64,000 bases of DNA from the NCBI RefSeq assembly GCF_015222005.1, contig NZ_JADFFL010000002.1, positions 372,001 to 436,000 on the forward strand, read 5' to 3'. A program made the translations under genes and the position numbers. The notes below the pieces were generated by a model that worked only from the letters and a program-made list of their open reading frames with translations, was not told where the DNA came from and searched no databases. Below, in pieces: positions 1-64,000 of this stretch (position 1 is the stretch's first letter; each line of letters starts with the position of its first letter). The DNA comes from Mucilaginibacter myungsuensis. Its GTDB lineage: Bacteria; Bacteroidota; Bacteroidia; Sphingobacteriales; Sphingobacteriaceae.

Positions 1-275
1 ACGATCGTGCCAATACCATCCCAGCGATAATAGTTGACCACTTGTTCCGGAAAGTTCTCTTTCAGCGCACGTGGTAACTCGCCTATAGTAATATCTAAAG
101 TATATTGGTTATCGGCATTACGCAGGTTGCGGTTCACTTGTACTTCGGCCCATATGTAGCCTGCTACCAACAACGTAAAAGCAATGCCCACAGATAAGCC
201 GAGGATATTAACTATAGAATAGAACCTGTTCTTTAAGATATTGCGCCAGGCCAGTTTTAGGTAGTTTTTTAACAT
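1..275 (-). CDS. ABC transporter permease, FtsX/MacB type (5' part only)
   Basis: Translating the minus strand from the ATG at 275 gives 91 residues running off the window edge. The protein opens MLKNYLKLAWRNILKNR, followed by a hydrophobic first membrane segment (about residues 20-42, SIVNILGLSVGIAFTLLVAG) and the beginning of a periplasmic domain. This start is characteristic of the roughly 800-residue MacB-PCD/FtsX-type permeases of Bacteroidota, which work with a separate ATPase and are usually linked to export or lipoprotein and stress functions. The remaining membrane segments lie outside the window, so the partner and substrate cannot be inferred. Confidence 0.85.
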   Translation of the reverse strand, partial: MLKNYLKLAWRNILKNRFYSIVNILGLSVGIAFTLLVAGYIWAEVQVNRNLRNADNQYTLDITIGELPRALKENFPEQVVNYYRWDGIGTI

Positions 276-360
276 AGTGATGGTTTTGTTAGGCGATATT
301 AGTCAACATTAAGCTGATGGGCAACGGGATTAACATAGTTTAACAAATACGGGCGCCCTA

Positions 361-403
361 AAAACACAAAAGCACGCCTGTCATCAAGCGTGCTTTGTGT
401 TTT
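361..403 (-). terminator. Stem-loop terminator after the DUF3127 gene
   Basis: An AAAACACAAA-GCACGC arm (361-377) pairs with GCGTGCTTTGTGTTTT (388-403), with one bulged base and a 10-base loop. It lies just beyond the stop of the minus-strand DUF3127 gene. A and T runs on either side allow termination in both directions. Confidence 0.7.
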
Positions 404-444
404 ATCTTAGCCCATCACTTTAGGGGAGGGCAGGGTGGGGCTTT

Positions 445-807
445 TTAGAACGGCAGATCGTCGTCGTCAGGTGCCGAGCTGATATCAACCGGTGGAGCGT
501 ACTCCGGAGTGCTGGCCGCGCCTGCACCGCTTAATACGTTCAGTTTCCATAATTGTAAAGTGTTAAAGTAAACCACTTTACCCATTTTGTCGGTCCATTT
601 ACGGCCTTTCAGGTTAAAGAAAACCTCAACGTCGTCGCCAACTTTCACAGTATCCATTAAGGCAGTGCGATCTTGGATAGCCTCGAACTTCAAGTATTCA
701 GGATACTGTGGGTTCTCTATGTATTCAATGATCAATTCTCTTTTCTTTAACGAGTCGGTAACTTGTTGAGTAGCCGATACTTCATATACTTTGCCTTTTA
801 TCTCCAT
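445..807 (-). CDS. DUF3127 OB-fold-like protein with SSB-type acidic tip
   Basis: A 120-residue cytoplasmic protein without signal peptide. Residues 1-95 look like the DUF3127 family, small beta-rich OB-fold-like proteins of Bacteroidota (MEIKGKVYEVSATQQVTDSLKKREL at the start is given here only as its first motif MEIKGKVYEV). The C-terminal 25 residues are low in complexity, rich in Pro, Ala and Ser, and end in DDDDLPF. That ending is the type of acidic tip that single-stranded DNA-binding protein uses to recruit repair and replication partners (established for SSB). I infer that this may be a single-strand nucleic-acid binder that competes for or shares SSB partners. The gene stands alone. 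A possible -7 element (TAACTTTA, 828-835 on the minus strand) lies 20 bases upstream. Confidence 0.8.
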   Translation of the reverse strand: MEIKGKVYEVSATQQVTDSLKKRELIIEYIENPQYPEYLKFEAIQDRTALMDTVKVGDDVEVFFNLKGRKWTDKMGKVVYFNTLQLWKLNVLSGAGAASTPEYAPPVDISSAPDDDDLPF

Positions 808-871
808 TGTGCTTATAATTAAAAATGTAAAGTTAGCAGATGTATCGTAAAAAACACCAGTTTAATATGCG

Positions 872-879
872 TAATTTTG
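872..879 (+). promoter_or_regulatory. Bacteroidota -7 promoter element (TAATTTTG)
   Basis: TAATTTTG matches the TAnnTTTG consensus exactly and ends 10 bases before the ATG at 890. This implies a very short leader. No clear -33 TTG is seen at the usual distance. Confidence 0.5.
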
Positions 880-889
880 CCAGCTGATT

Positions 890-2065
890 ATGCAAGTTTT
901 CCACACCGAAAGTAAAATAGTAATAACCTGTAACAAAAGGCTTTCGCCATATCTCGAAAAAGAAGTGGTGGAGTTAGGTTATAAACCCACCCGCGTTTTC
1001 CAGACCGGCGTTGAGTTACAAGGCACTATTAATGATACCATCCCGCTTAACCTGAATTTGCGCACGGCGAGCCAGGTGTTGTACCTTTTAAAGAGCTTCC
1101 ACGCGGCCAACCCTAAAGAACTCTACGAACAGTTGGTAGAGATACCCTGGGAAGATCTGATCGATTTTACCGGCTACTTTTCGGTAACCAGTAATGTGAA
1201 TAACGAGCACATCCTGACCCCGCTTTTTGCTAACGTGAAAGTGAAGGATGCGATAGTTGACCGTATTAAAGATAAAAAAGGTATCCGCCCAAATTCCGGT
1301 CCGGAACTGAACAAGACCGTTGTGCACTTATACTGGCAAGAAGATAAGGCCGACATTTTTATTGATACCAGCGGCGAAACTTTAGCTAAACACAGCTACC
1401 GTAAGATCCCGGGCAAAGCGCCTATGTTAGAGGCTTTAGCAGCATCAACCATTATGGCTACCAAATGGGATATGGCAAGTCCGTTCATTAACCCGATGTG
1501 TGGATCCGGCACGTTGGCTATCGAGGCCGCTTTATTGGCGACCGATAAACGCCCGGGCCTGTTCCGTATGAATTATGGTTTTATGCACGTGATGGGTTAT
1601 GACGAGCAGGTGTTTTTTGTGGAGCGCCGTAAACTGAAGGACCGCGCTAAAAAAGAGACCGGTTTTAAGATCATCGCTACCGATATTTCTGAAGACGCCG
1701 TAAGCATCGCCCGCAAAAATGCCAATACCGCCGGTGTAGAACATTTGATAGATTTTGCCGTTTGTGATTTTGCCGAAACCGAAGTGCCTGAGCAACCGGG
1801 AGTGGTAATGTTCAACCCCGAATATGGCGAGCGTTTAGGTGTGCATACCAAGCTGGAGATCACCTACAAACGCATTGGTGATTACATGAAGCAGCAATGC
1901 AAAGGTTATAGTGGTTATATATTTACGGGCAATGCCGACCTGGCAAAAAAGATCGGTCTGCGCCCTGCACGAAGGATAGAGTTTTACAACGGTAAGCTGG
2001 ATTGCCGCCTTTTTGAGTACGACCTGTACGATGGCAGCAAACGCGAGCCTAAGCAAGAAGAATAA
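890..2065 (+). CDS. THUMP-domain class I SAM-dependent RNA methyltransferase (RlmL/YcbY N-terminal type)
   Basis: A 391-residue protein probably methylating a guanine N2 in 23S rRNA, as RlmL does in E. coli; the exact site is not determinable from sequence. Residues about 1-165 form the ferredoxin-like and THUMP RNA-binding part. The Rossmann methyltransferase follows, with the SAM motif NPMCGSGTLAIEAALLA at about residues 204-220, an acidic strand ATDISEDAV, and the catalytic-loop motif NPEYGERLG near residue 309. RlmL proteins usually have NPPYGERL at the last motif, so the second Pro is replaced by Glu. The start follows a good -7 element. A secreted-protein gene begins 4 bases after the stop, so the two may be cotranscribed. 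Confidence 0.88.
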   Translation: MQVFHTESKIVITCNKRLSPYLEKEVVELGYKPTRVFQTGVELQGTINDTIPLNLNLRTASQVLYLLKSFHAANPKELYEQLVEIPWEDLIDFTGYFSVTSNVNNEHILTPLFANVKVKDAIVDRIKDKKGIRPNSGPELNKTVVHLYWQEDKADIFIDTSGETLAKHSYRKIPGKAPMLEALAASTIMATKWDMASPFINPMCGSGTLAIEAALLATDKRPGLFRMNYGFMHVMGYDEQVFFVERRKLKDRAKKETGFKIIATDISEDAVSIARKNANTAGVEHLIDFAVCDFAETEVPEQPGVVMFNPEYGERLGVHTKLEITYKRIGDYMKQQCKGYSGYIFTGNADLAKKIGLRPARRIEFYNGKLDCRLFEYDLYDGSKREPKQEE

Positions 2066-2069
2066 AAAA

Positions 2070-2705
2070 ATGAAAAGGTTAGTATTATTATTGGTGGCCA
2101 TAATGGCCATCAGCAGTGCCAAAGCCCAACAAGAAATGGATTTCCCTTTTCAGGGAGGTCAGCGCGTTATGGCCGACTATTTTACCAATACCGTTAACGC
2201 TACCGAACTAATGAAGCAACGCGGGGCTTATGGTTTGGTGATCATGAAGTTTACCGCCGATAATAAAGGCAGCATCATTAAAATGGTAGTTTATTACGCC
2301 GACGATGCCAGCTTGCCCGAACCGGTGATTGCCGCCATGAAAGGTACTAACGGTAAATGGATCATCCCGGCTAAAGAGAAGTCTTACGATTTTATCATCC
2401 CGTTCTCGATCAATTTAGACGGACCTATAGAGGCTTCGGCCAAGCCGATGTTCGACTTTTATAACAGCCGTCAACCTATCACAACCAAGGATCAGGTGCC
2501 GCTGAATACGGTGTCCTTATTGCCTACCGTGCAGATCAAATATATCTATCATCCGCCGCTAAAGCGTAAGACCGAAAAAGTAACGCCGTTTGTTGATACC
2601 GTAGTGGCAAAACCCCTGGCTAAAAAGCCTGCCGCAACAACCGATAAAAAGCCGACAAGCACCAAGCCAGCCGCCACCAAACCGGTTAAAAAAGATGGCG
2701 TATAG
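2070..2705 (+). CDS. Secreted protein of unknown function with Lys/Pro/Ala-rich tail
   Basis: A 211-residue protein starting MKRLVLLLVAIMAISSAKAQ, a clear Sec signal peptide cut after Ala-Gln-type residues. I chose ATG 2070 over an in-frame upstream ATG inside the previous gene because it puts the signal peptide at the N-terminus. The middle (about residues 25-125) has alternating strands and resembles a TonB C-terminal-like fold in layout, but I do not recognise the family. The last 45 residues are a Lys/Pro/Thr/Ala-rich, probably unstructured tail (for example KKPAATTDKKPTSTKPAATK), as seen in proteins that contact peptidoglycan or anionic polymers. It begins 4 bases after the methyltransferase stop. 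Confidence 0.75.
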   Translation: MKRLVLLLVAIMAISSAKAQQEMDFPFQGGQRVMADYFTNTVNATELMKQRGAYGLVIMKFTADNKGSIIKMVVYYADDASLPEPVIAAMKGTNGKWIIPAKEKSYDFIIPFSINLDGPIEASAKPMFDFYNSRQPITTKDQVPLNTVSLLPTVQIKYIYHPPLKRKTEKVTPFVDTVVAKPLAKKPAATTDKKPTSTKPAATKPVKKDGV

Positions 2706-2714
2706 CTAAAAAGA

Positions 2715-2744
2715 ATAAAAATGTGACGTTGGTCACATTTTTAT
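2715..2744. terminator. Perfect 13-bp hairpin terminator
   Basis: ATAAAAATGTGAC (2715-2727) and GTCACATTTTTAT (2732-2744) are exact inverted repeats around a GTTG loop. It lies 10 bases past the stop at 2705 and has A and T tracts on its two sides. Confidence 0.75.
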
Positions 2745-2880
2745 TTTCTGCGATAATCGATTGATTTTTAATGCCTTGTAATCTCTCATCTTTGATGTAC
2801 TATCGTTTCAAGAAAAAAAATAAATTTTTCAAGATCCGATCACTCTGTTTTTGCGTAAGTGTTTTTCGTTAAACTTTGTT

Positions 2881-3138
2881 ATGAACGATATGCTCGCAAA
2901 TAAGATCCGGTCTGTGGCGGTAAACATCCGCAAGGTGCGTGAATCTAAAGATTACACACAAGATTATTTAGCTGTTAAATTGAACATCTCGCAAAACGCC
3001 TATAGCAAGATCGAATTAGGTTACACCAAGATCACTGTTGAGCGTTTGTTCCAGATCGCACAGATCTTAGAAGTGAACCCGGTAGACCTGCTGATGTTTG
3101 GCGAAGACAAAGCCGTGCATTTAGTAAGTGCAACGTAA
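2881..3138 (+). CDS. Small XRE-family helix-turn-helix regulator
   Basis: An 85-residue protein that is almost entirely one Cro/CI-type HTH domain. The recognition region is about residues 26-50 (YTQDYLAVKLNISQNAYSKI), followed by LGYTKITVERLFQIAQILEV, the usual fourth and fifth helices. Such stand-alone XRE proteins bind DNA as dimers. There is no partner toxin gene beside it. The frame continues upstream to a TTG at 2851, but MNDMLAN at 2881 is the better start because the extra ten residues are unlike the family. Function is regulatory, with no target suggested by context. Confidence 0.85.
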   Translation: MNDMLANKIRSVAVNIRKVRESKDYTQDYLAVKLNISQNAYSKIELGYTKITVERLFQIAQILEVNPVDLLMFGEDKAVHLVSAT

Positions 3139-3181
3139 AGCTTATTGATCATTAGTATATATTTGCCGCAAAGCGGTGAAT

Positions 3182-3832
3182 ATGATGGACGACACGAACT
3201 TTATTGAACAAACCTGTGCGTTTGTACAGCAAAAACTAAAGGATGCCGAAGGCGGCCACGACTGGTGGCATATACACCGCGTTTGGACAAATGCCAAAAA
3301 GATAGCTGCTAATGAAAATGCCGACCTGCTTGTTGTAGAGTTGGCTGCTCTGTTGCACGATATTGCCGACAGCAAGTTCCATAACGGCGACGAAGAGATA
3401 GGCCCCAAGACAGCGGCCGTTTATTTAGAAAGTATTGGTGTAGATGATGCTACGGTTAACCATGTGGAGCAGATCATCAAGCATATGTCCTTCAAATCCG
3501 GTTTCGACGGGCATAAATTTTACTCTATCGAGATGGGCATCGTTCAGGATGCCGACCGCCTGGATGCCATTGGAGCCATCGGTATAGCCCGCTGTTTCAC
3601 TTACGGGGGCTTTAAAAACCGCGAGATCTACAACCCCGAGATCCCGGTGAACCTGAACATGACCAAGGAGGAATACAAGAACTCTACCGCACCCACCATC
3701 AATCATTTTTACGAGAAACTTCTATTGCTGAAGGATAAAATGAATACCAACGCCGGCAAGCAATTGGCCCAGCAACGGCACGATTTTATGCTGACCTATT
3801 TGGGGCAATTTTATTTTGAGTGCGGAGGGTAA
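3182..3832 (+). CDS. HD-domain phosphohydrolase, YedJ-like
   Basis: A cytoplasmic protein of about 216 residues. It has the HD-superfamily metal ligands in order: His in HDWWHIHRVW (N-terminal part), the HD pair in ALLHDIADSKFH, a His in IIKHMSF, and Asp in QDADRLDAIGAIGIARC. This is the pattern of E. coli YedJ and related HD hydrolases acting on nucleotide-like substrates; the real substrate is unknown. A GTG at 3176 and ATGs at 3182 and 3185 are all possible starts. The gene lies 43 bases after the XRE gene and converges on the protease gene at 3863. Confidence 0.85.
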   Translation: MMDDTNFIEQTCAFVQQKLKDAEGGHDWWHIHRVWTNAKKIAANENADLLVVELAALLHDIADSKFHNGDEEIGPKTAAVYLESIGVDDATVNHVEQIIKHMSFKSGFDGHKFYSIEMGIVQDADRLDAIGAIGIARCFTYGGFKNREIYNPEIPVNLNMTKEEYKNSTAPTINHFYEKLLLLKDKMNTNAGKQLAQQRHDFMLTYLGQFYFECGG

Positions 3833-3862
3833 TGAGAGCGGATCGGCGCTCCAAAATTACTC

Positions 3863-5026
3863 TTAGGAGTTCTCCTTGAACCGCTCCTCCATCAGCCTGT
3901 TCGGCTTCAGGTACAGATAGTCGTTCTTAAAGTCGAAGATGAGGTGAAAGCGTTTTAACAGATCGTTACCCAGGTAGTTCATTTCGATATCTAATGGGTT
4001 TTTAGTACCCATCACTAATGTAGGCACATTGGCGAACGTCGAGCCGGCCAATACAAACGAATGGGCAGACACCATTTTGCTTTCATATTTAACACCCCGA
4101 GGGTCGCTCACGCTGGTGGTGCGGATCAGCTTTAAACTATCGGTCGGGAAGCCTGTGCGTTTGGCCCAGCCGCCATCTAAAAATACGGCCTGGTCCGATC
4201 CGGTATCCATCAAAAAGTTGCCTTTATATTTTTTTCCATTGATCACAAACTCACCGGAGATGTAGGGGTACGACCGCGCGAAACCCATTTTTACTTTGGT
4301 GTATCCTTTTACATTCTTTGGCGGCCGTGCACTGATGATCATTAGGCCGGTATCGTAATTCAAATTCAGGGTTTTGCCTTCAAATAAATTCCAGCCCAGG
4401 CGGCCGTCCATGCCATGCGCGGTCAATCCTGTCGCAAGCAGGGGCGGGTTATTCCTGGTGATGGTGCCGGTTGTTAAAGTGACAGCCTTGTTTAACCGGT
4501 TGTAGTTAGGCGTAGTTTTATCAGCCAGCAGATGGGTCTTATTCAGGATGGCATCCTTGGTGAGGTGAAAATCGAAAGAGCTGGCATCAAAATGCAGGTT
4601 GATGGTGTCCTTGCCGTCGATGATACCCTTAACGGCAATGGCATTATTGGCCATCAGTGTAAAGGGGATGGTATCCGCCTTGGTCAAGCTTACCTGCTCC
4701 CGCTCCGGGATAGCACTAATTACTCGCGTAAAGCAGGAATCTTTTCCGTTCAACAGGATTACAAAATCGGTTTTGCTACCGGGCTTTACTTTAATGCGGA
4801 TGGAATCTATATTGGTATAAAAAGTTACCCATTTAGTTTGACGGGTTCGTTCGGCGGTGTAAACATCCGATCGTGCTCCCGGCGATAAGGTCCAGGCTTC
4901 TTTATCCAAATATCCGCCATCGTTAATAGCTACCGACTTTGACGTAGCGCGGATCACTGACAGTTTGGTTTGGGCAAAAGCAGTTGCGCCAATGAGCGTT
5001 GATATCGATAGTAAAAAGTACTTCAT
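3863..5026 (-). CDS. Secreted retropepsin-like aspartyl protease family protein
   Basis: A 387-residue protein with signal peptide MKYFLLSISTLIGATAFAQ. The C-terminal lobe has the clan AA active-site signature FLMDTGSDQAVF with Asp274, followed about 70 residues later by the hydrophobic strand SFVLAGSTFANVPTLVMG and then the LGNDLLKRFHLIFDF motif typical of bacterial retropepsin-like lipoproteins and periplasmic proteins. The N-terminal half (about residues 90-235) has a similar layout, but its equivalent motif reads LHFDASSF, so Asp-Ser/Thr-Gly is degenerate there. It may therefore act as a pseudo-dimer with one good catalytic Asp, or have lost activity. It lies 60 bases downstream of the GxGYxYP gene on the same strand and may share its transcript. 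Confidence 0.82.
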   Translation of the reverse strand: MKYFLLSISTLIGATAFAQTKLSVIRATSKSVAINDGGYLDKEAWTLSPGARSDVYTAERTRQTKWVTFYTNIDSIRIKVKPGSKTDFVILLNGKDSCFTRVISAIPEREQVSLTKADTIPFTLMANNAIAVKGIIDGKDTINLHFDASSFDFHLTKDAILNKTHLLADKTTPNYNRLNKAVTLTTGTITRNNPPLLATGLTAHGMDGRLGWNLFEGKTLNLNYDTGLMIISARPPKNVKGYTKVKMGFARSYPYISGEFVINGKKYKGNFLMDTGSDQAVFLDGGWAKRTGFPTDSLKLIRTTSVSDPRGVKYESKMVSAHSFVLAGSTFANVPTLVMGTKNPLDIEMNYLGNDLLKRFHLIFDFKNDYLYLKPNRLMEERFKENS

Positions 5027-5086
5027 GTCGATGGAAAAAGTAATTCGTGAAATTGGATAAATTCGGGAATGTCCGTGCTTATAAAT

Positions 5087-6970
5087 TTAATTGATCTTCC
5101 CTGCCGCCGCGTCCGGGTTCTCTTTCAGATAAGTGCGGTACAGTTCAAAAAAGGTAGGCGCATCCAACAGCTCGATACTTGGATCGAGTTTCTTTACCTC
5201 CTCTACCACTTTCACATACCAACCCGGACTTTTCAAGATGTTACGGAACCAGTGGAAAGGCACCTTACGATGTTTCACCCGGTCCACAACATTGCGGGCC
5301 GCCTCGGCAGGGTCGCCCTGGTTAATATCGGCATCGGCACGGATCACCGGCATGTTACCATGCAGCAAGGTCAATGGTGTTTTTTGCGGGACGATGCCGT
5401 TGGGACTAAATTGCGCGTAAGTGTCCAAGCCCTTTTGGTTCAGTCCCGGTCCGGCACCGTCAATAATAAACCCGGTGATGGATAAACCCCATTGTTTGTA
5501 ATAAGGTTTGTTGTGTTCAGCCCAGGCGTCCAAACCATCGGGCAGGCCCGATATCGGTCGCGGGGCTTGCAGCATGCCCGGCATCAAGTAACCGGCACCG
5601 TTATCCGCAGCGGCAAAATAGTCTTTAGGCGATGCACTTAAGCGGCGGTACTCAATGGCCATAGGTACACGCTCAGCCAATACGGGGCTAATGCACCACA
5701 TCATAGGTACTTTGCCACGTTCGGGATCATCCCAAAGGGTTGGCGTGGTTTGCATTACCCATGATGCGGCGTCGTAATCGCCTACGTAAAAAATCATAAA
5801 GTTGCGCCCTTTAAAATCAACCTTGCCGTCGGCGGCCAGGTAGCCGCGCTTTTGCAGGTCGGTTTTGGTCACCCAATCTTGCTTGTATTCTTTTTTAAGC
5901 GGATAATGCTGCCAAAAAGATGAGTTGGCCTGCGCGCCATAGCCAATAGCGTCGGCATCTTTAAATGCATTGTAGGCACTAATGATCTTGGCGTATTGCC
6001 ATTCGGTCTCCACATCCTCGTGCTTGCCTTTAGCGTGTTTGGTGTACTTATAAGCCCATGGCGGGAAGCCGCCCAGGTAGGCATAGTCCTTTCCTTTGTT
6101 TTGGTTGTAGGCGGTCAATAATAATTCTTTTAGCGTATTCAGATCCGTGCCCGGCTTTTGGGTCGGATCATCAGTAGCGGCCTCGTCACTCCACGGACTC
6201 AAGTCGAAAAAGAACCCTTTGCGGCTCACAAAAAAATCGTGATTGGTGAGGGTATGGTGGTTGCGGTTGGTGATGGTAGGCCCCTGCATCCATTGCTGAT
6301 CGATGTAGTAAGCGCCGTATTTGGTATTACATCTACCGGGCTTCATGTACTTCTCTAAAAACCACAGATAAGCGTCATTCTTGGCCGATCCGCTGGATCG
6401 GCGTTCTGTCCCCGGAATATTGCCCGTTCCGGTGAACATGGATGAACCATCATTTTTGATCAGATTTACAATTACAGGCACTTTCGGCCCGCCGGTAATA
6501 ATGCGCGAGTATAAACTATTGGGCGAGGTATCATAACGCACGGCGATCAGTTCATCTATCCCGGCAATGGACGAGGCTACGTTACTGGTGGCCGGCACCT
6601 GCGGATCATAAATCACCGCGCCTTTTATTTTGCCGTGATAGGCTTTGATAACGTCTACCACATCTTTGTAAACGACCGTATCGTACTTGTTTAACCAGCC
6701 GCCCTTAACGCGGTACTTGTTCCACCAGTAGCGGTCCAAGTCAGCATAGCCATTCTTTACCAAAAACACATATAGGTTGGGCGATTTGCGGTTAACGATG
6801 CCCTGTAGAGTGGCCATGGTATGCACATCATCCCAGGCGGTTTTTACACCGTCGGTAGTTTTGGGGTCGGTCTTTAGGGTATATTCCAGATCGATCACAC
6901 CTATCTTTCCGCGCTGGGCGTAGGTAGTGCAGGCGATCAGTAAGCATAGCGTGGTAAGATATTTTCTCAT
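5087..6970 (-). CDS. Secreted GxGYxYP-family putative glycoside hydrolase
   Basis: A 627-residue protein with signal peptide MRKYLTTLCLLIACTTYAQ; ATG 6970 is chosen because the longer frame would bury that signal. The mature protein starts with a domain that recalls glycosyltransferase-like or N-terminal GxGYxYP folds. The diagnostic motif appears as DNGAGYLMPG in the C-terminal half, matching the GxGYxYP family (proposed glycoside hydrolases; reaction uncharacterised). Aromatic-rich stretches such as WSDEAATDD and WQHYPLKKEY fit carbohydrate binding. A weak -7 element (TACCTTAG read on the minus strand near 7000) lies upstream. It is divergent from the ammonia-lyase operon. Confidence 0.82.
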   Translation of the reverse strand: MRKYLTTLCLLIACTTYAQRGKIGVIDLEYTLKTDPKTTDGVKTAWDDVHTMATLQGIVNRKSPNLYVFLVKNGYADLDRYWWNKYRVKGGWLNKYDTVVYKDVVDVIKAYHGKIKGAVIYDPQVPATSNVASSIAGIDELIAVRYDTSPNSLYSRIITGGPKVPVIVNLIKNDGSSMFTGTGNIPGTERRSSGSAKNDAYLWFLEKYMKPGRCNTKYGAYYIDQQWMQGPTITNRNHHTLTNHDFFVSRKGFFFDLSPWSDEAATDDPTQKPGTDLNTLKELLLTAYNQNKGKDYAYLGGFPPWAYKYTKHAKGKHEDVETEWQYAKIISAYNAFKDADAIGYGAQANSSFWQHYPLKKEYKQDWVTKTDLQKRGYLAADGKVDFKGRNFMIFYVGDYDAASWVMQTTPTLWDDPERGKVPMMWCISPVLAERVPMAIEYRRLSASPKDYFAAADNGAGYLMPGMLQAPRPISGLPDGLDAWAEHNKPYYKQWGLSITGFIIDGAGPGLNQKGLDTYAQFSPNGIVPQKTPLTLLHGNMPVIRADADINQGDPAEAARNVVDRVKHRKVPFHWFRNILKSPGWYVKVVEEVKKLDPSIELLDAPTFFELYRTYLKENPDAAAGKIN

Positions 6971-7147
6971 ATAACAGGTGAATGCGGAGATATCTAAGGT
7001 AGGGAAAATTGTAGAGCAGGCATGGCGAAGCGTCAAAACAATTAAAACCTGCTGATGTTAACACAGATCTGCGAATGGCTTAACACCCGCAAATTTTTTC
7101 TATTTTTAACCCCCGATATTATCTATCATAAAAACTGAACACCGCCC

Positions 7148-8692
7148 GTGATACAAATAGGACAAAGCGCGCTTTCTCTCGACGATCTATCCGCTATTAT
7201 ATTTAACAAACAACAGGTTGCCATTGATCCGGCGGCTTTGGATAAGGTAAATGCCAATTTCGATTTCCTTAAACAGTTCTCGTCCAACAAGCTGATATAC
7301 GGTATCAATACCGGTTTTGGGCCGATGGCGCAATATAAGGTAAGCGAAGAGAACCTGTTGCAACTGCAGTATAACCTCATTCGCAGCCACTCATCGGGCA
7401 GCGGTAATATGATGGACGCGCTATTGGTGAAAGCCTTGATGATCGCCCGTTTGAACAGCTTTATGCAAGCGCACTCTGGTGTGCATAGCGATGTAATAGA
7501 ACTATTGCGGCAGCTGATCAATAATGATATAGCGCCTTGCATATTTGAGCACGGCGGCGTAGGCGCCAGCGGCGACTTGGTGCAATTGGCCCACTTAGGC
7601 CTGGTACTGATCGGCGAGGGTGAGGTGATCTACAAGGGTGAACTGCACCCAACGATGGATATCTTCAATAAGTTCGGTATTAAGCCGCTGAGCATCCATA
7701 TCCGCGAGGGTTTAGCTATTATCAACGGTACTTCGGCTATGACGGGTATCGGCATGGTGAACATCATCCGTGCACGTAAACTGTTGAGCTGGTCTGTCAT
7801 GTTATCGGCCATGATCAACGAGGTAGTGCAGGCTTTTGATGATCATTACTCTTACGAGCTGAACATCGTTAAACACCACAAAGGGCAGAACAAGATAGCC
7901 GAAATGATGCGCGGCGTACTAAAGGACAGCAAAATGATCCGCGACCGTTCGGAGCACCTTTACAATCCCGACAATCTGGATCAGGAAGTGTTTGAGGATA
8001 AGGTGCAAGAATATTACTCGTTACGTTGTGTAACGCAGGTTTTGGGCCCGATCATGGATACCATCAACTACGCGCAGGAAGTGGTGGTGAACGAGATAAA
8101 CTCGGTTAATGATAACCCGGTAATCGACCATGTGAACGAGAATATCTTCCATGGTGGTAACTTCCATGGCGATTACGTGTCGCTGGAAATGGATAAGTTG
8201 AAGATAGCGATCACTAAATTATCGATGCTATCTGAGCGTCAACTGAATTACATGCTGAACAGTAAGCTGAACGGTAAGTTCCCGCCATTTGTGAATTTGG
8301 GTGTGCTTGGCTTCAATTTCGGCGTACAGGGGATGCAGTTCACCGCGGTATCTACTGTGGCCGAGAACCAAACCTTGTCGTTCCCGATGTATGTGCATAG
8401 CATCCCTAACAATAACGATAACCAAGATATTGTGAGCATGGGTACCAACGCGGCGCTGATCGCTAAAAAAGTGATCGATAATTCGTTCGAGGTGTTGGCT
8501 ATCCAAATGGTGACCATCCTGCAAGCCATCGATTATTTAGGTTGCCAGGAGAAACTGTCATCAGCATCGCACAAGGTTTACGAGACCTTTAGGGCCATCT
8601 TCCCTAAATTTGTGGAGGACGCGCCAAGATATAAGCAAACAAAAGCCGTAAAAGACCATTTAGAGAACGCGGACCTTGTGATCCCTTTCTAA
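7148..8692 (+). CDS. Aromatic amino acid ammonia-lyase, tyrosine ammonia-lyase type
   Basis: A 514-residue HAL/PAL/TAL-family lyase that removes ammonia from an aromatic amino acid; with tyrosine this gives 4-coumarate. The self-cyclising Ala140-Ser141-Gly142 triad that forms the MIO electrophile is in GGVGASGDLVQL, and the substrate-contact loop reads YGINTGFGPMAQY. From memory, the selectivity segment NLIRSHSSGSG and many flanking stretches (such as SIPNNNDNQDIVSMGTN) closely match the Flavobacterium johnsoniae tyrosine ammonia-lyase rather than classical histidine ammonia-lyase. No hut genes are nearby, and two ketosynthase pairs follow, which fits supply of an aryl starter unit. The start is GTG. 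A ketosynthase gene begins 12 bases after the stop. Confidence 0.88.
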   Translation: MIQIGQSALSLDDLSAIIFNKQQVAIDPAALDKVNANFDFLKQFSSNKLIYGINTGFGPMAQYKVSEENLLQLQYNLIRSHSSGSGNMMDALLVKALMIARLNSFMQAHSGVHSDVIELLRQLINNDIAPCIFEHGGVGASGDLVQLAHLGLVLIGEGEVIYKGELHPTMDIFNKFGIKPLSIHIREGLAIINGTSAMTGIGMVNIIRARKLLSWSVMLSAMINEVVQAFDDHYSYELNIVKHHKGQNKIAEMMRGVLKDSKMIRDRSEHLYNPDNLDQEVFEDKVQEYYSLRCVTQVLGPIMDTINYAQEVVVNEINSVNDNPVIDHVNENIFHGGNFHGDYVSLEMDKLKIAITKLSMLSERQLNYMLNSKLNGKFPPFVNLGVLGFNFGVQGMQFTAVSTVAENQTLSFPMYVHSIPNNNDNQDIVSMGTNAALIAKKVIDNSFEVLAIQMVTILQAIDYLGCQEKLSSASHKVYETFRAIFPKFVEDAPRYKQTKAVKDHLENADLVIPF

Positions 8693-8704
8693 ATTGATAG
8701 CTTA

Positions 8705-9853
8705 ATGATGGCAAATGCTCCGGATATCATCCCCGATGTTTATGTGGTGGCCGACAATATCCTGTCGCCCATTGGGAGCACTACGGTCGAGAATTTAGCA
8801 TCATTACAAACCGGCGTTTCGGGAGTTAAGGCTCAAAGTCGACCCGCTATTTCGAACGAAAGTTTTGTTGCCTCGCTGTTCGATGACGAGCAGATTAAGG
8901 TCATCGACAAAAGTTATACAAGATTTGAAAGTCTATTAGTTTCATCTATAACAGATGCGTTAAGTGGTTTAGGCGAAAATTTCCTAAACGAAAAGACGGG
9001 TCTAATTATATCATCCACCAAAGGCAATATCGATCTGCTGGAGACCGAGGCGCATAACGACGAACTGAATCAACGCATTGCTCTGCATACTTCAGCACAG
9101 ATCGTTGCCGATTGTTTTAGAATCAAAGCTAAACCGGTGGTACTATCCAATGCCTGCATTTCGGGCGTGATGGCTATCCTTACAGGTTTAAGAATGATCA
9201 GATCGGGACAATATGATCAGGTGATCGTTACCGGGGCGGATGTCATTTCTAAATTTGTGTACTCGGGCTTCAAGTCATTCCAGGCATTAAGTGCCGAGGT
9301 TTGCAAACCATTCGATAAAGACCGCGCCGGCCTGAATTTGGGTGAAGGCGCCGCTACCGTCATCCTGTCAAAAAATAAACTGAGTGATAGCGATGTGAAA
9401 GTGAGCAGCGGAGCGATCAGTAACGATGCTAATCACATCTCTGGTCCGTCACGTACAGGGCATGAGTTGGGTTTTGCTATTAAGAAAGCATTGCTGGATG
9501 CGGGTATTGCATCTAACGATATCGGCTACATTTCCGCCCATGGCACGGCTACTAATTATAATGACGAGATGGAAGCCAACGCGATCAACTTCGCGGGTTT
9601 GCAACGCGTACCGCTGAATAGTTTAAAACCTTATTATGGTCACACACTTGGTGCGGCGGGATTGATCGAGTCGATCATTGCCATACACGCCATTAAGACC
9701 GGACAAATATTCTCAAGCCTTGGTTATACAGAAAGTGGCGTGACCCAAACAGTAAATGTGGTGACTGAATTGACGAATACAAATATTACGCATGCGCTCA
9801 AAACCGCATCGGGTTTTGGGGGTTGTAATGCAGCAATGGTTTTTAGCAAGTAA
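8705..9853 (+). CDS. Beta-ketoacyl-ACP synthase, first KS of the aryl-polyene-like operon
   Basis: A 382-residue FabF-like condensing enzyme (type II polyketide/fatty acid synthase logic: decarboxylative Claisen condensation of malonyl-ACP). The nucleophile is Cys151 in SNACISGVM. The two catalytic histidines are in SAHGTATNYND and YYGHTLGAAG, so the Cys-His-His triad is complete. The C-terminus has the expected glycine-rich SGFGGCNAAMVF. It is about 30 residues shorter than E. coli FabF. The next gene starts 1 base after its stop, arguing for translational coupling to a chain-length-factor-like partner. Confidence 0.9.
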   Translation: MMANAPDIIPDVYVVADNILSPIGSTTVENLASLQTGVSGVKAQSRPAISNESFVASLFDDEQIKVIDKSYTRFESLLVSSITDALSGLGENFLNEKTGLIISSTKGNIDLLETEAHNDELNQRIALHTSAQIVADCFRIKAKPVVLSNACISGVMAILTGLRMIRSGQYDQVIVTGADVISKFVYSGFKSFQALSAEVCKPFDKDRAGLNLGEGAATVILSKNKLSDSDVKVSSGAISNDANHISGPSRTGHELGFAIKKALLDAGIASNDIGYISAHGTATNYNDEMEANAINFAGLQRVPLNSLKPYYGHTLGAAGLIESIIAIHAIKTGQIFSSLGYTESGVTQTVNVVTELTNTNITHALKTASGFGGCNAAMVFSK

Positions 9854-9854
9854 T

Positions 9855-10454
9855 ATGTCGGCACCTAAATATATTACCAGCGCTTGCATCATCAGCAATG
9901 ATACCGTCACCCTAAATGGGGAACAGTCTTTTGCGGGCGATAACAGTGGGGTGGATAGTTTTTTGCTGTCGGTCTATCAGCATTTTCAGCTCAGCTACCC
10001 AAAGTTTCATAAGATGGACAGGTTAAGCAAACTGGGCTGGTTGGCTGCCGAATTGCTGTTACAAAATTTTGACAGCGCCTATTATCAACCCGAGCAGGTG
10101 GGCACGGTGCTGGCCAATGCCAACTCCAGTCTGGATATGGATCTGAAGTATTACGATAGCATCAGCGATGTGCCAAGTCCCTCGCTGTTCGTTTACACGC
10201 TGCCCAATATCGTAGCCGGCGAGATCTGTATCCGTCATCATTTTAAAGGAGAAAATGCTTTTTTTGTACAACCAAAGTTTGATGCGGAATTTATCCAGGG
10301 GCAGGTTGACCAATTATTGGATCAGAACATCCTGCAAGCCTGTATTTGCGGCTGGGTAGATGTTTTGGGACAGGCCTACGAGGCTAAGTTGTATTTAGTA
10401 GAGAAAATTAAAAAGGATAATGCCGTGGAGTTTGCGGCAGATCAAATGAAATAA
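9855..10454 (+). CDS. Short ketosynthase-like chain-length-factor protein (Ketoacyl-synt_2 type)
   Basis: A 199-residue protein resembling the N-terminal half of a ketosynthase. The recognisable parts are YITSACIIS at the start, MDRLSKLGWLAAELLL, VGTVLANANSSLDMD and PSLFVYTLPNIVAGEICIRHHF. The segment that would carry the catalytic Cys reads GENAFFVQPKFDAEF and has none, so it cannot be a condensing enzyme alone. Proteins of this size and pattern occur in aryl-polyene and flexirubin clusters, where they are thought to partner a full ketosynthase and limit chain length. ATG 9855 is chosen because it follows the previous stop by one base. The 118-base gap after it contains a large hairpin repeat. 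Confidence 0.72.
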   Translation: MSAPKYITSACIISNDTVTLNGEQSFAGDNSGVDSFLLSVYQHFQLSYPKFHKMDRLSKLGWLAAELLLQNFDSAYYQPEQVGTVLANANSSLDMDLKYYDSISDVPSPSLFVYTLPNIVAGEICIRHHFKGENAFFVQPKFDAEFIQGQVDQLLDQNILQACICGWVDVLGQAYEAKLYLVEKIKKDNAVEFAADQMK

Positions 10455-10462
10455 ATAAAAGT

Positions 10463-10562
10463 TTGTCATCCTGAGGAACGAAGGACCTTCTTCAATATGC
10501 TTTTCGAATAAGCAGGTTCGCTAAGCGGTGTGGTGAAGGTCCTTCGTTCCTCAGGATAACAA
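10463..10562. repeat. 28-bp inverted repeat with 44-base loop inside the KS operon
   Basis: The arm at 10463-10490 (core CATCCTGAGGAACGAAGGAC) and the arm at 10535-10562 (core GTCCTTCGTTCCTCAGGAT) are inverted copies with one mismatch in 28. The element fills almost the whole gap between the first chain-length-factor gene and the second ketosynthase. It resembles the dispersed palindromic repeats of Bacteroidota genomes, and no transposase is present. Confidence 0.85.
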
Positions 10563-10572
10563 TTGGTTTAAT

Positions 10573-11772
10573 ATGAGCGCACCGGTTTACATAGCAGGTT
10601 TAGGAGTAATATCAGCAATTGGTAACAATGTGGCCGACCACCTCGTCGCGTTCAAAAATGAACAGGCAGGTATGGGCGATATCACCCTTTTTGATAGCAT
10701 CCATAAAGGTAATTTGCCCGTTGCTGAGGTGAAGTTGAGTAACACTGAACTTCGCGACCTTACCGGCATGCCGCCTGAGACCAGCAGGACAACCTTGTTG
10801 AGTTTAGTAGCTGCAAAAGAGGCCATTGCCGATGCGGCGATCCCCGACCTGAAGAACTTGCGAACCGGTTTTGTATCGGCCAACACCGTTGGTGGCATGG
10901 ACCGCAGCGAAGATTTTTTTATAGACTTTTTAGCTGATAACAATAAGGGTAAACTAAAGAACGTGTACGACCACGAGTGTGGTAGCATTACCGAAGCCGT
11001 TGCCGTTGAGCTTGGTCTCACAGACCTGATGACCACCATCAGCACAGCCTGTTCATCATCGGCTAATGCTATATTTTACGGTGCGAGGCTGATCCGGAAT
11101 GGACTGGCTGACGTGATCGTTGCCGGCGGCGCCGATTCGCTGACCAAGTTTACGCTCAATGGGTTTAATACGCTGATGATCCTGGACAAGGAATTTTGCA
11201 AACCCTTTGACCAGAACCGTGAAGGATTGAATTTAGGGGAGGGTGCGGGTTACGTTGTGCTGGTTTCAGACGCAGTAGTGGCGACTTTGAATAAAGAACC
11301 ATACTGCCTGCTTAGCGGCTATCAAAACAGTAACGACGCTTACCATCAAACGGCATCATCGCCGGACGGTACAGGATCTTACATGGCGATGCAGGGCGCG
11401 TTGAAAAGAGCCGGTCTTCAAACATCGGACATAGACTACATCAACGTACACGGTACTGGTACGCCTAATAATGATGGCGCTGAGGGGACAGCCATCAAAC
11501 GCTTGTTCGGGCCGGAGTATCCGCCGTTGAGTTCTACCAAATCCTTTACCGGGCATACGCTTGGTGGTAGCGGTGGCGTAGAAGCGGTGTTTAGCGCGCT
11601 GGCTATCAAAAATAAGATCATTTGTCCTAATCTCCGTTTCCAAACACAGATGGAAGACCTGCCTTTTGCGCCGGTCACCAAATATCTGGAGGGGCAGCAA
11701 GTGAACCACGTCATGTCCAATTCGTTCGGTTTTGGCGGTAATTGTACATCATTAATTTTCTCTAAGATATAA
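10573..11772 (+). CDS. Beta-ketoacyl-ACP synthase, second KS of the operon (FabF-like)
   Basis: A 399-residue complete condensing enzyme. The triad is Cys160 in STACSSSANAI, His293 in NVHGTGTPNND and His328 in SFTGHTLGGSGG, and the C-terminal SNSFGFGGNCTSLIF motif is intact. It is about as long as FabF and probably extends an ACP-bound chain made from the lyase product. The last base of its TAA stop is the first base of the next gene's ATG (TAATG), the usual arrangement for a ketosynthase alpha/beta heterodimer made in equal amounts. The ATG is 10 bases after the hairpin repeat. Confidence 0.92.
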   Translation: MSAPVYIAGLGVISAIGNNVADHLVAFKNEQAGMGDITLFDSIHKGNLPVAEVKLSNTELRDLTGMPPETSRTTLLSLVAAKEAIADAAIPDLKNLRTGFVSANTVGGMDRSEDFFIDFLADNNKGKLKNVYDHECGSITEAVAVELGLTDLMTTISTACSSSANAIFYGARLIRNGLADVIVAGGADSLTKFTLNGFNTLMILDKEFCKPFDQNREGLNLGEGAGYVVLVSDAVVATLNKEPYCLLSGYQNSNDAYHQTASSPDGTGSYMAMQGALKRAGLQTSDIDYINVHGTGTPNNDGAEGTAIKRLFGPEYPPLSSTKSFTGHTLGGSGGVEAVFSALAIKNKIICPNLRFQTQMEDLPFAPVTKYLEGQQVNHVMSNSFGFGGNCTSLIFSKI

Positions 11773-12833
11773 TGAAGGCTTACATTCGTTCCGCTTCTGC
11801 CATATCGGCCCAACATACTTTTGGTGACCAGCCTTTCCTGACCAACATCGTTGAGTACACAGGCAATTGGTTAAAACCTATCGAGCCTGACTATAAAGCC
11901 TACATCGATCCTAAACTGATCCGCCGGATGAGCCACGTCATCAAGATGGGATTGGCTACCGCTTTGGATTGTTTACAACAAGCTAAACTGGATCAACCAG
12001 ACGCGATCATCACCGGAACCGCGATGGGCATTATGGAGGATACGGTCTCTTTCCTGACCCGCATTGTGGAGATGCAGGAAGAGATGCTGTCGCCAACGGC
12101 ATTTATCCAGTCTACGCACAATACCGTGGCGGCACAGATCGCTCTATCGCTTAAATGCCATAACTATAACAATACGTTTGTGCATAAAGGCGTGTCTTTC
12201 GAAAACGCTGTGTTGGACGCTTTGATGCTTATTAACGAGGGTGAGGCGAGAGATGTTTTAGTTGGCGGTATTGATGAAATGGTGGATGTCAGCTATAAAG
12301 TACTTACCCGTTTGGGGCTGTACAAGCGTAAGGAAATATCGAATCTGTATCTGTTCAAAGAAAAGTCTAAAGGGACCATCGGCAGCGAAGGCGCAAGCTT
12401 TTTTGTATTGAGCGATAAGCCTGGCGATGTACTTGCCGAACTGACCGCATTAAAAACATTCTTTGATCAGGATACAACTTTAGACCCGGCACCTGCTATC
12501 ACTAAGTTTTTAGCAGAGAATGGTCTTACCATTGACGATATTGATCTGGTGATCACCGGCAAAAATGGCGACATTAACAATGATGCGCCTTATGATAAAC
12601 TAAAAGTTGGTCTATTCCAAAATACCGAATGTGTCAACTATAAACACCTGAGTGGTGAGTATCCCACCTCATCGGGTTTTGCCCTTTGGGTGGCGGCAAA
12701 TATCATCGGCAAACAAATAGTGCCTACTGTTTTATTAGAGGACCAACGCAAAATACCCGCACCTAAAAAAGTGCTGATCTATAACCGATACCAAAACAGG
12801 TATCATTCCCTGATGCTGGTATCGGCCTGCTGA
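11772..12833 (+). CDS. Ketosynthase-like chain length factor lacking the catalytic Cys
   Basis: A 353-residue KS-fold protein overlapping the previous gene by one base. Aligned by eye with that KS, the nucleophile position is Gly140 (FVHKGVSFENAV instead of the TACSSSANAI type). The first catalytic His is also gone (ITGKNGDINND where the partner has VHGTGTPNND). The second His appears kept in NYKHLSGEYPTSSGF. Loss of the nucleophile with retention of the fold is what chain length factors show, so I infer a heterodimer with the KS just upstream. The operon ends here; purD converges 22 bases later. Confidence 0.85.
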   Translation: MKAYIRSASAISAQHTFGDQPFLTNIVEYTGNWLKPIEPDYKAYIDPKLIRRMSHVIKMGLATALDCLQQAKLDQPDAIITGTAMGIMEDTVSFLTRIVEMQEEMLSPTAFIQSTHNTVAAQIALSLKCHNYNNTFVHKGVSFENAVLDALMLINEGEARDVLVGGIDEMVDVSYKVLTRLGLYKRKEISNLYLFKEKSKGTIGSEGASFFVLSDKPGDVLAELTALKTFFDQDTTLDPAPAITKFLAENGLTIDDIDLVITGKNGDINNDAPYDKLKVGLFQNTECVNYKHLSGEYPTSSGFALWVAANIIGKQIVPTVLLEDQRKIPAPKKVLIYNRYQNRYHSLMLVSAC

Positions 12834-12855
12834 TCAAATAGCGACCTGCTGTGAA

Positions 12856-14130
12856 TTACAGTAGATCGAACCCGATATCTTTTCGGAAAACCTTACCATC
12901 GTAATAGATACGGCTGGCATCGGCGGTAGCTTGTTGCAATGCATCGAACATGTTATCCTGCAAGGTGGTCACCATTAATACACGGCCACCGGCGGTAATT
13001 ACGTCCTCGCCCTGTAAAGCGGTCCCCGCCTGGAAAACCTGAGATCCGCGCACGTTATCCATACCGGTGATCACGTCGCCTTTCATATAATCGCCGGGAT
13101 AACCGCCAGCTACGCATACTACGGTAACGGCAGTTTTTGGCGATATCACTAATTCTTTCTCGTGCAGGTTGCCTTCGGCTACGCCTTGTAATAGATCCAC
13201 AAAATCGCTTTCGATGCGCATCATTACGCTCTCGGTCTCGGGGTCACCCATACGGGCGTTGTACTCGATGGTGTATGGATCACCGCCATCATTCATCAGG
13301 CCGATAAAGATGAAACCTTTGTATGGGATGCCCTCTTTTTTTAGACCTTCCACAGTAGGGATAACGATGCGGTCCTCAACCTTTTTCAGGAAATCGGCAT
13401 CAGCAAATGGCACCGGAGAGACCGAGCCCATACCGCCGGTATTCAAACCTGTATCGCCTTCGCCTATGCGTTTGTAATCCTTGGCTTCGGGTAATATTTT
13501 ATAGTGTTCGCCGTCGGTCATCACAAACACCGAAAGCTCAATACCCTTTAAAAATTGCTCTATCACTACCTTGCTGCTGGCATCGCCAAATTTGGCTTCG
13601 GCAAGCATCTCGTTCAGTTCGTATTTGGCTTCGTTTAAGGTGGTGCAGATCAGTACACCTTTACCGGCGGCAAGGCCGTCGGCTTTTAATACGATCGGCA
13701 GACCCGCTGTTTCCAGGTAGGTCAAGCCATCCTGCAAAGTATCTTTAGTGAATGTAGCCGAAGCAGCAGTAGGGATATTATGGCGTTGCATAAACTGTTT
13801 GCTGTAATCCTTGCTACCTTCTAACTGCGCACCCTCGGCCTGCGGACCGATAACAGGAACGTGCTTAATAGCGTCATCGGCCAAAAAGAAATCATGAACA
13901 CCTTTTACCAACGGTTCCTCAGGACCTACCAATACCAGATCGATAGCATGGTCGATAACCAATTGTTTGATAGCCGCAAAGTCGGTAACCTTAATGTTTA
14001 CGGTCGTTCCATATTGGTGTGTACCGGCATTGCCCGGGGCAATAAAAAGCTTATCACATTTTGGGCTTTGGGCTATCTTCCAGGCGAAGGCGCTTTCCCT
14101 TCCGCCCGAACCGAGGATCAGGATATTCAT
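12856..14130 (-). CDS. purD: Phosphoribosylamine-glycine ligase (GAR synthetase)
   Basis: A 424-residue ATP-grasp enzyme joining phosphoribosylamine and glycine in purine synthesis. The N-terminus MNILILGSGGRESAFAWK and the APGNAGT motif are diagnostic. The ATP-grasp core has PIVLKADGLAAGKGV and NTGGMGSVSP, then EYNARMGDPETE, which holds the metal and ATP ligands. The length is normal (E. coli about 429). The gene stands alone on the minus strand, separated from pepT by a repeat-rich 128-base gap, and has a consensus -7 element only 9 bases before its ATG. Confidence 0.97.
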   Translation of the reverse strand: MNILILGSGGRESAFAWKIAQSPKCDKLFIAPGNAGTHQYGTTVNIKVTDFAAIKQLVIDHAIDLVLVGPEEPLVKGVHDFFLADDAIKHVPVIGPQAEGAQLEGSKDYSKQFMQRHNIPTAASATFTKDTLQDGLTYLETAGLPIVLKADGLAAGKGVLICTTLNEAKYELNEMLAEAKFGDASSKVVIEQFLKGIELSVFVMTDGEHYKILPEAKDYKRIGEGDTGLNTGGMGSVSPVPFADADFLKKVEDRIVIPTVEGLKKEGIPYKGFIFIGLMNDGGDPYTIEYNARMGDPETESVMMRIESDFVDLLQGVAEGNLHEKELVISPKTAVTVVCVAGGYPGDYMKGDVITGMDNVRGSQVFQAGTALQGEDVITAGGRVLMVTTLQDNMFDALQQATADASRIYYDGKVFRKDIGFDLL

Positions 14131-14138
14131 AGTGAGGG

Positions 14139-14146
14139 CAAAGATA
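14139..14146 (-). promoter_or_regulatory. -7 promoter element (TATCTTTG) of purD
   Basis: Read on the minus strand, TATCTTTG is an exact TAnnTTTG match. It ends 9 bases before the purD ATG, so transcription would start within about 2-4 bases of the start codon. No convincing -33 element is seen. Confidence 0.55.
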
Positions 14147-14160
14147 GGTTTTTTGGGGGA

Positions 14161-14254
14161 GACGGGAAGTCGGAAAGACGGGAAGTCCGAAAGACGAATA
14201 ATAGCAGCTTTTCCTATTTCAACGAATATCTTTCGGACTTTCCGACTTCCGGTC
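14161..14254. repeat. Tandem 16-bp repeat plus inverted copy between purD and pepT
   Basis: Two tandem 16-mers, GACGGGAAGTCGGAAA (14161-14176) and GACGGGAAGTCCGAAA (14177-14192), differ at one base. An inverted relative (core CTTTCGGACTTTCCGACTTC, about 14230-14249) follows about 35 bases later. Together they can form a long hairpin in the leader of purD or the tail of pepT. Confidence 0.75.
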
Positions 14255-14258
14255 TAAT

Positions 14259-15506
14259 TTAGCTCCGCTCTTCCCACACCATACACAAATGCAAAATGGT
14301 CTGCACCGCTTTGTTCATATCCTGGATAGATACCCACTCCTGCCTGCCATGGAAGGCATGCTCGCCGGCGAAGATATTAGGGCAGGGCAATCCCATAAAA
14401 GATAGGCGCGAACCATCTGTACCGCCGCGGATGCTGCGGAGATGCGGTTCCATTCCTGCACGTTTGATGGCTTCGATCCCATATTCGGTTATGTGCGGGT
14501 GTTTATCAAGCACCTGCTTCATATTGCGGTACTGGGGTTTGGTGCTCAGCTGGCAGCTGGATCCGGGGAAATTCCGAAGAATCTGGTCGGCGATCTGGCG
14601 AATGGTGTTGGCGTGCTCAGCCAATTTATCATCCTCAAAATCGCGGATGATGAATTCTATTTCCGCTTGCTCTACATGCCCGCTGATCCCGACCGGGTGC
14701 ACAAAGCCCTGCTTGTCTTCGGTCCCTTCGGGCGACAGCTCAAATGGTAGGGCCGATACGATCTGTCCGGCTATTTTAATGGCACTTTCCATATTGCCTT
14801 TGGCAAAGCCGGGGTGGGCGCTGACGCCGTTAATGGTCAGTTTTGCTCCGTCGGCACTGAAGGTCTCGTTCTCGATATGGCCTGTGCTTTCACCATCCAT
14901 GGTATAGCCTGCATGAGCCCCCAATTTTTCAATGTCGACCTTATCTACACCACGGCCTATCTCTTCATCGGGTGTGAACAGGATACGGATCTTGCCGTGT
15001 TTGATATCCGGGTTATTGATCAATTGATAGCAGGCATCCATGATCTCGGCTACGCCGGCCTTGTTATCGGCGCCAAGTAAGGTAGTGCCGCTGGCAGTGA
15101 TGATATCGTTACCTATCTGGTTCTTCAGGTCGGGGTGTTCGGTCATTTTTAGAATGACGATATTATCATCAGGCAGCACAAGCTCTTGCCCCTGATAGTT
15201 TTGATGGACGATCGGTTTAACCCCCGTCCCACTGCAATCGGGCGCGGTATCCATGTGCGAGCAAAAGCAGATCACAGGCACTTCCTTATCGGTATTTGAA
15301 GGGATGGTGGCATATACGTAGCCATGTTCATCAAGATGGGCATCGGTTACGCCCATGTCCAATAGCTCGTCCACCAATACCCGCCCCAGGTCTTTTTGTT
15401 TCTCTGTAGAAGGGCAGGTAGATGATGCCGGATCTGACTGTGTGTCTATCTGTACGTAACGTAAGAACCGCTCGGCGGCGGTGAAAGTTAAATTGATTAA
15501 ATTCAT
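14259..15506 (-). CDS. pepT: Peptidase T (tripeptide aminopeptidase)
   Basis: An M20-family zinc enzyme of about 415 residues cleaving the N-terminal residue from tripeptides in the cytoplasm. Metal ligands are visible in order: CFCSHMDTAPD, LLGADNKAGVAEI, FTPDEEIGRGVDK, YTMDGEST and, near the C-terminus, EHAFHGRQEWV. FLRYVQIDTQSD near the N-terminus is typical of PepT. The frame continues to an ATG at 15551, but the extra 15 residues are not seen in the family, so I prefer ATG 15506. It is divergent from the operon beginning at 15599. Confidence 0.95.
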   Translation of the reverse strand: MNLINLTFTAAERFLRYVQIDTQSDPASSTCPSTEKQKDLGRVLVDELLDMGVTDAHLDEHGYVYATIPSNTDKEVPVICFCSHMDTAPDCSGTGVKPIVHQNYQGQELVLPDDNIVILKMTEHPDLKNQIGNDIITASGTTLLGADNKAGVAEIMDACYQLINNPDIKHGKIRILFTPDEEIGRGVDKVDIEKLGAHAGYTMDGESTGHIENETFSADGAKLTINGVSAHPGFAKGNMESAIKIAGQIVSALPFELSPEGTEDKQGFVHPVGISGHVEQAEIEFIIRDFEDDKLAEHANTIRQIADQILRNFPGSSCQLSTKPQYRNMKQVLDKHPHITEYGIEAIKRAGMEPHLRSIRGGTDGSRLSFMGLPCPNIFAGEHAFHGRQEWVSIQDMNKAVQTILHLCMVWEERS

Positions 15507-15598
15507 CCCGATATATTTTTCCACAGCAAATGTTATCTTATTTTTGGCCATATTTAAATAATGCCCTAATTATTTAACCCTGTTAATTCAAATAACAA

Positions 15599-16306
15599 TT
15601 GAAAAACATATTTATTACCCTTGTTCTTTTTTCCGCCGTTTCTTTTTCGGCTCAGGCCCAGTACGAATTCCCTGAGTGGGGCATCGGCGGCTCGGTTGGC
15701 ATGGTAAGGCCTTATTCTGATACCCGCATAAATGATACCCAAAGGGCTTTCGCATTGGATCTTTTTTGGAATTATAGCCCGTATCTGCCATTTTCTTTCG
15801 AGGCGCAGACGGGTAGACTTGCAGGCGGTGGTGCAACAGCCGACCCTTACGGACGCTTTTTTGTGAACGACTATCTGGCGCTGGATCTGCATGGCGACCT
15901 GCAATTAGGCGAGGTGGTAGATTTTCAGGGGAATTTTTTGTTAGAACGGTTAAAAGGCTTTTACTCGGGCATTGGTGTTGGAGCTATGTTTAACAATTTA
16001 ACGTCGATACAGCGGGTAGACCCTACTAACTCTACCTATATTTTCCCAGGGAAAGAAAAGTCGGTCTCAATACTTGTTCCGCTTCGCTGGGGATACGAGT
16101 TCAAGGTCTTTAATTACTACGATGTACCGATCATATCCATAAATCTTAACTACACTCATTACCTTACCTTTGCAGAAAGTTTGGATGGGTACGATGACCC
16201 AAGCAGCAAATTCAAGAATAATGCCCAAGATATGTACCGATATATTAGTGTTGGCGTTAAACTTAACTTCGGTAATACCAGACAGTATTTTAAGCCTATC
16301 CGATAA
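15599..16306 (+). CDS. Outer-membrane beta-barrel-like secreted protein
   Basis: A 235-residue protein with a signal peptide (MKNIFITLVLFSAVSFSAQA) read from a TTG start; no ATG fits the frame before the signal. The mature part has alternating hydrophobic strands, glycine and aromatic residues, and a strand-like ending (YISVGVKLNFG). These suggest a small eight-stranded barrel of the OmpA/OMP_b-brl type, but I see no family signature. It is first in a tightly spaced set with the YjbR-like gene (5-base gap), the M14 peptidase and the rhomboid. Confidence 0.7.
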   Translation: MKNIFITLVLFSAVSFSAQAQYEFPEWGIGGSVGMVRPYSDTRINDTQRAFALDLFWNYSPYLPFSFEAQTGRLAGGGATADPYGRFFVNDYLALDLHGDLQLGEVVDFQGNFLLERLKGFYSGIGVGAMFNNLTSIQRVDPTNSTYIFPGKEKSVSILVPLRWGYEFKVFNYYDVPIISINLNYTHYLTFAESLDGYDDPSSKFKNNAQDMYRYISVGVKLNFGNTRQYFKPIR

Positions 16307-16311
16307 TTAGT

Positions 16312-16668
16312 ATGGATATAGAGACCCTGCGCGACTATTGTTTAAGCAAACCCGTTGTAACTGAAGGTCTCCCTTTTGGTGAGGATACGCTGGTGTTTAA
16401 AGTGGGCGAGAAGATCTTTTTATTGATCGGCATTGCCGAGGCTAAAAGTTTCAACGTTAAATGCGATCCTGAGTTGGCCATAGAATTACGCGAACGCCAC
16501 AGTGAGGTAGTCCCCGGTTACCACATGAACAAGAAACACTGGAATACCGTACACATGGACGGCGTCCTGAGCCATAAGCAACTATGCGATATGATAGACC
16601 ACTCGTATGATCTGGTGCTGAAAAGTTTACCTAAGAAGTTGCAGGCCGAGATAGCCGAACTTGAATAA
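16312..16668 (+). CDS. MmcQ/YjbR family protein
   Basis: A 118-residue cytoplasmic protein with the CyaY-like double-wing fold of the MmcQ/YjbR family. The typical pieces are the opening MDIETLRDYCLSKPVVTE, FPFGE-like LPFGEDTLVFKVG, the strand KSFNVKCDPELAIELRE, and HMNKKHWNTVHMDG, the most conserved family motif. The biochemical role is unknown; DNA binding has been proposed for the family. Its place between membrane and secreted protein genes looks incidental. Confidence 0.88.
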   Translation: MDIETLRDYCLSKPVVTEGLPFGEDTLVFKVGEKIFLLIGIAEAKSFNVKCDPELAIELRERHSEVVPGYHMNKKHWNTVHMDGVLSHKQLCDMIDHSYDLVLKSLPKKLQAEIAELE

Positions 16669-16682
16669 TTTTCCCCTTTGCC

Positions 16683-18425
16683 ATGAAAAGAACTTTACTA
16701 ATTACAATTATTACCATGCTTGCCATTTCGGCTAAAGCCCAGCTTACCCCTTTTGAGTTAGCTAAGGATAAAAACTATACCGCCACTTATACCCAAGTGG
16801 TTAATTATTACCAGGCCCTGAGCAAACAGCACCCGCAGATGAAGCTGTTCAATTACGGGGTCACCGACATTGGTAAGCCACTAACGTTGGTTGTGCTATC
16901 GAAAGATAAAGTGTTTGATCCGGCGTTGATCAAAAAGCAGAATAAACGCGTTATCCTGATCAATAACGGCATCCACCCGGGGGAACCTGAAGGTATAGAT
17001 GCTACCATGATGCTTACGCGCGATCTGCTGAAAGGTAATAAACTGCCTAAGGATGTGGTACTGTGTTTCATCGCCGTTTATAATATCGATGGGATGCTGA
17101 ACAGAGGGTTGTCCCGCATCAGCCAGAACGGGCCGGAGTCGTACGGTTTTCGTGGTAACTCGCGCAATCTGGACCTTAACCGCGATTTTATCAAGGCCGA
17201 TAGCCGCAACGCCCTGGCTTTTATGAAGATACTGAACACCTGGAACCCCGAAGTTTTTTTGGATAACCATACCAGCAACGGCGCCGATTACACCTACGTG
17301 ATGACGCTGATCGAGACCCAAAAGGATAAGCAGAACCCGATACTATCCGAGTACACCTCTAAAACCTTATCGCCGGAGTTGTATAAGCGTATGAAAAAGA
17401 CCTATGAGATGACCCCGTATGTGGAAAGCATAAAAGGCACGCCGGATTCGGGCATTGTAAGCTTTTTAGATCTGCCGCGGTTTGCAACGGGCTATGGTGC
17501 CCAACACAGCATCATTAGCTATATTACCGAAACCCACATGCTTAAACCGTATGACAAAAGGGTTTATGCCACGTATGATTTTATGACGCACCTATTCGAC
17601 ATCGTTCAGCGTGACCATCAGCTGATCGGCGAGTTAAAGCATAAAGCTGACGAGGCTGTAAAAAAACAGACCAAGTTTGATATGAGTTGGGAGCTTGATA
17701 CCGAGCATGTAGATACCATCACCTTTAAAGGCTACGCTGCGTTGCGCAAACCGAGCGAAATAAGCGGCCTGCCACGCTTGTATTACGACCGCAGCAAACC
17801 TTGGGTAAAAACCATCAAGTATTACGATAATTACAAGGTGTCGCTTCAGGTAGAGAAACCTAAAGCCTACATCATCCCGCAGGCTTGGGGTAAGATCATT
17901 GATCTGTACAAGCTGAACAATGTAGCCATGCGCCAACTGGCCCATGATACTACTGTTGATGTACAGATGTATTACATTGGCGACTTTAAGAACCCCGCCC
18001 GCCCCTATGAAGGCCACTATCTGCACAGCGGTGTAAAGGTGAACCCGGTTGAGCAAAAAGTTAAATTTTACGCCGGCGACTATGTGGTATATACAGATCA
18101 GGCTTTGAACCGTTATATTGTGGAAACGCTGGAACCGCAAGGTGTTGATTCATTCTTCGCCTGGAACTTTTTTGATTCGATATTGGGCCAAAAAGAAGGT
18201 TACTCGGATTACGTTTTTGAGGATATAGCGGCCGATTGGTTAAAGAAGAACCCGGACGTGCGTAAAAAACTGGACGAGGAGAAGGCAAAGAACCCAACAC
18301 TTGCTAACAGCGGCCGTGCACAGCTGATCTGGGTTTATCAAAACTCGCCGTTTTACGAGAAGACATACCAGCGTTACCCGGTAGCACGCGTGCATGCCGA
18401 CATTAAATTCGACTTTGCCAAATGA
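16683..18425 (+). CDS. Secreted M14 family zinc carboxypeptidase
   Basis: A 580-residue protein with signal peptide MKRTLLITIITMLAISAKAQ. The M14 zinc motif HxxE is present as GIHPGEPEGIDATM, with downstream NLDLNRDFIKAD (the conserved Asn-Arg carboxylate-binding pair) and DNHTSNGADYTYV supplying the third zinc His. The C-terminal 250 residues form an additional beta-rich domain without recognisable motif. A periplasmic or surface role in peptide trimming is likely. Its TGA overlaps the ATG of the rhomboid gene by 4 bases (ATGA), so translation is probably coupled. Confidence 0.9.
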   Translation: MKRTLLITIITMLAISAKAQLTPFELAKDKNYTATYTQVVNYYQALSKQHPQMKLFNYGVTDIGKPLTLVVLSKDKVFDPALIKKQNKRVILINNGIHPGEPEGIDATMMLTRDLLKGNKLPKDVVLCFIAVYNIDGMLNRGLSRISQNGPESYGFRGNSRNLDLNRDFIKADSRNALAFMKILNTWNPEVFLDNHTSNGADYTYVMTLIETQKDKQNPILSEYTSKTLSPELYKRMKKTYEMTPYVESIKGTPDSGIVSFLDLPRFATGYGAQHSIISYITETHMLKPYDKRVYATYDFMTHLFDIVQRDHQLIGELKHKADEAVKKQTKFDMSWELDTEHVDTITFKGYAALRKPSEISGLPRLYYDRSKPWVKTIKYYDNYKVSLQVEKPKAYIIPQAWGKIIDLYKLNNVAMRQLAHDTTVDVQMYYIGDFKNPARPYEGHYLHSGVKVNPVEQKVKFYAGDYVVYTDQALNRYIVETLEPQGVDSFFAWNFFDSILGQKEGYSDYVFEDIAADWLKKNPDVRKKLDEEKAKNPTLANSGRAQLIWVYQNSPFYEKTYQRYPVARVHADIKFDFAK

Positions 18426-19036
18426 TAGAGATGTACCTTACCGCTGCGCCGGTAGCCTGTTTTATTTTTGTGGTTACGCTGGGCTTAAGCCTGCTGGCTT
18501 TCAGTAACGAGTCGGTCTATGGCCGCTTTTTGTTGCACCCTTACAGCGTATCGCGCAACGAGCGTGTTTACACCCTCATCAGCAGTGGCTTCATCCACCG
18601 GGATTGGGGGCACCTATTCTTTAACATGTGGTCGTACTTTATATTCGCCTTTAAGCTGGAAGTTTACCTTGGGCACTGGCAATTTGGCTTTTTGTATATG
18701 GTAAGCATGATCCTGAGCGATCTGCCAACTGTGTTTAAAGAGAAAGATAATTACGGCTACCACAGCCTTGGCGCATCCGGCGCTATAAGTGCGGTGGTGT
18801 TCAGTTTCATTTTGTTCGAGCCAACATCTAAACTTGGCATTTTCCCATTTCCGTTCGGTATATCGTCGTGGATATTCGGCATCCTGTACCTGGCCTATTG
18901 CTGGTATGCATCCAAAAACGCGCGCGACAGCATTAACCACGATGCCCACTTTTTTGGAGCGATCGCCGGGGTGATCCTGACCATTGTGCTTAACCACAAT
19001 GTCATCCCACACTTTGTGCGCGAATTGACGATGTAA
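18422..19036 (+). CDS. Rhomboid family intramembrane serine protease
   Basis: A 204-residue polytopic membrane protein. The catalytic dyad is Ser119 in HSLGASGAIS and His176 in NHDAHFFGAIAG; the oxyanion-supporting HRDWGHLFFNMW segment on the second membrane helix is intact. Six membrane segments can be drawn. Rhomboids cut transmembrane helices of other membrane proteins; the substrate is unknown. It starts inside the stop of the M14 peptidase gene, and the two proteases may be made together. Confidence 0.93.
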   Translation: MIEMYLTAAPVACFIFVVTLGLSLLAFSNESVYGRFLLHPYSVSRNERVYTLISSGFIHRDWGHLFFNMWSYFIFAFKLEVYLGHWQFGFLYMVSMILSDLPTVFKEKDNYGYHSLGASGAISAVVFSFILFEPTSKLGIFPFPFGISSWIFGILYLAYCWYASKNARDSINHDAHFFGAIAGVILTIVLNHNVIPHFVRELTM

Positions 19037-19090
19037 GGATGTTCGGCGGATTACCTGTATTTCTGAGGCCATCGCAGGTCCCGCCTTATT

Positions 19091-21046
19091 TTACTTCACC
19101 AAGTAACCCGCCACTAATTGCGCGTACCAGCGCGACAGATAATCGTTGGGGTGATTAATGTTATTGCCTGTCATATCCTGATAGGTTTTGTGTTTAAGCA
19201 ATTCGGCATGTACGGCGGTCATATCGGCTACGATAGTGCCCTTGCCCGCCAGTTTATCTAATTCGACTTTGTAGGATCGCTGTAGACCATCAAAGCCCGA
19301 ATCGGGATTGGCCAGCATGGGCGCTACCAAAATGAACTCGGCGTTGGGGTTGGTGGCTTTAACGGCATCGATAATGCCTTTGATCTGAGTGCGATATACA
19401 TCGGGTGCGACGCGTTGGGTACCATCATTCATCCCGAAGCCGATCACTACCAGATTTGGCTGTTGAGAGGTTATCCTGCTGACCGAATCCATACCCCATT
19501 TAGCCATCATACCGCTTACCGATCGGTTCACAAAGCTGACGTTCTTGCCATAATTTTTGCGTAAATTATGGATCAGCAATTCAGGCCAGTTAGGCATAAA
19601 TGGCGGCAGTTTTTCCAGGTTACTGGCATTCAAGCCAACTTCTATACTATTACCCAGGAAAGCCACTTTGATAGCTTTACTCTTTTTCAACAAAGCGATG
19701 GTATTAGGCAAACCTCCTGATGCCAACTTAGGCACCGGCCCCTGCCACTTGGTGCCCGCGGCCGGTATATAGGTAACTAATATCTGCTTGCTCATAAAAT
19801 ATGAGCCGCTGTTATATAACACGTATTTACCTGCGGTTTTAGCGCCAAAGCTGTTGCCTGGTTTGGGTTTGTCAAAGATCAGATCGGCTGGGGTAAGGAA
19901 AGGAACTGTCGACGCGGCCGGTATGACGAGTTTACCATCAGCTTGCTCCCAATCCTTACCCTGAACAAACACTTTGCTGTAATCGGCAGCTCTGACAGAT
20001 ACGATAGTTTTAGCCGGTAACAAAAGCTTTGAGGTAGTTTGGCTGCCATCGCGGATCACTTGTACACTCTCATCAACCACCACATCGGTATTCCAAAAGG
20101 GTTTATTGTAGGTATCCAGGTCAATGTACTTGGTCCAGCGAGTGGGCAGCGTATCCGAAGCCAATTTTTGCGTATTTATCGCCGACTTAAAGTCCAACTT
20201 TTTAAACACTTTCAGCAACGCATCGGTAATAATAGCGTAGCCCGCATCGGACGGATGCAGGCCGTCATAGGTCAAAGCTACCGACTCTATCGGATACGGG
20301 TAATCATCCTTAGATGGGTCGAAAGGTATATCTATAGATGCAGGATATTTATAGTTTTTATACTGTCCGGTCAGGGTATCCTTTAGTCGTTTAAATTTTA
20401 CCAGCTTTTTGATGTCCAGTTTACGGTTATGATAAAGATCCACCACCGGGATGTTATCGGCCTGACCAATGGAATCTATCGCGTTGGCAAACGCTTCTAA
20501 TGTTTGCCCTTTTTTAGCTCTGTAAGATCCGTAGGCTTTGTTTTTATGGTCGGCAATGTAAACAAAGTCATTACGCTGCATTGGCGTGATGAGTATGATC
20601 TTAGCCCCGGGGTTCAATGATCGCAATTTATTCACAATAATGCGGAACGAGCCGTACACCGTGGAGTTACCTTTGTTAGTGGTATAATCGGTCAAAACCC
20701 CCAAAGGCCGCTCTGACCACCAATCGTTTGTGCCTAAAAATACCGTGTAAATATCGGCCGGGACCAAACCTAATTTATCAATGTTTTGCGCTATACCACC
20801 AGAGGTCCAACCGTTGTAGCCTTTATTAATGTAACGCAAGCCGGGATACTCGTCGGTAACGGCGGTAAGGTATCCCTTGGTAACACGGTCTCCGGTCTCG
20901 TTAGGATGGTCATTTAGATAAGTGATAGAGTCGCCAATGGCTACCCAGGTCTTTTCGGCAGGGCGGTAAGAAGCAAAAAATATCGCCATCGTAGCTAGGG
21001 TGCAGACTGATGCTACGGTCCTGTATTTAAAAAAAAGTGTTTTCAT
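19091..21046 (-). CDS. Double-domain SGNH/GDSL hydrolase
   Basis: A 651-residue exported protein (hydrophobic N-terminus, residues about 10-26) containing two SGNH-hydrolase domains. Domain 1 (about 30-270) has block I WVAIGDSITY with Ser40, block III GTNDWW and block V YDGLHPSDAG, a full Ser-His-Asp set. A beta-rich linker (about 290-450) follows. Domain 2 (about 455-651) has VAFLGNSIEVG with Ser467, GFGMNDGTQ, and NNINHPND, in which the Asp of the usual DxxH is Asn. These enzymes remove acyl or acetyl groups, often from polysaccharides. Whether domain 2 works is open. The gene is monocistronic, divergent from the ORF at 21131. Confidence 0.88.
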   Translation of the reverse strand: MKTLFFKYRTVASVCTLATMAIFFASYRPAEKTWVAIGDSITYLNDHPNETGDRVTKGYLTAVTDEYPGLRYINKGYNGWTSGGIAQNIDKLGLVPADIYTVFLGTNDWWSERPLGVLTDYTTNKGNSTVYGSFRIIVNKLRSLNPGAKIILITPMQRNDFVYIADHKNKAYGSYRAKKGQTLEAFANAIDSIGQADNIPVVDLYHNRKLDIKKLVKFKRLKDTLTGQYKNYKYPASIDIPFDPSKDDYPYPIESVALTYDGLHPSDAGYAIITDALLKVFKKLDFKSAINTQKLASDTLPTRWTKYIDLDTYNKPFWNTDVVVDESVQVIRDGSQTTSKLLLPAKTIVSVRAADYSKVFVQGKDWEQADGKLVIPAASTVPFLTPADLIFDKPKPGNSFGAKTAGKYVLYNSGSYFMSKQILVTYIPAAGTKWQGPVPKLASGGLPNTIALLKKSKAIKVAFLGNSIEVGLNASNLEKLPPFMPNWPELLIHNLRKNYGKNVSFVNRSVSGMMAKWGMDSVSRITSQQPNLVVIGFGMNDGTQRVAPDVYRTQIKGIIDAVKATNPNAEFILVAPMLANPDSGFDGLQRSYKVELDKLAGKGTIVADMTAVHAELLKHKTYQDMTGNNINHPNDYLSRWYAQLVAGYLVK

Positions 21047-21130
21047 TTCGGTTCGATCGGTGCTTCTAAGGTATGAATTTATCGATCAACCGGCGCTTTT
21101 GACGCTTTATCCAGCAACATATGCCCGGCA

Positions 21131-21649
21131 ATGCAGGTGGCGGACGACAGGATCATCCGTAAGGTGGTCAGGTTTTTATTTTATAACTTTACCCTTATCT
21201 TGCCCCGATCAAATTTAACTGAACATATATTGCTACCCCATCGATCCATCATCACATCTGTTGTTAAAGTAGCTTTAGGCCTGCAGCCCATCGTTCAGGT
21301 TACGGACCTTTCCATGCCTGTCAACATTGGTCAAGAGCAAACCGAATTGCGCGACTTTATCCGTTTGGCATTTGTGGCGTTGGGTATCGACATTGAATTT
21401 AGTGGCAAAGGTTTGCACGAAAAAGGCGTGGTCGTTGATATGGACGAGGATACCGTCCTGTCCTTAGGTCTTGATGCAGATCAGCTGCGTTTCGGGCAGA
21501 CCGTAGTACGTTGCAGCGCGGATATAGACGCGGCGGGAACCTATCAAAGCATCGATATCGATCTTTCTGCAAACAAAACTACCGAACAAATTGTTACCGA
21601 CCTTGTGCTGTTGATCCTAACAACGCTTAAGGGAAATACAGCCGGTTAA
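21131..21649 (+). CDS. Unassigned ORF with faint GDP-mannose dehydratase-like segment
   Basis: Up to 172 residues; likely starts are ATG 21131, TTG 21200 or ATG 21314, and none has strong support. A TAACTTTA -7-like element (about 21183-21190) favours a start after it. The middle segment (NIGQEQTELRDFIRLAF then GIDIEFSGKGLHEKGVVVD) resembles by eye the C-terminal part of GDP-mannose 4,6-dehydratase, where (H/T)xVREF...GxGxxEKG is conserved. The end (YQSIDIDLSANKTTEQIVTD) does not fit that family. It could be a fused remnant, a short acyl-carrier-sized protein of another family, or a chance ORF. I do not assign a function. Confidence 0.4.
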   Translation: MQVADDRIIRKVVRFLFYNFTLILPRSNLTEHILLPHRSIITSVVKVALGLQPIVQVTDLSMPVNIGQEQTELRDFIRLAFVALGIDIEFSGKGLHEKGVVVDMDEDTVLSLGLDADQLRFGQTVVRCSADIDAAGTYQSIDIDLSANKTTEQIVTDLVLLILTTLKGNTAG

Positions 21650-21729
21650 TGCCTGCACCCCAGGGCTGCTATTACTAATTTTTAAAGCAAAATGCCTACC
21701 TTGGCGGCAATATCCTCAAGATCAACTCT

Positions 21730-23355
21730 ATGAAAAAAACATTTATCCTGCTTACGGCCATGCTGTGTTCGGCCGTCATCGTTAAAGCACAGTCAGAGTA
21801 CATGCCTTATGGCTATCAGTTTTATCAAAAATTCAACAAAGATCTTTACTCTACCAAAAGCCGCATCCATTCTACCATCAAGCCTTTTATTGTAGATAGC
21901 TTACTGCAGCCAACTTATGATTCGTTGATGAATATCAACGTAAAGGACGACGGCGTAAAACGTAGCTGGGCTTACCGCAAAGTGTTTCAGGAGCACCTGA
22001 TAGACGTTAAAGATCCGGAATATACTTTCTTTTTCGATGTGATGTCTGACCTGACCATTGGCCGCGACTTTTCCAGGAAAGAAAAAACTTCATATAACAC
22101 CCGCGGCTATCAATTAGGCGGTACGATAGGTAAAAAATTCTATTTCTACAGTACTGGTTACGAGAACCAGGCTACCCAACCATATTATCTGAATGAGTAC
22201 ACCAAACAAACAGGTATAGTTAGCGGCCAGGCTTACGACCGTAGTTTCGGCCAACGTAAGGTAGATTGGTCTTATGTTACTGCTACTATATCTTATACGC
22301 CGGCAAAATTCTTAAATATCTCGCTTGGTCAGGATAAAACTTTTATCGGTGACGGCTACCGTTCGGTGTTGCTATCTGATTTTTCATCGCCCTACACTAA
22401 TTTAAAGCTGACCGGTACACTGGGTAACGTGCGCTATATGGCCATGTACGGCTTAATGCAGGACGCCCGCATACCAAAATTTACTTATGCCGATGGCAAT
22501 CGCCGTAAATGGGCCACGTTCCATTATTTGGACTGGAACGTTAGCAACCGTTTGAGTGTTGGTTTCTTTGATTCGATAGTTTGGGGCGATAAGGACGAGA
22601 GTGGCAACAAACGCGGTTTTGATTTTACTTATGCCAGTCCGATCATTTTCCTTCGCCCGGTAGAGGCCTCTAACGGCTCGCCTGACAATGCAGCGATAGG
22701 CCTTACCGGCAAATATAAACTGACCAATGGAATTACATTGTATGGGCAATTTATGTTGGATGAATTTGAAGCTAAAAACTTCTTCTCCTCATCAGGCAGT
22801 TCACGCAATAAATATGGTTGGCAAATTGGCGCCCGTGGCGCCGATCTGTTCAAAGTAAGAGGCTTGAACTATCTGTTTGAATATAATGGCGCTAAACCTT
22901 ATACGTATTCATCTGTGAGGCCACTAATAAGCTACAGCAACCAGACAGAACCGCTTGCGCATCCGTTTGGAGCAAACTTTAAAGAGTTAGTAGGTATATT
23001 GAATTACAGCTATAAACGCTTTGACCTGATGGGGCAAGTTAACTATGGCCACTATGGTTTAGACCCTAAAGGATCCGCATTAAATTATGGCAAAGATTTT
23101 TTATTGCCATACACCGCACCGGTAAGCCTGACCGGTAATTACATCGGTCAGGGTGTAACAACCGATATGTATTACGCTGAGGGCCGAGTGGCATACGTAT
23201 TAAACCCTAAATATAACTTGCGTTTTGAAGTTGGCGGCATTTACCGTAAAGAGACCAACAGTGTGTTCACCAATAATACTTCTATGATCACCATTGGCTT
23301 GCGCACCGCGTTCCACAGCGTTTACACCGACCTTGCATCTTATAGGATACAATAA
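21730..23355 (+). CDS. RemB-like outer-membrane protein
   Basis: A 541-residue secreted protein (signal peptide MKKTFILLTAMLCSAVIVKAQ) whose mature part is a run of amphipathic beta strands ending in Gln, fitting an outer-membrane barrel. The motif LGQDKTFIGDGYRSVLLSDF and the segment FDFTYASPIIFLRPVE are like those in RemB, a gliding- and adhesion-associated outer-membrane protein of Flavobacterium, related in layout to the capsule-assembly protein Wzi. No other gliding genes (gld, spr) lie in the window. Function here could be surface polysaccharide handling rather than movement. Confidence 0.68.
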   Translation: MKKTFILLTAMLCSAVIVKAQSEYMPYGYQFYQKFNKDLYSTKSRIHSTIKPFIVDSLLQPTYDSLMNINVKDDGVKRSWAYRKVFQEHLIDVKDPEYTFFFDVMSDLTIGRDFSRKEKTSYNTRGYQLGGTIGKKFYFYSTGYENQATQPYYLNEYTKQTGIVSGQAYDRSFGQRKVDWSYVTATISYTPAKFLNISLGQDKTFIGDGYRSVLLSDFSSPYTNLKLTGTLGNVRYMAMYGLMQDARIPKFTYADGNRRKWATFHYLDWNVSNRLSVGFFDSIVWGDKDESGNKRGFDFTYASPIIFLRPVEASNGSPDNAAIGLTGKYKLTNGITLYGQFMLDEFEAKNFFSSSGSSRNKYGWQIGARGADLFKVRGLNYLFEYNGAKPYTYSSVRPLISYSNQTEPLAHPFGANFKELVGILNYSYKRFDLMGQVNYGHYGLDPKGSALNYGKDFLLPYTAPVSLTGNYIGQGVTTDMYYAEGRVAYVLNPKYNLRFEVGGIYRKETNSVFTNNTSMITIGLRTAFHSVYTDLASYRIQ

Positions 23356-23369
23356 ATACTTTTAAACAA

Positions 23370-23409
23370 GAAAGGCCCTTCATGCAAAATATGACGGGCC
23401 TTTCTGTTT
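23370..23409 (+). terminator. Rho-independent terminator after the RemB-like gene
   Basis: GAAAGGCCC (23370-23378) pairs with GGGCCTTTC (23396-23404), followed by a short T-rich run (TGTTTG). It sits between the convergent RemB-like and hflX genes. Confidence 0.75.
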
Positions 23410-23433
23410 GTGCTCTGCCGATGTCCGGCGCTG

Positions 23434-24618
23434 TTAATACAGCAACTTATCGTACGGGTAGCGCTCGGTATGTATGGCGATCACCTTGTCGTACAATAAC
23501 TGGCGGAACTCGTCCACGTTCTCTTTCTTCAACGCCGAGATAAAAATAGCCGGGCTGTTATTCTTGCCCATCCAGCTTTGCCTAAAATCCTCGAGCGTTA
23601 ACGGCTCGGCAGGGTCTTCCTGATGATGTTGAACAGGTTGGTAAGCGTCTATCTTGTTAAATACCGTAATGGTGGGCTTATCTATCGTGCCCAGGTCTTT
23701 CAAGGTCTCGTTAACGGTGCGTATCTGGTCTTCAAAGTTAGGGTGCGATACATCTACCACATGCACTAAAATATCCGCCTCGCGCACCTCATCTAAGGTC
23801 GATTTAAAGCACTCTACCAAATGGTGAGGTAATTTGCGGATAAAACCGACCGTATCCGAAAGTAAGAATGGCAAATTCTCTATCACCACCTTGCGCACCG
23901 TTGTATCCAACGTAGCGAACAGCTTATTCTCGGCAAACACGTCAGATTTGGATATCATATTCATGATGGTAGATTTGCCCACGTTGGTGTAACCGACCAA
24001 AGCTACACGCACAAGGGCCACACGGTTCTTGCGCTGGGTCTCGTTCTGCCGGTCGATATCCTTAAGCCTGTCTTTTAATAGCGATATTTTGTTCAGGATC
24101 AAACGCCTGTCGGTCTCTATCTGGCTTTCACCCGGGCCACGCATACCTATACCACCCTTTTGGCGCTCTAAGTGGGTCCAAAGGCGGGTCAATCGGGGTA
24201 ACAGGTATTGCAGTTGGGCCAGCTCGACCTGGGTTTTGGCTTGGGCGGTCTGCGCACGGTTGGCAAAAATATCCAGGATCAGGTTGCTGCGGTCTAATAT
24301 CTTCACCTGCAATTCGCGCTCTATGTTACGCAATTGCGATGGCGACAGTTCATCATCAAACACAACGATATCTATCTCTTCCGACTTCACATAGTCACGT
24401 ATCTCTTCCAGCTTACCCGAGTGTACAAAGGTAGCCCTGTCAGGCTTTTGCATCCTTTGGGTAAAGTTCTTAACGGTAAGTCCGCCTGCCGTCATTACTA
24501 AAAATTCCAGTTCTTCCAGGTATTCTTTGGTCTGCTCGTCAGACTGGCCGGGGGTAATGATACCCACCAGCACTACTTTTTCCTGCTTCACAGCAGTATC
24601 ATAAAATTTTTGCTTCAT
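23434..24618 (-). CDS. hflX: GTPase HflX
   Basis: A 394-residue ribosome-associated GTPase that splits stalled ribosomes during stress. The HflX-specific N-terminal domain (about 1-190) includes FDDELSPSQLRNIE, DRSNLILDIFANRA and the signature GPGESQIETDRRLI. The G domain has G1 GYTNVGKSTIM, G3 DTVGFIRKLPHHLVE and G4 NKID. Length fits the short bacterial forms. A consensus -7 element (TAACTTTG) lies about 20 bases before the ATG. It is monocistronic. Confidence 0.96.
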   Translation of the reverse strand: MKQKFYDTAVKQEKVVLVGIITPGQSDEQTKEYLEELEFLVMTAGGLTVKNFTQRMQKPDRATFVHSGKLEEIRDYVKSEEIDIVVFDDELSPSQLRNIERELQVKILDRSNLILDIFANRAQTAQAKTQVELAQLQYLLPRLTRLWTHLERQKGGIGMRGPGESQIETDRRLILNKISLLKDRLKDIDRQNETQRKNRVALVRVALVGYTNVGKSTIMNMISKSDVFAENKLFATLDTTVRKVVIENLPFLLSDTVGFIRKLPHHLVECFKSTLDEVREADILVHVVDVSHPNFEDQIRTVNETLKDLGTIDKPTITVFNKIDAYQPVQHHQEDPAEPLTLEDFRQSWMGKNNSPAIFISALKKENVDEFRQLLYDKVIAIHTERYPYDKLLY

Positions 24619-24637
24619 TCAGTTGATATTCTGGGTG

Positions 24638-24645
24638 CAAAGTTA
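24638..24645 (-). promoter_or_regulatory. -7 promoter element (TAACTTTG) of hflX
   Basis: An exact TAnnTTTG match on the minus strand, 19 bases before the hflX ATG, giving a leader of about 12-14 bases. Confidence 0.6.
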
Positions 24646-24811
24646 AGCTTTAATTGATAAAGGTTTAACATTGAGACTGGCGACTGGTTTGTATCGAAGA
24701 TGCAGTTATTAATTTGATCGGTAAAGGTGACCCGGCAAAGCTACTCGTGTCAATAATTATTTCCCTATCTTAGGCACTACATGATCAAACCAGCTCCTCA
24801 CAATTTGTAAT

Positions 24812-26167
24812 ATGATACTTGCCGAACTGCCCATGGGCATTATTAAGATCAGCTTGCTGGCTATTGGCGGCCTTGCGGGCTTATCCATTATCGATGACCC
24901 AAAGGCTAAGATCCAGCCGCCTACAGTGGCCGCTATCCCAACACATGCGTTTCTGAACAGCATCGGTGTGAACACCGCCATATCCGTACGTGGTGAAGAT
25001 GTTGATAAAACTATCGCGGCGATCGGGTACACAGGCATCCGCTGGGTGCGATCAGGCTACGAGGGTAACGCCCCGCTGCAGGACTATATAAAGCTGCACA
25101 TGCAAACCGGCGCTAAATTCAGTTACGGTTTAATGAGCGGCGGCACAGATATCCCAAGGTTACTGACCGGCGCTCAATCTCTTGCTAAAGCCAACGCGCT
25201 GCTGGCATTAGAAGGACCTAACGAACCTAACAACTGGGGCATGACCTATCAGGGAGTTAAGGGCGGCAGTAATGCATCTTGGATGGCAGTTGCCAAATTA
25301 CAAGCCGACCTGTATAAAGCGGTTAAAGCCGATGGCGTGTTAAAGAAATACCCGGTTTGGAGTTTAAGTGAGAATGGCGCGCAGACCGACAATGTAGGCT
25401 TGCAATATCTACAAATACCTAAAGGCGCCGATGCTAAAATGCCCGCGGGCACTAAGTACGCCGACTACGCAAATGCGCACAATTACTTTTCGCATCCATC
25501 ACACAAAGGCTGGTACGATAACCAGGTCTGGAACGCCGCCGACCCAGGCGCGGCTTGTAAGGTCGACGGATTGTTTGGTAACTACGGCACCACCTGGCGG
25601 TACAAATTTAAAGGCAACACCGAAGAGCAATTAAGAAACCTGCCCCGGGTAACTACCGAGACCGGCGTTACCATTGATAACGAGTTTACGGAGGATGCAC
25701 AGGCGCGCTTATACATAAACTTGTACCTCGCCCAATTTAAACGTGGCTGGGCTTACACTTCGGTATATTTGTTGCGCGATCGTAGCGACGAAGCAGGCAA
25801 CCAGTCTTTCGGTTTTTACAAAGCCGACTATACCCCGCGTTTAGCAGCCATGTATCTGCATAACCTCACTACCATTTTAGAGGATAATGGCGCTTTGAGA
25901 AATGCGTCGGGCTTGTCGTACAGGATCATTAACCAACCCGCTGTTGTACACGATCTGCTTCTGCAAAACAGCAACGGCAAATTTCAACTGGTGATCTGGG
26001 GCGAGAAAGTCCACGGAATGGAATCGATCAATATCGAATTCGGCAAAAAGATCCCCGCACTGAAAACGTATGACCCCACCTTAGGCGTAACCCCAACTAT
26101 GACCATGCAAAATGTAGATAAACTGAACTTGGTAGTGATGGATCATCCGGTGATCATTGAGTTATAA
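24812..26167 (+). CDS. Secreted clan GH-A glycoside hydrolase
   Basis: A 451-residue protein with an N-terminal hydrophobic segment (IIKISLLAIGGLAGLSII). ATG 24812 and ATG 24833 are both possible starts, the second giving a more compact signal sequence. The TIM-barrel catalytic pair is visible: acid/base Glu138 in EGPNEPNNW and nucleophile Glu283 in VTTETGVTID. These motifs mark clan GH-A (GH5/GH39/GH30-like retaining enzymes); the exact family and polysaccharide cannot be told by eye. The C-terminal 100 residues are a beta-sandwich-like tail (FQLVIWGEKVHG). It is not in an obvious polysaccharide-utilisation locus. Confidence 0.8.
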   Translation: MILAELPMGIIKISLLAIGGLAGLSIIDDPKAKIQPPTVAAIPTHAFLNSIGVNTAISVRGEDVDKTIAAIGYTGIRWVRSGYEGNAPLQDYIKLHMQTGAKFSYGLMSGGTDIPRLLTGAQSLAKANALLALEGPNEPNNWGMTYQGVKGGSNASWMAVAKLQADLYKAVKADGVLKKYPVWSLSENGAQTDNVGLQYLQIPKGADAKMPAGTKYADYANAHNYFSHPSHKGWYDNQVWNAADPGAACKVDGLFGNYGTTWRYKFKGNTEEQLRNLPRVTTETGVTIDNEFTEDAQARLYINLYLAQFKRGWAYTSVYLLRDRSDEAGNQSFGFYKADYTPRLAAMYLHNLTTILEDNGALRNASGLSYRIINQPAVVHDLLLQNSNGKFQLVIWGEKVHGMESINIEFGKKIPALKTYDPTLGVTPTMTMQNVDKLNLVVMDHPVIIEL

Positions 26168-26201
26168 TTGGTTGTTATCTGTGCCATTTGCATCGCCTAA
26201 A

Positions 26202-26231
26202 CTCTAGTTAACTAACCTCTAATTAACTCCA
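26202..26231. promoter_or_regulatory. Possible operator upstream of feoAB: palindrome and 15-bp tandem repeat
   Basis: CTCTAGTTAACTAAC (26202-26216) is followed at once by CTCTAATTAACTCCA (26217-26231), a degenerate 15-bp direct repeat. Inside the first copy, TAGTTAACTA (26205-26214) is a perfect 10-bp palindrome. It lies about 45 bases upstream of the feoAB -33 element, a position where an iron-responsive regulator could act. The regulator is not identified. Confidence 0.4.
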
Positions 26232-26274
26232 ATAATCGTTTAAACACTTATTCCTCAGCCTGAAGTCAAGCTAT

Positions 26275-26305
26275 TTGGATTTATTATAAATAAGGGATAC
26301 CTTTG
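26275..26305 (+). promoter_or_regulatory. feoAB promoter (TTG-N20-TACCTTTG)
   Basis: TTG (26275-26277), a 20-base spacer and TACCTTTG (26298-26305) match both elements of the Bacteroidota housekeeping promoter. Transcription would begin about 15 bases before the feoA ATG. Confidence 0.75.
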
Positions 26306-26325
26306 AACCTACCAAACTAACGTAA

Positions 26326-26544
26326 ATGAAGCTATCGCAACTGAAGCCGGGAAGTAGAGGAATAGTGAAAGAGTTCACCGATCTGGAGATGTCGGTAAAG
26401 CTGATGGAGATGGGGTGCCTGCCAGGCGAAGAGATCATTGTGGAGCGAATTGCCCCCCTTGGTGACCCGATAGCAATTAGCGTAGCCGGCTACCAGTTAA
26501 GTTTGCGTAAACAAGAGGCATCAACCATTATACTGCACAGTTAA
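26326..26544 (+). CDS. feoA: FeoA, SH3-like partner of ferrous iron transporter
   Basis: A 72-residue cytoplasmic protein with the FeoA fold: KLSQLKPGSRGIVKEF at the start, the LMEMGCLPGEEI turn and IAPLGDPIAISVAGYQLSLR, which are the strongest family motifs. It helps FeoB move Fe(II). It begins just after a full Bacteroidota promoter and ends 2 bases before feoB, so the two are one operon. No feoC follows. Confidence 0.95.
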   Translation: MKLSQLKPGSRGIVKEFTDLEMSVKLMEMGCLPGEEIIVERIAPLGDPIAISVAGYQLSLRKQEASTIILHS

Positions 26545-26546
26545 TT

Positions 26547-28658
26547 TTGAAGGCCGATCTTAGAGTAGCGCTTGTAGGGAACCCCAATACCGGAAAATCT
26601 ACCCTGTTCAATGCCCTGACCGGACTTGACCAAAAGGTCGGGAACTTTCCGGGGATAACCGTTGATAAAAAGATAGGTTACAGCGACCTGCCCGATAGCC
26701 GCAAGGCCGAGATCATTGACCTTCCCGGCACCTACAGCCTATATCCCAAAAGCCAGGATGAAGCGATAGTTTTCTCTGTACTGGCCGACCGCAACAGCGA
26801 CGTTAACCCCGACCTGATCGTAGTGGTGCTGGATGCCACCAATCTGAAAAGAAATTTTCTGCTCTACACCCAGGTAGCCGATCTGAAGATACCGGTGATC
26901 ATTGCGTTGAACATGATGGATCAGGCCGATAAGGCCGGTATCAAGATCAATGTTGATGCCTTGTCAGAAAAATTAGGCGTACCCATCATCCCAATATCAG
27001 CCAGAAAGAATACTGGTATAGATGATCTGAAACAAGCGATATCGTTTGCCAACAAAGTAGCCCTTCAGCAGGATTCAATAGATGTAAGTGTTTTTGCTTC
27101 TGAACTGATCGCCCGCATTGGCGACGAGATCAAGGTAGATAACCCTTACTTTGCCCTGCAACTGGCGCACCAGCACGAAAACCTGAAGTTTTTGACCACC
27201 GCTCAAAGCGAGCGCATAGAAGAGCTGGAAGTGATGTATTCTTTCCACTCGCAAAAGGCGCAAGCTGCGGAGACCATTGCCCGTTACAACTACATAAACG
27301 ACCTGCTTTTTGACACGGTAGAAAAGCCCCAAGCCGCCCAAAGCGAAAGTACGAGCAACCGCATAGACCGCGTGCTAACGCACCGTGTATTCGGCTTTGT
27401 GATCTTTATCGGGATATTAATGTTTATCTTCCAGTCGATATTTGCCTGGTCATCTTACCCGATGGATCTGATATCGGACGGATTTGCGTGGTTACAAGCT
27501 TACACACACCAAGTATTACCTGCCGGGCCAGCTACCGATCTGCTGGCCGATGGTATTATTGCAGGCTTGGCAGGGGTGTTGGTATTTATCCCGCAGATCG
27601 CTATCCTTTTTGCATTTATATCCATCCTTGAAGATACCGGCTACATGGCCCGCGTTACTTTTATGATGGACAAGATCATGCGCAAAGTTGGCCTGAACGG
27701 CCGCTCGGTAGTACCGCTGATCGGCGGCTTTGCCTGCGCGGTGCCATCTATCATGAGTACCCGCACGATCGAGAACTGGAAGGACCGCATGATCACCATT
27801 ATGGTGACGCCGCTGGTGGCCTGCTCCGCCCGTTTACCGGTATATACTCTACTAATCGCCTTGGTGGTGCCCGACCGTACCATTTGGGGTATTTTTAACC
27901 TGCAAGGTTTAGCCTTGACCGCCATGTACGTGATGAGTTTAGTGTCGGCGGTCATTGTAGCTTTCGTATTCAAATTCATCCTCAAGGCTAAAGAACGCGG
28001 CTACTTTATTATGGAATTACCGGTGTACCGCTCACCAAGGTGGAATAACGTGTTGCTGTCAATGTACGAGCGCTCCAAGGCCTTTGTGCTGCAGGCTGGT
28101 AAAGTGATCATTGCCGTATCTATTATCCTTTGGGTAATGTCCAGCTATGGCCCCGGCGATAGGTTCGAGAAGATCGACCAAAAATACGAGCAGGCACAAT
28201 ACAAAAAGATCCCCGAAGATGAATTACAACGCTTGATCGCTACAGATAAGTTAGAAAATAGTTATGCCGGCACTTTAGGCCATGCCATAGAACCTGCCAT
28301 ACGCCCCTTGGGCTTTGATTGGAAGATCGGCATCGCCCTCATTACCTCTTTTGCCGCGCGCGAAGTTTTTGTAGGCACCATGGCCACCATTTACAGCGTC
28401 GATGGTGATGCCGACCGTTTAGATACCGTGCAGGACAAAATGGCGAAAGCCATCAACCCCAATACAGGGCAACCTGTATTTACGGTGGCGGTGGCTTTCT
28501 CGCTGATGATGTTTTACGCCTTTGCCATGCAATGCGCAAGCACCGTAGCCGCCGTTTACCGCGAGACCAAAGCCTGGAAATGGCCTGTGATACAACTTAC
28601 CTACATGACCGCCTTGGCCTATGTTGCCAGCTTGATCACGTATCAATTGCTGAAATAA
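26547..28658 (+). CDS. feoB: FeoB ferrous iron transporter
   Basis: A 703-residue inner-membrane Fe(II) transporter. The N-terminal G domain has G1 GNPNTGKST, G2 GIT, G3 DLPGTYS and G4 NMMD, followed by a helical GDI-type spacer (about 170-270). The membrane part has the two Gate motifs GFACAVPSIMSTRTI and TPLVACSARLPVY, each with the conserved Cys, and the C-terminal segment ends in hydrophobic helices. The start is TTG, 2 bases after the feoA stop; there is no in-frame ATG closer. The 3' end is followed by a strong bidirectional hairpin. Confidence 0.97.
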   Translation: MKADLRVALVGNPNTGKSTLFNALTGLDQKVGNFPGITVDKKIGYSDLPDSRKAEIIDLPGTYSLYPKSQDEAIVFSVLADRNSDVNPDLIVVVLDATNLKRNFLLYTQVADLKIPVIIALNMMDQADKAGIKINVDALSEKLGVPIIPISARKNTGIDDLKQAISFANKVALQQDSIDVSVFASELIARIGDEIKVDNPYFALQLAHQHENLKFLTTAQSERIEELEVMYSFHSQKAQAAETIARYNYINDLLFDTVEKPQAAQSESTSNRIDRVLTHRVFGFVIFIGILMFIFQSIFAWSSYPMDLISDGFAWLQAYTHQVLPAGPATDLLADGIIAGLAGVLVFIPQIAILFAFISILEDTGYMARVTFMMDKIMRKVGLNGRSVVPLIGGFACAVPSIMSTRTIENWKDRMITIMVTPLVACSARLPVYTLLIALVVPDRTIWGIFNLQGLALTAMYVMSLVSAVIVAFVFKFILKAKERGYFIMELPVYRSPRWNNVLLSMYERSKAFVLQAGKVIIAVSIILWVMSSYGPGDRFEKIDQKYEQAQYKKIPEDELQRLIATDKLENSYAGTLGHAIEPAIRPLGFDWKIGIALITSFAAREVFVGTMATIYSVDGDADRLDTVQDKMAKAINPNTGQPVFTVAVAFSLMMFYAFAMQCASTVAAVYRETKAWKWPVIQLTYMTALAYVASLITYQLLK

Positions 28659-28744
28659 ACGCATAGGCGGTGCAAGCGTTGTATGTTGCATTTTAAAGGC
28701 ACTCTTAGTAATTAGCCACGAAGTTCACAAAGACGGGAAAATAC

Positions 28745-28796
28745 AAAGGGCACAAAACTTTGCAAATGATGAAACTTGCAGCGCTTTGTGCCCTTT
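28745..28796. terminator. Bidirectional terminator between feoB and the S9 peptidase
   Basis: AAAGGGCACAAA (28745-28756) and TTTGTGCCCTTT (28785-28796) are a perfect 12-bp inverted repeat with a 28-base loop, between convergent genes. Confidence 0.7.
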
Positions 28797-28837
28797 TATG
28801 AAAACCTTTTGGCCTTAAGGTTAAATAACTAACAAAC

Positions 28838-31348
28838 CTATTTTTTCAAGCTTGCCTCGAACAACGCGTGGATACGCTTGTACTCGTCGGTCCAGCTGCT
28901 TGGCTCGATGAAGCCGTGGCTTTCCAGCGGGTATGATGCCAGACTCCAGTTGTCTTTTTTCAGTTCGATCAGTTTTTGATTTAAGCGGATGATATCCTGA
29001 TAGTTCACGTTATCATCTATCATACCGTGGCACATCAGCAGGTCGCCTTTTAAGCCGTTGGCAAAGTTGATGGGCGAACTGCGTTTGTAGGCGATCTCAT
29101 CGTTAAATGGCTCGTTCAGGATATTGGCGGTATAGCCGTGGTTATAATGCGCCCAGTCTGTCACCGAACGTAGAGCTGCACCTGCCGAAAAGGTTTCCGG
29201 CGCTGTGAACAGCGCCATCAGCGTCATAAAGCCACCGTAAGATCCGCCGTACATGCCTACATTTTTAGGGTTAACGCCGTATTTGTCTACCAAGATCTTC
29301 ACCGCATCTATGTGGTCGGTCAAGTCCTTGCCGCCCATGTGGCGGTAAATGCCGGTGCGGATATCACGACCGTAGCCCGCGCTGGCGGTATAGTCTATCT
29401 CTAACACGGTATAACCCTCATCGGCCAGCATATTGTTGAACATGAACTCGCGGAAGTACGAAGTACTCCATTTGTACATCACATCCTGCAAGTAACCGGC
29501 ACCATGCACAAATACTACTGCGGGGTGCGATGGCAGCGGGTTCTTAGGCGTGTAAACACGACCGTAAATATCGGCGCCACCACGGTTCTTAAAGCTGAAT
29601 ATCTCGGGCGCACGCCAATCGTACGACTTAAATTCGTCGCTGGCTGCTTTATCGGTCACTTGTACCGCTTTAGCGCCCGCTTTGTTAGCCTGAATAAATA
29701 ACTCGTATGGCTTGTTGGTGTAAGAGTAGCGGATAGCCAGCCATTTTTCATCGGGTGATAGTTCCACCTCGTTGCCGCCTTTCAGGCTGGTCAGCTTAAC
29801 AGGTGTACCACCGGTAACCGGCAGGCGGAAATAATCTGACACGCCCGGATGGTCCATATTGCCGGAGAAGTAGAACGACTTTTTATCGTTAGATAATTTC
29901 AGACCAGATACTTCCCATTTACCGTTGGTGAGTTGTTTTTTAACGCCGGTATTTACATCTACTACGTAAATATGCGAGTAACCCGTAGCCTCGCTCTGGA
30001 AGTAATAATGGGTGTTATCCAACCACCCTACTGATCCACCAAAGCTGCTGATGCCGGGGCCGCCGATCCAGGCCTCGTCGCGCTGGCGATCCAGCAAACT
30101 TAGCTTACCTGTAGCCGCGTTCAGCTTCATGATCCATCGGTCCTTATTATCCTGTGCCGATACGATCACTACGCCGTTCTTGCCGTCCTCGCTCCAGAAC
30201 GGTCCTTGCATGCTCACCGCACGGTCGGCGTTGGCTTTGGTGCGCTCCTCTAATTGCTTAGGGTATTCCTTTACGTAATCGGGCAGGTCTTTGATGCCCG
30301 GTATCTCTTTTACCGATACCTTATACATGGTATCGCGCTTAACATCATAAACGAACATCTCTGACGTTGACAACGGCGCACCAACTTTAGTACGGCTAAT
30401 AATGTCCTCGGTAAAACCACTTGTAGTTACGTAACTCGGTACAATGGTAGCTTTACCGCCGTCGGCAAATTTGGTTAGACGGTAGGTTACGTATTGCCCA
30501 TCCGGACTAACTACAATGCTCCCCAAATTTTTATCTTCAACCTGTAATTCGGTCATCTTTTTAGCCTGACCACCACCTGCACTGGCTCTGCCAAAGCGCC
30601 CGCCTGCATTAGCACCGTCGTTACCTCGTTGGGCACGATCTTTCAACACATCAAAAAGATCCATCTGTTGCGCACGTAACCAACGCTCCTGCTCATTGCC
30701 TGACTGTGCCGCTCCACCACGGCCTGCCACTGCTTGACCTGCTGCTCCACCGCCCTGGCCTTGTCTGCCACCACGTGCGCCGCCTGCTGCTCCTGCGCCC
30801 ATTGGCGTTGGGGCTAACGGAAGTGTAGCGCCTGCACCGCCGCGGATAAAGTTGGTCAACTGTTGGGTCAGGCCGCCATTCAGGGTAACGGCGTAATAAT
30901 TATCGCCACGGGCGTAAAAAACCTTGGTCTCGTCCACGTTCCACATCGGTGCGCTTTCACGGTCGACAGTGGCGGTGAGTTGGGTTTCCTTTTTTGTTTT
31001 GGGATCAAGGATGTAGATATCGCCCTGTTTCTCTATCAGTTGCAGAGTATGCTTTTTGTTCCAAACACCCTGAACGGCGGCCGGCATATTGCGGCGCTCT
31101 TCGGGCGTGATCAGTTTGGGTTTGGTATCCTCGGGGGTGATGTAATACTGGCCGTCTCGGGCCTTGGCCTCGGGGTTCCAGGTGAAGAACACCTTTTTGC
31201 TGTCATCGCTCCAACTAACGGCAGTGGGTTGGCTGCCCATCCACTTAGGGTCGCGCATTATCTTATCGACAGTAAGCTTTTCAAGCTTTTGGGCCGATGC
31301 CGTGTACCAGCATCCCCCTATAAAGATCAGGGTAAAAATTTTTTTCAT
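28838..31348 (-). CDS. Secreted prolyl oligopeptidase family (S9) serine peptidase
   Basis: An 836-residue exported peptidase (signal MKKIFTLIFIGGCWYTASAQ). ATG 31348 is preferred over 31366 because it starts directly at the signal peptide. The N-terminal two-thirds is a WD40/PD40-type propeller (repeats such as FYFSGNMDHPGVSDY). The C-terminal alpha/beta hydrolase has Ser703 in GMYGGSYGGFM, Asp in MIDDNVNYQD and His in LESHGFIEP, so the triad is present. An unusual Gly/Ala/Arg-rich insert (about residues 175-225, GAAGGARGGRQGQGGGAAG) interrupts the propeller. It likely degrades peptides in the periplasm. Confidence 0.9.
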   Translation of the reverse strand: MKKIFTLIFIGGCWYTASAQKLEKLTVDKIMRDPKWMGSQPTAVSWSDDSKKVFFTWNPEAKARDGQYYITPEDTKPKLITPEERRNMPAAVQGVWNKKHTLQLIEKQGDIYILDPKTKKETQLTATVDRESAPMWNVDETKVFYARGDNYYAVTLNGGLTQQLTNFIRGGAGATLPLAPTPMGAGAAGGARGGRQGQGGGAAGQAVAGRGGAAQSGNEQERWLRAQQMDLFDVLKDRAQRGNDGANAGGRFGRASAGGGQAKKMTELQVEDKNLGSIVVSPDGQYVTYRLTKFADGGKATIVPSYVTTSGFTEDIISRTKVGAPLSTSEMFVYDVKRDTMYKVSVKEIPGIKDLPDYVKEYPKQLEERTKANADRAVSMQGPFWSEDGKNGVVIVSAQDNKDRWIMKLNAATGKLSLLDRQRDEAWIGGPGISSFGGSVGWLDNTHYYFQSEATGYSHIYVVDVNTGVKKQLTNGKWEVSGLKLSNDKKSFYFSGNMDHPGVSDYFRLPVTGGTPVKLTSLKGGNEVELSPDEKWLAIRYSYTNKPYELFIQANKAGAKAVQVTDKAASDEFKSYDWRAPEIFSFKNRGGADIYGRVYTPKNPLPSHPAVVFVHGAGYLQDVMYKWSTSYFREFMFNNMLADEGYTVLEIDYTASAGYGRDIRTGIYRHMGGKDLTDHIDAVKILVDKYGVNPKNVGMYGGSYGGFMTLMALFTAPETFSAGAALRSVTDWAHYNHGYTANILNEPFNDEIAYKRSSPINFANGLKGDLLMCHGMIDDNVNYQDIIRLNQKLIELKKDNWSLASYPLESHGFIEPSSWTDEYKRIHALFEASLKK

Positions 31349-31436
31349 GAAAAAGGGCTTGATCAAGTCTGCAATTTAGCATTTTGCAGGGAATTGGATA
31401 CCGGAGCACTTTTTTGTTACAAAAGAGTTTTTTTAT

Positions 31437-31557
31437 CCCTCCTTGGGGAGGGGTGCGGTTGCCATGAACGGTAGCAGGGAGGGGTTTCGCGTAAATAAAA
31501 TACTCACTAACCCCTCCCTGCCGCCGCACGATCTGACACACCCCTCCCCAAGGAGGG
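31437..31557. repeat. Nested inverted repeats in the S9/GNAT intergenic region
   Basis: The outer pair is 19 bp and perfect: CCCTCCTTGGGGAGGGGTG (31437-31455) against CACCCCTCCCCAAGGAGGG (31539-31557). The inner pair is 13 bp and perfect: GCAGGGAGGGGTT (31474-31486) against AACCCCTCCCTGC (31509-31521). Together they form a two-level cruciform of 121 bases between divergent genes. No coding role. Confidence 0.85.
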
Positions 31558-31577
31558 ACTTGCTTAATACACAACCA

Positions 31578-32093
31578 ATGCAACTACAAGGGCCCAACTT
31601 CATCCTCCGCAACTGGCAATTGACAGATGCCCCATCCCTGCAACGTAATGCGGATAACAAAAAGATATCTGATAACTTGCTCGACCGCTTCCCCTCGCCC
31701 TATACCTTAGCAGCCGCCGAAGGTTGGGTGCAAATGTGGCTGGGGCAGGAGCCGATGGTTAACTTTGCTATTGTGCAGGGTGACGAGGTGATCGGCGGTA
31801 TTGGGCTGGAGCTTCGGCAGGATGTGTACAGAAAAACGCCTTTATTAGGCTACTGGCTGGCCGAACAGTATTGGGGCAAAGGCATTATGCCGCAGGCGGT
31901 AAAACTGATCGTGCAACATGCGTTCGATAATTTAGGCGCTATGGCCGTGGTGGCTTACGCGCTAAGTAAAAACCCGGCCTCGATGCGGGTGCTCGAAAAG
32001 GCCGGGTTTAAAGCTTGTGGTATCATCCCTAAATCGGTAGTTAAGAACAACGAGGTTTGGGATGAACATATCTTCGCGGTCCATAAAGACTGA
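31578..32093 (+). CDS. GNAT N-acetyltransferase, RimJ/RimL-like
   Basis: A 171-residue acetyl-CoA-dependent acyltransferase. ATG 31578 is chosen: the frame is open further upstream, but that part is the palindromic repeat read as protein. Typical features are MQLQGPNFILRNWQLTDAPSL at the start (ending here at the RNW motif), GLELRQDVYRKTPLLGYWLA, the acetyl-CoA loop YWGKGIMPQAV, and the ending SMRVLEKAGF. The substrate may be a small molecule or a protein N-terminus. Confidence 0.9.
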   Translation: MQLQGPNFILRNWQLTDAPSLQRNADNKKISDNLLDRFPSPYTLAAAEGWVQMWLGQEPMVNFAIVQGDEVIGGIGLELRQDVYRKTPLLGYWLAEQYWGKGIMPQAVKLIVQHAFDNLGAMAVVAYALSKNPASMRVLEKAGFKACGIIPKSVVKNNEVWDEHIFAVHKD

Positions 32094-32106
32094 CCGCCGT
32101 ATAGTC

Positions 32107-33057
32107 TTATTTACCTCTCTTTTCTAAAGTGTCCAAATTCAATTGATTGAGGCTCATCATTTCTTTCATGGTGCGTTGCATGCCATCGGCAGAGCCGTCA
32201 AGGAAGATCACGTTTCCTTTAGAATTTTCAGAGAAATGCTTGATCGCTTCGGTCCACATGGTGAACAGGATCACTGATGTATCCATATCGGCTTGCTGCA
32301 TTTCTTTGGCGGCAACCGTCATACCCTTTGCCACTTCCTGGCGGAACAACGCGATACCCTGACCACGTAATTGAGCAGCCTGGCGTTCAGCTTCGGCAGC
32401 GATCTTAATGGCGTTACCCTCGGCCTCAGCGCCTTTAGTTTTGGTGATCAGTAGGGCTTGGCCTTCGTTCTCGGCAGCAGCCTTTAGGTTGTTAGATGCC
32501 ACTACCTGGCTCATGGATCGCATGATCACTTCATCAAAAGTGATATCATTCAGTTGAAGATCTTGCAGGTGGTAACCCCAGCTCTCCAGGATGTTATCTA
32601 ACTGCTCTTTTACGTGTTCCACAATATCGCGGCGCAGGATCAATACATCGGCCTGCTTTTTTGTGGCGACGAATGCCCGGATAGAACCCTCTACCGTGCG
32701 GATAAGTGCCTGCATCAGGTTACGGTCATCCACAAATTTAAAGGCTACATTCTTAATGGTCTCTTCTTGCTGGTCCAATACCGAGTACAATAGCATCGCC
32801 TTAAAATAAACATTGGCCTGATCCACGGTCACCGCCTGGAATTCCAGCTCTACAGAACGGTTCTGGATGGATATGCGGTTGTAGATCTGTTCGATAAGCG
32901 GTATCTTAAAATTAAGACCCGGGGCAAGTACTCGGCGGTATTTTCCAAATATCGTAACTACGCCAACGGTGCCCTGTTGTATGGTAACGAACGAGGAGAC
33001 AAGGATAACAACGGCGAAAAAAATTAAAATGAAAAGGATGATCTGTGTAGGTCCCAT
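32107..33057 (-). CDS. SPFH/Band 7 (stomatin-like) membrane protein
   Basis: A 316-residue protein. ATG 33057 is preferred because it starts at the membrane segment (IILFILIFFAVVILVSSFVT); the longer frame adds 28 unlikely residues. The SPFH domain (about 30-200) includes VGVVTIFGKYRRVLAPGLNF and NRSVELEFQAVTVD. Then comes a long Ala/Glu/Gln-rich helix (about 205-255, AAAENEGQALLITKTKGAEA) that in this family drives ring-shaped oligomers at the inner membrane. It probably organises a membrane microdomain or protects membrane proteases. It is not next to an NfeD or FtsH gene. Confidence 0.9.
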   Translation of the reverse strand: MGPTQIILFILIFFAVVILVSSFVTIQQGTVGVVTIFGKYRRVLAPGLNFKIPLIEQIYNRISIQNRSVELEFQAVTVDQANVYFKAMLLYSVLDQQEETIKNVAFKFVDDRNLMQALIRTVEGSIRAFVATKKQADVLILRRDIVEHVKEQLDNILESWGYHLQDLQLNDITFDEVIMRSMSQVVASNNLKAAAENEGQALLITKTKGAEAEGNAIKIAAEAERQAAQLRGQGIALFRQEVAKGMTVAAKEMQQADMDTSVILFTMWTEAIKHFSENSKGNVIFLDGSADGMQRTMKEMMSLNQLNLDTLEKRGK

Positions 33058-33079
33058 ATTTAAGGTTTGTTTAGTGAGA

Positions 33080-33108
33080 TAAAGATAGGCTATTATTTCG
33101 GATAGCAA
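33080..33108 (-). promoter_or_regulatory. Probable promoter of the SPFH gene
   Basis: On the minus strand, TTG (33106-33108), an 18-base spacer and TATCTTTA (33080-33087) match the Bacteroidota consensus with one mismatch in the -7 element. It lies 22 bases before the ATG. Confidence 0.45.
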
Positions 33109-33149
33109 TTTGCAAAAAAATCGCATATTAGTGCATCCCAATAAAGCCC

Positions 33150-34208
33150 ATGAGAAAACTTTTACTGATCATTACGCTGCTATCAAGCGCCATTATATCA
33201 CCGGCACAAAACAAGAAAACTTCTGCCACCAAAAGCAAGAACGGCGACGTTTGGTTGCTGACCTATTTCCGTCAGCGTTATCCTACCCGGATAGAGATAG
33301 ATAAGGACGGTAAGATCATTGAAGTGCCTTTACCTAACCCATTCGCTACCGAACAATTGCACATTGCCTTATCTACCGATGGCCTGCATTGGACCGCCCT
33401 GAGCGATAACAAACCCGTTTGGCAGCAGCGCATGCGCGATCCATACATCCACCGCGGGGCGGATGGTATTTGGCGTTTAGTGGCCACCGGTGGAGGCCGT
33501 GATGCCGGCGACCGCCGCCAGACTGGACCGGTATTTATGTACGCCACATCGCCCGACCTGATCAACTGGAAATTTGAAAAGTCGCTGCCGCTGATGAAAG
33601 ACTTTCGCGACTCATCAGTCGCGATGGTACGTAATATTTGGGCACCTGAGTTTTATTATGACGAGGCTGCCAAAGAGTACACGCTATTCTGGTCCTCATC
33701 TTTTAAAGACGCGGGCTGGAAGGAAAGCCGCCTATATTACAGCAAGACCAAAGACTGGCAAACCTTTACCCCGGCCAAAGTTTTATTCGCCCCGCCATAT
33801 TCGGTGATAGACGGAACGATGATCAAAGATAAGGACACCTATTACCTGTTCCATAAAGAAGAAGAATTTAGTCCGCGTACCGGCGAACGCCGTGGTATCC
33901 GCGTAGCTACATCAAAAAATTTAGAAGGACCATTCACCATATTTGAAGGTCCGTTGAATAAAGGCCAGATCGCACCTACGATCACCGAAGGCCCAAGCGT
34001 AATGGCCGACCCGAAAGGCAAAGGCTGGCTGTTGTTCTACGATTATCCGATGGCTGATCATTACGGTATCTCATCATCACCAGATCTGTTCAATTGGAAA
34101 ATAGAGACCGATATTGATATCCCTGCCGATGCCCGTCACGGTAGCTTATCTAAGATCACCGCCGCTGAGGCAGAAGCATTAAGGAAGGCTTTTGCGGGAG
34201 GGAAGTAG
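33150..34208 (+). CDS. Secreted GH43-like five-bladed propeller glycosidase
   Basis: A 352-residue protein with signal peptide MRKLLLIITLLSSAIISPAQ. The propeller carries a plausible inverting triad: base Asp97 in MRDPYIHRG, pKa-tuning Asp221 in SVIDGTMIK, and acid Glu280 in TITEGPSVM. The motif NIWAPEFYYDE is also typical of GH43-type arabinosidases and xylosidases. The substrate cannot be stated. It stops 6 bases before the convergent histidine-kinase gene ends. Confidence 0.8.
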   Translation: MRKLLLIITLLSSAIISPAQNKKTSATKSKNGDVWLLTYFRQRYPTRIEIDKDGKIIEVPLPNPFATEQLHIALSTDGLHWTALSDNKPVWQQRMRDPYIHRGADGIWRLVATGGGRDAGDRRQTGPVFMYATSPDLINWKFEKSLPLMKDFRDSSVAMVRNIWAPEFYYDEAAKEYTLFWSSSFKDAGWKESRLYYSKTKDWQTFTPAKVLFAPPYSVIDGTMIKDKDTYYLFHKEEEFSPRTGERRGIRVATSKNLEGPFTIFEGPLNKGQIAPTITEGPSVMADPKGKGWLLFYDYPMADHYGISSSPDLFNWKIETDIDIPADARHGSLSKITAAEAEALRKAFAGGK

Positions 34209-34214
34209 GCTATA

Positions 34215-37200
34215 TTACACCTTCATCAAGGATAGCACAACAGCGATCTCCCGCCCCGTATCGTCAAGTAGCTCGGCTAAGCGGGTTCCGTCGAAGGTTT
34301 CTAATTTCTCCAGATCGGCGGATAGTTGGGCCAATACCGGCAGACCGGCAGACGTGGCCGTGCCGTATAGTTTATGACCCGTCTGCCGGATGGCCTGCAG
34401 GTCATTAGCTGCAACCTGTGTGGTAAGCCTGTCCATCGACTGTTGTAACTCTACCCTTGTGAGGCGAATAACCTCATTAATGATATCGGGGTCGTCGCCT
34501 ACGTAGTTTTTGATGGTCTCGATATCAAAATGTACCGGTTGCGGCGTTGCCACAACAGTGCTTGCCACGATCACCTGATCTACCGGGTCCACAGCGTTAC
34601 CCAGCCATTTATGGAATACCTGTGCAAAGGTTTCTTCCACGATGGGTTTCACGGCAAAGTCGTCCATGCCGGCTAACAGGCATTTTTCTTTTTCGCCCTT
34701 TACGTTACCGGCAGTAAGGGCAATAATGGGCAGGATGCGGTCGCCCTGTATTTCGCGGATCTTGCGAGTAGCATCATAGCCGTTCATTTCGGGCATCTGC
34801 ACATCCATAAAAATGATGGACGGCCAGTGGTTGCTGCAATACTCAACTGCCTCTAAACCATTTTGGGCTTCGGTAACGATGGCATTAGGCGCTATCTTTT
34901 TCAGGATGGTTTTAGCCAACAGCATGTTCACCGGGTTGTCCTCGGTAACCAGCACGTTCAATGCCCGGTCGGTAGTGGCAACCTCGTTAGCATCGCCTTG
35001 CTTTTGGCCATCAGCTTCCTTAATATGTAATCGCGACAGCGTGTTGTAGATATCCTGCATCTTTACAGGCTTCACCAAGCGGTGGCGCACGCCTAACTCA
35101 TCACAAGCTTTGATAATGGCGCTATCATCGGCCGAACTGTACAGCAGGATCACCGGCAGATCTTTTCCCTCAGCCTGGAACATTTCGCGGATCTTGCGGA
35201 TGGTTTCCAAACCGTTAAAGTGCGGCATATGATAATCCATGATCACCACATCAAATTTCTTACCCTTGGATAGCAATTGCAAAGCCTCGAAACCGTTGCT
35301 TACCGCTACGGTCTTTATCTTTTTAAGCAGCAACATTTGGGTCAGGATAAGGCGGTTGTTCTCGTTATCATCAACGATCAGCACGTTCTTTATCAGGTCT
35401 ATGTGTTCCCAATCTATCGGGTCGCCTTCTTCGGTCTTTAGGTCTATGTCAAAATAGAAAGTACTACCCTTGCCCGGCTCGCTCACCAGATCCAGTTTGC
35501 TGCCCATCAACTCTAACAAGCGATTAGAGATAGTCAATCCCAAACCTGTGCCTCCATATTTTTTAGTGGTCGACGGATCCTCTTGCGAGAACGCCTGAAA
35601 GATCTTGCTCTGCTGCTCGGGCTTAATGCCAATGCCCGTATCACGCACCGAGAAACGTATTTTGGTGCGGTCCTTTTTGTGCGATAGTACGGTGATCTTC
35701 AGTTCTATTTCGCCCTGATGGGTAAATTTGGTAGCGTTGCCCAACAGGTTGATCAGCACCTGCTTTAACCGCAATGCATCAGCCCAGATAAAACGCGGCA
35801 GATCGCCGGATATATCCATCAGCATTTCCAAACCTTTAGTCTGCACCTGGTAGGCGGTAATATCTATAGCCTGGCTGCCCAATTCATACAGATCGGTTTT
35901 TTCGATATCCAACTCCAGCTTGCCCGACTCGATCTTGGAGAAATCGAGGATATCGTTAATGATACTCAACAACGCGTTACCCGATTGGTGTACGATGTTG
36001 AGGTATTGGTACTGCGTCTCGTTCAGGTTGGTCTTCAGCACCAGATCAGTAAAGCCGATCACGCCATTCAACGGGGTGCGTATCTCGTGGCTCATGCTGG
36101 CCAAAAACTCCGATTTGGCCATACTGGCCTGCTCGGCCAGTAGTTTAGCGGCGCGCAGTTCCTCACGTTGCTTTACATCTTTGGTCACATTTCGGGTAGA
36201 TATCATAATGCCGCCGATACTACCATCGAACTGGCTCCAAGGGCGCATCTCCCAGGATACGTACATGGGTTCTTGTGTTGCATCGGGCTGAAATACATCT
36301 TCCTCTACCTTGATCACTGCACCCTTCAATACTCCTTGATGGCGTTCTCTACGTTCTTTGCTCAGGTTTTTAAAAGTGCTATAGTACGATACCCCTTCAA
36401 TATTTTTTTCTTTGATGTGGAACTCATCCAGCCACATATTGCTGGCGGCTATGTAGTTCATATCATTGTCCAACATGGCTACCGCCGCCGGGGCATGCTC
36501 CACAAAAGCGGCCAATTGCGCGCGCGACCTCTCTATTTCCAGTTCAGCTTTTTTCTTTTCGTCGATATCCTGAAAGGTGCCGTACAATCGCTTACAAACG
36601 CCATCTACGCACTCTGAGTTACCTAAAGCACGCACCCAAAGTTCCTGTCCGTCGGGCTTAATTATCCTTAACTCTTCATCAAAAGACCTGCCCTCGGCGA
36701 TCGCTTTATCCACCGCGTGTTTTATTCGGTCACGATCCTCGCCTTCTTTATAAAAATCAACAGCGGTAGCCAAATCGGGTTTAAAATCAACATCAACTCC
36801 GTGGATGGTCTTGGTCTCATCGGTCCAATTAAGAATGCCTTTGGTAATGTCCACCTCCCAGCCACCAACGCGGGCCACCTTGTTGGTTTGCTCTAACATA
36901 GCTTTGGTACGCTCCAAAGCCATTTGCAGTTGATGACGTTCCGTCACATCAATGGCGTTACCGATCACATAATCAGGCCCATCTATGCCCGGCTCCAGAA
37001 TGTTGTTATACATCCATACCAGGTAAGAACCATTCTTATGCTGCGTAAGCATTTGGCCGCTCGACCGCCCTTTCGCTTTAACCTCTTTTAGATAGGCGTC
37101 AACAAACTCATGGCGTTGCTTAGGGACGATATCATACAAACTCATCTGAACGATCTCTTCGGGCGTGTAGCCTAAGATCCCCGTTCCGGCCATGTTCACC

Positions 37201-38141
37201 GATATGAAATTGCCCCTAAGATCATGCGTACACATAAAACCCTGCGAGTTCTCAAAAAAGGCCCGCAGTTTTTGCTCACTTACAGATAGTTGCTGTTCCC
37301 TGGCTTTTTCTTCAGTGATATCCCGGCCAACGGCAAAAACATTTCCTGTATCGCCTTCGGGTATGCCCGCCCACTGTATGGTACGGTAGTCGCCGTCTTT
37401 TGTGCGCAAACGCTGGTCCACACTTACTTCTACGATACCTCTGCTCAGCTTTTCCAACTCGATACGAGTATGTTCCCGGTCGTCGGGGTGGACGAACTCC
37501 AGCGAGTTGGTATTAAGGATATATTCTTCGCTCCAACCTAATACACGGGTAAAAGCATGGTTGATCTTCTTAAAATAACCGTCGGACCCGGCAATGCAGA
37601 TCAGGTCGTTAGAGGTTTGGAACAGTTTATCAAAATACTGCATTTCCTCCTTCTGCCTCCGCTCCACAATGAGCGCTATAGCTTCCTTAGCTAATAACTC
37701 CAATGCACGGTTCTGCTTGTCGGTCAATACACGGGGTTTGCGATCGATCACGCACAGTGTTCCTAAGGCATATCCATTCGGATCTATCAACGGCTGACCC
37801 GAATAAAAGCGGATATCGGGCGCGCCTGTCACTAATGGGTTATTTTTGAAACGATCGTCTTTAGTGGCATCCTCCACAACAAAACGCTCATTTCCCATGA
37901 TGGCATGCTGACAAAATGCGATATCGCGCGGGGTTTCGCTAACGTCAAGCCCAACTTTACTTTTGAACCATTGGCGTTTTTCGTCTATCAGCGATATCAG
38001 CGTGATGGGTACATCGCAAATAATAGAAGCCAACTCTGTAATGCGGTCATATTCGGCCTCAGTAAGCGAGTCCATTATCCCGTAGTTCTCCAGGGCTTTC
38101 AGGCGTGCTATTTCGTTATCAGGAGTCGGGTACTTACTCAC
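34215..38141 (-). CDS. Soluble hybrid histidine kinase: GAF, four PAS, HK, two receivers, Hpt
   Basis: A 1308-residue phosphorelay protein without signal peptide or membrane segment, so it senses cytoplasmic cues. The order is GAF (about 1-160), four PAS/PAC units (about 165-660; the markers are HPDDREHTR, TPEEIVQMSL and LNWTDETKTIHG), and HisKA with phosphoacceptor His685 in MSHEIRTPLNGV. Then comes HATPase with GTGLGLTISNRLLELMGS, receiver 1 with Asp969 in MDYHMP, receiver 2 with Asp1113 in MDVQMPEMNGYD, and Hpt with His1256 in TGHKLYGTATSAG. All phospho-sites are intact, so a complete His-Asp-His relay is present in one chain. The start is GTG. No output regulator is adjacent. Confidence 0.95.
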   Translation of the reverse strand: MSKYPTPDNEIARLKALENYGIMDSLTEAEYDRITELASIICDVPITLISLIDEKRQWFKSKVGLDVSETPRDIAFCQHAIMGNERFVVEDATKDDRFKNNPLVTGAPDIRFYSGQPLIDPNGYALGTLCVIDRKPRVLTDKQNRALELLAKEAIALIVERRQKEEMQYFDKLFQTSNDLICIAGSDGYFKKINHAFTRVLGWSEEYILNTNSLEFVHPDDREHTRIELEKLSRGIVEVSVDQRLRTKDGDYRTIQWAGIPEGDTGNVFAVGRDITEEKAREQQLSVSEQKLRAFFENSQGFMCTHDLRGNFISVNMAGTGILGYTPEEIVQMSLYDIVPKQRHEFVDAYLKEVKAKGRSSGQMLTQHKNGSYLVWMYNNILEPGIDGPDYVIGNAIDVTERHQLQMALERTKAMLEQTNKVARVGGWEVDITKGILNWTDETKTIHGVDVDFKPDLATAVDFYKEGEDRDRIKHAVDKAIAEGRSFDEELRIIKPDGQELWVRALGNSECVDGVCKRLYGTFQDIDEKKKAELEIERSRAQLAAFVEHAPAAVAMLDNDMNYIAASNMWLDEFHIKEKNIEGVSYYSTFKNLSKERRERHQGVLKGAVIKVEEDVFQPDATQEPMYVSWEMRPWSQFDGSIGGIMISTRNVTKDVKQREELRAAKLLAEQASMAKSEFLASMSHEIRTPLNGVIGFTDLVLKTNLNETQYQYLNIVHQSGNALLSIINDILDFSKIESGKLELDIEKTDLYELGSQAIDITAYQVQTKGLEMLMDISGDLPRFIWADALRLKQVLINLLGNATKFTHQGEIELKITVLSHKKDRTKIRFSVRDTGIGIKPEQQSKIFQAFSQEDPSTTKKYGGTGLGLTISNRLLELMGSKLDLVSEPGKGSTFYFDIDLKTEEGDPIDWEHIDLIKNVLIVDDNENNRLILTQMLLLKKIKTVAVSNGFEALQLLSKGKKFDVVIMDYHMPHFNGLETIRKIREMFQAEGKDLPVILLYSSADDSAIIKACDELGVRHRLVKPVKMQDIYNTLSRLHIKEADGQKQGDANEVATTDRALNVLVTEDNPVNMLLAKTILKKIAPNAIVTEAQNGLEAVEYCSNHWPSIIFMDVQMPEMNGYDATRKIREIQGDRILPIIALTAGNVKGEKEKCLLAGMDDFAVKPIVEETFAQVFHKWLGNAVDPVDQVIVASTVVATPQPVHFDIETIKNYVGDDPDIINEVIRLTRVELQQSMDRLTTQVAANDLQAIRQTGHKLYGTATSAGLPVLAQLSADLEKLETFDGTRLAELLDDTGREIAVVLSLMKV

Positions 38142-38371
38142 GGTCGGCTCAAAATTGGTTATCGCAGCTGAATAAAAGCATCAGCAAAGGCTAATATATC
38201 TATTCGGGGGATCTTGCGGGTGTTGTTATGAACAAATTTATATTATTTAAATTAAAGCCACGGCATCCTGTATTCTAAATAGTTGTAAAATAAACGATGA
38301 AAAACAGCATATGGTTTTATACCACAACATAAAACATTACCTTGCTTTAAAAACCATTGGCTTCCCCCAAC

Positions 38372-38830
38372 ATGAAACTACTTTACACGCTACTGTTAAC
38401 TTTTATAATGACCGCATCTGCCCAAACCACAATGGCGCAAAACAATACCCCACGCCCCAAACTTAACCACCTGGCCATCCTGACTACCGACCTTAAAAAG
38501 TCGACCGATTTTTATCAAAATATCATTGGCCTGGAGATAGCTGAAGAGCCATTTAAAGACGGTCGCCATACCTGGTTCAGCCTGGGTGGCGGCGCGCACC
38601 TGCACATTATTCAAGAGTTGGATTCAAAAGACAATCACCGCAAAAATAACCACCTGTGCTTTGCTGTACCATCGGTAGAGGCTTTTGCCAAAAAACTGAA
38701 CGAGGCCAAGATCAAATTTGAGAATGTGCCCGGCGTTGTCGGCGCGATCACTACGCGTACCGATGGCGTTAAACAGATCTATTTTCAGGACCCGGACGGG
38801 TATTGGATAGAGATAAATGACGCGAAGTAA
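38372..38830 (+). CDS. Exported VOC-family (glyoxalase-like) protein
   Basis: A 152-residue protein with an N-terminal signal-like segment (MKLLYTLLLTFIMTASAQTT), unusual for a VOC protein. ATG 38372 was chosen over a TTG five codons upstream. The VOC paired beta-alpha-beta-beta-beta units are visible: LNHLAILTTDLKKSTDFY with a metal-ligand His, and HLHIIQELDSKDN. The second unit has HLCFAVPSVEAFAKKL and ends in FQDPDGYWIEIND with a ligand Glu. It may be a lyase, dioxygenase or binding protein. It is 9 bases ahead of a Crp/Fnr gene and probably cotranscribed. Confidence 0.85.
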   Translation: MKLLYTLLLTFIMTASAQTTMAQNNTPRPKLNHLAILTTDLKKSTDFYQNIIGLEIAEEPFKDGRHTWFSLGGGAHLHIIQELDSKDNHRKNNHLCFAVPSVEAFAKKLNEAKIKFENVPGVVGAITTRTDGVKQIYFQDPDGYWIEINDAK

Positions 38831-38839
38831 GCTGTCCTG

Positions 38840-39409
38840 ATGGAAACTACCGCCCTTTTTCAAACGCTTAATAGCATCGGCATCCTGTCGCCTGCGTTAA
38901 AAGATAGGATCAGTGGGATGATGGTTGAAGAGGTGGTGAAAAAGAGGACCCTGATCCTGAAACAAGGACAAGTTGCACGCCGGATCAGTTTTATTAACCA
39001 GGGAACGGTAAGAGCCTTTTATGACAAAGGCGACGAAACCTTCACCAACTGGTTTATGAGCGCGGGCGATTTTATCATCTCCGTCTACAGTTTCTTTTCG
39101 CAAAAACCATCTTTCGAAACCATAGTGGCCTTAGAGGATTGCACTCTATTGTCCATCAGCTGGGACCAACTACAAGATCTGTATAAAGAGTTCCCGGAGT
39201 TTAACCTGATCGGCCGCATCATTACCGAGCAATACTACATCCGCAGCGAAGAACGCGCCATAGATCTGCAGACGTTGACAGCCACACAACGATACGAGAA
39301 ACTCATTGCCACATATCCCAATATCCTGCAAAAAGCCACTCTTGGTCAGATAGCAAGCTATTTGAGTATTAAGCAGGAGACCTTGAGCCGGATAAGGGGG
39401 AAGAGGTAA
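38840..39409 (+). CDS. Crp/Fnr family transcriptional regulator
   Basis: A 189-residue regulator. Residues about 20-115 form the cyclic-nucleotide-binding fold (ILKQGQVARRISFINQGTVR, then SAGDFIISVYSFF). The C-terminus is a winged helix with recognition region LGQIASYLSIKQETLSRIR. The Cys cluster of true Fnr is absent, and the ligand is unknown; many such Bacteroidota proteins have no demonstrated cAMP response. It follows the VOC gene in a probable operon. A TTTGACT-AA-AGTCAAA palindrome upstream of the gene at 40295 is a candidate target. Confidence 0.9.
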   Translation: METTALFQTLNSIGILSPALKDRISGMMVEEVVKKRTLILKQGQVARRISFINQGTVRAFYDKGDETFTNWFMSAGDFIISVYSFFSQKPSFETIVALEDCTLLSISWDQLQDLYKEFPEFNLIGRIITEQYYIRSEERAIDLQTLTATQRYEKLIATYPNILQKATLGQIASYLSIKQETLSRIRGKR

Positions 39410-39416
39410 AGATGAC

Positions 39417-40157
39417 CTAACGAAATTCCTGAAATTCGCTACCGGGTGCTATTTGATACCATTTTTGGTTTAATAGGTAATACGCTTCTTTCCCCAATAA
39501 TATTGATGGAAAGGTTCCACCGACCTTTTGTTTCCCCGCTTTGGTTTTAATAGAGTAGTTGAACTTAGCCGTTTTGATGCTGTAAAATGAATGCGTTTTC
39601 GTGTCGAAGTTCAGTATGGTCCGGTCGTCATAAGTATAGTTTTCATCGGGGCGGGTCTTTGAATAAACCTCGTCATGAACGTCTATTATCAACTTATAGT
39701 CCCGTTCGCTATTGCCTTGCAAAACCCATTTGACGGTATAATTAGCCTTCCTATCGCCAGTGTCCCAGTCAACGTATCTTAAGGCGTGCATCGCTTCATA
39801 TAGCTTGCCCTCTTTCATACAAATGATCAAAACATTTCCTAAACCCAAGTTCGACCCACCTCTTACTACGTAACTGATCCCGATAAAGCTTTTACCTAAC
39901 AACTTGACATCTGGTAGTACTCCCCAAAAATCGCCTATCACGACCGAGTCTTTTAGGGATTTTATTTTTAGTGTATGATCAACGTAATTAGGAACGACCT
40001 TAACCCTTTCGGGCTTGTGATCCAAAGAAAGAAGGTCAAATATTTTGGTATCCCGTTTAGTGGTCTTAGCCGCTCCGTCCTTCAATTCGTCTTGAGCATT
40101 AACATTTCCAAAAAAAAACAGTAACAGGCAGATGATCAAGGCAAGGTTTGTTTTCAT
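39417..40157 (-). CDS. Secreted protein of unknown function
   Basis: A 246-residue protein with a signal peptide (MKTNLALIICLLLFFFGNVNA, cut before QDELKDG). ATG 40157 is preferred over an upstream TTG. The mature part is charged and beta-rich with no recognised motif, and it is compatible with a soluble periplasmic or surface domain. The Lys-rich middle (IKTKAGKQKVGGTF) and a single Cys are its only notable traits. It converges on the Crp/Fnr gene, with 7 bases between the stops, and is divergent from the hydroxylase gene. A TATCTTAG -7-like element precedes it (40188-40195, minus strand). Confidence 0.65.
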   Translation of the reverse strand: MKTNLALIICLLLFFFGNVNAQDELKDGAAKTTKRDTKIFDLLSLDHKPERVKVVPNYVDHTLKIKSLKDSVVIGDFWGVLPDVKLLGKSFIGISYVVRGGSNLGLGNVLIICMKEGKLYEAMHALRYVDWDTGDRKANYTVKWVLQGNSERDYKLIIDVHDEVYSKTRPDENYTYDDRTILNFDTKTHSFYSIKTAKFNYSIKTKAGKQKVGGTFPSILLGKEAYYLLNQKWYQIAPGSEFQEFR

Positions 40158-40226
40158 GGATTGCTTCAACAGCTCTGGTTGATGTCACTAAGATAGCGAA
40201 GATAATATCACCCTCAACCCTCTTTT

Positions 40227-40242
40227 TTTGACTAAAGTCAAA
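40227..40242. promoter_or_regulatory. 16-bp palindrome, candidate Crp/Fnr-type operator
   Basis: TTTGACTAAAGTCAAA is a perfect 7-bp inverted repeat around AA. It resembles Crp/Fnr-superfamily sites of the TTGAC-N4-GTCAA type and lies 53 bases before the ATG at 40295, in the divergent gap. Confidence 0.45.
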
Positions 40243-40294
40243 ACTTTACACCGCTATCCATCCAGATATTTGACCTTATCAAACACCTTACATT

Positions 40295-41014
40295 ATGTTA
40301 GTTACGATCTTAATTTGTTTTGCTTTTTGCTTCGCGATAGAGCGCATGTTCCCAGGATGGAAATTACCCGAAGTGCCTACCTGGATCATCAGGGTATTGG
40401 CTATCAATTTTTTTCAGTTGGCGATAGTGGTCCTGGCGGGATATAGCTGGGAAAAGTGGCTTTCAACCTATTCCTTGTTTCATCTGTCTGCCCATGTCCC
40501 GGCATGGGCGGGCGGTGTTATCGCCTACTTCGGTGCCACCTTTATTTTTTACTGGTGGCACCGCTGGAGGCATGAGAGCGATTTCCTTTGGACGCGCTTT
40601 CATCAGATCCATCACAGTGCGCAACGTATCGAGGTGATCACCTCCTTTTACAAACATCCGCTGGAGATGACCGTCAACTCTATCATTGGCAGTTTATTGG
40701 TCTACACATTATTGGGGTTGAATGCCGAGGCGGGAGCTATCTACACACTGTGCACCGCATTAGGAGAGTTCTTTTACCACACCAATATCAAAACACCTAA
40801 ATGGATCGGCTATATTTTTCAACGGCCCGAAATGCACCGCATACATCACGAGTATGAGAAGCATACCAGCAACTACGGCGATATTGTTTGGTGGGATATG
40901 TTATTTGGTACTTACAGCAACCCAAAAGAGTTCAAGACCAGTTGCGGTTTCGACACCGAAAAGGAGTTGCGACTGGCTGATATGCTGCGATTTAAAGACG
41001 TTCATAAAACTTGA
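40295..41014 (+). CDS. Fatty acid hydroxylase/sterol desaturase superfamily membrane protein
   Basis: A 239-residue polytopic inner-membrane protein of the di-iron oxygenase type. The histidine clusters that ligate iron are present: HRWRHESDFL, FHQIHHSAQ and HRIHHEYEKH, with a further His in YHTNIKTP. Three to four membrane segments precede or surround them (LVTILICFAFCFAIE at the start). Such proteins insert oxygen or double bonds in lipid-like substrates and often act on carotenoids or membrane lipids. The substrate is not inferable. A palindromic operator candidate lies upstream. Confidence 0.88.
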   Translation: MLVTILICFAFCFAIERMFPGWKLPEVPTWIIRVLAINFFQLAIVVLAGYSWEKWLSTYSLFHLSAHVPAWAGGVIAYFGATFIFYWWHRWRHESDFLWTRFHQIHHSAQRIEVITSFYKHPLEMTVNSIIGSLLVYTLLGLNAEAGAIYTLCTALGEFFYHTNIKTPKWIGYIFQRPEMHRIHHEYEKHTSNYGDIVWWDMLFGTYSNPKEFKTSCGFDTEKELRLADMLRFKDVHKT

Positions 41015-41034
41015 TCAACATCGGTGCAATAATA

Positions 41035-41063
41035 AACCCTATGCTTGAGGAGAGCATAGGGTT
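41035..41063. terminator. Hairpin terminator between convergent genes
   Basis: AACCCTATGCT (41035-41045) pairs perfectly with AGCATAGGGTT (41053-41063) around a 7-base loop, downstream of the hydroxylase gene and the convergent lipoprotein gene. Confidence 0.65.
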
Positions 41064-41107
41064 AAATTGAGGGATAATGATGGGTTTTCGGCTACAAAAT
41101 TTCGGGA

Positions 41108-41935
41108 TCAATACTGTGCTGTTACGATAACCCACGACCAGTAGTAGCTATTATATCCGTACAATAACACTTTCCAATCGCCGGCTTGTGCATTGGTGAT
41201 CGTGATCGTTTTAGTGCCCCTGTTACCGGCGATATCTTTATATTGGGCGTTATATACGTAAGGGGCCGCTGAGGTCACCGTCGGTGTAGTACCGCGGCTA
41301 ACAAAAACGTCGGCCATATTAAGATCGGCATTAGAAAGTTCAGTAGTTGTGACGGTCAGTGTTTTTGCATTTTTAGGTAGCGTGAACGATACTACTGACT
41401 TTCCCCCTTTTTGACCTTCCACCCTTAGGCGTCCTATTTCTACAGCTGCATTTGTATTTCCACCAGTGCCTGTTCCGGTTCCTGTTCCAGTTCCGGTCCC
41501 GGTCCCGGTCCCGGTGCCTGTATCACCGCCCGCCTTAACGTTATTGACGTATATGGCCGGGACCCCGTTCTTTGCCACAACATCAACAATATTGGTTTCG
41601 GTCTTTCTTGTGAACATTGATCTGGGCAAGTTACCTGTAAAAGTGGTTTTTACTTCGGTATAATTTGGAGGCGAGTAAGTAGAAACAATGACGGAATAAG
41701 GGATACTTTCGGGCAGTTCCATCATTTCTGTCCCGAACATTGATTTTCCATTAATGATAACTTCCTTGACCAGCCCTACGGTATTAGCAAAGTTCTCAAA
41801 GTTGGTAACTACTTTAACCCCGAGCATATTGCTCACTGCTTCGCTGATCTCTTCGTTGATCTTTTTACATGAATTTAATGTTGTGAAACATAACAACACA
41901 GATAATAAGGAGATGATGATAGGTTTTATTTTCAT
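41108..41935 (-). CDS. Lipoprotein with Gly-Thr dipeptide repeat tract
   Basis: A 275-residue lipoprotein (SVLLCFTTLNSCKKIN supplies the lipobox Cys). Residues about 135-160 are a run of Gly-Thr pairs encoded by hexamer repeats (41467-41521), separating an N-terminal domain (about 25-130) from a C-terminal beta-sandwich-like domain (VEIGRLRVEGQKGGKSVVSF onward, given here in part). The C-terminal domain reads like a bacterial pre-peptidase or carbohydrate-binding-type sandwich, but I see no firm family. The repeat tract acts as a flexible linker and can change in length by slippage. A full promoter lies upstream. Confidence 0.72.
   Translation of the reverse strand: MKIKPIIISLLSVLLCFTTLNSCKKINEEISEAVSNMLGVKVVTNFENFANTVGLVKEVIINGKSMFGTEMMELPESIPYSVIVSTYSPPNYTEVKTTFTGNLPRSMFTRKTETNIVDVVAKNGVPAIYVNNVKAGGDTGTGTGTGTGTGTGTGTGTGGNTNAAVEIGRLRVEGQKGGKSVVSFTLPKNAKTLTVTTTELSNADLNMADVFVSRGTTPTVTSAAPYVYNAQYKDIAGNRGTKTITITNAQAGDWKVLLYGYNSYYWSWVIVTAQY
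41467..41521. repeat. Degenerate hexamer microsatellite (GGNACN on the coding strand)
   Basis: About nine imperfect copies of a six-base unit (plus-strand CCNGTN, e.g. CCGGTCCCGGTCCCGGTGCC) encode the Gly-Thr linker of the lipoprotein at 41108. Because the unit is in phase with codons, a copy-number change alters linker length without a frameshift. Confidence 0.8.
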
Positions 41936-41947
41936 TTTTTTTTATTG

Positions 41948-41978
41948 CAAAGTTATTATCAGCGTGTGCTAAGGTCAA
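41948..41978 (-). promoter_or_regulatory. Promoter of the Gly-Thr lipoprotein (TTG-N20-TAACTTTG)
   Basis: On the minus strand, TTG (41976-41978), a 20-base spacer and TAACTTTG (41948-41955) match both consensus elements exactly, 12 bases before the ATG at 41935. Confidence 0.75.
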
Positions 41979-42116
41979 TACCCATAAGTTGGTATTTAGC
42001 AAATAGATATCTTCTTAAAAAAGCGTTACGACCGGCTGATATGGTGCGATCTAAGGCCGTCGGCAAAACTTAACATACTAATTACAAAAACACACCACAC
42101 GATACACATAAAATCC

Positions 42117-42124
42117 TATCTTTG
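42117..42124 (+). promoter_or_regulatory. -7 promoter element (TATCTTTG) of carB
   Basis: An exact TAnnTTTG match followed by CACCCC. It predicts a leader of about 125 bases before carB, which contains a heptamer array next to the start codon. No clear TTG is seen at the -33 position. Confidence 0.6.
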
Positions 42125-42212
42125 CACCCCGACGCTGAGGTCGGTTTATCTCGCCCCGGCGCATAGATTTTGAATTCCGAAGTAAAAGTAAAAAGCGGTA
42201 TGAAACTGGCTT

Positions 42213-42247
42213 AAACTCAAGACTTAGGACTTAAGACTCAAGACTTA
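42213..42247 (+). repeat. Heptanucleotide tandem array in the carB leader
   Basis: Five consecutive heptamers: AAACTCA, AGACTTA, GGACTTA, AGACTCA, AGACTTA. The array ends 7 bases before the carB ATG and so overlaps the ribosome-binding region. Short heptamer arrays of this look recur in Bacteroidota intergenic DNA. Confidence 0.75.
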
Positions 42248-42254
42248 AAAAGCT

Positions 42255-45074
42255 ATGCCAAAAAACAATTCCATCAAGTCAGTATTGATCATCGGTTCGG
42301 GTCCTATTATCATAGGCCAGGCTTGTGAGTTTGATTATGCCGGTTCTCAAGCCGCGCTGTCGTTAAAAGATGAGGGTATCACCGTATCCATCATTAACAG
42401 CAACCCGGCAACCATCATGACCGATAAGGTTATTGCCGACAATGTTTACCTGCTGCCGCTTACCTGCGATAGCTTAGAGCAGATCCTTCAGGAACAACAG
42501 ATCGATGCCGTTTTGCCAACCATGGGTGGCCAGACCGCGTTGAACCTTTGTATCGAAGCCGACGAGCGTGGTATCTGGGAGAAATATGGTGTTAAGATAG
42601 TTGGTGTTGATATTGCCGCTATCGAAAAGACCGAGAACCGCGAGGCCTTCCGCCAGTTGATGGTAGAGATAGGCGTAGGTGTAGCTACCTCAAAAATTGC
42701 CAACTCTTTCCTTGAAGGTAAAGAGGCCGCGCAAGAGATAGGCTTCCCGCTGGTCATCCGCCCAAGTTATACCCTGGGTGGTAAAGGTGCGGGCTTTGTA
42801 CACAAAAAAGAAGACTTTGACCAGGCCCTGAGCCGCGGTTTACAAGCATCGCCAACTCACGAGGTTTTGGTGGAGCAAGCCGTGTTAGGCTGGAAAGAAT
42901 ATGAGTTAGAGTTGCTGCGCGACAACAACGATAACGTGATCATCATCTGTTCTATCGAGAACTTTGACCCGATGGGTATCCACACCGGCGACTCGATCAC
43001 CGTGGCCCCGGCCATGACCCTGAGCGACCGTTGCTATCAGGAGATGCGTAACCAGGCCATTAAAATGATGCGTGCCATTGGTAACTTTGCAGGTGGCTGT
43101 AACGTACAGTTCTCGGTCAACCCGGCTGATGAAAGCATCATAGCTATCGAGATCAACCCGCGTGTATCACGTTCATCAGCATTGGCATCAAAAGCTACAG
43201 GTTACCCCATCGCTAAGATCGCTGCTAAATTGGCTATCGGTTACAACCTTGACGAGATAGAGAACCAGATCACCAAAACCACTTCGGCCTACTTTGAGCC
43301 TACGCTTGATTATGTGATCGTAAAGATCCCTCGCTGGAACTTTGACAAATTTAAAGGTGCTAACCGCGAGTTAGGCCTGCAAATGAAATCGGTAGGTGAG
43401 GTTATGGGCATTGGCCGTAGCTTTATCGAAGCGTTGCAAAAAGCTTGTCAGTCTTTAGAGATAGGTCGCGCCGGTTTAGGTGCCGACGGTCGCCAAAGCC
43501 GCAATCTGGACGAGATCATGCACAGCCTGGAGCATCCAAGCTGGGATCGCTTGTTCCACATTTACGATGCCATGAGTTTGGGTGTACCGATGGAGTCTAT
43601 CCGTAAGGTGACCAAGATCGATCGCTGGTTCCTGAACCAGATCCAGGAGATCGTGAATATGGAAAACGAACTGCGCCGCTATTCACTAAATAACGTTCCG
43701 GTCGAGTTCTTATATACATTGAAACAAAAAGGTTTCTCTGACGTGCAGATCGCTTACATATTGGGCAACTCTACTACCGAAGAGGAAGTTTACCAACGCC
43801 GCAATACCTTAGGCATGCACCGCGTTTATAAAATGGTTGATACCTGCGCTGCCGAGTTCCAGGCTAAAACGCCGTACTTCTACTCTACCTACGAGGGCGA
43901 GAACGAGTCGGTGGTATCAGACAAACCAAAGATCATCGTATTAGGATCAGGCCCTAACCGTATCGGTCAGGGTATCGAGTTCGACTATAGCTGCGTACAC
44001 GGCTTATTGGCCGCTAAAGAGACCGGCTTCGAGGCGATCATGATCAACTGTAACCCCGAGACCGTATCTACCGACTTTAACATGGCTGATAAGCTGTACT
44101 TTGAGCCGGTATTCTGGGAGCACGTTCGCGAGATCATCGAACTGGAAAAACCGGTAGGTGTGATCGTTCAGTTGGGTGGCCAGACCGCTTTAAAAATGGC
44201 TGAGAAACTGCATGAGCATGGCATCAAGATCATCGGTACCAGCTACGATAACATGGACATTGCCGAGGATCGTGGCCGTTTCAGCGACTTGTTGAAAGAG
44301 CTTGATATCCCTTACCCTAAATACGGTGTGGCCGAAAGCGCTGAAGAAGCACTGGTAGTAGCACATGAAGTTGGTTACCCTGTGTTAGTTCGCCCAAGCT
44401 ACGTATTAGGCGGACAAGGTATGAGCATTGTGATCAACGATGAGGACCTGGAGAAAGCGGTAGTGAACTTATTAAAGAACCTGCCGGGCAACCGTGTATT
44501 GATCGACCACTTCCTGGATCGTGCTGCCGAGGCCGAGTCGGACTCGATCAATGATGGTGAAGATGTACACATCATTGGTTTGATGGAGCACATTGAGCCT
44601 GCCGGTATCCACTCAGGCGACTCGTACGCGGTATTGCCGCCGTTCGACCTGTCTGATAGTGTGATCAAACAAATGGAAGACCATACGGTGAAGATCGCTC
44701 ACGCGCTTAACGTACGTGGTCTGTTGAATATCCAGTTCGCTATTAAGGATGATAAGGTTTACGTGATCGAGGCTAACCCGCGCGCGTCACGTACGGTGCC
44801 GTTCATCGCCAAAGCATACGATGTACCATACATCAACATCGCCGCTAAAGTGATGCTGGGTACCCACAAACTGAAAGACTTTAAGATAGAGCGCAAACTG
44901 AAAGGTTACGCCATTAAAGAACCGGTATTCTCTTTCGATAAGTTCCCTGAGGTTGAAAAACAATTAGGCCCTGAAATGAAATCGACAGGTGAGGCTATCC
45001 GCTTTATCCCGGATCTGCAGGACCCATACTTTAGACACTTGTACAAAGAGAAATCGATGTATTTGTCTAAATAA
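42255..45074 (+). CDS. carB: Carbamoyl-phosphate synthase large subunit
   Basis: A 939-residue enzyme making carbamoyl phosphate from ammonia (delivered by CarA), bicarbonate and two ATP for pyrimidine and arginine synthesis. Two homologous halves are clear: the first with GSGPIIIGQACEFDYAGSQ and the ATP-grasp loop SYTLGGKGAGFV, the second with GSGPNRIGQGIEFDYSC and SYVLGGQGMSIV. NPRVSRSSALASKATGYP and NPRASRTVPFIAKAYDVP are the metal-site signatures. The protein ends at KEKSMYLSK, soon after the second carboxyphosphate half, so the C-terminal MGS allosteric domain of the roughly 1070-residue E. coli form is absent. carA is not adjacent. Confidence 0.96.
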   Translation: MPKNNSIKSVLIIGSGPIIIGQACEFDYAGSQAALSLKDEGITVSIINSNPATIMTDKVIADNVYLLPLTCDSLEQILQEQQIDAVLPTMGGQTALNLCIEADERGIWEKYGVKIVGVDIAAIEKTENREAFRQLMVEIGVGVATSKIANSFLEGKEAAQEIGFPLVIRPSYTLGGKGAGFVHKKEDFDQALSRGLQASPTHEVLVEQAVLGWKEYELELLRDNNDNVIIICSIENFDPMGIHTGDSITVAPAMTLSDRCYQEMRNQAIKMMRAIGNFAGGCNVQFSVNPADESIIAIEINPRVSRSSALASKATGYPIAKIAAKLAIGYNLDEIENQITKTTSAYFEPTLDYVIVKIPRWNFDKFKGANRELGLQMKSVGEVMGIGRSFIEALQKACQSLEIGRAGLGADGRQSRNLDEIMHSLEHPSWDRLFHIYDAMSLGVPMESIRKVTKIDRWFLNQIQEIVNMENELRRYSLNNVPVEFLYTLKQKGFSDVQIAYILGNSTTEEEVYQRRNTLGMHRVYKMVDTCAAEFQAKTPYFYSTYEGENESVVSDKPKIIVLGSGPNRIGQGIEFDYSCVHGLLAAKETGFEAIMINCNPETVSTDFNMADKLYFEPVFWEHVREIIELEKPVGVIVQLGGQTALKMAEKLHEHGIKIIGTSYDNMDIAEDRGRFSDLLKELDIPYPKYGVAESAEEALVVAHEVGYPVLVRPSYVLGGQGMSIVINDEDLEKAVVNLLKNLPGNRVLIDHFLDRAAEAESDSINDGEDVHIIGLMEHIEPAGIHSGDSYAVLPPFDLSDSVIKQMEDHTVKIAHALNVRGLLNIQFAIKDDKVYVIEANPRASRTVPFIAKAYDVPYINIAAKVMLGTHKLKDFKIERKLKGYAIKEPVFSFDKFPEVEKQLGPEMKSTGEAIRFIPDLQDPYFRHLYKEKSMYLSK

Positions 45075-45091
45075 GGTGAAAGCTTAAAGGT

Positions 45092-45128
45092 AAAAGGCGA
45101 AAGGTTCGAGAGGGTCTTTCGCTTTTTT
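45092..45128 (+). terminator. Terminator after carB
   Basis: GCGAAAG (45097-45103) pairs with CTTTCGC (45116-45122), followed by a run of seven T. It lies about 20 bases after the carB stop. Confidence 0.8.
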
Positions 45129-45533
45129 TGTTTTGGGGCGAGCTGGGGCGTTTTTAGGAGACACCTACGGAGCCGTAGTTGGGCACCTGCGACGCGCATT
45201 GATCCACGTACATTTAATTATTTTACGAGCAAAATGATCCGTAAATTAGATCGCCGTATGTAAATATTGCACATTTTTTCAAACGCCTGATTATCAAGAA
45301 CTTGCAAAATAGGATTTTAAAAAATGTAAACCTTTGTAAACTTTCGCCCTGTCGTTTGTGTCCCCACAAATGACCGATCGCGAGGGTAGCTATGGTCGCC
45401 TGTGAGGACACAGGCGACGGGACGGATAGCTTTTATTTCTAAACTTAATGACATTGCCCGAAGGGGTGCCGTGTTAATAGAAATTATGTATGATAACAAA
45501 GACTCCGGAAGAGTCGCCTAACACCCCCGTTCA
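45129..45533. other. Non-coding 405-base gap with several small palindromes
   Basis: No credible gene is seen between the carB terminator and dgt. The gap holds CTACGG-AG-CCGTAG (45165-45178), an AT-rich stretch around 45215-45345, and the pair of REP-like hairpins described separately. The short frames here match no known protein by eye. Confidence 0.6.
45351..45418. repeat. Pair of REP-like hairpins with 4-base loops
   Basis: The first hairpin is GTCGTTTGTG (45351-45360), loop TCCC, CACAAATGAC (45365-45374), with one G-T pair. The second is GTCGCCTGTG (45395-45404), loop AGGA, CACAGGCGAC (45409-45418), which is perfect. They are 20 bases apart, have the same 10-bp-stem and 4-base-loop design and share GTCG...GTG ends, as expected for a paired REP-type unit. 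No RAYT transposase gene is in the window. Confidence 0.75.
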
Positions 45534-46877
45534 TCAACTCATCGAAGGGAATGATATTCCCTTGATCTTCCGGAACAACTCCACTGCATACAGATCCGTC
45601 ATCCCCGAAACAAAATCCAAGATGGTTTGGATACGGGTGTAGGTATCGGTAGAATCTGTCAGGAATTGTTTGGGTATCAACTCCACCAGTTTTTTGTGGT
45701 ATTTGGAGTTGTTTGACAGATAGGCTGGAATAAACTCTTCTAACAAACCACCCATCACTTTATAACCTGCCACCTCTATCTGCACGACAGAACTGTAGTT
45801 ATAGATCTTCTTGACCGATAGTTTAGCAATGGTCTCCATCGTTGAGCGGAAAGGCTCGTCTATGCGGTCTATCAATGATGCATTAAAGTCGCCGTTAAGG
45901 ATGGTTTGTTCTTCGTTATACAACAATGCCGAACATTGCTGAATGAGTGTACTGATGGATCTGGCCCGCAGGTAGCCTACTTTGGCATCAACATCCTCTA
46001 TCCGCGCTAAGCGCTCTTCCATTTTAGGGTCGTTGCAGAGCGGGATCAATAAGGTCTCCAATTCGTGGTAGCTTAATATCTTTAAACGGTGGGCATCCTC
46101 CAGGTCGATGATGCTGTAGCAAATATCGTCGGCAGCTTCTACCATGTACACCAGCGGGTGGCGTTTGTAGATCAGTTGTTCGTTAGGTACACGGATCAGG
46201 TCCAGCTCGTTCGCTATCCTTTCAAAACCTTGCTGTTCGGAATCGAAGAAGCCGTATTTTTTTAAATGGATCTGGCTTTTATCACCACCAACTACCGAAC
46301 TGCACGGGTATTTGGCAATAGCAGCAATGGTTGAATAGGTCAAAGCAAAACTTCCGTAACCTTTGCCCGCGTAAGGATGTGTGAGGATACGCAGGGCGTT
46401 GGCATTCCCTTCAAAATTGGTCAGGTCCTGCCATTGCTGCTCGCTTACTTCGTTTTGGTATTTTTTGCCGTCGCCGTCAATAAAATAATGCGATATGGCC
46501 GACTCGCCCGAGTGGCCGAAGGCGGGGTTACCCAGATCGTGTGCCAGGCAGGCGGCAGCTACAATGTTACCTATCTCGCTCAGGAGCGGAAATTCATCGT
46601 CGATGTTAGGGTTGTCTTTCCTAAGCTTGTTGTAATGCTCACGGCCGAGAGATCTGCCCACGCTGGCCACCTCTAAACTATGCGTTAAGCGGTTGTGGAC
46701 AAAGATGCTGCCCGGCAGCGGGAACACCTGCGTTTTATTTTGCAAACGGCGGAACGGCGACGAAAAGATGATACGATCATAATCGCGCTGAAACTCAGAG
46801 CGGGCATCCTGCGGGCTGGCGTAGCTTTTATTTTCGTGTCCCCAGCGCTTGGCTGATAAAAGTTTGTCCCAATTCAT
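45534..46877 (-). CDS. dgt: Deoxyguanosinetriphosphate triphosphohydrolase (dGTPase)
   Basis: A 447-residue HD-domain enzyme removing triphosphate from dGTP and trimming dNTP pools. FSSPFRRLQNKTQVFPL, the ligand His in HNRLTHSLEVASVGRSL, the HD pair in AHDLGNPAFGHSGE and the later Asp in MVEAADDICYSIIDLED are all in place. The length and the LQNKTQV motif place it with type-1 dGTPases. It is monocistronic, with a weak TATCTTCG element about 28 bases upstream (46905-46912, minus strand). Confidence 0.95.
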   Translation of the reverse strand: MNWDKLLSAKRWGHENKSYASPQDARSEFQRDYDRIIFSSPFRRLQNKTQVFPLPGSIFVHNRLTHSLEVASVGRSLGREHYNKLRKDNPNIDDEFPLLSEIGNIVAAACLAHDLGNPAFGHSGESAISHYFIDGDGKKYQNEVSEQQWQDLTNFEGNANALRILTHPYAGKGYGSFALTYSTIAAIAKYPCSSVVGGDKSQIHLKKYGFFDSEQQGFERIANELDLIRVPNEQLIYKRHPLVYMVEAADDICYSIIDLEDAHRLKILSYHELETLLIPLCNDPKMEERLARIEDVDAKVGYLRARSISTLIQQCSALLYNEEQTILNGDFNASLIDRIDEPFRSTMETIAKLSVKKIYNYSSVVQIEVAGYKVMGGLLEEFIPAYLSNNSKYHKKLVELIPKQFLTDSTDTYTRIQTILDFVSGMTDLYAVELFRKIKGISFPSMS

Positions 46878-46999
46878 TGGCTGATCAAATAAAACGTGCA
46901 GGGGCGAAGATAGTTATTGATCACACAGGATAGCAGTCGAATAAGTAAAATAAGGTACGACCTTTATCCTGAAAATTCTATAATTCAGAAAATTCTGAT

Positions 47000-47611
47000 T
47001 CAGACCTTATCGATCCTGATCCATGGCATACCGGCCGCTTTAGCTGATGCTACACCAGCATTGCCATCCTCAAAAACAAGGCACTCGGCCGGTTTTACGC
47101 CCAGCTTTTCGGCCGCTGCTAAAAACGGATCGGGAAAAGGCTTGCCACGCGGGGTCTCGCCGGCGCATACCAATACTTCAACCAGGTCAAGGATGCCTAA
47201 TACCTGCAAAGTTTTGGTCACCGCAGCACGGTCGCCGCCCGATACTACTCCGATCCTTAATTTGCCGGCATGGGCTATCAGGTGATCGGTCACGTACTCT
47301 ATCGGCTTAACTTTATCTATGTACTCATCATAAAACAACTGCGCTCGTGTTTCCGCAAAACCTTCAGGATCAAAGGTAGAGTTATAGCGCTTATTGATCT
47401 CAGCCACCACGGCAGGGACCGGCAAGCCGGCAAACTCGTCGATAATGGCAGGGTCGAGGGTCACACCCGCGTCGCCCGTTAAGCGGATATAGGTCTCCAC
47501 GTGAGCGGGCATGGTATCGGCCAGGGTGCCGTCGCAATCGTACAGGAAAGCTTTGTAATCGCCCTGGGTAAGTTCTAACAGTTTTTTAAATTTCGCGTTA
47601 TCGGCAGCCAT
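47000..47611 (-). CDS. HAD-superfamily phosphatase, CbbY/beta-phosphoglucomutase-like
   Basis: A 203-residue cytoplasmic HAD hydrolase. Motif I FLYDCDGTLADTMPAH carries the nucleophile and acid Asp, motif II VVSGGDRAAVTK, and motif III/IV AECLVFEDGNAGVASAKAAG. The cap insert between motifs I and II is the small helical type found in phosphoglycolate phosphatase and beta-phosphoglucomutase relatives; the substrate is not assignable. It lies 12 bases downstream of the cupin gene on the same strand and is probably cotranscribed. Confidence 0.9.
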   Translation of the reverse strand: MAADNAKFKKLLELTQGDYKAFLYDCDGTLADTMPAHVETYIRLTGDAGVTLDPAIIDEFAGLPVPAVVAEINKRYNSTFDPEGFAETRAQLFYDEYIDKVKPIEYVTDHLIAHAGKLRIGVVSGGDRAAVTKTLQVLGILDLVEVLVCAGETPRGKPFPDPFLAAAEKLGVKPAECLVFEDGNAGVASAKAAGMPWIRIDKV

Positions 47612-47623
47612 AGGTATAGCTTG

Positions 47624-47986
47624 TTAAATATTGTCGGGGGTAAAATTGATAGTGGTCGACGGATCAAAAAGCACGTAGGCCCGTTTCCACGGGTCGTCGC
47701 CCAGCATTTGCCAGGTGTGGCCGCTGCCGGTGGTATCCATAGCAATGAGCACCTCGCCGGGGCGCAGCACAAATTCAGCACCGCTATGCATCTTAAAGTG
47801 CAACGTCCCTGTCATGCTGATCACGTATTGTGTGGTCGGCGCCGCGTGCCAGTCGTAGTAGCTATGTGGGGCGGTCTCTTTAAAGCGGATGGTAGAGCCG
47901 TCGGTAAAAACATCCTCGGCCAAATGGCCGACCTGCACATGCGAATGGCCGTCGGTGCCGGTGGTCAACAGGTAGGCTTTGATCAT
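47624..47986 (-). CDS. Small single-domain cupin protein
   Basis: A 120-residue protein of cupin fold with a conserved core YDWHAAPTTQYVISMTGTLH followed by EFVLRPGEVLIAMDTTGSGH, the two cupin motifs. The usual histidine/glutamate metal ligands are incomplete (one His in each motif), so metal binding is uncertain. It probably binds or modifies a small sugar- or acid-like molecule. It is first in a short operon with the HAD phosphatase, which may act on a related compound. Confidence 0.82.
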   Translation of the reverse strand: MIKAYLLTTGTDGHSHVQVGHLAEDVFTDGSTIRFKETAPHSYYDWHAAPTTQYVISMTGTLHFKMHSGAEFVLRPGEVLIAMDTTGSGHTWQMLGDDPWKRAYVLFDPSTTINFTPDNI

Positions 47987-48171
47987 GTCGCAAAGTAAGC
48001 AATTATGTCCTTGGGTTTACTTACCGATATGTAAGTGGAAAGTAATACGTTGCGCTTTACAGTCGATAAAAGCAGGCTCACCTGCCATATTCATAGGCAT
48101 TTCTACCAAATTCAGTTATCGGTAATAAAGCTTGCCCCGCGCGGTACATTTTTGTTGAAAAGAACACAAAA

Positions 48172-49329
48172 ATGAAAAAGACCACTATCACCATTTTACA
48201 CATCCTGATCGCCTGCTGCTTCTTTGCCCAAAACATTGATACCGCAGCATTACACATCCTGCAAAGGTCGTACGATAAACTTGCCACCATAGGGGATATC
48301 AGCTATCGCCTTGATCGTACTGATACCATGATCCGAGCAGGCGAACCGCTCACGATAAAAAAGCAGAGCATGCAGGGGACCTTAAATAAGAATGCTTACC
48401 TGTATCTCCGTTTTGATGATAGCGCCGAATGGCTGGTGCGGAACGATACATTGTACCTTAACATGTCGCCCTCTGTGGCATCTACCAGGGTGATACCCAA
48501 ACCGGACATGCACGAGCTGATAGCATATGGTATCCATGCCGGCTTCGGGCTCGACCGGCCATCCTTAAAACCTAATATTGTGGAGTTGAAATTTATTGAT
48601 GACAAAAATGATCCCGCGCATTATGTGATCAATGTGCTTTATAAGATGGATCACCGAAGTACAGAAACACAAAGCAAACTTTACTACAGCCGGTTTTGGA
48701 TCGATAAGAATAGCTTGTTCCCAACACGCAGGATATTATACTCTCGACGAACCGAGAATGGTGCCAACGCTGTAGATGTTTACGATTTTTCAGTATCGTT
48801 GAACGACAGTTCTCAAGTCGGGTTTGATCCGATGAAGTTCTTTCGTGGTAAACTTGCGATCCAAAAAGAACCGGAGTCTTTGAAGGTTGGCAACGCTGCC
48901 CCGGCATTTATATTGACCGATATCAGGATAGGTAAACGGCTATCATCAAATACACTGAAGGGAAAGATCGTATTACTCGATTTTTGGTACATGTCCTGCG
49001 CCCCCTGCCGCGAGTTGATGCCCGCGATACAAGAACTGCATCAAAAATTTAAAGGCGATGGCGTTGTGGTGGCCGGGGTAAATATACATGACACGTCCGC
49101 AAAAGAGATAGCCGCTTTTTTAAAGGGCCGGCAGAGCAATTATCCGCAATACTACCGGGCGTCGAAGATCAAGACCGACTATAAGGTTTACGCCGCGCCC
49201 ACCACTATAATTATTGGTAAGGACGGCAAAATTAAACTGGTAGAAGTAGGCTTGGGTGAAGACACTCCCCAAAAGCTTGAACGCGCAGTAAAGGCCGAAC
49301 TGAAAACCGCAACTTTGGTTAAGCGATAG
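48172..49329 (+). CDS. Exported TlpA-like thioredoxin-fold protein with N-terminal domain
   Basis: A 385-residue exported protein (signal-like MKKTTITILHILIACCFFAQ). Residues about 20-235 form a beta-rich DUF-type domain found ahead of TlpA domains in Bacteroidota. Residues about 245-380 are the AhpC/TSA-like redoxin fold with the pair Cys276-x-x-Cys279 in YMSCAPCRELMP and the cis-Pro motif YAAPTTIIIGKDG. It should reduce or exchange disulfides in the periplasm, where many surface proteins here must fold. It is followed by the two-component genes, with a gap of about 100 bases. Confidence 0.88.
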   Translation: MKKTTITILHILIACCFFAQNIDTAALHILQRSYDKLATIGDISYRLDRTDTMIRAGEPLTIKKQSMQGTLNKNAYLYLRFDDSAEWLVRNDTLYLNMSPSVASTRVIPKPDMHELIAYGIHAGFGLDRPSLKPNIVELKFIDDKNDPAHYVINVLYKMDHRSTETQSKLYYSRFWIDKNSLFPTRRILYSRRTENGANAVDVYDFSVSLNDSSQVGFDPMKFFRGKLAIQKEPESLKVGNAAPAFILTDIRIGKRLSSNTLKGKIVLLDFWYMSCAPCRELMPAIQELHQKFKGDGVVVAGVNIHDTSAKEIAAFLKGRQSNYPQYYRASKIKTDYKVYAAPTTIIIGKDGKIKLVEVGLGEDTPQKLERAVKAELKTATLVKR

Positions 49330-49426
49330 CGGCGGTCGAACTTTTATTGCCAACGATCACCATACATTTTATAATTTGTGCCATTGCCGGGCATATCAAA
49401 CAACAGGGCGAGAACTTATCCAGAAA

Positions 49427-51181
49427 ATGAGAACGAACATTATCCTGACCATATTGATATGCGCCATTTGCCTAAGTGCATCCGGAAAGCAAGGGCCGGT
49501 CGCCAACGCGCCATTTACGGAGGTTATCGTAAAGAAGAAGGTAGCCGGCAAGGTTTGCGATACCTGCAGCATTGCGTACGCCCTTGATGCTGAGCCGGCC
49601 TTCAGCTATGTGATCACCGGAGCCGGGCACACCCCGCAACGATTTAGCCGCCAGTTTAGAGACATCAAGGCTGTTTACAGCGGCAAGTCTTTCAATTCAA
49701 CCACACATATCGTCTCGGGAAAAAACATCGGGATAACTTTTCTGCCGACCTTTATTCGACAGGGCGGCAAAAAGATCCAGCTTTACCGGAATTTAGGACA
49801 AGAGGATCTTGAAGATATGGAGTTTTCTGCCGAGCAAAATGGCAAGGTAATTAAACAGTGGACATCACTGAGCTCTTTAGATGAACCCAGGGATCATATC
49901 ATTTTTGGGACGCGGGAGCGTACCGGTGAAAGCGGCCGAGTGCCGTGGCAGCGGACCTATTATGCAGGGGTATTTGACTTAGATATTAAGGACCAGCTCA
50001 CGATCACCATCAGGAATATCAAAACCCAAAAGGAGGTGCACATCATATCGGTGCTCCGTGCAGAGGATAAAGCCACCAACTTTGTTTATTACCAACTGTC
50101 GTTATCGGGCGATCAGCTTAGCGCTAATATTCAGGATGTGCTTAATACAAGGTCCGGCAAAACTATGCATGAGTTTGAACGCGGCGATTCGTCTGTACTA
50201 TTCAGCAAACATCACAATGCGATCGGCATCATCAGGTACATTGGCTTGGATAAGGGCGATGACGTTGAGTATGCTACGCAAAAGACACCTTACAACTGGC
50301 GGTCAGTAAACGCCCTCGACCCGGGGAACGGTGCATACGTTGTACTGGGTAATGACCTTAAAGCCGGGAAAGATCACCCTGTTTATCTACGCTACAAAAG
50401 CCAGCCCGAAACGATACATGCCATCACCATCAGGGTGAAAGCGATACCTTTCCGGATGCCCTGGGGGAAGATAGCGGGTGTTTGTATCTTTTTACTTGTC
50501 GTGGTGGGTATAGTATCCTACTTGCTGCATATCCGTAATAAAAGACGGCTCGCTACACTGAAATTAAAGAACGCCGATACGGAGACCCGCCTATCGCTGT
50601 TAAGTGGTCAGCTAAATCCGCATTTTCTTTACAACTCGCTTACGGCCATACAGGGCACTATCTACAGTCATGACCCCGGCCATGCCAATGCCTATATTGG
50701 CGATCTGGCGGCGTTTATGCGTAACGTGATTGACAATGGCAAAAAGGAATTTGTATCCTTACCGGAAGAACTCAAAATAGAGGAGGACTATTTAAAACTG
50801 GAACAGCAACGGGCCACTTTCGCATACAACATTACGCTCGCGCCCGGTCTGGACGCATCACAAATAGATATGCCCCCTTTATTATTGCAACCCGTGTTAG
50901 AGAATAGCTTGCGGCATGCTTTCCCCGTCGGTCATCCGGATCCTGAGCTCGCCATCGATATATCGCGGACGGGCGCGGATCTGCATATCGAGATCACTGA
51001 CAACGGCGGCACGCCCTGGGATACGGACAACATTAAGGAAGGGCATGGCCGATCGCTCACGCGGAAACGAATGGCGGTCTATAACGAAAAGCTGGAAGAT
51101 ATGCCTGTTACGATGCGCACCTGTTACAATGCAGATAAAGGCACAGTTACTACCTTTACCTTTACAAATTGGCTTGCATGA
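49427..51181 (+). CDS. LytS/YehU-type sensor histidine kinase
   Basis: A 584-residue membrane kinase. A signal-like N-terminus (TNIILTILICAICLSASG) leads to a periplasmic beta-rich sensor region of about 300 residues, then one membrane segment (about residues 347-369, GKIAGVCIFLLVVVGIVSYL). The His-kinase domain of the LytS family has phosphoacceptor His399 in GQLNPHFLYNSLTAIQ, and an N-box LLQPVLENSLRHAF. The G2-like EGHGRSLTRKRM loop is present but loosely conserved. Its TGA overlaps the ATG of the LytTR regulator by 4 bases. ATG 49427 is preferred as the start. Confidence 0.9.
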   Translation: MRTNIILTILICAICLSASGKQGPVANAPFTEVIVKKKVAGKVCDTCSIAYALDAEPAFSYVITGAGHTPQRFSRQFRDIKAVYSGKSFNSTTHIVSGKNIGITFLPTFIRQGGKKIQLYRNLGQEDLEDMEFSAEQNGKVIKQWTSLSSLDEPRDHIIFGTRERTGESGRVPWQRTYYAGVFDLDIKDQLTITIRNIKTQKEVHIISVLRAEDKATNFVYYQLSLSGDQLSANIQDVLNTRSGKTMHEFERGDSSVLFSKHHNAIGIIRYIGLDKGDDVEYATQKTPYNWRSVNALDPGNGAYVVLGNDLKAGKDHPVYLRYKSQPETIHAITIRVKAIPFRMPWGKIAGVCIFLLVVVGIVSYLLHIRNKRRLATLKLKNADTETRLSLLSGQLNPHFLYNSLTAIQGTIYSHDPGHANAYIGDLAAFMRNVIDNGKKEFVSLPEELKIEEDYLKLEQQRATFAYNITLAPGLDASQIDMPPLLLQPVLENSLRHAFPVGHPDPELAIDISRTGADLHIEITDNGGTPWDTDNIKEGHGRSLTRKRMAVYNEKLEDMPVTMRTCYNADKGTVTTFTFTNWLA

Positions 51182-51921
51182 ATAACCTTACTTGCTATAT
51201 CGTTGATGATGAACAAAGCGCTACTGAAGCCCTATCGGTATTGATGCAACGTTATTGCCCGCACGTAACCATTGCCGGTAACGCAAGCAATGTAAAGGGT
51301 GCCTTAAGTTTCCTAACGGATCATCCGGTCGATATTTTATTCTTAGATATTAAGATGAAGCAAGAGACCGGCTTCGATCTGTTAAAGCAGCTCCCGCCGG
51401 CTGCTGCCCATGTGATCTTTGTTACCGCGCACGACGAGTACGGGATACAGGCCATCAAATTTTCGGCGACGGATTACCTCTTAAAACCGGTAATGCCCGA
51501 AGAGTTGATAGCCGCGGTGCACAAAGTCGGTCAGCGTAAGCAAGCAGATGCCGGGCAGGTAGCCATGTTGCTACAGTCGTATCAGCATCAAAAACTGAAT
51601 ACGCAAAAGCGTATAGCCTTGCCTGATCAGCACCAGATAAGGTATGTGCTGATAGATGATATTATTTGCTGTAGTGCCGACAATACCTACACCAGCTTTT
51701 ACTTGCTGAACGAGGGCAAGCCCGTTGTGGTATCAAAACCGATATCCGAGTATGAGCAGATCCTATCCGTATATGGATTTGTGCGCATCCATCAATCCTG
51801 GCTGATCAATAAGAACCATATCGACTCATTCAAAAAGGCAGATGGCGGTTATCTGTTGATGGACAATAAAATGAGCGTACCTGTGAGCAGGCAACGTAAG
51901 CATTTGTTAAAGGATCTGTAA
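51178..51921 (+). CDS. LytTR-family response regulator
   Basis: A 247-residue regulator with a receiver domain (about 1-120: acidic pocket VDDEQ, phosphoacceptor Asp57 in FLDIKMKQETGFD, Lys in LLKPVMPEE) and a C-terminal LytTR DNA-binding domain (about 140-247, ending in VPVSRQRKHLL). It is translationally coupled to the kinase (ATGA). LytTR proteins bind direct repeats with about 20-base periodicity; the target is not known, and the neighbouring IPT/TIG lipoprotein gene is a candidate. Confidence 0.93.
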   Translation: MNNLTCYIVDDEQSATEALSVLMQRYCPHVTIAGNASNVKGALSFLTDHPVDILFLDIKMKQETGFDLLKQLPPAAAHVIFVTAHDEYGIQAIKFSATDYLLKPVMPEELIAAVHKVGQRKQADAGQVAMLLQSYQHQKLNTQKRIALPDQHQIRYVLIDDIICCSADNTYTSFYLLNEGKPVVVSKPISEYEQILSVYGFVRIHQSWLINKNHIDSFKKADGGYLLMDNKMSVPVSRQRKHLLKDL

Positions 51922-51968
51922 GAGCCTCGGGACCTCCCTTTCCCCATGCATATACGCCGAAATACGTA

Positions 51969-51999
51969 TTGAACGCCTTTGCCGTGCCCGTTAATTTTG
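51969..51999 (+). promoter_or_regulatory. Promoter of the IPT/TIG lipoprotein (TTG-N20-TAATTTTG)
   Basis: TTG (51969-51971), a 20-base spacer and TAATTTTG (51992-51999) match the Bacteroidota promoter exactly, 25 bases before the ATG at 52024. So the lipoprotein has its own start despite lying downstream of the regulator. Confidence 0.75.
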
Positions 52000-52023
52000 G
52001 GCACACACCAAAAAACGTTCGAT

Positions 52024-53610
52024 ATGATATCATTATCTAAAAATTTAAATCGTGCCGCATATCTTTTGTTGGCAAGCTTATTTCTCACCAACACAAGCTG
52101 TAGAAAAAGTGATACCGAAGTCATCATCCCCGAGGTGGTCAAGACCATTCCCGGCCCAACGGTCCTTTTAGCGACGCCAAATAGCGGCCTTGCAGGTACG
52201 GAAGTGACCATAACCGGGACCAACTTTAGTACCGTGTTAAAAGAGAACATCGTCAAATTTAACGGCACCGAAGCTGTAATAAAGTCGGCCACAACTACTC
52301 AGCTGGTTGTAACGGCCCCAACCGGCGGAACAAGTGGCACCATAGCTGTAAAGGTAAATGGAAAGGATGCGATAAGCATTGTTAACTTTACCTATGGCGT
52401 ATATCCAACATTAACATCGCTTAGCCCGGCCACGGCCAAACCCGGCGATCGAATTACTATTACGGGCACAAATTTTAGTACTGTACTTACCGAAAATAAA
52501 GTAAGCTTTAACACAGGCGGTGCAGCAGGTGCCGAAGGTATTGTTGTCTCGGCTACGGCTACTCAATTAGTGGTAGAAGTGCCCGCCGCCGCTGTTACAG
52601 GTAATGTTAGCGTGGTGTCTAAACTATCGGCCACTAACTTATTGCAGATCACTATCACGCCGGTAAGTCAAGGTAGCAACATCAGCCTATTCGCTCCGCA
52701 AAGCAGTAACGGTATCGAACGTTTTGTGGTAGATGCGCGGTCTAACTTTTACGCGGTATATAACATTGGCACTTTCTCGGTAGCGGGGCCTGACGGTGTG
52801 GTAAAAAAGACCTTTACTAAAGCCGATTTTGCCAATCACGCCGGCAACATTGTTGGCATAGGTAAAGATCTTAACGGTAATGCCTGTGTGGCTTGGAACC
52901 GCTATGTAGGCTCTAAAAGTTTCACTACATTCTTTAGGATCAAGGCCGACTTTACGTCAGAAATGATCGGGACAGAAGTTGCACCAAGCCAAAGCAGCAT
53001 CACCATGACCCGTCCCTTCGTTGTTGATAGCAAAGGCGATGTGTTCTATACAGATACTTTCTCGGTATTTAAGGTAGAGAACAGCGGCATCGACCTTACC
53101 AAACGTTACTTGGATGGGCGCACTTATCCGGCAGCCCCATACATTTCGGATATTCAAATAGACGCCGCGGGAAATTTGTACGTACTTACTAAAGGCCAGG
53201 TATCCGCTACAGAGAATAGCCAGTCTATTGTTAAATACGATGGTAATAAGAATGCCACCACGCTATTTACTGTGCAAACTACTACCATACCCACCAGCAG
53301 CGTGGCCCCGGTTCCGTCAACCACGATAGGCGAGTTCAAATCTTTCGTACGAACACCAGAAGGGGATATTTATGTGGGTGACTACAGCGGTAACCGTATT
53401 CGCAAGATCACCGGAAACAATACGACCGAAATTATTGCTGGCAGTGGAGAATACGGACGACTGTTCGGGGGATACGAACTGACCGGACCGAAATTATCTA
53501 CCCCGGTCCCTCGTCCTTTGTTTATCGCGTATGATGCAGTAAAGAAAGTGATCTATACATCGCCATACACATATGATAAAGGCAGTTTCGTACAGGTTTT
53601 TGCTTTGTAA
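52024..53610 (+). CDS. Surface lipoprotein with two IPT/TIG domains and an NHL-like propeller
   Basis: A 528-residue lipoprotein (ATG 52024; YLLLASLFLTNTSCRKS gives the lipobox Cys). Two IPT/TIG domains follow in tandem (about 38-120 and 122-210), each with the motif pattern PNSGLAGTEVTITGTNFS or PATAKPGDRITITGTNFS. The C-terminal 300 residues resemble an NHL-type beta-propeller (GNLYVLTKGQVS, EGDIYVGDYSGNRIRKIT). Such lipoproteins are attached to the outer-membrane surface and bind sugars or other ligands in polysaccharide-utilisation systems. Here no SusC/SusD pair is adjacent, so the partner is unknown. Confidence 0.88.
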   Translation: MISLSKNLNRAAYLLLASLFLTNTSCRKSDTEVIIPEVVKTIPGPTVLLATPNSGLAGTEVTITGTNFSTVLKENIVKFNGTEAVIKSATTTQLVVTAPTGGTSGTIAVKVNGKDAISIVNFTYGVYPTLTSLSPATAKPGDRITITGTNFSTVLTENKVSFNTGGAAGAEGIVVSATATQLVVEVPAAAVTGNVSVVSKLSATNLLQITITPVSQGSNISLFAPQSSNGIERFVVDARSNFYAVYNIGTFSVAGPDGVVKKTFTKADFANHAGNIVGIGKDLNGNACVAWNRYVGSKSFTTFFRIKADFTSEMIGTEVAPSQSSITMTRPFVVDSKGDVFYTDTFSVFKVENSGIDLTKRYLDGRTYPAAPYISDIQIDAAGNLYVLTKGQVSATENSQSIVKYDGNKNATTLFTVQTTTIPTSSVAPVPSTTIGEFKSFVRTPEGDIYVGDYSGNRIRKITGNNTTEIIAGSGEYGRLFGGYELTGPKLSTPVPRPLFIAYDAVKKVIYTSPYTYDKGSFVQVFAL

Positions 53611-53620
53611 CTGATATGCT

Positions 53621-53661
53621 TGTCGCGGCCGTATTTTTAAATGCGGCCGCGACATTTTTTT
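53621..53661. terminator. Strong GC-rich hairpin terminator
   Basis: TGTCGCGGCCG (53621-53631) and CGGCCGCGACA (53644-53654) are a perfect 11-bp stem around a 12-base loop, followed by seven T. It ends the lipoprotein transcript. Confidence 0.88.
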
Positions 53662-53681
53662 ATAAGTCTTTGGGATATACT

Positions 53682-54146
53682 TTAGGCCACCTGCCCTGCT
53701 TGCAATAATGCGCGCGTGAGCGATCTTAATGTGGATGCTTCATAAAGTTGAACGTCAGGCAGAGCAACTTCATCAGGATCTGTAACCACTCCGGCTTGCT
53801 CGGCGCTTTCGGCCATTAGGGCATTGGCTATTGATAGGTAATCGAGCAGGTAATTGTATTGGGTCCCGTCGTCTTTGTATGGCAGCTTAGAGAACATGTC
53901 TTCCATAAAAGCGATCAGCGGGCCGTGATCTTTGAACGAAGCTACCACGCCATGTGCTTTGTATAACAGATCAAGGTTTTGCAAATGCGTCTCTAATGAC
54001 CGGATCGTTGCTGATATCTCTTCCTGCAGTTGTTCAAAATCCAGCGCGTCCTTTAGTTCGTCCAGGCGCTCTGCCAGATGTGCTGCAATGCAATATATGC
54101 GGTCGAGTAGCCGGATGTAAATTTCCTTCTGTGCCGATATTCTCAT
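53682..54146 (-). CDS. DUF892/YciF-like helical protein (divergent copy)
   Basis: A 154-residue, mainly helical protein. ATG 54146 is chosen over an upstream TTG. The opening IRLLDRIYCIAAHLAERLDE, the phrase SLETHLQNLDLLYKAHG and the overall layout match the ferritin-like DUF892 family (YciE/YciF of E. coli) loosely, and it resembles the gene at 56062 in the same way. The carboxylate positions expected for a di-iron site are only partly present. This family is tied to osmotic and general stress. It is divergent from the PAS gene at 54384. Confidence 0.62.
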   Translation of the reverse strand: MRISAQKEIYIRLLDRIYCIAAHLAERLDELKDALDFEQLQEEISATIRSLETHLQNLDLLYKAHGVVASFKDHGPLIAFMEDMFSKLPYKDDGTQYNYLLDYLSIANALMAESAEQAGVVTDPDEVALPDVQLYEASTLRSLTRALLQAGQVA

Positions 54147-54383
54147 AATTTGTATCAACCAAAGCGGCGATCATTTTAACGTATGAATATGTCCATTAAA
54201 ATTAACGAAAAAACATTGTACTATGAAGCTATTTTTTTCGAAAACATTAACCGACCGGTTGTTAAACTGCTATATAACTTATTTGTTTGCATTACGTTGC
54301 GTTTTTAAAACATATTGCGCTAATTGTGTATTATATCCCTGACGGCCCCCTCGTTAGCAACTTTACCTTTAACTCACGTAAAA

Positions 54384-56000
54384 ATGTTTCCGATAGATCC
54401 GCGTCACCTCGAAACGCTTAAGTCACTGACATTGTTGGTGGCTGGGTTAGCCATGGCGACAGCACGAAATTGCTCAGCGATATCCCGCGCAATATCCGAA
54501 AAGACCGGAATGGCGATCAGTGAAGCTACCGTTAAAAAAGTTTTTGGTTTTGCGATGAGCCGTTTTAGTCCATCGGGTTATACCTTAGATGCTTTGGCTA
54601 TATATTGCGGATATAAAAGTTGGGTTGCCTTTACGAGAGACCAAAATACACATGATCTTGCAAATCCGTCTGCAGCAGATACCAGGCTGTTTGAAGACCC
54701 TTTATTGATGGCGCTTTTAGACACCGCTATACCAATGGTTTTACTAAATGCAGATACCGTAGAATTAACGATAATTACTTACAACAACGCTTATACCATT
54801 GCGACACATTTGCAGGATAGACCAGTAAAAGGCATTGCATTTTGGGAAGCTTTTGATCCGGCACAAGCCGGCGGATCCGGCCCGACACTTTTGTTAGAGG
54901 CTTTTCACGAGGCTATAGTTACGCAAAAGCAGGTGCAGATGCCTCCCCTGCAATATAATATACTCTCGGGGAAATTGAAAATAAGAGAATTGAGTTGGTG
55001 GGATGTTAAGATCGTTCCGGTTATCTATGCAGAAGGTGTGAAGTACCTGCTTTTGCAGGTGCGCAATGTCACAGACCAGATCGTTCATAAAGACGCCATC
55101 GAGCAGGCCATTATGCGCGAACTGACCCTGGCCGAAGACCTCGCTACCAGCAACGTAAAATTGGCCGCGGCAAATGATCAGTTAGCCGAGTTGAACAACA
55201 CTCTTGAACAACGGGTTTTTGAGCGTACCCAAAAGCTATTTGAAAGCGAAGCCAAACAGCGCAAACTGATCGATAACACCCCCATCGCTATTGCGGTATT
55301 GAAAGGCCCTGAGCATGTGGTGGAGACCGCCAACCAAAAGATCATCAACTATTGGGGAAAGACCGCCCGGGTAATAGGACTGCCGTTAGCGGAGGCTTTG
55401 CCCGAGCTTGAAGGTCAGCCCTTTATAAAAATCCTTGATGAGGTTAGAGAAACGGGCATACCCTACGTTAACGCGGAGTTAGAAGCATTTTTAAACTTTG
55501 AAGGACAACTGGTACCCAGGTATTATGACATGATCTACCAACCCATCCAGCATGTGGCTGGGGTAACCGATAGTATTTTTATTGTGGCGGTAGATATTAC
55601 CGACCATGTGACCGCCCGAAAACAATTAGAAGGATCCAAGACCATGCTTCAGCTTGCGGTTAATGCCGCAAACATCGGTATCTGGTCTGTGGTGGAGCAT
55701 AGTGGGGAATTTAGCTATAACGATAGCTTTGCTACGATCATGGGCTGGGAACGGGATGAGCTGATGACCTGTGAACAAGCGATACAACAAGTGGCCGAGC
55801 CCTGCCGTACACACATCGCGGCTATTCTTACCGGCAAGACCGGGTTTAGGGAAGAATATGACCTTACCTGCAATGCGCAACGTTTTAACGACGGAGAGGT
55901 TGTAAAGCTGCGTATAATGAGCAAAGTGAATCTTAGCGGCCCTGAAGCTTACCGAATATTTTCGGGGGTATTGCACCAATTAATGCCACCCTTTGAGTGA
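54384..56000 (+). CDS. Orphan PAS protein with an N-terminal HTH-like domain and no kinase
   Basis: A protein of about 538 residues (ATG 54384). Residues about 5-85 are a helical, DNA-binding-like domain that I have seen at the head of Bacteroidota sensory proteins, with CSAISRAISEKTGMAISEAT and SGYTLDALAIYCGYKSWVAF. Three PAS-like modules follow (about 110-245, 290-415 and 415-535), separated by a coiled coil (about 245-290, TLAEDLATSNVKLAAANDQL). Motifs such as MGWERDELM mark the last PAS. There is no HisKA, HATPase, GGDEF or PP2C domain, so signal output must go through DNA binding or a partner. Flanked by two DUF892-type genes. Confidence 0.72.
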   Translation: MFPIDPRHLETLKSLTLLVAGLAMATARNCSAISRAISEKTGMAISEATVKKVFGFAMSRFSPSGYTLDALAIYCGYKSWVAFTRDQNTHDLANPSAADTRLFEDPLLMALLDTAIPMVLLNADTVELTIITYNNAYTIATHLQDRPVKGIAFWEAFDPAQAGGSGPTLLLEAFHEAIVTQKQVQMPPLQYNILSGKLKIRELSWWDVKIVPVIYAEGVKYLLLQVRNVTDQIVHKDAIEQAIMRELTLAEDLATSNVKLAAANDQLAELNNTLEQRVFERTQKLFESEAKQRKLIDNTPIAIAVLKGPEHVVETANQKIINYWGKTARVIGLPLAEALPELEGQPFIKILDEVRETGIPYVNAELEAFLNFEGQLVPRYYDMIYQPIQHVAGVTDSIFIVAVDITDHVTARKQLEGSKTMLQLAVNAANIGIWSVVEHSGEFSYNDSFATIMGWERDELMTCEQAIQQVAEPCRTHIAAILTGKTGFREEYDLTCNAQRFNDGEVVKLRIMSKVNLSGPEAYRIFSGVLHQLMPPFE

Positions 56001-56061
56001 TTTTTGATAAAACTAATTCCGTGCGGCAAATGATCCGACAAATGGAGAGCGCAAACTTCAG

Positions 56062-56574
56062 TTAACCCAAATATTTTGCCGTTAGCAAAATAAACAGAGC
56101 CATGTCGGCCCTTGCTTCATCAGAATTTTCTCTTAAAAGCTGAATGATCTGTTTGTTCTTGTATCGTTTGGCAGCGATAAGTAGCACATTGAACGATGCC
56201 ATCTCTATACTCTCGATGTTTTGCAAATAGAACAGGATAGAAAGGTCCCTCATTCCGTAATCCTCACTTTGGGAGTGGATAGCACTAAAAGCAGTTTCTA
56301 CCATTTGATAATTTTCGATGCATTTATCGGTAGCGTGCTTAGTTCCTAACACCTCAAATATCTCGTCCATTCGTATTATTTGCCTTTGAACGTCCTCCAT
56401 GGTCTCGATAATGGCATGGCGGAGGTCGGCGAAATGCGCATGTTCGGCTATCTCGGGCAGCCGTTCAACAAGGTGCGATTTTACGCAGTAAACCACGTTG
56501 AGATGCTCAATAAGAAATGTTCGCAATTTTTCATAGGAAAAATTGGCTCTGGGTAATTGCCTGATCATTGTCAT
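56062..56574 (-). CDS. DUF892/YciF-like ferritin-fold protein
   Basis: A 170-residue helical protein of the DUF892 type: LRTFLIEHLNVVYCVKSHLV, LPEIAEHAHFADLRHAIIET, DEIFEVLG and the later SIEMASFNVLLIAAKRY correspond to the four helices. The exact metal ligands are partly altered, so iron binding is uncertain. It lies between the PAS gene and the PA2169-type gene and is convergent with the former. The nearest paralogue is at 53682. Confidence 0.74.
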   Translation of the reverse strand: MTMIRQLPRANFSYEKLRTFLIEHLNVVYCVKSHLVERLPEIAEHAHFADLRHAIIETMEDVQRQIIRMDEIFEVLGTKHATDKCIENYQMVETAFSAIHSQSEDYGMRDLSILFYLQNIESIEMASFNVLLIAAKRYKNKQIIQLLRENSDEARADMALFILLTAKYLG

Positions 56575-56869
56575 TTAATACGGTTCAATAAAGGAGTGGG
56601 GTAGTTGGCTGAGCCGAAGATCAGGAGCAATGTAACAGCGTTATTGTGCTGCTTACTTGGAAGGGGCAAGGTACACTTTAATGTTATCATCTCGCCGCTT
56701 TATTATCAGCTATTTTCGCAATGTGAAATAAAATTCACTTTAATTAATTTGCTCTACATTTTTGAAGCGTAGTAAATAAAAAAAAGTCTTTTTCGAGTTG
56801 GAGGTCCACTTTTGAAAGCTTAGTTTTTGATCATGGCTGACTTATTGCTAATGCTTTAATAAATCTCAC
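56575..56869. other. 295-base gap with an AT-rich region and a small inverted repeat
   Basis: No gene seen. GTGAA (56723-56727) and TTCAC (56734-56738) form a six-base-spaced inverted repeat of the Crp type. The rest is AT-rich and would carry the promoters of the divergent genes at 56574 and 56870; I find no exact TAnnTTTG match. Confidence 0.5.
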
Positions 56870-57343
56870 ATGGAAAGCATCAGATCATCATCATTGAAAA
56901 CTAAAGAAGAGGTTATCAGCGACCTGCAAGAATTGCTGGTACTGGTTAACGACGGTAAAGAGGGTTACTTATCTGCATCGGAGGCAACAGAAACCCAGGA
57001 GTTAAAAGCCTTCCTGTCCCAAATTTCGGGAGAGCGTATTGTTTATGCTTCAGAATTGAAGGAACACATTGCCCTACACGGCGGCGATCCGGAAAATAAT
57101 AATGACGGTGTACTTGGGGGGCTGCATCGTGCCTGGTTGAATGTTAAGCAAGTGTTTTCCGGTAACGATGATAAAGCAATTCTTAATGCTGTTACTACCG
57201 GTGAACGCGCCGCTATAGAAAAGTATGATGAGTTGATCGCGGATCACGCTGACCATGCTGATCACATGAAACTTCTAACTGAACAGCGTGATGGTGTGGT
57301 TAATGCCTTACGTCATGTAGAGCAAAAGATCGTTCAAGCTTAA
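56870..57343 (+). CDS. PA2169/DUF2383-family four-helix-bundle protein
   Basis: A 157-residue cytoplasmic protein. The helices include KTKEEVISDLQELLVLVNDG, an acidic one with SASEATETQELKAFLSQI, VLGGLHRAWLNVKQVFSG and the terminal AAIEKYDELIADHADHADHM. This is the PA2169/DUF2383 ferritin-like pattern, found in stress islands next to DUF892 genes. The His/Asp-rich tail is unusual. A stress or metal-storage role is plausible but untested. A hairpin terminator follows. Confidence 0.82.
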   Translation: MESIRSSSLKTKEEVISDLQELLVLVNDGKEGYLSASEATETQELKAFLSQISGERIVYASELKEHIALHGGDPENNNDGVLGGLHRAWLNVKQVFSGNDDKAILNAVTTGERAAIEKYDELIADHADHADHMKLLTEQRDGVVNALRHVEQKIVQA

Positions 57344-57390
57344 ATTTAATAAAGGGGCGTTACGCTCCCTTTAACATCCAAATATTCCAA

Positions 57391-57426
57391 AGAGCTGTTG
57401 GGGTCAAGTCCAACGGCTCTTTCTTG
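57391..57426 (+). terminator. Terminator of the PA2169-type gene
   Basis: AGAGCTGTTGG (57391-57401) pairs with CCAACGGCTCT (57410-57420) with one G-T pair, then TTC TTG T. It lies 48 bases after the stop; a weaker GC-rich hairpin (57351-57372) lies before it. Confidence 0.7.
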
Positions 57427-57486
57427 TTATGAGTCATCGCAGTCCTTGAAACTCTCCCCACATTTCAAAACCATCATCCAATTACT

Positions 57487-57494
57487 TACCTTTG
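57487..57494 (+). promoter_or_regulatory. -7 promoter element (TACCTTTG) of the B12 operon
   Basis: An exact TAnnTTTG match, 7 bases before a small hairpin and 29 bases before the first base of the riboswitch P1 stem. It sets transcription to begin near 57500. No TTG is seen exactly 20 bases upstream. Confidence 0.65.
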
Positions 57495-57500
57495 CCGCAC

Positions 57501-57516
57501 GTCCTTGAAAAAGGAC
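57501..57516 (+). promoter_or_regulatory. 5'-end hairpin with GAAA tetraloop
   Basis: GTCCTT-GAAA-AAGGAC is a perfect six-bp stem closed by a GNRA loop. It lies at the predicted transcription start, where such hairpins commonly stabilise mRNA. Confidence 0.6.
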
Positions 57517-57522
57517 CGAGCG

Positions 57523-57696
57523 ATAACGGTTTTACTTAGCTGTAAATTAATAGGGAATCGTGTGTAAACCACGAGCTGTCGCGCAACTGTACACCCCGCC
57601 TGCATTAAGGCAACAGATCATCAACAACGTCACTGTCCGTTAACCAACGGGTGGGAAGGCGATGGTCTGAGGGATAGCCAGGAGACCTGCCGTTAT
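57523..57696 (+). promoter_or_regulatory. Cobalamin (vitamin B12) riboswitch
   Basis: The B12 box AGCCAGGAGACCTGCC (57676-57691) is intact. The closing stem P1 pairs ATAACGG (57523-57529) with CCGTTAT (57690-57696). In between are the expected conserved pieces: AATAGGGAATC, GTGTAAA...ACGAGCTGTCGCGCAACTGTA in part, and GGGAAGGC (57653-57660). It lies about 170 bases ahead of a BtuB-like receptor gene, as expected for a switch that shuts off uptake when cobalamin is plentiful. I see no T-run terminator downstream, which argues for translational control. Confidence 0.93.
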
Positions 57697-57869
57697 GGTA
57701 TTGACTATGCTTTCGCGTAATAGAGCAGTACGTCAGGTCGTCTTATAGCAGTGGGCACGCATGCCTGTTGGCTTTGGCTATGGTCGTTTTGGCCCCGGCC
57801 GGGTATATAATTCAGTCTGTCTTACCTCTCCGGTACGCTTAAGCCTTAACAACAGGCTGGCTAAAAGAC
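57697..57869 (+). promoter_or_regulatory. Leader between riboswitch and btuB-like gene, possible expression platform
   Basis: No ORF of note and no terminator. GCCTGTTG (57763-57770) is complementary to CAACAGGC (57850-57857), which ends 12 bases before the ATG at 57870. Pairing of these two could hide the ribosome-binding region. This is inference only. Confidence 0.4.
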
Positions 57870-59912
57870 ATGACAACGGAGCGGACCACATCATCCCCCA
57901 TTTCTACTTCATCACTACGCAAGTACACTTGTGTGGCTTTAGCCATTGCCCTGCGCTTGCTTTTTGCAGATGCCACCTACGCGCAAGATAAAAAGTCCAG
58001 AGATACCGCAAAGACCAACCACCTAAACGAAGTACAGATACGCCAACTGAAAGTAAAACGCGAGCAGACCTCGCCCACGCCTTTGCAGCTGCTATCCGGC
58101 GAGCGCCTGCAAAGAATGAACAGCCTTTCGGTAGCCGATGCCGTTCGGTTCTTTTCGGGCGTGCAATTGAAAGACTACGGCGGCGTAGGCGGCTTAAAGA
58201 CCATTAACGTGCGCAGCATGGGAACTAACCATACGGCTGTGTTTTATGACGGCGCGCAAATAGGGAACGCGCAGAACGGGCAAGTAGATCTGGGTAAATT
58301 CTCGCTGGATAACATTGAGGAGATCGAGCTATACAACGGACAAAAAAGCACCATCCTGCAACCGGCCAAAAGCTTCGCGGCAGGGAGTTCGTTGTACCTT
58401 AAGTCTAAAACGCCGGTGTTCGAGGATGGGCAGGCCGACCATTTCAGGGCGGCGGTGCGGGGTGGCTCCTTCAACCTCATTAACCCATCCGGGTTGTGGC
58501 AGCATAAGATCAGCGATAATATTTACAGCAACCTGAGCGCCGAATACAAAGACTCCGACGGCAGGTATAAGTTCCGTTATGATGACAGCACTTTCGTGCG
58601 CGAGAACGGAGATATCGAAGCCATGCGCTTAGAGGGCGGCCTGTTCGGCAAGCTGAAGGACAGCAGCGCCTGGAATGCCAAGGTTTACTACTATCGCGAC
58701 AACCAGGGCTTACCGGGGGCTATTGTGGCTAACCGCTACGCTTTTCCACAACGGCTATGGGATAGGCGGATGTTCGTCCAGTCCAACTACACCAAAGAAG
58801 TTGGGCGGTACAACCTGATCGCCACCGCCAAATACAGCAACGACTATTCACGCTATCTGGATCCTGAATTGGTGCGCGTGGATGGCCTGACCAACAACAT
58901 TTACAAACAGCACGAACTATACTTCAGCATAGCCACCCGTTACCATATCACCCGGGTTTGGGATGTTGCCCTATCTGCCGACTATCTGAGGAACACGCTT
59001 GATGCCAACCTGTACCGTTTCCCTTATCCAACCCGGAATACTTCACTCGTCGCATTAGCTACCAGTTTAAAGCTCCGCCGCTTTGATATCCAGGCTAACC
59101 TGTTAGCTACGCTGGTGAACGACCGTGTAAAGGAATATTCATCGGCCGGGGATAAACGGGAGTACACGCCAACCTTCATGGCATCGTGGCAGCCGCTACA
59201 AACCAGCGACCTGCATATCCGGGGGTTCTACAAGCGCATTTTCCGGATGCCGACCTTTAACGATCTGTATTACACACTCATCGGCAATACATTCCTCAGA
59301 CCCGAATACACCAACCAATACGATCTGGGTTTTACTTATATCAAGCTCATCAATGGCAACTGGTTGGATCAGATCAGTTTACAGGCCGATGCTTATAACA
59401 ATACCGTTAAGGACAAGATCGTAGCCGTGCCCAATGCAAGCCTGTTCCGCTGGAGCATGCAAAATTTGGGTCGGGTGGAGATACGTGGCATGGACGTTAA
59501 CCTGCAAATGGGCTGGCACATCGGTAGCGTATCGCTCAATACCGGGGCTACCTACACTTACCAAAAAGCCATCAACGTCACCAGCGTCGACCTGAATTAT
59601 GGCGACCAGATCCCGTATATCCCTCTACATAGCGGCACGCTGATCCTGGGTGCCGACCGTGGCAATTGGGGTATGAACTACAGCTACATCTACACCGGCG
59701 AGCGCTACGATCAAAGTGCCAATATCCCCGCCAATTATAAACAGCCCTGGTACACCAGCGATCTGGCCCTGCATTATAACCATAAACAGCACGGGGGTAA
59801 TTACCGCGTAAGTGCCGAGGTGAATAACCTGTTCGATCAGCAGTACGAGGTCGTCACCAGTTTTCCCATGCCGGGACGCTCCTATCGTTTAACATTATCC
59901 TACACTTATTAA
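57870..59912 (+). CDS. btuB: TonB-dependent cobalamin receptor, BtuB-like
   Basis: A 680-residue outer-membrane receptor with a signal peptide (CVALAIALRLLFADATYAQD at about residues 20-39). The plug domain has the segments LNEVQIRQL, SVADAVRFFSGVQLKDYGGV and TINVRSMGTNHTAVFYDG, and the NIEEIELYNG loop. The C-terminal barrel ends in the required aromatic residue (TLSYTY). Length and arrangement fit BtuB-type receptors rather than the longer SusC type: no carboxypeptidase-like extension is present. It directly follows the cobalamin riboswitch and leads an operon of three surface lipoproteins; the next gene starts 4 bases later. Substrate assignment rests on the switch and on the propeller partners. 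Confidence 0.88.
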   Translation: MTTERTTSSPISTSSLRKYTCVALAIALRLLFADATYAQDKKSRDTAKTNHLNEVQIRQLKVKREQTSPTPLQLLSGERLQRMNSLSVADAVRFFSGVQLKDYGGVGGLKTINVRSMGTNHTAVFYDGAQIGNAQNGQVDLGKFSLDNIEEIELYNGQKSTILQPAKSFAAGSSLYLKSKTPVFEDGQADHFRAAVRGGSFNLINPSGLWQHKISDNIYSNLSAEYKDSDGRYKFRYDDSTFVRENGDIEAMRLEGGLFGKLKDSSAWNAKVYYYRDNQGLPGAIVANRYAFPQRLWDRRMFVQSNYTKEVGRYNLIATAKYSNDYSRYLDPELVRVDGLTNNIYKQHELYFSIATRYHITRVWDVALSADYLRNTLDANLYRFPYPTRNTSLVALATSLKLRRFDIQANLLATLVNDRVKEYSSAGDKREYTPTFMASWQPLQTSDLHIRGFYKRIFRMPTFNDLYYTLIGNTFLRPEYTNQYDLGFTYIKLINGNWLDQISLQADAYNNTVKDKIVAVPNASLFRWSMQNLGRVEIRGMDVNLQMGWHIGSVSLNTGATYTYQKAINVTSVDLNYGDQIPYIPLHSGTLILGADRGNWGMNYSYIYTGERYDQSANIPANYKQPWYTSDLALHYNHKQHGGNYRVSAEVNNLFDQQYEVVTSFPMPGRSYRLTLSYTY

Positions 59913-59916
59913 AGCT

Positions 59917-61044
59917 ATGACGACAAGACTTTACCTGATACTTTTCCTTGGCCTGTTGCTGTCATCATCCTGCCGTAAGGAAACCAAACCAATACCATCT
60001 GAGACCTTTCAGCTCACACCTGACCCCAACAGCGTGGTCAAAGGTTTTTACTTGGTGAACGAGGGCAACATGAACATGAACAAGGCATCGCTGGACTATC
60101 TCGACTTCCGCAAGGGCACTTATCGCAAAAACATCTACGGCGAGATCAATCCCGATGTGGTGCGCGGCCTGGGCGATGTGGGTAACGACATTGCCGTGTA
60201 CGGATCTAAGCTGTACGTGGTAGTGAATGTGTCTAACAAAGTGGAGGTGCTGGATGTAAAGACCTGCAAGCGCATAGCCCAGATCAATATTATCAATTGC
60301 CGTTACATCACGTTCAACAATAGTAAGGCTTATGTGAGCGCCTACTTAGGCCAGGTCGGCGACCCGGGCGCGCCCAACGGTATCGTTGCACGGATAGACA
60401 CTGCTACGCTGAAAGAGGAAACCCGTGTAGATGTTGGGCGCCAGCCCGAGGAAATGGCTATTGTGAATAACAAATTGTATGTGGCCAATTCGGGCGGCTA
60501 TAGTCCGCCCAATTACGAGCGGACGGTATCGGTGATCGATCTGGCGAGTTTTAAGGTGACCGGCAATATTGACGTGGCCATTAATCTGCACCGCTTAAAG
60601 GCCGATAAATATGGCGACCTGTATGTCACCTCGCGCGGGGATTACTATGATATCCCGTCCAAACTATTCGTTATAGACACCAAGACCGAAAAGGTAAAAA
60701 AGACCTTCAACATCGGCGTGAGTAACCTGACCATCGACGACGATATCGCCTACTACTACAGCACCGAGTTCAGCTATCATAGCGGCGGCAACACCATAAC
60801 CTACGGCACGCTGAACGTGAAGGCCGAGGTGTTGCTGAACAAACCCTTTATTACCGACGGCACTGATAAAAAGATCATGATACCCTACGGCATAGCCGTT
60901 AACCCCTACACCAAAGATGTTTTTGTGACCGACGCCAAGGATTACGTGTCGCCCGGTACGCTGCATTGCTTCGATCCATCGGGCAAGCGCAAATACTCGG
61001 TCACCACGGGCGATATCCCGGCGCACTTTGCCTTTGTTTATTAA
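59917..61044 (+). CDS. Surface lipoprotein with YncE-like propeller (DUF5074), BtuG-like
   Basis: A 375-residue lipoprotein (signal LYLILFLGLLLSSSC). The remaining residues are a repeated beta-propeller of DUF5074/YncE type, with repeats such as GSKLYVVVNVSNKVEVLDV, NNKLYVANSGGYSPP and KDVFVTDAKDYVSPGTLHCF. In Bacteroides thetaiotaomicron BtuG2, a lipoprotein of the same propeller family binds B12 with femtomolar affinity and passes it to BtuB. That and the riboswitch make the same job likely here, but I cannot confirm the binding face. It starts 4 bases after the receptor gene. Confidence 0.8.
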   Translation: MTTRLYLILFLGLLLSSSCRKETKPIPSETFQLTPDPNSVVKGFYLVNEGNMNMNKASLDYLDFRKGTYRKNIYGEINPDVVRGLGDVGNDIAVYGSKLYVVVNVSNKVEVLDVKTCKRIAQINIINCRYITFNNSKAYVSAYLGQVGDPGAPNGIVARIDTATLKEETRVDVGRQPEEMAIVNNKLYVANSGGYSPPNYERTVSVIDLASFKVTGNIDVAINLHRLKADKYGDLYVTSRGDYYDIPSKLFVIDTKTEKVKKTFNIGVSNLTIDDDIAYYYSTEFSYHSGGNTITYGTLNVKAEVLLNKPFITDGTDKKIMIPYGIAVNPYTKDVFVTDAKDYVSPGTLHCFDPSGKRKYSVTTGDIPAHFAFVY

Positions 61045-61079
61045 CTCTGCATCATTTTAAAACGCATATAACTAACACT

Positions 61080-62069
61080 ATGAAAAATAAATTCCAAGTC
61101 CTTGCTCTCTCGGCGGTCGCCCTGGGCAGCTTACTGCTCGATTCCTGTAAGAAAGATAGCGTGGCAGACGAACCAACGCCTACCCTGCCTGTGGTGGTTT
61201 ATAAGCCACGTTTAGCTACCGATACCAGCAAGGCTTACATCAGCAAGATCCACGATTATTTGCCCGCCCCGGGCCAGTTCATTAACGAGCCGACCGGCAG
61301 TATGGAGAACGCCCTAAAATTGATTGGTACGGCCCGCGCGGCCTTGCTATCATTAGGTGGCTATGGCGGCAGCGTTACCTTCAGCTTCGACCACTCGATA
61401 GAGAATATAGAAGGTGCCGATCTGGCCATTTACGGCAACCCGTTAACTGGCAACAACAGCGAATTATCGGAGCCAGCTATTGTGACCGTGATGCAGGACC
61501 TGAATAACAACGGCATCCCCGATGATGGCCCCTGGCTGGAACTGGCCGGCAGCGAATACAACAAGCCCGAGACCATCAAGAACTACAAGGTCACCTATTA
61601 CAACCCCAAAAACCTGACCGACGACATCCGCTGGAAGGATAATCAGGGCAAAACAGGCGCGGTGTTAAGGAACAACTTCCACCGTAAAGACTACTATCCG
61701 CTTTGGATAGCCAACCAGGATTCCCTTACGCTGACCGGGACCTTGCTGAATAATACCCTGACCGACGGCTCCATCATCACCAACAAGCCTTTTGAATGGG
61801 GTTACGCTGACAACGGCTCCGAAGACTACAAACTATTAATGACCAGCGCGACGGGCGCTTACAACTCATTCGACCTATCGTGGGCGGTGAATGCAGCGGA
61901 CGTGCCTGTTAAACTGCAATACATCGACTTTGTAAAGGTTTACACCGGGCAAAACAGCAACGGCAACCCTTACGAGCCGGTGACCAATAACCCGCGCTCC
62001 CGTTTCCAGGGCGAAATATCGACCGAGATAGGCGGTGCGGCCGACATCAGGATCTTAAAAGCTAAATAA
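61080..62069 (+). CDS. Surface lipoprotein, B12-operon accessory
   Basis: A 329-residue lipoprotein (ATG 61080; VALGSLLLDSCKKDS supplies the lipobox Cys). The mature part looks like a cell-surface beta-sandwich: SLGGYGGSVTFSFDHSIEN, LNNNGIPDDGPWLELAGSEY (a calcium-binding-like Asp/Asn loop) and LQYIDFVKVYTG. Proteins of this kind sit in many Bacteroidota B12 loci, where other cobalamin-binding lipoproteins (BtuH and others) are known, but I do not see enough to call it one. It follows the propeller gene by 35 bases and precedes a second propeller. Confidence 0.75.
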   Translation: MKNKFQVLALSAVALGSLLLDSCKKDSVADEPTPTLPVVVYKPRLATDTSKAYISKIHDYLPAPGQFINEPTGSMENALKLIGTARAALLSLGGYGGSVTFSFDHSIENIEGADLAIYGNPLTGNNSELSEPAIVTVMQDLNNNGIPDDGPWLELAGSEYNKPETIKNYKVTYYNPKNLTDDIRWKDNQGKTGAVLRNNFHRKDYYPLWIANQDSLTLTGTLLNNTLTDGSIITNKPFEWGYADNGSEDYKLLMTSATGAYNSFDLSWAVNAADVPVKLQYIDFVKVYTGQNSNGNPYEPVTNNPRSRFQGEISTEIGGAADIRILKAK

Positions 62070-62082
62070 CACACACAGATAT

Positions 62083-63642
62083 ATGAAAAGATCACATTTA
62101 CTCTCTCTATTATTTGCCGCCTCTGTAGCGGTCACATCGTGCCAAAAAGGCGACATTAACCAGCTGAAAGATCAATATGCCGACCTGGATTCGCGCATGA
62201 AACAACAGCAGGAGGACCTGAAGAATTACAAGGCCCTGCTGGACGCGCTGAACGCCAAGGTATCGGTAAACGCGGTGACCAACACCACCGATGGCTACAT
62301 CATCAAACTATCCGACGGTCGCGAGCTGACCGTTAAGAACGGCACTAATGGTACTAACGGGAATAACGGCACAACCCCGCAGATCACCGTCGGCGCTAAC
62401 GGTAACTGGTTTGTTAACGGTACCGATACCGGTAACAAAGCCCAGGGTACAAGTCCGCAGATCACGATCGGTACTAACGGTAACTGGTTCATCAACGGTG
62501 TGGACACGGGCAATAAAGCCAAAGGCGACAATGGCAGCGCGGCACCAAAGATCACCAGTATTTTGCACGTTGGCGACGAGATCATCTTCCTGTTCGATTC
62601 GGGCGAATCGATGAAGATGCCTTTCGCGGGTGCCCCGAACGCCCTGCAGCCAAAAGAGACCGTTGGCGTGTACATGCTTTGCGAGGGCACCATGGATGCC
62701 GATAACAGCGCTATCAGTTATTATGATATAAAGACCGGCCAAACCATTAAGGATTGCTTCCGCCAGGTAAACGGACACGGTTTGGGCGAAACCGCCAGCG
62801 ATCTGAAACGTTACGGCAGCAAAATGTATTGCGTGGTATCGGGCATACAAGGTAAAAGCAAGTCGTTTTTAGAGGTGATAGATGTAACTACGGGAAAGTC
62901 GCTGAAACGTATCCCTTTCTTTGATGCCAACGGCCCTTACATGCCGCGTTATGTTGGTTTCTACAAAAACAAAGCTTATGTATCAAGCTACGATGGTAAA
63001 GTGACCCGTATAGACACTACATCGCTTAAAATTGAAGCCAGGCTTAACGTGGGCGGCGCGCTTGAAGGTTTGGCTGTTGTGGGCAGCAAACTTTACGTGG
63101 CAAACTCAAGCCACCCTTTGCACCCCAGCACCAACAACAATACCGTATCGGTGGTAGATCTGAACTTGTTCAGCAAAATGTATGATATCCCGGTAACCTT
63201 TAACCCGGTCAAGATCGCTGCTACCAGTAACGGCTCCCTGTTAGTAAGTTCGGCTGGGGATTACGCGACCATCCAGCCGGCGCTGACCAAGATCAACAGC
63301 CTTTCAGATGATGTAGTAAAAACCTATCCGTACAACGTAGGCCCAATGGCATTATCAGGCAACACGGCCTACCTTTCGTTAGATTGGGGCGGATCATTTA
63401 AAACTCTTAACCTGAAAACCGATGCCCTTGGCAGCGAATTTATTGCCGACGGCACTTCGGTACTGACCAACAACGGCATCACCGTGAACCCGCAGAACGG
63501 CGACGTTTACGTAGCCGATGGCAACTGGTACGATGGCAATAATGGCTTTGCCTACTGCTTCGGCACCGACGGCAAAAAGAAATTCCAGTTCAATACGGCG
63601 GGCATGCCACAGCATGCTGTGTTCGTTTATAGTTACAAATAG
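62083..63642 (+). CDS. Lipoprotein fusion: DUF4988-like stalk plus second DUF5074 propeller
   Basis: A 519-residue lipoprotein (LFAASVAVTSCQKGD lipobox). It starts with a coiled coil (about residues 25-60, NQLKDQYADLDSRMKQQQED) and a DUF4988-like strand (DGYIIKLSDGRELTVKNG). A Gly/Asn-rich tract then holds two tandem 26-residue copies (residues 99-124 and 125-150), each with NGNWF(V/I)NG(T/V)DTGNK. The last 310 residues are a propeller paralogous to the one at 59917, with matching phrases (VYMLCEGTMDADNS; GSKLYVANSS; VDVVKTYPYNVG-like). A second B12 or cobinamide binder on a long stalk is my inference. Confidence 0.82.
   Translation: MKRSHLLSLLFAASVAVTSCQKGDINQLKDQYADLDSRMKQQQEDLKNYKALLDALNAKVSVNAVTNTTDGYIIKLSDGRELTVKNGTNGTNGNNGTTPQITVGANGNWFVNGTDTGNKAQGTSPQITIGTNGNWFINGVDTGNKAKGDNGSAAPKITSILHVGDEIIFLFDSGESMKMPFAGAPNALQPKETVGVYMLCEGTMDADNSAISYYDIKTGQTIKDCFRQVNGHGLGETASDLKRYGSKMYCVVSGIQGKSKSFLEVIDVTTGKSLKRIPFFDANGPYMPRYVGFYKNKAYVSSYDGKVTRIDTTSLKIEARLNVGGALEGLAVVGSKLYVANSSHPLHPSTNNNTVSVVDLNLFSKMYDIPVTFNPVKIAATSNGSLLVSSAGDYATIQPALTKINSLSDDVVKTYPYNVGPMALSGNTAYLSLDWGGSFKTLNLKTDALGSEFIADGTSVLTNNGITVNPQNGDVYVADGNWYDGNNGFAYCFGTDGKKKFQFNTAGMPQHAVFVYSYK
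62377..62532 (+). repeat. Two tandem 78-base repeats encoding 26-residue units
   Basis: Copies at 62377-62454 and 62455-62532 encode near-identical 26-residue units starting PQIT and ending in GNKA(Q/K)G plus two residues. A recent duplication or ongoing copy-number change is possible. Confidence 0.8.
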
Positions 63643-63665
63643 TAGCTACGCTATTGTTTTGTTAG

Positions 63666-63698
63666 GCGGCAGGCCCCTGATGGGTCTGTCGCTTTTTT
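63666..63698 (+). terminator. Terminator of the B12 operon
   Basis: GCGGCAGGCCC (63666-63676) pairs with GGGTCTGTCGC (63682-63692) with two G-T pairs, followed by six T. It ends the transcript about 24 bases after the last stop. Confidence 0.88.
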
Positions 63699-63700
63699 GC

Positions 63701-64000
63701 TTAAAGGTCATCAACCTGCCGCTCTATCCACTGCTCCGCATCGGCCAATGTGGTGCAAAAGCGGATGCCGTTATGCCGGCTATGCTCGCGGGCCAGTTCG
63801 GTAATACGGTCGCCAAAACCGTGATCGGCGGGTAGCACCACGACTATGGGGAAGCGATAGTTGATCAGCTTTTGGAATACCTCGCCCAGGATGCCGTTCT
63901 TCAGGTTAAAGAACTCGTCGGCAATATCGGCACGGGTAAATATTACACCGGGCAGACCGCTTTCCAATATTTTGTAGGCGTCATCTGTTGATGCCAACTG
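63701..64000 (-). CDS. DUF4180 family protein (C-terminal part; start outside the window)
   Basis: About 99 residues of a DUF4180 protein. TRADIADEFFNLKNGILGEV, FQKLINYRFPIVVV and RHNGIRFCTTLADAEQW are typical phrases. The frame stays open to the window edge without a good start codon, and family members have about 115-120 residues, so some 15-20 residues are missing. Function is unknown. It converges on the B12 operon terminator, with the stop at 63701. Confidence 0.8.
   Translation of the reverse strand, partial: QLASTDDAYKILESGLPGVIFTRADIADEFFNLKNGILGEVFQKLINYRFPIVVVLPADHGFGDRITELAREHSRHNGIRFCTTLADAEQWIERQVDDL

Follow-up and report, generated by a model that had tools for sequence, protein, structure and literature searches.

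The window, a 64,000-nt stretch of the Mucilaginibacter myungsuensis genome, carries at positions 7148 to 12833 five intact open reading frames, all on one strand and exactly where the original prediction had placed them: the gene of a FlxA-type tyrosine ammonia-lyase followed by four genes of the ketosynthase (KS) fold (Table 1). With intergenic distances of 12, 1, 118, and −1 bp, their spacing is operon-like. To the left lies the gene of a GxGYxYP putative glycoside hydrolase on the minus strand, to the right a convergent purD. Together with the open reading frames, the NF053541 match of the lyase, and the active-site residues and predicted folds described below, these neighbors bear out the proposed arrangement of a lyase plus two pairs of KS and chain-length factor (CLF) set between unrelated genes. 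No transposase was found among the nine flanking genes scanned in this genome, and neither the list of open reading frames nor Pfam revealed an ACP, ketoreductase (KR), dehydratase (DH), ligase, or exporter among the cassette ORFs of at least 70 aa. Another complete cluster bearing a lyase of its own, named beforehand as the observation that would count against the proposal, was searched for, and none was found; the window lyase is the single match to the FlxA type in the genome. Judging from its family, this enzyme would supply a 4-coumarate starter.

Table 1. Features of the window cassette and of the other pathway loci in the same genome (C3 and C6, contigs; positions without prefix refer to the window; FlxI, FlxL, FlxN, and FlxO letters inferred from gene order)
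Feature	Position	Strand	Assignment
Lyase	7148..8692	+	Tyrosine ammonia-lyase, FlxA type; NF053541, 858.6 bits (cut-off 700); PF00221
KS1	8705..9853	+	Ketosynthase with Cys-His-His (alignment); PF00109/PF02801; FlxI position
Short KS-fold gene (mini chain-length factor)	9855..10454	+	Without active Cys; FlxL position
KS3	10573..11772	+	Ketosynthase with Cys-His-His (alignment); PF00109/PF02801; ApeO-like; FlxN position
KS4	11772..12833	+	Chain-length factor, KS fold without active Cys; PF13723; FlxO position
REP-like palindrome	arms 10465-10490 and 10535-10560		Between the two KS/CLF pairs
C3 cassette	C3:350666-352206		FabG-like ketoreductase and two FabZ-like/dehydratase-like genes (121 aa, 140 aa)
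FlxY	C6:27750-29018		4-Coumarate ligase; NF053551, 648.4 (cut-off 520)
PPTase/holo-ACP synthase (AcpS)	C6:29019		Adjoins FlxY
Second PPTase	C6:66383		
Dialkylresorcinol block	C6, 66-77 kb		ACPs, DarA/B/G/H, ABC transporter
Second ACP-like gene	C6:67009		No Pfam match; scores below NCBIfam cut-offs
DarB and DarA	C6:70681-72735		DarB, 619.9 (NCBIfam cut-off 550)
ACP	C6:76287		PF00550, 37.7 (cut-off 20.8)

Alignment of the four KS-fold proteins shows that the Cys-His-His residues are kept in KS1 and KS3 and that the active Cys is missing from KS4 and from the product of the short gene, whose likely start, as read from the sequence, is at 9855. While the short gene matched no family in the Pfam and NCBIfam scans, its structure, predicted with a mean pLDDT of 87.7, resembles KS and CLF folds, among them that of the 198-residue chain 7f28_C (TMt, 0.52), with VIA-align Z values of 12.9 to 15.9 among the 50 matches listed. 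KS3 matches 6qsp_A (ApeO) at 9e-55, with several FabF chains scoring higher; the best PDB sequence match of KS4 is 6qsp_B, presumably the ApeC chain of the ApeO-ApeC entry 6QSP. Both the short gene product and KS4 are predicted to adopt the KS/CLF fold, so the notion of two KS/CLF pairs holds as to fold. An active KS adjoining a KS-fold partner without Cys is thus found twice (KS1/short gene and KS3/KS4, modeled as single chains), and the members of each couple would be expected to pair. A similar partnership of an active KS with a shortened KS-fold protein is described for ApeO-ApeC of aryl polyene clusters (PMC8358021; PDB 6QSP), the differences being that there are two such pairs here, that the similarity between KS4 and 6qsp_B is weak (1.9e-5), and that the short gene has no match in a PDB sequence search.

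The segment that separates the two pairs (10455-10580) has a folding energy of −63.3 kcal/mol (z, −11.3), and nothing else in the window matched the arms of its palindrome when as many as 3 mismatches were allowed. In large clusters, an ACP gene is situated between the short gene and KS3. The idea that palindromes are scars of departed genes explains the pattern in part only, since the FabG-DH and DH-KS1 junctions are mostly tight though large clusters hold extra genes there too (hairpin criterion: gap of at least 50 and energy of −15 or lower, not normalized for gap length).

The cassette does not amount to a self-sufficient "minimal" pathway; the missing parts lie at three other places in the genome: a KR/DH cassette on contig C3, the FlxY locus at 28 kb of contig C6, and a dialkylresorcinol block on the same contig. 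Curated NCBIfam cut-offs are passed by FlxA, FlxY, DarB, DarH (438.5; cut-off, 300), and the flexirubin-type DarG (189; cut-off, 170); DarA, which has no family match, is named from its position and its counterparts in relatives only. Pfam cut-offs are passed by the ABC ATPase (PF00005) and ABC-2 permease (PF12698) of the C6 block and, for SDR families, by the C3 KR, and a Pfam scan of 17 further proteins agreed with the names assigned by eye to the ABC, ACP, KR, MMPL, and glycosyltransferase proteins. As for the two dehydratase-like genes, the 121-aa FabZ-like one scores 31.9 with PF07977 (cut-off, 23), and the 140-aa one shows a weak FabZ match (28.8 bits against a cut-off of 113) and no Pfam match. 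The FlxY locus lies 28 kb from the end of its contig and 37 kb from the resorcinol block. An artifact of contig ends is improbable both for the window locus, which sits 379 kb or more inside its 824,747-base contig, and for the C3 cassette, which has ∼350 kb of a 760,351-base contig on its shorter side.

Searching the genome for flexirubin genes, as had been proposed, retrieved ACP, FabZ-like, and CoA-ligase genes. The MMPL exporter of the larger clusters had no match at 1e-10, in a search in which 5 of 16 genomes matched, the genome that supplied the query being one of the five. The LpxL-like acyltransferase of the larger clusters likewise had no match in this genome, in a search run without a positive-control genome, and a LolA-like gene was not seen in the four loci. 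No promoter motif common to the loci emerged from the upstream regions scanned; a Bacteroidetes-type pattern gave 0 strict and 2 loose matches (both in the C6 block) on the sense strand of six regions.

The nearest relative, G008 (lyase identity, 88%), has counterparts of all these genes in one contiguous stretch, and each gene of its cluster has a counterpart somewhere in the M. myungsuensis genome. In G036 (lyase identity, 87%; one 6.04-Mb contig), the same genes occupy three places. In a survey of 149 genomes of the genus, markers of the four pieces tend to be found together: lyase and FlxY are both present in 87 and both absent from 57, with 5 discordant; for lyase and KR the numbers are 85, 56, and 8 (E value of 1e-75, at most 18 candidates scored per genome), and for lyase and DarB they are 74, 55, and 20. 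The six lyase genomes without KR are 58 to 84% complete. Seventeen lyase-bearing genomes are without DarB at the threshold used, so the lyase and resorcinol genes are not inseparable. Each count given here stems from its own sample, either 50 named loci or the 149 genomes, which overlap and are therefore not independent; since "other contig" in a fragmented genome may hide a neighbor, the survey tallies are upper bounds on dispersal.

A comparison of trees suggests that the reduction/dehydration piece was exchanged for one from another lineage of these enzymes. The lyase groups with those of G008 and G036 (100/99). The KR+DH pair groups with unlinked cassettes and large-cluster copies (92/98, just below the tool's starred level, on a long branch of its own) in a tree of 47 loci, those among 53 FabG-matching ones that also have a DH match, L095 being thereby left out. 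Constraining the pair to group with G008 and G036 was rejected (p-AU, 0.002); placing it anywhere within the whole in-operon clade was not (p-AU, 0.066). An intact FabG after the lyase is also missing at nine other loci of the lyase tree, on which the missing in-operon KR calls for at least 5 further changes; we read these as losses, bearing in mind that class labels were assigned by hand from gene lists and that a change of label could in itself reflect either loss or gain. Two relatives carry truncated fossils of an in-operon KR, and in 11 of the 85 genomes with both genes the sole such KR is located away from the lyase. By a narrow preference, we favor the idea that the KR/DH module of aryl-polyene synthases is exchangeable in this genus, its job having passed repeatedly to a second aryl-polyene lineage, whereupon the flexirubin cluster loses its own copy. 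Some genomes would then hold two interlocked clusters, the sole lyase being in a cluster without KR and the sole such KR in a cluster without lyase, and others, including the present one, would retain just the KR-DH-DH cassette of the second lineage.

It is conceivable, if improbable, that the C3 cassette serves another pathway and that the flexirubin loci borrow housekeeping FabG and FabZ. The cassette is unlinked, its FabG shares no more than 67% identity with the in-operon copy of G008, and a weaker FabG relative (45%) is present at C6:321823. However, the cassette has counterparts of the three genes that lie beside or within the relatives' operon and that the window operon lacks, and both the 11 lyase genomes with their sole KR elsewhere and the truncated in-operon fossils argue against this reading. 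We give still less credence to a reduced, different pathway, in which the lyase and the two KS/CLF pairs would work with housekeeping ACP, FabG, and FabZ only and yield a short or unreduced aryl polyketide. The bare gene content of the cassette, and the nine other loci without intact FabG, would fit such a pathway, but the genome holds FlxY, ACPs, DarB, DarH, and a flexirubin-type DarG, and the divergent KR follows the lyase through the genus. With the missing parts present, we reject it as first choice; between the two options left by the original prediction, split or reduced, the ligase, ACPs, KR, dehydratase-like genes, and dialkylresorcinol block found elsewhere in the genome favor the split, and a reduced pathway is not needed.

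All parts seem intact. Compared with G008 and G036, the lyase, the KS genes, FlxY, AcpS, DarA, and DarB show pN values of 0.06 to 0.21, as does the KR (compared with G008 and G063), at pS values of 0.63 to 0.82; most pS values being near saturation, only pN was used and no dN/dS. The two dehydratase-like genes have a pN of 0.28 to 0.43, with pS near saturation. The lyase, KR, FlxY, and DarB matches contain no internal stop, and the remaining parts read as open frames. A decaying remnant, its pathway broken up and its pigment no longer made, could explain the dispersal itself, the absent in-operon KR/DH, and the palindrome within the operon, yet is very improbable given these open frames, substitutions that are mainly synonymous (not tellable for the two dehydratase-like genes), and a counterpart for every gene of the G008 cluster.

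We therefore propose, with a probability of roughly 85%, that the cassette, together with the three other loci, starts and extends the aryl-polyene half of a flexirubin, an orange pigment. What was once a single cluster would have been dispersed, and a divergent cassette akin to the one in large aryl-polyene clusters would have replaced its reductase/dehydratase module. The observations behind this proposal concern gene content, membership of families for which a cut-off is given, co-occurrence, intactness, and tree placement; we infer all enzyme activities, the product and its esterification and export, the cooperation of the loci, and the sequence of events. The window lyase would convert tyrosine to 4-coumarate, which FlxY would activate and an ACP would carry (two ACP genes in C6:67009-76553, their products putatively charged by the two PPTases). 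KS3/KS4 and KS1/mini-CLF would add malonyl units, and each keto group may be reduced and dehydrated to a double bond by the FabG-like reductase and two FabZ-like proteins of C3. DarB and DarA would make the dialkylresorcinol, DarH would probably form the ester, and the ABC ATPase/permease adjoining the Dar genes may take the place of an MMPL pump in export. As a whole the gene set seems complete, though divided into four pieces.

Parallels exist in known systems. The Chitinophaga pinensis flexirubin pathway (flxA-flxY plus darA/darB) has its polyene and resorcinol genes at two separate loci and shares with ours the FlxA lyase, FlxY ligase, several KS genes, KR, DH, and DarA/DarB; the present system differs in having four loci, in lacking matches to an MMPL-type exporter or LpxL-like acyltransferase, and in its KR/DH, which apparently belong to another lineage and are not linked to the lyase (PMC3992019). 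Flavobacterium johnsoniae holds the same gene kinds, darA and darB included, in a single 37-kb cluster (PMC3992019). In Azoarcus sp. BH72, the polyene genes for arcuflavin occupy two physically unlinked loci, as here, and insertion mutants in either are colorless; its dar locus resembles ours in having an ABC ATP-binding gene and a BtrH-like gene, but the starter is hydroxybenzoate from chorismate instead of coumarate from tyrosine (PMC3949708).

In the literature searched, which left most subscription journals outside, we recognized no treatment of split flexirubin loci in this genus. We regard the present case as a putative flexirubin system that is compact yet dispersed and whose reduction module is displaced. 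Because mining for pigment clusters relies on side-by-side genes, such a five-gene operon would probably be taken for an incomplete or new pathway. The recurrent lack of an in-operon KR, with a divergent copy elsewhere, represents a natural experiment on the exchangeability of reduction modules in type II polyene synthases, and from the pattern of displaced KRs one would predict a possible mutual dependence of two unlinked clusters.

The window corresponds to C2:372001-436000 in a genome of 5.09 Mb in 23 contigs that is 99.97% complete. The five ORFs of the cassette are all intact, lie on the same strand and are narrowly spaced. A curated family model identified the lyase as FlxA, and most of the named loci closest to it come from Mucilaginibacter. 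By alignment, Cys-His-His is present in KS1 and KS3, with the Cys absent from KS4, whose sequence is closest, among solved structures, to chain B of the ApeO-ApeC entry 6QSP, and from the short gene between KS1 and KS3. That short gene had no family match and no PDB match by sequence, and its predicted structure is a shortened ketosynthase/chain-length factor (KS/CLF) fold. Together with the GxGYxYP and purD flanks, these features bear out the original prediction of a lyase with, as judged by fold, two KS/CLF pairs between unrelated neighbours.

Of the two explanations offered for so small a cassette, a pathway split over several loci is the one supported, the missing genes being found at one place on contig C3 and two on C6 (see table). 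The genome search that had been suggested recovered ACP, FabZ-like and ligase (FlxY) genes; the MMPL exporter of the large clusters had no match, neither in this genome nor in 10 of 15 others searched. A second full cluster with its own lyase had been named among the grounds for rejection, and no second lyase was found in the genome. The ketosynthase model matched at eight places. In compact loci, the position after the lyase was measurable in 32 cases and holds FabG in 24; usually a dehydratase-like gene comes next, and KS4 is followed by a FabZ-like one. The genome also holds another small, fatty-acid-synthase-like locus and encodes a hybrid protein of 2158 aa that combines adenylation, carrier, ketosynthase, acyltransferase and aminotransferase domains; the large ORF after it looks, by eye, like an NRPS.

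Locations of pathway genes and other features in the studied genome and in loci of related genomes
Feature	Location	Contents or remark
Putative glycoside hydrolase	left of cassette	GxGYxYP
REP-like palindrome	window 10465-10560	between the two KS/CLF pairs
purD	right of cassette	
Ketoreductase/dehydratase-like cassette	C3:350666-352206	counterparts of FabG, of the 140-aa dehydratase-like protein and of the 121-aa FabZ-like protein, together
FlxY and holo-ACP synthase	C6:27750-29393	adjoining
C6 block	C6:66383 to C6:76553	PPTase, ACP-like, KS, FabZ-like, SDR, 161-aa gene, DarA-like, DarB, DarG, DarH, ABC ATPase, ABC-2 permease, ACP
KS gene outside window	C6:67260-68534	within C6 block; one of the eight ketosynthase-model places
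Fatty-acid-synthase-like locus	C3:93338-98945 (L064 6338-11945)	acyltransferase, hydrolase, PPTase, two SDRs, KS
2158-aa hybrid protein	C6:108808-115284 (L061 12808-19284)	continuing into L062
Exporter fusions	L087:8754-12542; L095:1210-5061	MMPL exporter, acyltransferase and methyltransferase domain in one protein
DDE transposase, G036	L097:11088-12623	~2 kb from FlxY/AcpS pair

A survey of the genus, covering 149 genomes, counted 91 with the lyase, 77 with DarB, 87 with a ketoreductase (KR) of this type and 88 with FlxY; 67 have all four. The six pairwise associations gave Fisher p values of 1e-17 to 4e-35, uncorrected for relatedness. Of the 91 genomes with a lyase, 33 have DarB, KR and FlxY all within 30 kb of it, and a single one, G000, has all three present yet none within that distance. 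The whole set is contiguous in the nearest relative (G008) and occupies three loci on one 6.04-Mb contig in a close relative (G036), where the transposase is a possible agent of dispersal. Dispersal per se is already known, since the polyene and resorcinol genes of C. pinensis occupy two loci (PMC3992019) and pigment in Azoarcus sp. BH72 requires both of two unlinked polyene loci (PMC3949708). The four pieces seen here, as against the two loci described for C. pinensis, extend this pattern.

Protein identity to the nearest relative is 88% for both the lyase and FlxY and 68 to 81% for the four KS-fold proteins; it is 67% for KR and, among the dehydratase-like proteins, 51% for the one of 140 aa and 40% for the one of 121 aa. 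The lyases of the studied genome, G008 and G036 form one clade (100/99). In a tree of KR plus dehydratase (DH) from 47 loci, the G008 and G036 sequences fall in the in-operon clade (96/90), and the studied genome's groups with unlinked cassettes and large-cluster copies (92/98, just below the starred level). Constraining the three to group together was rejected (p-AU 0.002); placing the studied module inside the whole in-operon clade was not (p-AU 0.066). On the lyase tree, a missing in-operon KR requires six changes among nine other loci, at least five forced by starred branches, which we read as losses.

Among the 85 genomes having both genes, KR is remote from the lyase in 11, with one KR match per genome at the threshold. 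Sequence around KR was retrieved for the ten besides the studied genome: five carry a KR-DH-FabZ cassette resembling that studied here, and in the other five an MMPL protein adjoins KR, together with more large-cluster genes. In the stretches fetched around KR in the latter five, one of which stops inside KR, no lyase was seen; these large aryl-polyene clusters with an MMPL protein (L087, L090, L091, L093 and L095, from G075, G086, G113, G147 and G106, respectively) belong to genomes whose single lyase match lies elsewhere. MMPL is backed by search in four and by Pfam in G106, with one internal stop codon in G086. Two lyase operons, L022 (gap after 6239) and L027 (gap after 9716), retain a truncated KR between the lyase and the next gene, in one case joined to a DH end. 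By coordinates they look like G106 and G147, whose KR matches, free of internal stops, are located elsewhere (that of G106 clipped by a contig end). Because of these fossils, our reading that a second KR copy came first and the in-operon copy decayed later is supported, though not proven.

The 96-bp palindrome (-63.3 kcal/mol, z -11.3) has parallels in compact clusters, where 22 of the 59 junctions flanking the short KS gene have a gap with a hairpin, versus 6 of 129 other operon junctions (Fisher p 3e-8, uncorrected for relatedness or gap length). REP-like palindromes at these borders, in several distinct sequences, were seen in L085, L086 and the compact loci within L010-L058, and the repeated arms vary in sequence between lineages. 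A scar, tolerance, or a hairpin setting expression of the two KS pairs are candidate causes.

We infer all enzyme activities of the pathway in this genome; those of FlxA and FlxY were demonstrated by others in C. pinensis (PMC3992019). The four pieces showed no methyltransferase, MMPL or LolA-like gene (the genome-wide search covering MMPL only), so we tentatively propose an unmethylated hydroxyphenyl polyene ester as product, with export via the ABC transporter adjoining the Dar genes. The likely chemistry of the cassette is ordinary and its layout unusual, and the displaced reduction module is the part of the system worth testing.
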